From a virus, in the IMG/VR virus record IMGVR_UViG_3300042343_000124, positions 1 through 25,350 of that record: a DNA stretch of 25,350 nucleotides; one strand, given 5' to 3'. The first letter of the stretch is position 1, and each line of letters starts with the position of its first letter. The position numbers were made by a program, and so were the translations under genes. The notes under the pieces were generated by a model. The model did no database searches and was not told where the DNA came from. It saw only the letters and a program-made list of their open reading frames with translations. Below, one piece after another: positions 1-25,350 of the stretch.

Positions 1-324
1 TGCCTCAACCATTTCAATAGTAAATCTATCTGCAAAATCACCTGTGATTAGCATAGGCATGTGCTTAGGATGATTTACAATTAATCTGATTATAAACTGT
101 TTCTTTTTGTTTTCATCGAGGTCTGGATCGTACTCTGCGCCAATAGTAAAATCGCCCAAATCTAATAGTATGTCGTTGAAATGTACTTTAATTCTGATAG
201 GGTGATAACGATTTAAATGTGCAGCCAATCTACGTGCAAACTGTCGTGGGCTGATTTCTGTGTTGATTAATGTAGCTATCCAATCACTAATATATTGATA
301 TTCTAGTGTTGGATTAGCGTACAT
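1..324 (-). CDS. Unrecognised phage protein, C-terminal part outside window
   Basis: The reading frame is open from an ATG at 324 down to base 1 (108 codons), so the C-terminus is missing. It begins MYANPTLEYQYISDWIA and has no low-complexity stretch, signal peptide or membrane segment. The visible part looks like a compact alpha/beta domain, with an Arg/His-rich helix near residues 27-42 followed by beta-like segments (IRIKVHFNDILLDLGDF). It starts 2 bp after the stop of the large upstream gene, so it is probably co-transcribed and translationally coupled with it. I do not recognise the family. A small virion or assembly protein is possible from context only. Confidence 0.6.
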   Translation of the reverse strand, partial: MYANPTLEYQYISDWIATLINTEISPRQFARRLAAHLNRYHPIRIKVHFNDILLDLGDFTIGAEYDPDLDENKKKQFIIRLIVNHPKHMPMLITGDFADRFTIEMVEA

Positions 325-326
325 TT

Positions 327-2600
327 TTATCCTAGTGCTTTTGGGCTCTTGCCACTTGTTTGGGAATCAAACTCAGCTTTTATCTGTGGCAATATTTCTA
401 GAACATCTGCTGAAATACCCGGATCTGATGTAAGAGATCTTTCTTTTGCTGTAGCATATAGTGTGTCGTAGTCGCCGGAATACATAACAGCATATGGCCC
501 GTATCCCGATAATGTTGTGTAATCTCCATTCTCTAATCTCCAGAGTACATCTACTGCAGAACTTGCTACAGCCGACACTGTTACAAATGTGCCTGCACCA
601 GGGCCAGTTTTGCGGAGAAATTGTCTAGAAATTGTAATTGGATATTCAACTGTTGACTCTTGACCTACTGGTGGTGGTGGTGTAGTAGTAATTGGAGGTA
701 TACCGTTCTTAGCTAGCAGTTTATTATTCATACCTTCTGCTAGGCTAGCTTTAATTGCCTCGCCTTCTGCTGTGGCAGTACTGGCTAAGTTATGTAATAC
801 ATCAGCTACACCACTGCCACTACTATCTGCGCCAAATTTGTGTAGATTTTTAGCAAAACTCATAGCAGAGCCCAACACATTGGGCGCAGGACTTGTTAAA
901 TCCACACCGGTGTTTTCTACAAGACTTACAGCGCCTGCAAGAGATGAGGTTAATGCTGAAATAGCCGCACTAGCATTAGTACCTACTGTTTGAAGGAAAC
1001 TTGTGATGCTAGGTCCGCCTGCTAAGTGCTGAGTAAAATCACTCATACTAGGCAATCCCATTGGTCCTGTTCCGGTGCCAGTTAATGTATCGATAGTGCT
1101 TTGATTATCGGTCACTAAACTGTTTAATGTAGGAAACTCTGCAGAATGTAGAGGTGTTTGGATTGATTGAATTTGGCTAAACAACGAACCAGCGGCACCT
1201 GCATCTGCAACCGTGCCGGCACCCATATCAGTTAAGTGTGTAGTTAATCCACTAATACCACTAGCAAGCCCAGCAGTGCCTTCTGGATCTAATTTTGTGG
1301 GATCACCCAAATCTTTAAGACTTTGTATTCCACCGGCACCCATTGGCAGGTTTTGCCCGGGTGATAAATCTGCTCCCATAGCAGTACTAGGAACACTAAA
1401 GCCTGTATTAAATGATGCAGTTGACGCGGCAGCAGCTGTTGTTGAAGAACTACCGTCGGGGTTAGGTCCAGCATTGGCAACCAGCATGGCTCTAATACCT
1501 GCTATTTTTCCGTTCAACTCGCGTACTGCGGCGTTAGCATCAGCCATAGCGGCCTCGACGTCATTGTTTCTAAAATTAACTAAGGCTAATTTATATTCAT
1601 CATCAGGCAAAGGTCTAATTTCTTTTAATGAGATCTCATTGGCTTCTTTAAATGCGTTATTAAAATCTACGTTAGTAAATGATATAGGCCAGTTAGCTTT
1701 TAATACGTTGTAATCGTCCCAGGTTGATACACTGTTTGTGTCCGGAAACCATTGGTTATTAATTTCATCAACTACTGCATTTAATCTATCAATAATGTTT
1801 TGTAATTTAGCCATGATGGCATCAGTAGTACTGTCACCCGATGTATCACTTGCGGCGATCTCCGGAGCAACGTCAAATTGGTCAGCCACTACACTCATGG
1901 CGCCAGGATCAGTAATTCCGTTCATCACTTCATCAATTTTTTCTTTGTAAATAGGATTGTCTAGATCGTCCAATGGTACACCAGCCGCGGCCAATCTTCT
2001 TTTAACACCTGTAATGCCAGCTAGTTTGTTATCCAATAAGGATTTAACCATACCTACACTACTGCCAAAGTCCTTAACATCACCACCATTATACATTGTG
2101 CCAGTTGAGGTCATTGCGGCGCCAGCTGCTGCAAGACTGCCAAAAACGTTTGTCATGCCGCGATCTGCAGCACTGCCCATATCTGTAATGCCAGCACCGA
2201 AGTCACTGTAGCTAGTATTGGCCATAAAATCACTGGCTTTACGTAGTTCTTTAGCGTCTTTAATATGTCCATCTATCTGATTTAAGAAACTACCAAATGC
2301 CGCATGATTGGGAGTACCACCAAATCCCATACTGCTATGAAAACTATTCATGCTAGATAGTGCAGCCGCAGCTGCTCCTTGGTTGGGATCTAAAATATTA
2401 CCAGCAATACTACTCAAAGTTGCCATAGCATTAGCCACAGGTGCCGCTAATGTAAGTGCTGTACCATTTTTAATCCCTATCATCGCAGTAAACGTAGCAG
2501 GGGTTAAGGAGGCAGCGGCCTGTCCTAAAGTGTTCTTTTGGTTTTCGGATATTACTGAGCCAGCTTGGCTAGTAACTAAGCTATAGTCTTTTTCAGACAT
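327..2600 (-). CDS. Large Ala/Gly/Ser-rich phage protein, probably virion-associated
   Basis: 757 residues starting MSEKDYSLVTSQAGSVISENQ. The ATG is preceded by an AGGAAT ribosome site 6 bases upstream. The first roughly 640 residues are rich in Ala, Gly, Ser and Thr with many short helical, hydrophobic stretches, and include a more ordinary charged part near residues 180-370. A proline run at about 640-645 (TTTPPPPV) acts as a hinge to a distinct C-terminal domain of about 107 residues with Trp/Tyr-rich beta-like sequence (VLWRLENGDYTTLSGYGPY). The composition resembles tape-measure, internal or tail-associated virion proteins, but no motif fixes the role. It lies downstream of the nrd genes and directly upstream of the truncated gene at the window edge. 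The function is unknown. Confidence 0.75.
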   Translation of the reverse strand: MSEKDYSLVTSQAGSVISENQKNTLGQAAASLTPATFTAMIGIKNGTALTLAAPVANAMATLSSIAGNILDPNQGAAAAALSSMNSFHSSMGFGGTPNHAAFGSFLNQIDGHIKDAKELRKASDFMANTSYSDFGAGITDMGSAADRGMTNVFGSLAAAGAAMTSTGTMYNGGDVKDFGSSVGMVKSLLDNKLAGITGVKRRLAAAGVPLDDLDNPIYKEKIDEVMNGITDPGAMSVVADQFDVAPEIAASDTSGDSTTDAIMAKLQNIIDRLNAVVDEINNQWFPDTNSVSTWDDYNVLKANWPISFTNVDFNNAFKEANEISLKEIRPLPDDEYKLALVNFRNNDVEAAMADANAAVRELNGKIAGIRAMLVANAGPNPDGSSSTTAAAASTASFNTGFSVPSTAMGADLSPGQNLPMGAGGIQSLKDLGDPTKLDPEGTAGLASGISGLTTHLTDMGAGTVADAGAAGSLFSQIQSIQTPLHSAEFPTLNSLVTDNQSTIDTLTGTGTGPMGLPSMSDFTQHLAGGPSITSFLQTVGTNASAAISALTSSLAGAVSLVENTGVDLTSPAPNVLGSAMSFAKNLHKFGADSSGSGVADVLHNLASTATAEGEAIKASLAEGMNNKLLAKNGIPPITTTPPPPVGQESTVEYPITISRQFLRKTGPGAGTFVTVSAVASSAVDVLWRLENGDYTTLSGYGPYAVMYSGDYDTLYATAKERSLTSDPGISADVLEILPQIKAEFDSQTSGKSPKALG

Positions 2601-2609
2601 TAATTATTC

Positions 2610-2921
2610 CTAGGTAATAATACCACCAGCTGTAGCAGGCGCAATACCTGTTGTAGTTTGGATATAGTGGTTCTCTACATTTTTAACTGTAGGTGCATGT
2701 ATCATTACATGGCCTTTGTCAAGAGTTATACTCTTATTTAAGTCACTTGTGAATAGACTTTGTAGCAGGCCTAATCCCTGCTGACTTGGCATTACTGTAC
2801 ATGGTTTACTTACTATAAAACCATTGGCATTTTCTTCAATAATTTTAGCAACAATTTCGTCGCCGTTAACTAATTTAAAACTTACCACTGTATCTTTTGC
2901 GTAACCTTGTTTCTCAAGCAT
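2610..2921 (-). CDS. Small Sm-like (LSm-fold) phage protein, putative
   Basis: 103 residues. Residues 9-60 read as an Sm-like strongly bent beta sheet: DTVVSFKLVNGDEIVAKI, then an NGFIVSKPCTVMP strand pair. A 'hydrophobic-x-Leu-x-x-Gly-Asp/Glu-x-hydrophobic' strand turn of this kind is common in small T4-type marine phage proteins. The C-terminus ends in a flexible Thr/Ala/Gly tail. The start is well fixed by a strong TTAGGAGC ribosome site 7 bases upstream, and the ATG overlaps the end of the glutaredoxin gene by 8 bp, so the two are coupled. If the fold is right, RNA or protein binding is possible, but this is inference from strand pattern alone. It has no catalytic motif. Confidence 0.6.
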   Translation of the reverse strand: MLEKQGYAKDTVVSFKLVNGDEIVAKIIEENANGFIVSKPCTVMPSQQGLGLLQSLFTSDLNKSITLDKGHVMIHAPTVKNVENHYIQTTTGIAPATAGGIIT

Positions 2922-3171
2922 TTGTTGCTCCTAAGCGTTGTTGAATTTGTTCAGCAGTTAATTTTGCTAAACCTTGATATCCACCTTCTACTAACAAACG
3001 ACCATTGTTGTAGATCTGTGGGGCTGTGCGGTGACCTTCATTGATCAACCATTCACGTGCTTCTGGGTCTTCATCGATTTTAATTTCTTCGTATGCAAAC
3101 CCATTAGTCTTTAAGTAGTGTTTTGCTTTATCGCAAAACGGACAATTATTTTTACTATATACTGTTAACAT
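2914..3171 (-). CDS. nrdC: Glutaredoxin, electron donor for ribonucleotide reductase
   Basis: 85 residues, a minimal single-domain glutaredoxin. It carries the dithiol active site C10-P-F-C13, the cis-proline motif T49-A50-P51 that contacts the substrate, and the G63-G64 turn before the last helix (glutathione-binding side). Glutaredoxins of this type reduce the disulphide formed in NrdA after each catalytic cycle. The gene sits directly downstream of nrdB (10 bp gap) with an AGAG ribosome site, matching the nrdA-nrdB-nrdC grouping of T4-type phages. The CPFC site makes a dithiol reductase more likely than a CGFS-type Fe-S carrier, although the nearby Fe-S genes make the second role worth remembering. 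Cytoplasmic. Confidence 0.95.
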   Translation of the reverse strand: MLTVYSKNNCPFCDKAKHYLKTNGFAYEEIKIDEDPEAREWLINEGHRTAPQIYNNGRLLVEGGYQGLAKLTAEQIQQRLGATNA

Positions 3172-3181
3172 TTATTCTCTC

Positions 3182-4282
3182 TTATAATTCTGGTAGTTCA
3201 TCGTAGTTGATGCTGTCACCCATAACACCAATTACGTAGTTTGTACTTTCATTTTCTTGCAGGGCTGTTTGTTTCTTACTTGTATCTGTATGTTTATTAA
3301 ACCAAGGAATGGGTGTGGTCTTTGGCGCTGGGCTTTGATACTTAATACCTATTTGTTTTAAGGCATCTACGGCTGTATAATCAACAAAATCCTTTAAAAT
3401 ATTAGCGTTTAATCCAATAACCGGACCCATTTTGAACAGATATTCGGCCCAATCTTTTTCTTCTTTGATAACGGCCAAGTACATTTGATATACTTCGGCT
3501 TCGCATTCTGCTTTAACTTCAGCAAAACGCGGATCCTCTTTAACCACTTGATTGATCAAGAACGCTGTCCACTCCTTGTGTAGTAACTCATCTTGTAGGA
3601 TCAAGCTGATAATGTTACCATTACCAATAAAGATTTTGTTCTCTACCATAGCCAAACTTGTAGCAAATGATACCATAAAGCGGAATGCCTCTAGGCCATA
3701 ACTAGCATGTAGAGCTAGCCAAATAGCTTTGATGTGATCACGTTCGTCGATCTTCTCACCCATCTCTTTACGACAGTTTATTTGATGTAATGCATCATAA
3801 TAATTACCAATGTTACTAGCCATGCTGACAATCTCCTGTGTATCATGGATAGTGTTGAATACGTCTTTAGGCACGTTGTAGATGTTACGGATAATATGAC
3901 TATAGCTCTTACTGTGAATGTTAGTTTCGAAGAAACTCCAATTACTGATAAGTGCTTCTAATTCTGGAATACTCACAACAGGACCAAACACTTGATTAGG
4001 TGCGCGACCTTGAAGGCTATCTAATGCTGTTTGACGCAACAGGTTGCTGGTAAAGATATGTTTAACAGCATCGCTGGCATCTTTGAAGTCTTGACTGTCT
4101 TTAGTTAAACTGACTTCTTCAGGTTGCCAAAAGAAGCCACGTGCCGTTTGTTCAAAGTTGGCAACTTTGTTATATTTGACTTCTTCAAAGCGTTGGATAG
4201 TCACAGGACCCGCTGGGTCAAGGAACATCTTACGATGTAGATAGTCTGTTTTGGTACTTAAATTGTATTGTTCTTTTGACAT
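3182..4282 (-). CDS. nrdB: Class Ia ribonucleotide reductase, beta (radical) subunit
   Basis: 366 residues, normal length for NrdB. It houses the diiron-tyrosyl radical that starts nucleotide reduction in NrdA. Diiron ligands are visible: D88 in ALDSLQGR, E119 and H123 in FFETNIHSKSY, E198 in GLEAFRF, and E232 and H235 in QDELLH. The radical tyrosine is Y127 in SKSYSHIIRN. The C-terminal tail (Y349 in TNYVIG, then INYDELPEL) matches the flexible tail that docks on NrdA and carries the interface tyrosine. The start codon overlaps the nrdA stop as TAATG with no clear ribosome site, so translation is probably coupled. One oddity: E119 and H123 are four residues apart, whereas the E. coli pair (E115/H118) is three apart. 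Confidence 0.97.
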   Translation of the reverse strand: MSKEQYNLSTKTDYLHRKMFLDPAGPVTIQRFEEVKYNKVANFEQTARGFFWQPEEVSLTKDSQDFKDASDAVKHIFTSNLLRQTALDSLQGRAPNQVFGPVVSIPELEALISNWSFFETNIHSKSYSHIIRNIYNVPKDVFNTIHDTQEIVSMASNIGNYYDALHQINCRKEMGEKIDERDHIKAIWLALHASYGLEAFRFMVSFATSLAMVENKIFIGNGNIISLILQDELLHKEWTAFLINQVVKEDPRFAEVKAECEAEVYQMYLAVIKEEKDWAEYLFKMGPVIGLNANILKDFVDYTAVDALKQIGIKYQSPAPKTTPIPWFNKHTDTSKKQTALQENESTNYVIGVMGDSINYDELPEL

Positions 4283-6606
4283 TATAATTTACAGCTTTCG
4301 CAGTCCTCTTCTATATATTCTTCTACTTGCCCTGTTTGCGGCGGTATGTCCTCTGCTACTGCTTTACTACCTTGTTTGTTAATTAAACTATAGTAGAAGG
4401 TCTTAATTCCCCACGCATGTGCTTGCATTAAGTTTTTAGCAATTAGTGTAGTGGGCACTTTACGATCTGCCCAGTGTGCTGGATTGTAGAATGTATTAGT
4501 ACTAATTGATTGATCAACATAGGCCGCAATAACAGCCGCAGTTTTCAAATATCCATCGCAGTCCTTTTGTTCCCACATCAATTGATAACGATTTTTAAGT
4601 TTGTTATACTCCGGAACAACTTGAATAAAGCTACCGGCTTTTGATTCTTTAACACTAATTAAACTCATCGGCATTTCAATTCCGTTAGTGCTGTTAATAA
4701 CAACACTTGAGCTTTCAACAGGTGCTACTGCCATTAAGGTAGCATTACGTACACCATATGATCTCATGTCACTGCGTAGTTGTTCCCAATCTAGTTCACG
4801 TGTTGGAGTAAAGTCAGCAAGTTTGTTAACTTCTTTAGCACGATGTTCCCAGGGGAATGTACCTTGGCCATAACGTGTATGTTCACTGTGCAGACAAGCA
4901 CCACGTTCTTTAGCCAATTCAACTGTGGCTTCAGTTAGGTAGAATGCCTGATGTTCCATCCAGCTTTTAACTTCTTGCAGGGCATCTGCTTCACCGTAGC
5001 GTAGGTTCTTTTTAGCATGCCAGTAGGCTAAGTTAGTAATGCCAATACCCAAAGGTTGGATTTCATCGTTACTTAGTTTACTCTGTATGCTTAGGAAATC
5101 TTGGTAATCAAGTATATTACATAGACTACGCTGTAGGATACGACAAGCGCGGCGCATGTCCTCAGGATTACGGAACGCACCCCAGTTAATGGAGCCAAGA
5201 GTACATAGCGCAATACGCCCATCAGCATCATCAAGACGCTTAAAAGGCTTAGTAGGTAATAAGATTTCACAGCATAGGTTACTCTGATAAATTGTATGAT
5301 ACTCAGGGTCAAATGGACCTTGTTTCATAACGTTGTCAATAAACACCAAATAGATACGTCCTGTATCTGTACGTTCTTTTAAGATACCTGATTTAAATAC
5401 TTCTTCAGCCGACATTACTTTCTTACGTAGATCTTTACGTTTTTCGTATTTTACATAAAGTTCTTCAAAACGTTCTGTATTTTTGTAGAATGCTTCGTAT
5501 AGGTCAGGTACTTCGTTAGGGTCAAAGAATGTAATCATTTCTTTGTTCTTAAATCTGCGCCAGAACATAGCATTAAGCACAACACCATAGTCCATATGAC
5601 GTACACGTGTTTCATCTGTACCTTGATTGTTCTTAAGCACAATAAGGTCATCAAACTGATGATGCCAGATAGGGTAAAACACAGTAGCTGATGCGTTACG
5701 TATGCCGCCTTGCGAACAGCTACGTAAATCACCAAACCACTTCTTAAGGAAAGGAATCATACCCGTGTGCATGATTTCACCGCCACGAATAGGACTACCC
5801 AATGGACGCAGGCGGCCAATTTCTAAACCGATGCCAGCACGCTTGCTTGCATATTTGGCCATCATTTCTCCGCTAGCAAATATACTATCCAAGTCGTCAT
5901 CACTGCGAATAAGCACGCAAGAACTGAATTGTTTCGTTGGAGTGCCGAGTCCAGCAAGCACAGGAGTGGCAAGAGTAAACAAACCATCACTAGACGCATT
6001 GTAATATTCCTTGATATATTTTAAACGCTGGCCTGGCAATTCGTTATGGAATACAGTGGCTGCCGCTACCATATAACGTATTTGTGGCGTTTCATAAATT
6101 TCTTTAGTAGCACGATTTCGTACTAGATACTTTTCAATTAGTTGTTCAATAGCCGCATAGCTATATTCTTCATCTTTAGCGTGATCAAGTATGTCATTCA
6201 TCTTGTCCCACTCTTCTTCAGTGTACCATTGTAGAAGTTCTGGAGTATAGAGGCCAACTCCGATGTTCTTCTTAACAATTTCTAGTAAGTGCGGAACTTG
6301 ATAATCGCCGTAGACGTCTTTACGTAACATACTTAGGCGTTGTTTGCCTGCTACATATTGATAATTTACATGCCCAACATCTGGGTCGTGTTCGATATCA
6401 ATTAAGTCTACAATGGCACGTAGGGTTAATTCGTCAATTTCTCTGGTGCTAATTCCATCGTAGAAGTGTGGTTGTGCTTTGATCTCAATCATACTCTGAC
6501 TTACATCAGCTATACCTGCACAAACTTTACTTACTTGGGCTTGCCATTTACTAACGTCTAATGGAACGATGGCTCCGCTACGTTTTTTAACTTGAATATT
6601 GCTCAC
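4282..6606 (-). CDS. nrdA: Class Ia ribonucleotide reductase, alpha (catalytic) subunit
   Basis: 774 residues with GTG start; AGAGG lies 8 bases upstream. It reduces ribonucleoside diphosphates to deoxy forms for phage DNA synthesis. Residues 4-95 form an ATP cone (VKKRSGAIVPLD ... QYVAGKQRL), so allosteric activity control by ATP/dATP is probably kept. The catalytic redox pair is C230 (FSSCVL) and C468 (ALCTLGS). The thiyl-radical site is N443-x-C445-x-E447 in NLCCEILLP, and Y738-Y739 continue the radical path. The C-terminal C769-x-x-C772 (DCESCKL) passes electrons from glutaredoxin. The residue after the radical cysteine is also Cys (C446), where E. coli has Leu. It is the first gene of the nrdA-nrdB-nrdC series. 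Confidence 0.97.
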   Translation of the reverse strand: MSNIQVKKRSGAIVPLDVSKWQAQVSKVCAGIADVSQSMIEIKAQPHFYDGISTREIDELTLRAIVDLIDIEHDPDVGHVNYQYVAGKQRLSMLRKDVYGDYQVPHLLEIVKKNIGVGLYTPELLQWYTEEEWDKMNDILDHAKDEEYSYAAIEQLIEKYLVRNRATKEIYETPQIRYMVAAATVFHNELPGQRLKYIKEYYNASSDGLFTLATPVLAGLGTPTKQFSSCVLIRSDDDLDSIFASGEMMAKYASKRAGIGLEIGRLRPLGSPIRGGEIMHTGMIPFLKKWFGDLRSCSQGGIRNASATVFYPIWHHQFDDLIVLKNNQGTDETRVRHMDYGVVLNAMFWRRFKNKEMITFFDPNEVPDLYEAFYKNTERFEELYVKYEKRKDLRKKVMSAEEVFKSGILKERTDTGRIYLVFIDNVMKQGPFDPEYHTIYQSNLCCEILLPTKPFKRLDDADGRIALCTLGSINWGAFRNPEDMRRACRILQRSLCNILDYQDFLSIQSKLSNDEIQPLGIGITNLAYWHAKKNLRYGEADALQEVKSWMEHQAFYLTEATVELAKERGACLHSEHTRYGQGTFPWEHRAKEVNKLADFTPTRELDWEQLRSDMRSYGVRNATLMAVAPVESSSVVINSTNGIEMPMSLISVKESKAGSFIQVVPEYNKLKNRYQLMWEQKDCDGYLKTAAVIAAYVDQSISTNTFYNPAHWADRKVPTTLIAKNLMQAHAWGIKTFYYSLINKQGSKAVAEDIPPQTGQVEEYIEEDCESCKL

Positions 6607-6622
6607 TTGATCGCCTCTTATT

Positions 6623-7084
6623 TTAATACTTGTCTAATTGCAAATCTTTACTCGAATATTGATACAACAAATCTAACTTACGTTCTTCAATCTGTTTTGT
6701 ATTTACTATCTCAAAGGGGTAGTAATTAAGAATATATTTCCCACTGTCGATCCACACTAAATTGTGTCTACTCTTCTCTTTATAGTCATAATACATGCGA
6801 AACTCTATAGGAGTTGCTTTATGACTAGTGAAGTATATAGTATACATTATTCCTAGTGCTTTAGCAACGTCACAATAGTAGTTTTCGGCTAATAAAGTCC
6901 ATGGATCGGGCCAATTAGTTGGGTTATTTGGGTCTAAGTAATAGGTAACAAATGGAGCACTGCTCCACATGGTATTTAATTCAGCGATAGCTTTAGACAA
7001 TGGAAGATCGCTTAACGTGTGGCGAAAATCTTTCCACTGCGCCAATCTATCATTAACTCGCAGATTCCAAAAATTTGTCCACAT
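6623..7084 (-). CDS. Conserved T4-type phage protein of unknown function
   Basis: 153 residues, Trp/Tyr-rich and without low complexity: MWTNFWNLRVNDRLAQW at the start, SSAPFVTYYLDPNN and WPDPWTLLAENYYCDVAKALG in the middle (about residues 41-76), and a beta-rich C-terminal half (FRMYYDYKEKSRHNLVW). The WPDPWTLL-x-EN-x-YC pattern looks like a conserved core seen in marine T4-type phages, but I know no function for it. The ATG follows the stop of the fibre-like gene by 1 bp (TAATATG) without a ribosome site, so it is probably translated by coupling. Placed between a fibre-like gene and nrdA, it may belong to the virion group or be a metabolic accessory. Confidence 0.75.
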   Translation of the reverse strand: MWTNFWNLRVNDRLAQWKDFRHTLSDLPLSKAIAELNTMWSSAPFVTYYLDPNNPTNWPDPWTLLAENYYCDVAKALGIMYTIYFTSHKATPIEFRMYYDYKEKSRHNLVWIDSGKYILNYYPFEIVNTKQIEERKLDLLYQYSSKDLQLDKY

Positions 7085-7085
7085 A

Positions 7086-7688
7086 TTAAACTACTGTTCT
7101 AAGATCTGTATAAGTGTATGTAAGGTTGGCACTATTGCCAGTGCTGGTTGTTGTATAACCTAATATCGCAGTATTAGTCACAGTGTTACCTGTAAAGTAT
7201 AAGGTAACGCCTGTAGTTGATGTTTCTGTGTAATTATCTTCAAAGGCTACAGTAGACCCTGCATAGTTTGTAACACTAATAGTACCAACTCTGTTTGTAG
7301 TGCTTCGTGTAATGTTATAATTAATAATTTGACTAGTTAGAGAGTCTATACTAACATTGCCAATATTAACAATACTGGATTGATTGTCAGTCAAGGTTAC
7401 TGTGGTTGGTTCTAGATTACCTACAATAGATGAGATGTTAGATATAAAAGCGTTAAGGTTAGCAATATTAGCATTAACAGCAGCAATCTCAACATTGATC
7501 AACCCTGCACTGTATTCAGTTAAGATTTCCGTCACACCGGTGATAGGTGCCCCTTCTGCTAAGGTTCCTTTACCAATGAATAGTCGTTGACTGTCAACAC
7601 ACCAGCCAAACTCACCAGTGTCTAATGCTGGCAGGTCTGTTTGCAGACCACTTCGTACTTGTATTTTGCTAACGGTAATAACAGCCAT
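7086..7688 (-). CDS. Fibre-like structural protein with Mtd-type N-terminal domain
   Basis: 200 residues. The N-terminus VSKIQVRSGLQTDLPALDTG followed by EFGWCVDSQRLFIGKG (about residues 6-42) is the short domain found at the start of many phage fibres and of the major tropism determinant, usually involved in trimerising or attaching to the virion. Residues 55-95 form a hydrophobic heptad-like coil (NVEIAAVNANIANLNAFIS), and the rest is Thr/Asn/Ser-rich beta sequence ending TYTYTDLRTVV. The ATG is preceded by TTAGGA and by a CATAAATA late box at 7713-7720, which supports late expression as a virion part. It could be a neck, whisker or minor fibre protein. Confidence 0.8.
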   Translation of the reverse strand: MAVITVSKIQVRSGLQTDLPALDTGEFGWCVDSQRLFIGKGTLAEGAPITGVTEILTEYSAGLINVEIAAVNANIANLNAFISNISSIVGNLEPTTVTLTDNQSSIVNIGNVSIDSLTSQIINYNITRSTTNRVGTISVTNYAGSTVAFEDNYTETSTTGVTLYFTGNTVTNTAILGYTTTSTGNSANLTYTYTDLRTVV

Positions 7689-7712
7689 ATTCCTAACCTT
7701 CTCTTATTCTTA

Positions 7713-7720
7713 TATTTATG
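7713..7720 (-). promoter_or_regulatory. T4-type late promoter box CATAAATA
   Basis: On the minus strand this reads CATAAATA and lies 24 bases before the ATG of the Mtd-type fibre gene, with an AGGA ribosome site between. It overlaps the 3' end of the exonuclease gene. T4 and its marine relatives use an ATAAATA core as the late -10 element. Confidence 0.65.
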
Positions 7721-8414
7721 CTAGTCGGTAATACTGCTCAACTCTTGCTAACCAACGTTCAGTCCATAAATCCCAATCGCTACCTTCAACAGTCCATGTC
7801 TGATATTGCACCTGCTCGTTAGGTTTAGGTGCCACTGCCATTAGAATAACACCCTGGCGAATGTCTGTTCCGTGTGTTTCGTTATGTGCTAGTCCATATG
7901 CCGCTAACTGGAGAAAATAGTCTTCAATCCACTCCAATTTCTTAGGTTTATTGGTCTGTTTGTAGTCTAAAATGGCAGGTTTTTGCTTGTAAATACCACA
8001 TGCATCAGTAGTACCAGCATACAGCCCACTAACATATAAAGGAACCTCAATTCCCCAAATTTCATCAGCATGTACTAGACCGTTTTCAATAACAGCTTGG
8101 GCCATACGATGTGCTTGTTGACTGTAAGGATTAGATCCAGGGTCGTTAAGTACACGGTTATTCTGCACATAGTCCTCTAAGAACTTGTGCATACGTGTAC
8201 CTCGACCGGCAGCTTCTGTGGTAATTTCAGTAGCACGTTGTTCACCAACTGACTTGCGCCAATTAGCCAGTGCTTCACGCTTTTCCTGTGGCTTAGTACG
8301 GTCTAGAATAGTAGTAACGCTTGGAACCTTACTACCGTCGGGTAAACAGTAGTGACGTTTGCCATCTACTGTTTCTCTGTTTATGGGTGTGTAATCGTAT
8401 TTTTTTATCAGCAT
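7716..8414 (-). CDS. RecB/Cas4-type PD-(D/E)XK exonuclease
   Basis: 232 residues from the ATG at 8414; an in-frame TTG at 8432 would add six. All family motifs are present (numbering with the TTG start): H82 in GRGTRMHKF, E129 in GIEVPL, D143 in GTTDACG, the D156-x-K158 core in ILDYKQT, and the Q175-L-x-x-Y helix in LQLAAYG. These bind the metal and cut DNA. In T4-type phages such nucleases probably degrade host DNA or trim recombination ends. I prefer the ATG because a sigma70-like promoter (8421-8449) places the transcript start at about 8414, giving a leaderless message. No zinc or Fe-S cysteine cluster of the Cas4/AddB type is seen. Confidence 0.85.
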   Translation of the reverse strand: MLIKKYDYTPINRETVDGKRHYCLPDGSKVPSVTTILDRTKPQEKREALANWRKSVGEQRATEITTEAAGRGTRMHKFLEDYVQNNRVLNDPGSNPYSQQAHRMAQAVIENGLVHADEIWGIEVPLYVSGLYAGTTDACGIYKQKPAILDYKQTNKPKKLEWIEDYFLQLAAYGLAHNETHGTDIRQGVILMAVAPKPNEQVQYQTWTVEGSDWDLWTERWLARVEQYYRLA

Positions 8415-8420
8415 CTTACT

Positions 8421-8449
8421 AGTATATAGCAAGATCTTCTAAAGGTCAA
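8421..8449 (-). promoter_or_regulatory. Sigma70-like promoter for the exonuclease gene
   Basis: Minus strand: -35 TTGACC (8444-8449), a 17-base spacer, then -10 TATACT (8421-8426). Each box matches the consensus at 5 of 6 positions. The -35 contains the TGA stop of the erpA-like gene (8446-8448). Transcription would start 6-7 bases on, at or next to the ATG at 8414. Confidence 0.6.
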
Positions 8450-8772
8450 ACACTAAATGATGATCCGCACCCACAGCTTGTTTGAGCATTAGGATTTTTA
8501 ATACTGAAGTTACTACCTGCTAGAGATTCAACATAGTCAATCTCAGCGCCTTGTAGATATTGACTACTCATACTGTCTACTAGCACTGCTATATCTTCAA
8601 CTACAATTTCAAAGTCATCGTCATTTTTTTGTTCATCTATAGTAAACCCGTAGCTGAATCCACTACAGCCCCCACCTTGGACAAATACACGCAAGCGACT
8701 AGTGCTAGGTTCGTCACTCATAATTTCTTTGATCTTTTTAACTGCGTTTGGTTGTAAATTAATTAGTTCCAT
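8446..8772 (-). CDS. erpA: A-type iron-sulphur carrier, ErpA type
   Basis: 108 residues. It has the HesB/IscA fold with cluster-binding cysteines C36 ([13 protein letters not shown]) and C100/C102 ([10 protein letters not shown]). The GGGCSGF-x-YGF-T-x-D, the [11 protein letters not shown]-x-x-x-DY and the NPNA[11 protein letters not shown] stretches follow bacterial ErpA far more closely than IscA or SufA. ErpA passes [4Fe-4S] or [2Fe-2S] clusters from the IscU scaffold to target enzymes. An AGGA site precedes the ATG, and an own sigma70-like promoter lies in the 59 bp gap upstream (8807-8835). It ends 32 bases before the exonuclease ATG, with its stop inside the next promoter. Nothing is truncated, so activity is likely. 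Confidence 0.93.
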
Positions 8773-8788
8773 TTTGTTTTTTCCTATA

Positions 8789-8813
8789 GTATGCTATAAT
8801 TATTTTAGTATAC
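8789..8813. repeat. Imperfect inverted repeat at the erpA promoter
   Basis: The arms are GTATGCTA (8789-8796) and TAGTATAC (8806-8813), 8 bp with one mismatch around an 8 bp AT-rich centre. It covers the -10 box of the erpA promoter and, on the plus strand, a TGCTATAAT extended -10 sequence (8792-8800). It could be an operator or simply two overlapping promoters facing each other. Confidence 0.4.
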
Positions 8814-8835
8814 ATGTTTTACCTAGCAACGTCAA
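8807..8835 (-). promoter_or_regulatory. Sigma70-like promoter for the erpA-type gene
   Basis: Minus strand: -35 TTGACG (8830-8835), exactly 17 bases, then -10 TATACT (8807-8812). Both boxes match 5 of 6 consensus bases. The -35 contains the TGA stop of iscA (8832-8834). The expected start near 8800 leaves a leader of about 28 bases with an AGGA ribosome site before the ATG at 8772. Confidence 0.65.
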
Positions 8836-9152
8836 ACATTAAATGATTCGCCGCAACCACAACTATCTTTAACATTTGGATTAATAAATTCAAATCCTTC
8901 GTTTAATCCCTTTTTAGTGTAGTCTATCTCTGTACCATCTATATAAACAAGACTTTTTGGATCTACTACAACTTTTGCACCATTGGACTCAAATATCAGA
9001 TCATGTTCATCAGTTTGATCAACAAATTCCATCACATAAGCAAATCCTGTGCATCCACTGGTTTTTACTCCTATGCGTATACCTATACCTTGGCCACGAT
9101 TGGCTAAGTATGCTGTTACTTTATTTGCTGCTTGTTCAGTTAATGTTATCAT
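8832..9152 (-). CDS. iscA: A-type iron-sulphur carrier, IscA type
   Basis: 106 residues, aligning over its full length with bacterial IscA ([19 protein letters not shown] at the start; [16 protein letters not shown] at the end). The three cluster cysteines are C34 in [13 protein letters not shown] and C98/C100 in SCGCGE. IscA takes iron or clusters and helps mature [4Fe-4S] proteins. The gene overlaps the end of iscU by 17 bp, so it is translated from the same message. The [11 protein letters not shown]-x-EFVD block distinguishes it from the ErpA-type paralogue next door, so these are two different A-type carriers rather than a recent tandem duplication. Confidence 0.94.
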
Positions 9153-9522
9153 GTTTATTTCTATAGTCTGCTATTGCTGATTTAATTGCGTCTTCTGCTA
9201 ACACTGAGCAATGTATCTTTACTGGAGGTAGGGCAAGTTCTTCGGCAATTGCCGAGTTCTTAATTTCTTGAGCTTGATCGAGCGTGCGACCTTTGAGCAT
9301 TTCTGTTACTAAACTACTTGAGGCAATGGCGCTACCACAACCGTAGGTTTTAAATTTAGCATCTGTTATAATTCCGCCATGAACTTCAATTTGTAATTTC
9401 ATAACATCTCCACAGGCAGGAGCACCCACCATACCAGTACCTACATCTGGACTATTTTTGTCCAATGTGCCTACGTTGCGTGGGTTTTCGTAGTGGTCTA
9501 GTACTTTGTCTGAATATGCCAT
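9136..9522 (-). CDS. iscU: Iron-sulphur cluster assembly scaffold IscU
   Basis: 128 residues when started at the ATG at 9522, the exact family length; the start [18 protein letters not shown] is the classical IscU N-terminus and GGAG lies 7 bases upstream. A TTG at 9534 is in frame but sits at the ribosome site. Cluster ligands are present: C37 and D39 in GAPACGD, C62 in TYGCGSA, and H104-C105 in KIHCSVL. The LPPVK motif (98-102), which binds the HscA chaperone, is intact, so it should plug into host ISC partners (IscS, HscBA, ferredoxin), none of which are seen here. It is followed by overlapping iscA and then the erpA type. It strongly resembles proteobacterial chromosomal IscU, suggesting capture from a host. 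Confidence 0.96.
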
Positions 9523-9546
9523 ATCAATCTCCAATAGTTGACTATA

Positions 9547-9575
9547 ATACTACACTATTTATTATTAGTTGTCAA
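9547..9575 (-). promoter_or_regulatory. Sigma70-like promoter of the iscU-iscA genes
   Basis: Minus strand: a perfect -35 TTGACA (9570-9575), 17 bases, then -10 TAGTAT (9547-9552, 4 of 6). The -35 is within the last codons of the upstream radical SAM gene. The expected start near 9540 leaves a leader of about 18 bases containing GGAG. A 6 bp inverted repeat (GTTGAC 9537-9542 and GTCAAC 9571-9576) frames the site. Confidence 0.6.
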
Positions 9576-10406
9576 CCACTCGGGAGAATGTCTTGCCTGA
9601 TTTAGATCATCTTCTTTTATTTCTTTAATTTCAAATATAGGTTTAGACATTTCTCTATATTCACCCAATGCTGTATGCCATTTAAGATTTTCTGGACAAA
9701 ATTCACATTGTGGGATATGCTGATCTTTAGTTGCTACAAATTGCTGTAACTCTTCCTCGGAGCAATCTGCTGTTAATGGTTTAAAACTGTATAATAATTT
9801 ACGTTGTCTATCATCCATCCGCAAATCAAATTGCTGATCAAAATCAGGAAGACCGCTCATAGCAGGACATTTATACAATTTTCCGTTATACATTGTGTGA
9901 TCGTGTTTCATATCACATACATCAAACGCTCGTTTAGGATTGCTTTGATGCAACACCCAATGGTCGTCTTCCTTTATTACTGTATTTTGATGAAAAATAT
10001 ATGCTTCAAATGGTCCAGCAAGATTTTTCCATTTTTCTTTTAGTTCGTCTGCAGTCGCAGGATCGTGAAGACTGAGCCCAATTCCTACAGAATATTTTCG
10101 CCAATATTCCAATGGATCAAATTTTTGATAAGTTCCATTTGTTTGTATCATAATAACGGCATTGGGCCATAATCTACGTAAGTTAGCGCACCATTTTTCT
10201 AAGTCTGGGTTAAGTGTAGGTTCACCACCTATAATAGTAATACGTGGTAGCTCTAATCTTTTTGACCATGCTTCGTATTCATCTGCATAGTCGTCCCAGT
10301 ATTGATGTCCTTTAAAGTTTAAGTCGTTGAAACGGTTGCAACCTCTGCAGGAGAGATTACAAACATTTGTGATATAAAATTCTACTACAGGGAAAAGTTT
10401 GATCAT
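9555..10406 (-). CDS. Radical SAM protein beside the Fe-S cassette
   Basis: 283 residues. C16-x3-C20-x2-C23 (NVCNLSCRGCNRF) binds the [4Fe-4S] cluster that cleaves S-adenosylmethionine, and G60-G-E-P63 is the SAM-binding motif (ITIIGGEPTLNPDLE). The barrel continues through VIMIQTNG and GIGLSLHD. The C-terminal part holds C164, C180, C215, C234 and C237 (YKCPA, PQCEFCPEN), the kind of spacing seen in SPASM or twitch domains that bind auxiliary clusters, so several Fe-S centres per chain are likely. The substrate is unknown; peptide or protein modification is typical of SPASM families. The ATG at 10406 has no Shine-Dalgarno and is abutted by a palindromic promoter-like sequence. iscU follows directly downstream. 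Confidence 0.9.
   Translation of the reverse strand: MIKLFPVVEFYITNVCNLSCRGCNRFNDLNFKGHQYWDDYADEYEAWSKRLELPRITIIGGEPTLNPDLEKWCANLRRLWPNAVIMIQTNGTYQKFDPLEYWRKYSVGIGLSLHDPATADELKEKWKNLAGPFEAYIFHQNTVIKEDDHWVLHQSNPKRAFDVCDMKHDHTMYNGKLYKCPAMSGLPDFDQQFDLRMDDRQRKLLYSFKPLTADCSEEELQQFVATKDQHIPQCEFCPENLKWHTALGEYREMSKPIFEIKEIKEDDLNQARHSPEWLTTNNK
9556..9563 (-). promoter_or_regulatory. Late promoter-like box AATAAATA upstream of iscU
   Basis: Reads AATAAATA on the minus strand, inside the spacer of the sigma70-like iscU promoter and overlapping the stop of the radical SAM gene. It could give late transcription of the same cassette, but in AT-rich sequence it may be chance. Confidence 0.35.
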
Positions 10407-10423
10407 CTAGTATTTAATACTAG
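10407..10423 (-). repeat. Perfect 17 bp palindrome against the radical SAM start codon
   Basis: CTAGTATT-T-AATACTAG on the plus strand, 8 bp arms with one central base. It lies between the stop of the upstream gene (TAG 10420-10422 is inside it) and the ATG at 10406. On the minus strand it includes TAAATACTAG, close to the T4 late consensus TATAAATACTATT. It may be an operator, a promoter, or both. Confidence 0.5.
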
Positions 10424-10806
10424 AATATACTCGCGTCGCGTTTTTTACCAGCACGTTTAGCCATATCACTAACAGTGTCAACTGGAGCTTGAGTAGGGTC
10501 ACCTTCTTCGGGTGGAATGGTTGTAGTTTCTTCGCTACCAAGTTCACTATCTGGGCGAAGTTCTACAGTATCTTTATTATAACTTTTAATTAGGTTTTTA
10601 ACAGCAGGATTTTTTTCGCTGGCCGCTACAAGTGCATCATAGTCAAATGTCTTATCGGTGTTCAACACCATGTTGATAAGACTTTGTGTACTAATTTTAG
10701 CAGATTTATCTTGGTCTTTGTAGCGTTGGCGAATTAACTCCAGAGCTGTTGTTAAGTTAGCTTCTGGAGTGTTTACAGGACTATGTACTAATTCGTTAAT
10801 TTTCAC
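10420..10806 (-). CDS. Small acidic phage protein, unknown
   Basis: 128 residues from a GTG start that follows the stop of the upstream gene by 2 bp, so probably translated by coupling. It begins MKINELVHSP, sharing the M-[KQ]-[IL]-x-[ED] start seen in four neighbours. The first 75 residues look helical (ALELIRQRYKDQD, STQSLINMVLN), then an acidic, Pro/Thr-rich linker (ELGSEETTTIPPEEGDP) leads to a basic C-terminus (MAKRAGKKRDASIF). There is no catalytic motif. Together with the gene upstream it looks like a pair of assembly or virion-interior proteins, but this is only an inference from shape and position. Confidence 0.7.
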   Translation of the reverse strand: MKINELVHSPVNTPEANLTTALELIRQRYKDQDKSAKISTQSLINMVLNTDKTFDYDALVAASEKNPAVKNLIKSYNKDTVELRPDSELGSEETTTIPPEEGDPTQAPVDTVSDMAKRAGKKRDASIF

Positions 10807-10808
10807 AG

Positions 10809-11483
10809 TTAGCGTAGTTCGCGACCAAGTTCTTCGCCGCCTGCGGCAGCATCAGTAGCAGCAAAGCCGTCCGACTCTTCTGCATCTAAATCGCTAGGAG
10901 GAAGTTCTGCGCCTAAGTCAGCACCTAGATCAGGAGCACCACCTAAATCCATTGGCTGTGGGGCTTGACCAGTTAAGATACCAACGCCACTGTCAACACC
11001 TTCACGTGCTTGTTGTAGGTTAGTCATTAGTGTGTCCAATGAAGCCCCAACAGCTTGTTTAAATTGTTCAGCTTGTTCGTTACCAATTTGATCACGGATG
11101 CTGTCAAGTAATTGTGGAAGTTGTTCATTTTGCATTTTACCAACTTTCTCAATGGTGTCTTGAATGCTGTCAACCATGTCTTTAGCAGCTAATAACACTT
11201 CTGCGTTACCAACTTCACCTTCATTAATTTGACGGCGATTTTGGTCTAGCCAGGCTGAAAGACCTTCACGCACAGTTAATAATTCCATATAACGTGGATT
11301 ACGTTCTGCTGTATGAATGTTTGCTGAATGACGAATTTTGTTTAAGTTAGCGTCAATTGTTTCACTTAAACGTTCTGCCTTAGCGACAGTTAATCGGTCA
11401 AAGTTAATAGAAAAACCAAAACGGCTTTCCATAAGTTTGTTAATCTTTTTAGGCGATGTTTGTGCCATTTCTGATAGTTTCAT
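10809..11483 (-). CDS. Helical acidic-tailed phage protein, possible head/assembly protein
   Basis: 224 residues. Residues 1-160 are almost entirely helical with coiled-coil character: a start MKLSEMAQTSPKKINKLMES, a conserved-looking SANIHTAERNPRYMELL near 53-69, and QLLDSIRDQIGNEQAEQFKQ near 127-146. The last 50 residues are disordered and very acidic (GGAPDLGADLGAELPPSDLD), ending GGEELGRELR. Long helical proteins with acidic tails are typical of T4-type prohead core or scaffold components, but I see no diagnostic motif and do not assign one. AGGA lies about 11 bases before the ATG. Confidence 0.75.
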   Translation of the reverse strand: MKLSEMAQTSPKKINKLMESRFGFSINFDRLTVAKAERLSETIDANLNKIRHSANIHTAERNPRYMELLTVREGLSAWLDQNRRQINEGEVGNAEVLLAAKDMVDSIQDTIEKVGKMQNEQLPQLLDSIRDQIGNEQAEQFKQAVGASLDTLMTNLQQAREGVDSGVGILTGQAPQPMDLGGAPDLGADLGAELPPSDLDAEESDGFAATDAAAGGEELGRELR

Positions 11484-11499
11484 TGGTGTTATGTCCTAA

Positions 11500-11997
11500 T
11501 TACAGTTTTATATATTTAGCCAGATCTAAATTTTTCTTGATTTCTTTCTTGGCCTGGGCTATGCGATCCATAGTTTCTTGGTAGCGAGTGCTGTAAAACT
11601 CCTCACCCCAAATATCACCATTCTTTTGTGCTTGTTTATAGCGAATACGATACAATGTAGCATCAAATTCTAAGCGATTTAGCTGACTATCTGCCTCTTT
11701 TATATTATGTGCTAGTTTGTATTGTTGTTTGTGTAGAGCTATGCAATAGAATATAGCATCTTTGCGATTAAAGAAATCAAATAGTTGCGAGTTACCTTCC
11801 ATAACACGCCAACACTGCTCATCTATCTTTAATACACGATAACGGCCTACTAAGACGTCCGTGCCAATTTGATAACATACTGGCATCTCGCTAGATGCAG
11901 TTGTAATTTTTTCTAGTTCTTGCTGGGTAAAACGTTTGATTTTTTCTACGTCAAACGATTCGTTAGCGGATGCGTTTTTTGTAGTAGATTTTGCCAT
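11500..11997 (-). CDS. Unrecognised helical phage protein
   Basis: 165 residues from the ATG at 11997 (MAKSTTKNASANESFDVEK); an in-frame ATG at 12021 would add eight residues but lies deeper in the upstream gene. The N-terminal 20 residues are a flexible Ser/Thr/Asn leader. Residues 20-85 hold a small beta-containing domain (CYQIGTDVLVGRYRVLKIDEQ, CWRVMEGN). The C-terminal half is a long charged helix, probably a coiled coil (RYKQAQKNGDIWGEEFYSTR, RIAQAKKEIKKNLDLAKYIKL). It overlaps the small upstream gene by 35 bp in another frame, a larger overlap than elsewhere in the window. The function is unknown. Confidence 0.7.
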   Translation of the reverse strand: MAKSTTKNASANESFDVEKIKRFTQQELEKITTASSEMPVCYQIGTDVLVGRYRVLKIDEQCWRVMEGNSQLFDFFNRKDAIFYCIALHKQQYKLAHNIKEADSQLNRLEFDATLYRIRYKQAQKNGDIWGEEFYSTRYQETMDRIAQAKKEIKKNLDLAKYIKL

Positions 11998-12172
11998 CGT
12001 GATTTGTGCGTAGTAGAACATCTTTAACTGTTAATTGATTAGCCAGCACCTGCTCACGTTCTGTTAAGTGACCTTTGGCAATGGGGGTATCACCAACGAA
12101 TCGTTCAAGCACTTCTGCTTCTTCGTTAGTAATTGGTAATTGTATGTTGTTGATGAGTTCTACTATCTTCAT
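11963..12172 (-). CDS. Small unknown protein with the shared MKIVEL start
   Basis: 69 residues: MKIVELINNIQLPITNEEAE, then ERFVGDTPIAKGHLTEREQ and a basic end (KIYYKKRIR). The second half (HLTEREQVLANQLTVKDVLL followed by a YYKKR beta wing) is compatible with a winged-helix or similar small fold. There is no Shine-Dalgarno. An AATAAATA late-type box sits 6 bases before the ATG, which would make a nearly leaderless message. The gene overlaps the next one by 35 bp. Its compact, charged, non-repetitive sequence argues that it is real. Confidence 0.6.
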   Translation of the reverse strand: MKIVELINNIQLPITNEEAEVLERFVGDTPIAKGHLTEREQVLANQLTVKDVLLRTNHDGKIYYKKRIR

Positions 12173-12178
12173 ATCAAG

Positions 12179-12186
12179 TATTTATT
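12179..12186 (-). promoter_or_regulatory. Late promoter-like box AATAAATA next to a start codon
   Basis: Minus-strand AATAAATACTTGAT runs straight into the ATG at 12172. It overlaps the TAA stop (12185-12187) of the coiled-coil/membrane gene. If used as in T4, transcription would start 0-2 bases before the ATG. Confidence 0.4.
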
Positions 12187-12442
12187 ACTTGAAAAGACCG
12201 TGGCCAATATAACCAAGGATTGCTGATAAGAGGACACCAAGAATAGTAATAGTCCAACCCATAACGGTTTTACTACGATCTTCCATTCGTCCTTCAAGAC
12301 TGTCTCTGATACTTACTAGATGGAGTTCTAGTTTGTCCATACGATCATCTAAATTTTGTAGTTTAGTTTCCAAGTTAGCGTACCTCACGGCACAAATTTC
12401 AACGTGGGCTTCTAGATTCTTCTTCTCAATTTCAGTAGACAT
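12185..12442 (-). CDS. Coiled-coil protein with C-terminal membrane anchor (XhlA-like)
   Basis: 85 residues. Residues 1-58 form a charged heptad-type coiled coil (ETKLQNLDDRMDKLELHLVS, IRDSLEGRMEDRSK) and residues 60-84 form one hydrophobic membrane segment (VMGWTITILGVLLSAILGYI) ending GHGLFK. This layout, cytoplasmic coil plus C-terminal transmembrane helix, is that of XhlA-type haemolysin/lysis accessory proteins and of some holin partners; it is also compatible with another membrane-tethered adaptor. No endolysin is in this window to support a lysis role. AGGA lies 8 bases before the ATG inside a small hairpin, and a late box lies about 95 bases upstream. Confidence 0.75.
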   Translation of the reverse strand: MSTEIEKKNLEAHVEICAVRYANLETKLQNLDDRMDKLELHLVSIRDSLEGRMEDRSKTVMGWTITILGVLLSAILGYIGHGLFK

Positions 12443-12445
12443 ACG

Positions 12446-12465
12446 TCGCTTCCTGTAATAAGCGA
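12446..12465 (-). promoter_or_regulatory. Hairpin over the ribosome site of the coiled-coil/membrane gene
   Basis: On the minus-strand RNA, TCGCTT (12460-12465) pairs with AAGCGA (12446-12451) around an 8-base loop ATTACAGG. The stem ends 3 bases before the ATG at 12442, and the AGGA ribosome site spans the loop and stem edge. Such structures can hide or present the ribosome site depending on where the transcript starts. Confidence 0.45.
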
Positions 12466-12534
12466 TGCCTTGATAATGTGCCCTAATCGGTTGCCTGTTA
12501 TGTGCCTTAATAAATGATGTTTAGCATCAACTAG

Positions 12535-12542
12535 TATTTATG
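12535..12542 (-). promoter_or_regulatory. T4-type late promoter box CATAAATA
   Basis: Minus strand CATAAATACTAG, close to the T4 late consensus TATAAATACTATT. It sits just after the stop of the upstream 140-residue gene and about 95 bases before the coiled-coil/membrane gene. Confidence 0.6.
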
Positions 12543-12544
12543 GT

Positions 12545-12967
12545 TTATACTAGAGTTTTAAAGTATATGTTATTCCACGGGCCTTTAGGGTAAAACAATG
12601 CAAGTTCTGGCTTGGCTGTTTCACTTAGGCCTAGGATGATGGGAGTAATTTTAAAGTCGTATTTGGCTAGGCCAAATCGATCAGGTCCTGCTTGATAGAT
12701 GTCTGCATAGTCTACTGCAAATTTAAAAGTCCAAATGCGGTGATATCCATTGTAGTTAATACCAAAGTTATATCCCTTTTGTACATGGTCTGAAAAGTTA
12801 TCAGTTTCTAATATAGTAGGTTGTGTACGCAGACCTATGAGTTGTTGTACAGTTTCCCAATTGCGTTGTTGGTTTCGTTCAAACTCTTTATTAGTCGTGT
12901 GATTGGTTACTCCTGTTGGAGTGATGTCAATTAACGTAAAACCTTGATATAGATATTGATTGGCCAC
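12545..12967 (-). CDS. Conserved T4-type phage protein, unknown
   Basis: 140 residues with a GTG start (GTG GCC AAT). The sequence is ordered and globular: ANQYLYQGFTLIDITPTGVT, then an RNQQRNWETVQQLIGLRTQP helix (about residues 32-51), and an aromatic-rich C-terminal half (NFGINYNGYHRIWTFKFAVD). The end YPKGPWNNIYFKTLV is hydrophobic beta sequence. A YLYQGFTLIDITPTG-type start is familiar from marine T4-type phages but its role is not known to me; a virion or baseplate part is plausible because it is led by a perfect TATAAATA late box. There is no Shine-Dalgarno, and the late box ends only 4 bases before the GTG. Confidence 0.75.
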   Translation of the reverse strand: MANQYLYQGFTLIDITPTGVTNHTTNKEFERNQQRNWETVQQLIGLRTQPTILETDNFSDHVQKGYNFGINYNGYHRIWTFKFAVDYADIYQAGPDRFGLAKYDFKITPIILGLSETAKPELALFYPKGPWNNIYFKTLV

Positions 12968-12971
12968 TAGG

Positions 12972-12979
12972 TATTTATA
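12972..12979 (-). promoter_or_regulatory. Perfect T4-type late promoter TATAAATA
   Basis: Minus strand TATAAATACCTA and then GTG at 12967. It is an exact match to the T4 late -10 element, placed between the upstream terminator and the next gene. In T4 the +1 lies about 6 bases after this box, which would be the GTG itself. Confidence 0.7.
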
Positions 12980-12986
12980 GCCAATA

Positions 12987-13013
12987 AAAAAGCCCTTATA
13001 AAAAGGGCTTTTT
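12987..13013 (-). terminator. Rho-independent terminator (works in both directions)
   Basis: Arms AAAAAGCCCTT (12987-12997) and AAGGGCTTTTT (13003-13013) form an 11 bp perfect stem with a 5-base loop. On the minus strand it ends in a run of six T after GGGC. It lies 24 bases after the stop of the 125-residue gene at 13038-13415. It is the clearest terminator in the window. Confidence 0.9.
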
Positions 13014-13037
13014 CTATTCAGTAACTAATTGTTTAGA

Positions 13038-13415
13038 TTAGTATGTGAAAGCTGCTACAGTAGCGCCTGAAACACCTGAACCGTTAACTGCTGTGTTGCA
13101 GTATGCTTGTAAAGATGTCATACCAGTTGCTGGGCTTGGAGCTGCACCAGAAATTGCTACGTGGAATAGGTTACCTGATAGTGGTGTACCTAATAGTTCG
13201 ATAGAACCAATTTGCTCAATTGCTAAAACTAGTTTTTCATAGTCTGAACCAACTGCTAAGTAGTTTACAGCACCTGCTGCAACACCTGAAGTTGACCACA
13301 TGCCTGCCGAAGTAACTGTGTAGTGCGTAAGGGTACGGCCTGTAATCTGTGCATTACCTGGTGAGCTACCATCTGCTGGACGAGCGCCACCGTTTGTACG
13401 TGTAATTGTTGCCAT
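13038..13415 (-). CDS. Small Ala/Gly/Ser/Thr-rich protein, likely abundant late virion protein
   Basis: 125 residues: MATITRTNGGARPADGSSPG, a basic flexible start, then beta-type sequence (RTLTHYTVTSAGMWSTSG, NYLAVGSDYEKLVLAIEQIG, SGNLFHVAISG) and a Val/Ala end (GATVAAFTY). It has no catalytic motif and no membrane segment. Its control elements are unusually complete for this window: late box CATAAATA (13459-13466), a strong AGGAG ribosome site, and its own terminator. That combination suggests a single-gene transcript made in large amounts late in infection, as for a decoration, tail or other structural protein. The exact role is not known. Confidence 0.8.
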   Translation of the reverse strand: MATITRTNGGARPADGSSPGNAQITGRTLTHYTVTSAGMWSTSGVAAGAVNYLAVGSDYEKLVLAIEQIGSIELLGTPLSGNLFHVAISGAAPSPATGMTSLQAYCNTAVNGSGVSGATVAAFTY

Positions 13416-13458
13416 TTTTAAATCTCCTAAATTGTTTTTACGCTTTCGCGCATACTTT

Positions 13459-13466
13459 TATTTATG
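13459..13466 (-). promoter_or_regulatory. T4-type late promoter box CATAAATA
   Basis: Minus-strand CATAAATAAAAG, overlapping the TAA stop of the ligase-like gene and 43 bases before the ATG at 13415. TTTAGGAGATT gives a strong ribosome site between them. Confidence 0.65.
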
Positions 13467-14694
13467 CTTTGGCTAAAAAATTCGTTCTACTAAAGGTCAA
13501 ACGATCAACTAATTTAATAGCGCCGCCATCGTGTCCTATAGCCACAAAGCCTTCTGGGCTAGTAACCTTATAGCCATCGTTAGTCTTTTGGAATGTACCA
13601 ATACCTTCTACTTGCTGTAGTTTGTTTAGGAGCATGTGTTTTAATTCAATGATACGTTTGTAAGTAGCTAATACGCCTATTAGGTTATTGCTGTTATCTG
13701 CTATCCATTGCTCTTTAGCTTTGATTTTAGCCACGCGATTTTGTGCCACTCTAGAGTTAAGATCATCACCTACACCCTTCATCATTTCTTGTTCATAGTG
13801 ATCAATGAAATCTTGTAGGAATTTAGTAGGATTACCAATTTGGCTACCTGCACGTATTTGTTTGTTTACAAACGGTTTAATCATACGATTAAACTCTTTA
13901 TCCTGTAAGACAATGTCAAATCGTTGTTGCCCAATCTTTTCCATTGTAGCCGCAGTTGCCGCAAGATACTTTTCTATATTAGCATTTTCTTGTGGTGTTA
14001 AACTAGCAATACCTGTATAGTCTTTGTATGTAGCATCATCAAACCATACATCTTTAGTCTGTGTAAAGCCAGTGACATTAGCACCAAACTGTGCTGTCAT
14101 TGAGTCAATTGAGTCACCTACATAGGTAGTATGGAATATAATACCTATTTGTGCTTGAGCAATGCGTTGTCCTAAATTGCTGTTAACTGGAACAGCATAG
14201 GTAATTGTGTTAGGGGTAAACACATAACAATCTTCATCGTTTACGTTTACAATAGAAAGTTTACCAGGAGTAAACATCAAATCACCCTGAACTACTCCAC
14301 CAATACCTAGTTTACTTAGATATTTTAATGCGGCTTCTAACATGTCTGCTAGTTCGGGTTGATCACCGTACCATCCCTGTATGTCTTTAGTACTTTTACA
14401 GCGTTTAGGTGTACCTTTGGCAAATACACTTTTAGTACCTACAAAGAAACGACCATCTTCGGGATCAACACCGCAGATAATAGCCGGACTGCCGTCCCAC
14501 TTGACTGTTAGTTGTGTTGTAGTACCTGTACCCTCTGCTAACATATGACGTAGGCTATCGATATAGTTTAAGGCTTCTTGTGCTCCTACCCAGCCCTTGT
14601 TAAATAACAAGTCTTCTAAATGCTCAAGATGAGTGTTCTTACTTTCTGTGAGTAGCCACTGCGGAGTTTGTTTTTTAATTTCGTATAGTTGCAT
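13462..14694 (-). CDS. Probable ligase-like nucleotidyltransferase, diverged
   Basis: 410 residues, start MQLYEIKKQTPQWLLTES. Several stretches match the order of motifs in covalent nucleotidyltransferases (DNA/RNA ligases, capping enzymes): motif I K65-W-D-G68 in LTVKWDGSPAIICG, with K65 the expected nucleotide-binding lysine; RFFVGTKSVFAKG (82-94), like the motif after it in T4 RNA ligase 1; GVVQGDLMF (133-141) as motif III, with Asp for the usual Glu; E381-G-F-V384 in SPEGFVAI as motif IV; and IK394LVDR as motif V. A helical insert of about 200 residues separates III from IV. An RNA or DNA end-joining role is possible; an inactive structural relative is the alternative. It ends inside the late box of the next gene. 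Confidence 0.6.
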   Translation of the reverse strand: MQLYEIKKQTPQWLLTESKNTHLEHLEDLLFNKGWVGAQEALNYIDSLRHMLAEGTGTTTQLTVKWDGSPAIICGVDPEDGRFFVGTKSVFAKGTPKRCKSTKDIQGWYGDQPELADMLEAALKYLSKLGIGGVVQGDLMFTPGKLSIVNVNDEDCYVFTPNTITYAVPVNSNLGQRIAQAQIGIIFHTTYVGDSIDSMTAQFGANVTGFTQTKDVWFDDATYKDYTGIASLTPQENANIEKYLAATAATMEKIGQQRFDIVLQDKEFNRMIKPFVNKQIRAGSQIGNPTKFLQDFIDHYEQEMMKGVGDDLNSRVAQNRVAKIKAKEQWIADNSNNLIGVLATYKRIIELKHMLLNKLQQVEGIGTFQKTNDGYKVTSPEGFVAIGHDGGAIKLVDRLTFSRTNFLAKA

Positions 14695-14699
14695 TATGC

Positions 14700-15488
14700 T
14701 CAGGCTTGTTGTTGTTTTAATAGTGCTTCGAGTTGCGGGACATCAGAATCTACCACAAACCCATCCATCCCTTCCTCATCCGGTGTAGTCCACTCGCCGT
14801 CGCTCCATTTATCAGCACGCACACCCGATGGGGTAGTTACACTAGCAATCTTAGTAGAATCAGTTGTTGTTATTTTGTCTTTCGTCTGCGTGGGGGTTGG
14901 TTTAAGTCTTGCTAGATCGATATTATCTCGTTGAGCAGCTTTGTCTAATAGTTGCTGTGTATTAACATCTGCTAGAGGAGACGGCTTAGTGCTGCCTGGA
15001 GTGTATCTTACCCATTTATCTTGGGCATCTAAAGTAAACATATTACTTTTGCCAAATTGGTAAACCAGTGGAGAGCTACTTTGCAATTTAATTTGAGCAA
15101 GTAGCGGTTCTTGTTGAGCAGACGTGGTTTGTTGTTGTGTTTGTTGGCCAGTTGCTGCTTTCTGATAATCTGCTGGGCCTTTTCTAGTAGACATAAAATT
15201 TAATTGTTTTTGTAGTTCTTTAGGAGCAGGTACTGCCTTGCCTGTTGCTGGATTTACTAGTCCCCATTGGCCGCCTAGCCATTGGTATTCGTTACCTTTG
15301 TAAAGTACATTGCCAGGTTTACTAGCACCTTTTTGACCTTTCTTTGCGGCATTTGCCTGTCTAAATGATTTAGATAGGTCATCAACTGCACCAGGTGCTA
15401 CAACATCGGCTATCCCTTGTGCCATTCCTTTACCTATTGCACCTACGTTTTTCCAAAAGCCCTCAACAACTATGTCTCTAATCTTCAT
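14700..15488 (-). CDS. Unknown Gln/Thr-rich phage protein with MKIRDI start
   Basis: 262 residues. A hydrophobic N-terminal helix region (MKIRDIVVEGFWKNVGAIGK, then GMAQGIADVVAPGAVDD) is followed by a small aromatic segment (YKGNEYQWLGGQWGLVNPA, about residues 63-81), a Gln/Thr-rich linker (GQQTQQQTTSAQQE near 114-127), a second aromatic segment (NMFTLDAQDKWVRYTPG, about 149-165), and a disordered, acidic C-terminus. The two W/Y segments look like a repeated small beta module. The first residues could insert into or bind a membrane or the capsid. GGAAA precedes the ATG, and the gene starts 11 bp inside the previous one. No function is recognised. Confidence 0.7.
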   Translation of the reverse strand: MKIRDIVVEGFWKNVGAIGKGMAQGIADVVAPGAVDDLSKSFRQANAAKKGQKGASKPGNVLYKGNEYQWLGGQWGLVNPATGKAVPAPKELQKQLNFMSTRKGPADYQKAATGQQTQQQTTSAQQEPLLAQIKLQSSSPLVYQFGKSNMFTLDAQDKWVRYTPGSTKPSPLADVNTQQLLDKAAQRDNIDLARLKPTPTQTKDKITTTDSTKIASVTTPSGVRADKWSDGEWTTPDEEGMDGFVVDSDVPQLEALLKQQQA

Positions 15489-15726
15489 CTTTTAATTTCC
15501 TAATGCCTCGAGTAAATTTATTAGGGTCTTGACCTTTGATAGCGTTGAGAAGGCGACGCTCTAATTCGCCTGCTGTTTCAGCTTCGTAGTTTTCACGAAT
15601 ATACTTGATTAGATTAATAGCCCCATTGATAATGTTGTTGGCGCGACTTTCGAGAAGGTTATCCTTGTCTTTATGGGTGAGTAACTCGTCTAATTCGGTG
15701 AGTATGCTGCGGGTGCGTTTCTGCAA
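15478..15726 (-). CDS. Conserved small helical phage protein, TTG start
   Basis: 82 residues, helical and charged: KRTRSILTELDELLTHKDKD, ESRANNIINGAINLIKYIRE, ETAGELERRLLNAIKGQDPN and a basic RGIRKLKDED end. A TTG start is chosen because GGAG lies 7 bases upstream, an in-frame stop lies just before, and there is no in-frame ATG nearby. Sequences of this kind are common in T4-type marine phages but I know no function. A CATAAATA late box lies about 20 bases upstream. The 3' end overlaps the next gene by 11 bp. It is transcribed divergently from the plus-strand radical SAM gene. Confidence 0.75.
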   Translation of the reverse strand: MQKRTRSILTELDELLTHKDKDNLLESRANNIINGAINLIKYIRENYEAETAGELERRLLNAIKGQDPNKFTRGIRKLKDED

Positions 15727-15745
15727 GGTCTTGCTCCATTTGTAT

Positions 15746-15753
15746 TATTTATG
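15746..15753 (-). promoter_or_regulatory. T4-type late promoter box CATAAATA
   Basis: Reads CATAAATAATAC on the minus strand, 20 bases before the TTG start at 15726, in the 83 bp divergent gap shared with the plus-strand gene. Confidence 0.6.
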
Positions 15754-15782
15754 TGTAATTAAATTTAATTTATTTCTTTAAG

Positions 15783-15793
15783 TATAGTATAAA
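15783..15793 (+). promoter_or_regulatory. Possible -10 region for the plus-strand radical SAM gene
   Basis: TATAGTATAAA in the plus orientation gives two overlapping -10-like boxes 16-27 bases before the ATG at 15810. No good -35 is visible in the AT-rich sequence upstream, and no clear Shine-Dalgarno follows. Confidence 0.4.
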
Positions 15794-15809
15794 GATAAGT
15801 AAAATTACA

Positions 15810-16781
15810 ATGAATAAATCTTTCTGTGTAATGCCATTTTATGGTGCCGAATATACTCCAGCTGGATTAACCCCATGTTGTTTACTTCCAAAAAATACTA
15901 ACATAGTACAATTACGGGAAGATATCCTCAATGATACGAGACCCATTGCATGTCAAAAATGTTGGGCATTAGAAGACCAAGGAATAATTAGTGATCGGCA
16001 AATAAAAAACTCTGCATTTGATTTTTATAGCAACAAAGACATACAATTCATTGAAGAAGACTGCCGCAATGGTAAATTTAGTCCTCAAATTGTTAAATTT
16101 TATACCTCAAATTTATGCAATGGCACTTGTGTTACTTGCGGAGCCGGAGCAAGTACCGCATGGGCAACTCTTAATAAAGAAAAAACTTTTGAAATAATTG
16201 ATCAACATCTATTAGATTCAATAGCATTAATTGATGTAATAATAATAACCTTTGTTGGTGGTGAACCGTTGCACGAAAAAAAGAATTTTGAATTGTTAAA
16301 AAAATTAATAGAAATCGGTAATACTACTTGTTTTATATCAATGACTACAAACGGATCAGTTGAGTTATCTACAAAACAACTTGATATATTAAAACAATTT
16401 AAAAATATAAACTTATGTTTAAGTATTGACGGCGTTGATACAGTGTTTGAATATTTAAGATATCCGCTCAAATGGTCGACCTTAATAGATAATATAGAAT
16501 TATATCGATCGATGAATATTGACTTATCAGTTAGTTACACTATCAGTAATTTAAATACATTATATTATGATGAAACTATAGCATGGTTTAACAAAATGAA
16601 ATTACCTTATAATCATAATATAGTAAGTTCCCCTGTTTATTTTTCTCCCACAGTACTGCCAGATGGAGTTGACAATCATTTATTGGATGTTTGTCGAGCT
16701 GAAATTCTAAAACAAGATAATCTTAAGAATATTAATATCCAAGATTATCTGCCAGAATTCTATAAATTGATATTTAAATAA
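15810..16781 (+). CDS. Radical SAM protein, twitch type, only plus-strand gene
   Basis: 323 residues. The radical SAM core starts late: C103-x3-C107-x2-C110 in NLCNGTCVTCGAG, then G150-G-E-P153 (TFVGGEPLHEKK), ISMTTNGS and LCLSIDGV. Before it, residues 1-65 hold a cysteine set C6, C23/C24, C48 and C51 (FCVMPFYGAEYTPAG, PCCLLP, ACQKCWALEDQG) like that of SPASM/twitch domains, here at the N-terminus. This order is known for phage and environmental 'twitch' radical SAM proteins. The substrate is unknown. The gene is much more AT-rich than its neighbours (AAA, ATA and TTA codons), runs against the rest of the window, and converges on the helicase gene with 8 bp between stops. It looks like a mobile accessory gene (moron). 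Confidence 0.88.
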   Translation: MNKSFCVMPFYGAEYTPAGLTPCCLLPKNTNIVQLREDILNDTRPIACQKCWALEDQGIISDRQIKNSAFDFYSNKDIQFIEEDCRNGKFSPQIVKFYTSNLCNGTCVTCGAGASTAWATLNKEKTFEIIDQHLLDSIALIDVIIITFVGGEPLHEKKNFELLKKLIEIGNTTCFISMTTNGSVELSTKQLDILKQFKNINLCLSIDGVDTVFEYLRYPLKWSTLIDNIELYRSMNIDLSVSYTISNLNTLYYDETIAWFNKMKLPYNHNIVSSPVYFSPTVLPDGVDNHLLDVCRAEILKQDNLKNINIQDYLPEFYKLIFK

Positions 16782-16789
16782 AATATAAA

Positions 16790-18178
16790 TCATTTTGTGT
16801 TCTTCAAGCCGGCAAGCATATTTTTGAGTTTACTGCTATCTACACTAGCATTAATTTTAGGACTATCTACAGCGTCTTTATTTACTGTACTACCAGCTTT
16901 GATCTGTCCTAAGATATTATTTGCTGTTGATTTAAATTCCCCGTCATCGCTTACGCCACTGTCGGTAATACGCATTGTGTCAATATCGTAATCCAAATCA
17001 ATCTTTTGACCTACCCCAGTTGAACTACGTGACTTCATACATTGAATTTGATAGCGACCGCGCTCTTTCATAGCACGACTTGTAAAGATACCAAACACGT
17101 TATCTGCTGTGTTGATCTTACTTAGACCACCTGCAATATGGCTATGGTCAAATTCAATTTCTTCTACTGCTCCACGGTTTAACTGTGACGCTGTTACAAA
17201 TAATACATTAAGTTCTTTGGCTAGATTACGCAATTCTTCTGATACATACTTGTCTTTAACAAACAAATCATTTGGGCTAACTTTGGCACTCACTGGCATA
17301 ACCAAGTCCAAATAGTCTACCATGACAAAGTCTACTTTCTTACCTGTTTGAATTTGATATTCTTTTAGGTATGCTCTAATATCGTTAACGTTTGACTGTG
17401 CCGGAAAACCTTTGATCTGATAGTTACCTGCTTTCTTACTTACTAAGCGTACCTTCATTGTAGTTGTGTCGATGTCTTTGCGGATATCTTTTGTGCCCAT
17501 ACCTGTAAGCATAGCATCTGTACGTAGAGCACAAAGCTCCTCACTCAACTCTAAACTTACATATACACCACTAAGTCCAGCTTGTAACCAACTAAGTGCA
17601 ATGTTCATCATAACCAGTGATTTACCAGAACCTGAGCCACCAGCAAAGATATTAAGTTCGCCGCGACTAAATCCACCATATAATAGTTTATCAAGTTGTT
17701 GCCAACCTGTACTTACCTGTCCGCCACTGTTATAATACTTTTCGATACGTGCTTTGGGATCACTAAAATAATCAGTACCCATGTCTTTAGTAAGACTAAT
17801 TTGTACAGCATCTTTGATTAATTTTTCTACAGGATTATAGTCACCCTTCTCAAGCATGTCTGCGGCTTTGAGAATAGCACGTTCAAGTTCTTGACGTTTA
17901 GTAAAACCCTCAAACTCGCCCATAAACCATTCATAGTGGCTTTCTGTTAAATCTGGTACATGTTTAAGTGTTGTGCCCGTAACTGCTTGAACCTGCTCAA
18001 TAGTAGGCATAGCACGATGTTTATCTGTATGCTCTTTGATGAAACGTGCCACATCACGTAGGCTACGGTCAAAGTTTTCTGGATTGTAAATGTTCTGCAC
18101 ACGCACATAACTTTGTGCATCCTGCAACATCATTTCAATAAAAAGTTTTTGTAAATCTGGTGAATAGTCTTTGCTCAT
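16790..18178 (-). CDS. Replicative DNA helicase, DnaB/T4 gp41 type
   Basis: 462 residues from the ATG at 18178 (MSKDYSPDLQ), preceded by CGGAAA; an in-frame TTG at 18190 is less likely. Residues 1-130 are the helical N-terminal primase-contact domain, and 150-400 the RecA-fold motor: Walker A G-S-G-S-G-K186-S187 (FAGGSGSGKSL), catalytic Glu E210 in VYVSLE, Walker B D288 in VMVDYLD, the sensor Q332 in ASQLNRG, and a K/R finger region in CMKSRSSTG. The tail of about 60 residues is disordered and Lys/Ser-rich. It unwinds DNA at the fork with the primase encoded two genes upstream. Its ATG overlaps the stop of the inserted radical SAM gene as ATGA. Confidence 0.94.
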   Translation of the reverse strand: MSKDYSPDLQKLFIEMMLQDAQSYVRVQNIYNPENFDRSLRDVARFIKEHTDKHRAMPTIEQVQAVTGTTLKHVPDLTESHYEWFMGEFEGFTKRQELERAILKAADMLEKGDYNPVEKLIKDAVQISLTKDMGTDYFSDPKARIEKYYNSGGQVSTGWQQLDKLLYGGFSRGELNIFAGGSGSGKSLVMMNIALSWLQAGLSGVYVSLELSEELCALRTDAMLTGMGTKDIRKDIDTTTMKVRLVSKKAGNYQIKGFPAQSNVNDIRAYLKEYQIQTGKKVDFVMVDYLDLVMPVSAKVSPNDLFVKDKYVSEELRNLAKELNVLFVTASQLNRGAVEEIEFDHSHIAGGLSKINTADNVFGIFTSRAMKERGRYQIQCMKSRSSTGVGQKIDLDYDIDTMRITDSGVSDDGEFKSTANNILGQIKAGSTVNKDAVDSPKINASVDSSKLKNMLAGLKNTK

Positions 18179-19134
18179 ATTTTTCCGCAATTAAAAGTAC
18201 AAAAATCTGGCTTGTTAATTTCTATATTATTATAATATTGATCTAGTGTAGATTTAGTAGCTAGCATCTGAGATATTGTAGTTTTACTTATATCGTATGT
18301 TTCTCTATTCTTATAAAATTCATTTTTATAATAAAATCTATAATCTCCGGCCCAGCAACATGGCATGTAAATACCGTCAGCTGAGATGAAGTGCATATTA
18401 TTAGTACTCTTACATACTGGATTAATTTTATCTGGTATTTTATGCTGTTTCCACAAAATAATAGTAGAATCTCTACCCCCTACATGACTGCTATTATATA
18501 ACAATCCGTCTTTGGCATTTTCTATTTTAGCATACTTTATGGGCTTAAGCCAATCATTATCTTCCCATCGGTCACTATTATTTAGAACAAAATCATCCAT
18601 TCCTAACTTTTGACTAATAATTCTAGCTTCATCAACGGTATCTTCATTGTAGCTGAATACAATATATTTCCAGACAACCTGTGCCCGACTACTAACCATA
18701 ACTTCTATGCCTGTTTGGATACTAGTCCAGTCGGCATTGATTCGATATGTAGTAAAATTGCCAGGAGTTCCGTCGATTGAAAAATTAACAATGTCATTTT
18801 GGTCTAATAGTTTAGCCAGTTCTTGCCACCATACTTTTGATTTATAACTACCATTTGTATGTATGGATATTTTACACTTTTTATTTTTAAAGTACGCAAT
18901 AAGCTCAAACAAATTTGGATAATATATAGGATCTCCATAGTTGCCATTTAATCCTATCGACATTCCAGTTAGGTCAATATCTAAAAACTGTTTTAGATGA
19001 TCTAGGTTAAGATTTTGATTGTCCCAATTTTTAGGCTTAAACTGTTCAACAAAATTTGTACGTGGACATCTCGGACATTTAAGAGTACACATATTTGTGG
19101 GTTCGATATGAAACCCTTTTATTTTATTAAGCAT
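18175..19134 (-). CDS. Radical SAM/SPASM protein inserted between primase and helicase
   Basis: 319 residues. C16-x3-C20-x2-C23 (NMCTLKCPRCPRTNF) binds the SAM cluster. In place of GGEP there is G64-N-Y-G-D-P69 (GLNGNYGDPIYYP), the variant found in a subset of SPASM-type proteins. The barrel continues with ISIHTNGS and VNFSIDGTPG. C241, C259/C260, C312 and C316 (NPVCKS, YMPCCWAGD, FCTFNCGKI) form the probable auxiliary cluster domain at the C-terminus. The substrate is unknown. Its start overlaps the primase stop by 8 bp and its stop overlaps the helicase start (ATGA), so it is locked into the replication operon and expressed with it. The sequence is AT-rich compared with both flanking genes. 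Confidence 0.9.
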   Translation of the reverse strand: MLNKIKGFHIEPTNMCTLKCPRCPRTNFVEQFKPKNWDNQNLNLDHLKQFLDIDLTGMSIGLNGNYGDPIYYPNLFELIAYFKNKKCKISIHTNGSYKSKVWWQELAKLLDQNDIVNFSIDGTPGNFTTYRINADWTSIQTGIEVMVSSRAQVVWKYIVFSYNEDTVDEARIISQKLGMDDFVLNNSDRWEDNDWLKPIKYAKIENAKDGLLYNSSHVGGRDSTIILWKQHKIPDKINPVCKSTNNMHFISADGIYMPCCWAGDYRFYYKNEFYKNRETYDISKTTISQMLATKSTLDQYYNNIEINKPDFCTFNCGKI

Positions 19135-20152
19135 GTAGGCGTTTTCTCATCAATTCAATTTTCAATCTACTCGTTTCTTTACTATCTAAGATGCTCTTAA
19201 GCACGAATAGTTTACCATATTTAACCACAGCTTCGTTAATATCTTTACAGGTTTCTTGCCATACAGGAAAGCTAGCTGACCAACCATACTCCATTGCATT
19301 TTGCAATAGTCGAGCACCTGCTTTATCTCTATCTGCTACTACGATAACTTCTTTACCCAAACTTTCAATAATTTCAGCTTGCGTTTCACTACACTCATTG
19401 CTCATGATAGCAACACCATCTACTGACATCGCATCAAATGGTCCTTCACATACGATAACAAACTTACTATCACGCAGTTGATTGTTAGTATTAAACACAA
19501 AGTTAGGCTCATAGTGACTGTAATACTTGGGTTTAACTCCGTCTACAAATGCACGACTAGTGTAGCCAATAATGTTACCTTCCCAAATCATAGGAATGAT
19601 CACACGTTGATGCAGACTATGTTCAGTACTGTCAGTCCAAAGAAAATCATACTTACTAGTGTCAATTTTACGTTCTTTAACATAGTCAACTGCTGAGTTT
19701 AGTAATGGTGGTATATTTTGTAAATCAGCCAAGATATAGTGTGTAAGTAGTGCTTGGAAACTAATTGCACCTTCGGGTAGGTTGCGATGTTTAAACTCAA
19801 TCTTTTCTTCTTCAGCTTTGACAGCTTCCGGTGCTACTAGTTCACGAATACGGATAGCTTCGATTACCAGACGTTTGATATCGTTTTCATCCGCGCCTAG
19901 CCAGCGTAACAGTTTACGAAATTTAAATGTTAAATGACGACCTGGTTGGAAACTGGCTTTGAAGTTACAATTAAAACAATGATAGCTAACACTGCCATCT
20001 TGGTTAGCTGTTAGGCCTGCACGACCACGAGTATCTGCCGACTCACCATTATGTGGGCAACATACACCGTTAAAGCTAGTCCATCCACTAGGAGTCGTCT
20101 TGCGCTTTGCAGGTAAGATACTTTTAATGAAATCAGAGATGATATTCAGCAT
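19127..20152 (-). CDS. DNA primase, T4 gp61/DnaG-related
   Basis: 341 residues. The zinc-binding domain (about 25-65) has C31/C32, H34, C59 and C62 (GVCCPHNGES, YHCFNCNF) with a conserved TRGRAG loop. The TOPRIM catalytic domain has E236 (VIVCEGPFDAM) and D274-x-D276 (VVADRDKAG), the acidic residues that hold metal for primer synthesis. It makes RNA primers and works with the helicase encoded two genes downstream. The ATG at 20152 is the only in-frame start: a TAA lies four codons before it, and no Shine-Dalgarno is present. A promoter with an extended -10 places the transcript start at the ATG, so the mRNA is probably leaderless. Confidence 0.93.
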   Translation of the reverse strand: MLNIISDFIKSILPAKRKTTPSGWTSFNGVCCPHNGESADTRGRAGLTANQDGSVSYHCFNCNFKASFQPGRHLTFKFRKLLRWLGADENDIKRLVIEAIRIRELVAPEAVKAEEEKIEFKHRNLPEGAISFQALLTHYILADLQNIPPLLNSAVDYVKERKIDTSKYDFLWTDSTEHSLHQRVIIPMIWEGNIIGYTSRAFVDGVKPKYYSHYEPNFVFNTNNQLRDSKFVIVCEGPFDAMSVDGVAIMSNECSETQAEIIESLGKEVIVVADRDKAGARLLQNAMEYGWSASFPVWQETCKDINEAVVKYGKLFVLKSILDSKETSRLKIELMRKRLHA

Positions 20153-20173
20153 ACTAGTATTTTAGCATACTAA
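20148..20173 (-). repeat. Direct repeat of AGCATACTA over the primase promoter and start
   Basis: Plus-strand copies at 20148-20156 and 20164-20172, start to start 16 bp. The first covers the primase start codon and the second the extended -10. The spacing of about one and a half helical turns could suit an operator. Confidence 0.4.
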
Positions 20174-20187
20174 CTAAGAAAATGCAA
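20159..20187 (-). promoter_or_regulatory. Extended -10 promoter of the primase-helicase operon
   Basis: Minus strand: TGC-TAAAAT, an extended -10 (box 20159-20164, TG at 20166-20167), with a weak -35 TTGCAT (20182-20187) at 17 bases. Six bases separate the box from the ATG at 20152, so the start site should fall on the ATG. Confidence 0.5.
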
Positions 20188-20196
20188 GAGTTTTGA

Positions 20197-20538
20197 TTAG
20201 AATGAGGTTGTTACAGAACTACGAACCCAAGTATTAGCTGCTGTGCAAACGTACATATAGCTGCCACTAACAATTACCTGTCCTTTGATACCTGCTGCTG
20301 AACTACTAGCTGGTGCAGATTGAGTTACTAAGTTTAAACCAGTGAATCCGAGAATATCTGTAACAGTTAATGTAACATTACCAGTACGACCGGCTACACT
20401 GGTTACACTATTTGATAGTGCATTTACGTTGTTTGTAACAATTTGGAAGTTATTATTAATTGTGCTAAAAGCACTGCGTAACGGATCACCATTACCTGAA
20501 CTAGGGCCTGTACCAATGTTAACGTTAGATAAAATCAT
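20197..20538 (-). CDS. Short tail-fibre-type protein
   Basis: 113 residues. The start SNVNIGTGPSSGNGDPLRSA with FSTINNNFQIV (about residues 4-33) is the N-terminal module repeated across fibres of marine T4-type phages, where 'GTGDPLRTAF-x-x-x-N-x-NF' probably forms a trimeric attachment segment. It is followed by a VAGRTGNVTLTVTDILGF collagen-like/beta segment (48-65) and a compact tip (SGSYMYVCTAANTWVRSS). It is short enough to be a fibre connector or minor tip protein rather than a full fibre. An AATAAATA box (20559-20566) lies 21 bases upstream. It is the last gene of the fibre module before the replication operon. Confidence 0.8.
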   Translation of the reverse strand: MILSNVNIGTGPSSGNGDPLRSAFSTINNNFQIVTNNVNALSNSVTSVAGRTGNVTLTVTDILGFTGLNLVTQSAPASSSAAGIKGQVIVSGSYMYVCTAANTWVRSSVTTSF

Positions 20539-20558
20539 ATTTGTTCTCTGTTATTGTG

Positions 20559-20566
20559 TATTTATT
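20559..20566 (-). promoter_or_regulatory. Late promoter-like box AATAAATA
   Basis: Minus strand AATAAATACACA between the LamG-type gene and the short fibre gene, 21 bases before the ATG at 20538. Only a weak GAGA ribosome site follows. Confidence 0.5.
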
Positions 20567-20578
20567 AGTTTTACTGTA

Positions 20579-21283
20579 TTATATGCTAAACCTTCCACGT
20601 AAGGCGTTAAAGTTTTGCGTGATCTCACCAGCCGACAAGGCACGATCGTAGATCATTGCTGTGGCTATGTTTCCAGTGAAAAATCTACCACCAAGATCAT
20701 CTTGACCAATTTTTATATCGTCTAGGGTAGTGCTGGTATGAGACACAGTATTAGTGGCAGAGGTGATTCCACTGGATTGACACAGATATGCTGTTGCTGT
20801 GGTGCTGGTAACGGAAACTGCAATCATGCACCATGTCAAATCTGGTATGACTAATCCACTATCCCAGGTATAGGTATTAGCAGCATTGTTCCAAGTATAT
20901 GAAATTTTATTAGTTGTACCAAAAAACGATATTCCAGTAGCAGCTGCACCTCTGGAATATATGATACCGTCAAAATCGTCCTGGGGTCCGTTTCGTCTCA
21001 TCCAAGTTACAAATGTCGCTGCCGTGGCTGTGATAGAACCCGAACATTGAACGAAATCATTAGTGCCGTCAAAGACAATAGCCCCGCCATCTGCACTAGT
21101 ATAAGTTGGACCATTAGTTAATGTTCCATTGCGGCTATTACCACTCAAATCAGTCCAATCGGTTCCTGAACCTGGATAACTAGAAGCATTACCTGCATCT
21201 AAAAACATTGAAAGATTGGTAGTTACGATACCAGGAAGATCGACTATATAAGTGCCTGTGAGTGTTACGCCTGATATCAACAT
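20579..21283 (-). CDS. LamG/concanavalin-like lectin fibre protein
   Basis: 234 residues. After a short N-terminal anchor (MLISGVTLTGTY) comes a laminin-G-type jelly roll: LSMFLDAGNASSYPGSGTDW, DLSGNSRNGTLTNGP, AIVFDGTNDFVQC, FVTWMRRNG, and the closing GNIATAMIYDRALSAGEI with NFNALRGRF. This pattern is common in phage and bacterial surface lectins that bind sugars. In this position it is probably the receptor-binding part of a tail fibre. GAGGAT lies 8 bases before the ATG. Its first residues resemble those of the glycine-rich neighbour (M-[LI]-I-x-G-x-T), suggesting both dock to the same partner. Confidence 0.88.
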   Translation of the reverse strand: MLISGVTLTGTYIVDLPGIVTTNLSMFLDAGNASSYPGSGTDWTDLSGNSRNGTLTNGPTYTSADGGAIVFDGTNDFVQCSGSITATAATFVTWMRRNGPQDDFDGIIYSRGAAATGISFFGTTNKISYTWNNAANTYTWDSGLVIPDLTWCMIAVSVTSTTATAYLCQSSGITSATNTVSHTSTTLDDIKIGQDDLGGRFFTGNIATAMIYDRALSAGEITQNFNALRGRFSI

Positions 21284-21285
21284 TT

Positions 21286-22443
21286 TTATATCCTCACTAT
21301 GCTGATATAACCAGCGGTGTTATTGTAGAAGCCAAGGTTAGTAATACTTGCACCGTTAAATGTGCCACTTAAATCAAATTGTCCATCGCTGGTTGCCACA
21401 CTTGAGGCATTGCTGTCAATATAACTACCACCGCCGCCACCTGAGTCGATAGTTGTGCCACCACCACCATAAGCGCCGCCACCTCCCGAATATCCACCAC
21501 CGCCACCACCAGTGATTGGTCCAGAGCCACCCCCACCGCCGAAGCCACCTAAGTTTGTTGCCGGTGGTGGATAACTTGTAGAGAACATACCACCTTTGGC
21601 ATTGGCCGCAAAAGCAGTCCCACCACCACCGTTAGAGCTGCCGGGTGCTACTCTGGTATTAGCTGACCAAACAGAACCAGTCCAGGTTATGCCGTTGCCT
21701 GACCACCCTGCGCCTGCGCCGCCGTCAAAGCCGTTAAGACTAGTTACTCCACTGACATTAACATGGGTATTTCCGCCTAGTCCATTTACACCACCAGGAG
21801 CACCAAAGCGTAAAGTAGTTGTACGAGCACCTAAATTACCCGCACTGTTGCCACCACGACGAGTAGTTACACCATATCCTCCAGGTAAGATTGTTGTGTT
21901 ACTTGTCCAAGCACCCGGAGCACCACCACCACCGCCTATGATTAGCGGTGTTAGGTTAGCAAATCCATCGCTGGCAATATTACCTAAGGCTACGTAACTA
22001 CCGCCACCGCCCGCTGGACTACTATAGGTGCTGACCTGTGTGGTATTAGCACTAGGTTGTCCTACTACTAATGTGATACGCTGACCTTTTTGTAGATTAA
22101 ATACTCCTTGGACTACAGCACCGCGGCCATGTGCATTACCGTATTGTGTGTTACCACTAAATGAAGCGATTAAACCACTGCGACTACCAGCGGCTGTGAT
22201 CTGATAACTAGCAGTAGCAGGCACAGTCCAGATTTGGAATCCCCGCCACGTGTCGGGCACAGTGAGGTATTCTGTGTTAGTTATCCAAGTGTTACCTACG
22301 TTGCTATAGGTATTGTAGATGTTACCTAAAGTTGGGCCCAATGGTCCTACGATGTTTGATGTAAAAGTAAAAAAGCCAAAGGGATATAGATCCTGTGCAT
22401 CGTATATAGTTGTACCGCTGATAGTTGTGCCTTGTATTATCAT
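21286..22443 (-). CDS. Glycine-rich adhesin, tail-fibre tip type
   Basis: 385 residues. Residues 1-60 form an anchor (MIIQGTTISGTTIYDAQD). A beta domain follows (WTVPATASYQITAAGSRSG) that resembles the entry to the ALK-type glycine-rich domain. From about residue 140 to 345 there are many polyglycine runs (IIGGGGGAPGAW, GGGGGGYSGGGGAYGGGG), like the stacked polyglycine-II helices of T-even gp38/S16 adhesins. The end (NNTAGYISIVRI) is a hydrophobic strand. It is probably a host-receptor adhesin at the tip of the long fibre encoded upstream. Variable glycine loops are the usual place for host-range change. The start overlaps a 10-codon minicistron as ATGA. Confidence 0.85.
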   Translation of the reverse strand: MIIQGTTISGTTIYDAQDLYPFGFFTFTSNIVGPLGPTLGNIYNTYSNVGNTWITNTEYLTVPDTWRGFQIWTVPATASYQITAAGSRSGLIASFSGNTQYGNAHGRGAVVQGVFNLQKGQRITLVVGQPSANTTQVSTYSSPAGGGGSYVALGNIASDGFANLTPLIIGGGGGAPGAWTSNTTILPGGYGVTTRRGGNSAGNLGARTTTLRFGAPGGVNGLGGNTHVNVSGVTSLNGFDGGAGAGWSGNGITWTGSVWSANTRVAPGSSNGGGGTAFAANAKGGMFSTSYPPPATNLGGFGGGGGSGPITGGGGGGYSGGGGAYGGGGTTIDSGGGGGSYIDSNASSVATSDGQFDLSGTFNGASITNLGFYNNTAGYISIVRI

Positions 22444-22472
22444 GATATTTGAACGCCATCGGTGATTAACAT
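22440..22472 (-). CDS. 10-codon minicistron MLITDGVQIS before the adhesin gene
   Basis: ATG at 22472, one base after the stop of the long fibre gene (TAAAATG), and TGA at 22440-22442 overlapping the adhesin ATG as ATGA. The peptide MLITDGVQIS looks like the first residues of the neighbouring fibre proteins (MIIQGTTISG, MLISGVTLTG). It may act as a coupling leader, or be the leftover start of a deleted fibre gene. There is no ribosome site of its own. Confidence 0.4.
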   Translation of the reverse strand: MLITDGVQIS

Positions 22473-22473
22473 T

Positions 22474-25350
22474 TTATATTAATCTTTCTACAGTAAGAAC
22501 ATTATCGCTATAACCTGATCCTGTCATGGCTGTAATCCTATAGGCATTAGTGCCAGGCAATGACACTAATACATTATACATATCACCTGCTACTCCACTG
22601 GGGTTGCCAATACTGGTCCAGCCAAATGACAAGTTAGCCAATGTTGTAGATGAACTTCCGCCCGTGGTCGAGCCACCTGTGCCATCTTGGAATGTGTAGG
22701 TGTAAAGTATAGAAACATTACCGTTTAAAGCTGCCAACTGTAGTTGATTGGCACTGGGTCCACCGGTATTTAACCACTGTGCTGTGATGCTGTCTATGCT
22801 TACTGCGGTATTCTGTGCTACAAACCCGCCAGTCTTGACTGGGACGTTACTCTTAGTGCCGATGATAGTCAAGTTGCCGCCAACGGTGACGTTACCAGTA
22901 TATGCAGCTGTGGTGCCTAAGGCATTACCAACGAAGTAACCTGAACTTGATGTTGTTATGTTACCTGGGAATGAGACATTACCGTAGATATCAAATGTTG
23001 TTGTGTAGACATTGGCGATAATACGTGTGTTAGCTTCAGTGCCTACTAGGTTACCAACTGTGGCATTACCTGAGACTGACAATGTTGCCAATGTGCCAAT
23101 TTGAGTAATACCTGTCGTGCCTGTGTAAGTGGGTAGGAAGGCAGCTACGTTGGCATTGCCATAATTACCACCGCCACCAAATGCCGCAGTAGTTTGTTGC
23201 GTTCCGTCTGAGAATGTTAATATACCACTTGTGCCCAAACGAACATTGGCGACGTTACCAGTATATGTTGGTAGGTATGTGGCTACTTGAACATTACTAT
23301 ACGAACTTGCTATACCTGTTAGTAACGCACCGTTTCCTAAGAAGTATTGTGCTGTGACATTACCACTAACAAATACATTACTTGCACCCACTACACCTGA
23401 GTATGTTGGTAGGTACGTAGCCACTTGGACGTTGCTATAACTACTACCAGCGACTATACCAGTTAAGAACGCACCATTACCAAATAAGTAGCCCGTTGTT
23501 TGAACATTACCAGCTGTGAATAATTGAGGTACTGTGACGTTACCTTGATTATCAAATACACTAGTATATGCACCAGCTTGTAAGGTTACATTTGAGCTTG
23601 TGCCTGTGACGTTACCAGTGATTGAAATATTACCTACAAAGTTTGCGGCTGTGATATTACCAGTTGTGGTAATAGTGGCCGTGGTTAGGTAGTTAGCCAC
23701 GTTAACATTTGAATATAAGTTATAACCTTGAGTATTTAAGTATGCCGCTACGTTTACATTACCATAATTACTACCACCAGCTGTTACATTGGCATAGGTT
23801 ATTTCTTTAGTAAGAGTGTTATAATAAAGTGCTTGTGCTGTATTACCTGAGTCTGTGCGTATAGGTGCTACAGTGAATGTGTTGGCAGTGGTTTGATTTA
23901 ATACATTACCAGTAGCATTGATGATGATTGAGTTATTGCCTTGATTGGTGACACCGGCCTTGTTGCCAATAGCTACTGCATAAGCGCCTTGTCCAATATA
24001 ACCAGCTGATGCTCCAAAGGCTACTGCACCTATTCCTTGTATGGTTTCACCAGCAAGGTGTCCAACAGCAACCCCCCAGGTGCTTTGAAGATTACCACCT
24101 GCGCTGCTGCCAACTGCCACCGTATATATGCCCTGTGACTGCATACCAGCACCAGAACCAACTGCCACTGCTTCTTGACCTTGCGGACTATAATAACCGC
24201 TACCACCACCGCCTGCACTGCTGCCGATCGCTACTGCGTCGTAATTTTGTGCATCAGATCCAGCGAGATAACCAATTGCTATTGCACCATTTTGGGTATT
24301 TGTGACATTGCCTGCATCAGTTCCGATTGCCAATGTATTAATAGATGAATCTCGTATTATAGCCCCATATGGTAGTGTTAGATTACCAGTACGGTCAAAT
24401 ATCCAATTATAAGCTGCATTGTTGGTTGATATTCTCACATCACCATTGTCTGCGCGGACCCAATTTATACTGGCATTACCAAGTTGGCCATCGTGACCAA
24501 AATAAGATTTTGCAGTAGCACCAAACGAAAATAGTCGTGCCGTGGCACCCAGGTCTATGTTAGCATAGTATCCTTGGATTAGACGACTGGCTCCATCGCC
24601 GGTCTTTAAGAAGTTTCTTACATCAACGTTGCCGTAGTTACTAGCACCGCCCACGATACCAGTTAGTAGAGCACCGTTACCTACAAAGTAAGTAGCGGTT
24701 ACATTACCTGCCACTGAGACGTTGGCGATATTGCCTGACTGTAAGTATGTGGCCACTTGGACGTTGCTGTAACTGCTACCACCGTAGATTGAATCGTCAC
24801 TGTTAAGGATATATCCACCGCTTGGTAATTTTAGATTGCCATCTACACTCCAATACCACGATTTGAATTGTGGGCTACTATTACCGTCAAGATAGCCAAT
24901 GTCCAAGGTAGCATTGTTTTGTGCTACATAGAAGTTTGAGTTAACGGCCATATTTGGGGCCACGGTTACATTAGCATTTTGCCACATCAACTGTGAATAT
25001 TGATCACTCTGCATAGTGATACTTTGACTAACTGGTGCTAGTATCAAGCTATTAGGGAATTGTGTAGTTCCGGTTTTGCCAAATGTCCACTGGGCAGTAT
25101 TTCCGGCGCCATCATTGCTGTTGATTACCACACCGCCAGTATTGGCCAATTTAACATAGTGATTATCGTCGCCTAGGAACAGTTCAGTACCGCTGCCAGT
25201 CATCAGATGAACATGATCTCCATCTACCGCAGTAGGTGCTATTTCTAGATACTGTGTGCTGGTACCACCATTGGGTTTTAATCTTATAGCGCCTGCACTT
25301 CCATACCCGCTTTCTAAAATAGTTGCGCCCGAAGGTAAAGTTAGGACAGC
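22474..25350 (-). CDS. Very long tail-fibre protein built from repeats, N-terminus outside window
   Basis: At least 958 residues: the frame stays open from the stop at 22474 through the ATG at 25203 to the window end (AVLTLPSGATILESGYGSAG), so that ATG is internal. Numbering from 25203: at least seven [SG]-N-[VA]-x-V-x-x-[YF]-L units (residues 146, 191, 481, 498, 590, 635, 682), several GNVTAQYFLGNGALLTGI modules (167, 614 and a variant near 567), a roll of AVAIG-x-x-AG repeats (290-432), and a globular end from about 785 (SIDSITAQWLNTGG ... VLTVERLI). It is probably the distal long tail fibre, with adhesin genes directly downstream. There is no chaperone domain at the C-terminus. Confidence 0.88.
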   Translation of the reverse strand, partial: AVLTLPSGATILESGYGSAGAIRLKPNGGTSTQYLEIAPTAVDGDHVHLMTGSGTELFLGDDNHYVKLANTGGVVINSNDGAGNTAQWTFGKTGTTQFPNSLILAPVSQSITMQSDQYSQLMWQNANVTVAPNMAVNSNFYVAQNNATLDIGYLDGNSSPQFKSWYWSVDGNLKLPSGGYILNSDDSIYGGSSYSNVQVATYLQSGNIANVSVAGNVTATYFVGNGALLTGIVGGASNYGNVDVRNFLKTGDGASRLIQGYYANIDLGATARLFSFGATAKSYFGHDGQLGNASINWVRADNGDVRISTNNAAYNWIFDRTGNLTLPYGAIIRDSSINTLAIGTDAGNVTNTQNGAIAIGYLAGSDAQNYDAVAIGSSAGGGGSGYYSPQGQEAVAVGSGAGMQSQGIYTVAVGSSAGGNLQSTWGVAVGHLAGETIQGIGAVAFGASAGYIGQGAYAVAIGNKAGVTNQGNNSIIINATGNVLNQTTANTFTVAPIRTDSGNTAQALYYNTLTKEITYANVTAGGSNYGNVNVAAYLNTQGYNLYSNVNVANYLTTATITTTGNITAANFVGNISITGNVTGTSSNVTLQAGAYTSVFDNQGNVTVPQLFTAGNVQTTGYLFGNGAFLTGIVAGSSYSNVQVATYLPTYSGVVGASNVFVSGNVTAQYFLGNGALLTGIASSYSNVQVATYLPTYTGNVANVRLGTSGILTFSDGTQQTTAAFGGGGNYGNANVAAFLPTYTGTTGITQIGTLATLSVSGNATVGNLVGTEANTRIIANVYTTTFDIYGNVSFPGNITTSSSGYFVGNALGTTAAYTGNVTVGGNLTIIGTKSNVPVKTGGFVAQNTAVSIDSITAQWLNTGGPSANQLQLAALNGNVSILYTYTFQDGTGGSTTGGSSSTTLANLSFGWTSIGNPSGVAGDMYNVLVSLPGTNAYRITAMTGSGYSDNVLTVERLI
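23908..24339 (-). repeat. YadA-head-like repeat region in the fibre gene
   Basis: Codes for eight copies of [AT]-[VIL]-A-[VIF]-G-x-x-A-G (LAIGTDAG, AIAIGYLAG, AVAIGSSAG, AVAVGSGAG, TVAVGSSAG, GVAVGHLAG, AVAFGASAG, AVAIGNKAG) and a degenerate ninth (SIIINATG). The period is 16 residues except one of 17 and one of 22. This is the signature of the trimeric left-handed beta-roll of YadA/Hia-type adhesin heads. Confidence 0.75.

Follow-up and report, generated by a model that had tools for sequence, protein, structure and literature searches.

An exchangeable radical SAM gene at the primase-helicase junction of jumbo phages

Why a radical SAM gene should lie directly between the DNA primase and replicative helicase genes of a virus is the question raised by a 25,350-bp fragment of a viral contig, which is referred to here as the window. 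The gene, called rSAM_A below, had originally been predicted to be locked between these two genes in a T4-type phage, where it might modify a replication protein, a nucleotide or a peptide or be simply a tolerated insertion. We lean towards the view that rSAM_A is a selected yet exchangeable accessory enzyme in a primase-helicase slot of jumbo phages, perhaps acting on a sugar or another small metabolite, and that it is not part of the primosome. The closest matches of the primase and helicase among cultured phages were those of the jumbo phages PA5oct, Atu_ph07 and Phosso, with 32-52% identity, and the T4-type label therefore holds loosely but not in the sense of a close T4 relative.

The arrangement itself was found as predicted, with the radical SAM reading frame between the two replication genes, an 8-bp overlap on the primase side and an ATGA on the helicase side (Table 1). 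The primase stop lies inside the overlap ATGCTTAA, which changes the end of the primase from YN* to HA*. The mechanically called helicase reading frame (16790-18190) uses a TTG start upstream of the ATG at 18178. Several contigs carry the same arrangement, which rules out an assembly artefact as its source.

Table 1. Positions of the features discussed in the text, numbered along the window
Feature	Position	Strand	Evidence
Fe-S assembly block: HesB/IscA-like (8446-8772), IscA-like (8832-9152), IscU-like (9136-9534)	8446..9534	-	PF01521 E 5e-19 and 5e-23; PF01592 E 3e-51
rSAM_C, third radical SAM gene	9555..10406	-	PF04055 E 1.9e-10
Second exchange segment, just beyond the helicase	15752..16800		Alignment of window with L004
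rSAM_B, N_Twi_rSAM family, convergent with the helicase	15810..16781	+	NF033640 202 bits, cut-off 170
DnaB-like replicative helicase, 462 aa from ATG 18178	16790..18178	-	PF03796 E 1e-21; PHROG 19 E 2.5e-72
ATGA, rSAM_A stop and helicase start	18175..18178	-	Sequence; kept across orthologs
rSAM_A, radical SAM / Twitch-like enzyme, 319 aa	18175..19134	-	PF04055 E 1.3e-7; orthologs in 48 viral loci
Twitch-like Cys set C241-X12-G254-X4-C259, C260, C312-X3-C316	18187..18414	-	Invariant within the junction family
GNYGDP replacing GGEP, residues 64-69	18928..18945	-	G64, G67, D68 invariant
CxxxCxxC (C16, C20, C23), SAM-binding 4Fe-4S cluster	19066..19089	-	Invariant, 36-row alignment
Primase/rSAM_A 8-bp overlap ATGCTTAA	19127..19134	-	Compared: 26 rSAM_A and 45 empty junctions
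DNA primase, 341 aa	19127..20152	-	PHROG 47 E 3e-41; Toprim_2

The protein belongs to the radical SAM superfamily, scoring above the cut-off of Pfam PF04055 (32.4 against 29.5 bits), and both the CxxxCxxC motif and the GNYGDP that stands in place of GGEP were confirmed. These three cysteines were found not to vary in 11 orthologs, nor were G64, G67 and D68 or the C-terminal residues C241, C259, C260, C312 and C316. The C-terminal cysteine set had also been foreseen, but its assignment to SPASM does not stand, as the Pfam SPASM profile PF13186 gave no match at E 0.01 and the seven-cysteine SPASM pattern CX9-15GX4C-CX2CX5CX3C-C, which denotes two auxiliary clusters, is absent; only the five C-terminal cysteines listed above are conserved. 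A Twitch region is defined by CX9-15GX4C with two more cysteines and one auxiliary cluster, and rSAM_A has an invariant CX12GX4C...CX3C in the junction family, located in a part of the model where confidence is low. The C-terminus is thus best described as a putative one-cluster Twitch-like region rather than a full SPASM domain. The AlphaFold model built from 36 sequences reached pLDDT 83 and pTM 0.86, with values above 90 in the core (an earlier model from 11 sequences had pLDDT 69.5 and a poor C-terminus), and, in keeping with a partial TIM-barrel core, the PDB matches listed by Foldseek were radical SAM enzymes with probability 1.00. Values of dN/dS between orthologs range from 0.06 to 0.30, which together with the invariant Fe-S cysteines points to an enzyme in use. 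rSAM_A thus appears to be a working enzyme kept intact by purifying selection, and the dN/dS values rule out a decaying passenger. The fallback of a tolerated insertion comes nearer to our findings than a replication role does, but it leaves out this selection.

Whether the gene is tied to its neighbours was examined in about 155 viral loci gathered by primase and helicase searches, in which 145 junctions were readable at both ends (near-duplicates counted). Empty junctions, with spacers of -2 to 44 bp, form the majority (86 of 145). The junction of phage Phosso is empty as well. The 59 filled ones hold rSAM_A (22), B12-binding radical SAM proteins (6), N-terminal-SPASM radical SAM proteins (4), endonucleases of the NUMOD3 type (4: L067, L068, L096 and L158) or the HNH type (2: L010 and L078), methyltransferases, an NAD-dependent epimerase and proteins without a Pfam match. 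Searches against PHROGs returned no function for ten proteins, of which nine are junction cargo, and motif-based labels for these proteins, such as SGNH-like or sulfotransferase-like, carry no weight in what follows. The empty, rSAM_A and unrelated-cargo states are interspersed on the helicase tree and the junction is a swap slot. With most junctions lacking rSAM_A, others holding unrelated cargo and clean swaps between them, the gene is not locked in place, and it lacks the constant presence alongside primase and helicase that is expected of a primosome component. As a separate observation, primases of two types, one about 60-100% and the other about 40% identical to that of the window, were seen to pair with 72-83% identical helicases in loci L091-L160, so that the primase itself seems to be exchanged.

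This cargo has turned over many times. On a quick tree of 127 helicases, which is blurred by recombination, the filled or empty state changes 39 times and the presence of rSAM_A 20 times, with at least 12 of the latter changes forced by well supported branches. Locus L082 carries rSAM_A and L083 is empty while their flanks are 91-95% identical, and the flanks of the filled and empty pairs L025/L052 and L166/L041 are 85-90% identical. From the helicase start onward L042 and L078 share 99.1% identity over 5,032 bp, and they differ in cargo (rSAM_A in the former and an HNH gene in the latter) and have primases only 78% identical. L042 and L168 show zero mismatches from the primase start through rSAM_A to bp 427 of the helicase and then diverge clearly, which marks a crossover within the helicase gene. 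The order found in L193 (3647-7756), namely rSAM_A, a helicase fragment, a primase fragment, a methyltransferase with another ORF and a whole helicase, is the scar expected of unequal recombination between two junctions. These comparisons show that recombination through the conserved flanking genes has time and again brought rSAM_A in, removed it or put other cargo in its place, and slot cargo in general may be traded in this manner.

Homing endonucleases might drive the slot, with rSAM_A spreading as cargo that is co-converted with endonuclease-cut junctions. This is suggested by the HNH and NUMOD3-type genes in the same slot and by the HEG-islands described for phages (PMC10448857). However, most filled junctions hold no endonuclease and ordinary homologous recombination via the flanks suffices, and we regard such a drive as rather unlikely. 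It would in any case account for the spread of the gene and not for the function of the enzyme, and it is compatible with rSAM_A as exchangeable cargo.

The position of the rSAM_A family, on the other hand, was observed to be almost fixed. A search by its own motifs, independent of the flanks, returned 48 viral loci, and 46 of them lie at the primase-helicase junction (in four of them the contig breaks off, so that the helicase flank alone can be seen). The same gene in another place with no link to replication genes, which would have spoken against the original prediction, was therefore encountered only twice: in L189, where about 3 kb separate rSAM_A from the primase and the gene branches from within the junction copies on the family tree, and in L194, where a copy with 44% identity has neither flanking gene in view. 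In the latter viral contig (L194:456-4422) radical SAM genes have neighbours that, judged from translations only, are porin-like and AhpC/AhpD-like. Of the 26 junctions with rSAM_A that were left after dereplication, 23 have an rSAM_A start (ATGCTTRA, ATGCTTAG or ATGTTTGA) that supplies the primase stop, and the primase ends there in A (once V) instead of the N seen where a primase of that type borders an empty junction. A junction with a B12-radical-SAM gene, L054, keeps the RRYA* primase end of its relatives with rSAM_A, and its present cargo seems to have taken the place of rSAM_A. The junction position is a real property of the rSAM_A family, and its near-exclusive site could also reflect some benefit from the junction itself.

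With no intergenic base on either side, rSAM_A fits the slot exactly. No strong Shine-Dalgarno sequence was found before rSAM_A, and the co-translation that had been proposed is plausible by stop/start coupling, as it fits both the conserved overlaps of the dereplicated junctions and the lack of a good Shine-Dalgarno; the enzyme would then be expressed with the replication operon. It is conceivable, and we put it forward tentatively, that the junction is a dedicated exchange site to which rSAM_A has become adapted, its start being the primase stop and its stop overlapping the helicase start, so that termination-reinitiation would tie the dose of the cargo to that of the primosome.

The near confinement of the family to this junction and its conserved overlaps could also indicate a specialised primosome accessory that modifies the primase or the helicase. 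This role, part of the original prediction, received no support and we consider it very improbable. The junction is without any insert in 86 of the 145 cases and the presence of rSAM_A flips between near-identical helicases. Among 77 phages that share one primase type, none of the helicase columns was associated with rSAM_A (best p 0.027 in 518 tests), in a test that would miss an invariant target. Only the last residue of the primase was associated with it, and mechanically so because the rSAM_A start codon itself changes this residue.

The exchangeable accessory enzyme that we favour leaves the question of its substrate. The best Foldseek match of the rSAM_A model was BlsE (7vob; E 5e-9, TM 0.55, about 15% identity), with SuiB, SkfB, DesII, MoaA and viperin close behind and BtrN also matched. 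BlsE (blasticidin S), DesII and BtrN act on sugar-type substrates. They are the best or high-ranking folds, but identity is about 15%, TM is about 0.55 or lower and membership is not supported by sequence. No NCBIfam model was satisfied by rSAM_A. The best profile, TIGR04317 (tungsten-cofactor oxidoreductase radical SAM maturase), is matched by all 36 members, but with 53.3 bits against a cut-off of 380 rSAM_A is no member of this equivalog, and PDB sequence searches gave weak matches only.

An enzyme acting on nucleotides or on DNA or RNA bases, in the manner of viperin, MoaA or QueE, would explain the place in a replication operon. All three are among the structural and profile matches and ribonucleotide reductase genes lie nearby, but all NCBIfam scores fall far under the cut-offs (29.6 against 180 bits for prokaryotic viperin, NF038283, and 16 against 284 for MoaA). 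The slot also holds unrelated cargo and the place therefore says little on the substrate; we think a nucleotide or base substrate improbable. A role in maturing a peptide of the RiPP type, like that of SuiB, SkfB and EpeE, seems to us more doubtful still. SuiB and SkfB occupy Foldseek ranks 2-7 and the C-terminus is Twitch-like, but rSAM_A starts straight at the radical SAM core without an N-terminal extension able to bind a leader peptide. It also abuts both neighbours in nearly all of the 26 junctions, which leaves no room for an adjoining precursor gene, although one may lie at a distance.

Cellular orthologs were rare, as one genome scan returned none and another only five distant relatives with 26-29% identity. 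Two of these five (L209 and L210) lie near genes for glycosyltransferases, sulfotransferases and a polysaccharide flippase-type protein. Another of the five lies in L213 (1-12457), a contig binned as a Rickettsiales MAG, which holds a near-unbroken row of radical SAM/SPASM-like ORFs (one of them Pfam-tested) and is probably itself phage DNA. The nearest homolog in a cultured phage, that of CP220, has 33% identity over half the length and lies beside nucleotide-diphospho-sugar transferases. From these analogies and the modelled fold, our leading guess, a tentative one, is that the substrate is of the sugar type or some other small molecule. The enzyme would generate a 5'-deoxyadenosyl radical and modify a small metabolite, probably of the sugar or nucleotide-sugar type, and the product may alter the surface of the host or the virion, or the metabolite pool.

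Two further radical SAM genes in the window, rSAM_B and rSAM_C, had been overlooked. The segment with rSAM_B is swapped in the near sister L003-L006 for an unrelated and oppositely oriented radical SAM gene, and the flanks of this swap are 95-99% identical between the window and L004. A second radical SAM family (L003:3894-4892 and relatives), starting with approximately MIxYxxIRDVHLEISSLCNARCP, was often found directly downstream of the helicase whether rSAM_A was present or not. The third gene, rSAM_C, adjoins iscU-, iscA- and hesB-like phage genes (8446-10406), and the IscU and A-type carriers that the phage itself encodes may assist in supplying the clusters of rSAM_A. Relatives of 200-330 kb have 3-13 radical SAM genes each, and of 16 longer related records 14 have iscU. 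This gene was ruled out as an indicator of how many radical SAM genes a phage carries, since a 141-kb relative without radical SAM genes also has it. In three related jumbo-phage contigs (L201:620-1011, L202 on the minus strand and L203:662-1058) the iscU frame is interrupted at one and the same codon, which follows directly on the GAPACG motif of the active site (GGA TGA...), and it resumes at GG(T/A)-GA-GT after 4 or 5 extra bases. Endonuclease-like ORFs flank the split gene in L201, and the split resembles a tiny bypass site of the T4 gene 60 type or an escape frameshift from a homing endonuclease.

Other systems are known in which a single phage has many radical SAM genes. The Campylobacter phages CP220 and CPt10 have 11-12 of them and, like the present viruses, are large phages with modules that differ between close relatives (PMC2853527). 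Their genes, however, are clustered in tandem together with genes for amidinotransferase and sugar transferases and do not lie at the primase-helicase junction. An Aeromonas giant phage has eight radical SAM genes (PMC12390700). Marine T4-like genomes carry an A-type carrier and/or IscU, and one such virus has 12 radical SAM genes plus an Fe-S carrier, while no primase-helicase slot is described for them in the part of that source available to us (PMC5332604). In T4 itself five non-replication genes (61.1, 61.2, sp, 61.4 and dmd) lie between the gene 61 primase and the gene 41 helicase, but these are several small unrelated genes and none of them encodes a radical SAM protein. It is an established idea that genes are laterally exchanged around core genes and that homing endonucleases play a part (PMC2993671, PMC10448857). 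What is new here is the subfamily of radical SAM genes, which occupies a cargo site of a familiar type, and the evidence for its exchange is unusually clear.

In certain large phages radical SAM genes are remarkably numerous, which calls for an explanation. At this locus accessory genes change places in the midst of the core genes of replication, and both the crossovers and a scar left by an intermediate can be seen, which is of interest for the way in which large phages take up cargo. The many near-isogenic pairs with and without rSAM_A make the effect of the gene directly testable.
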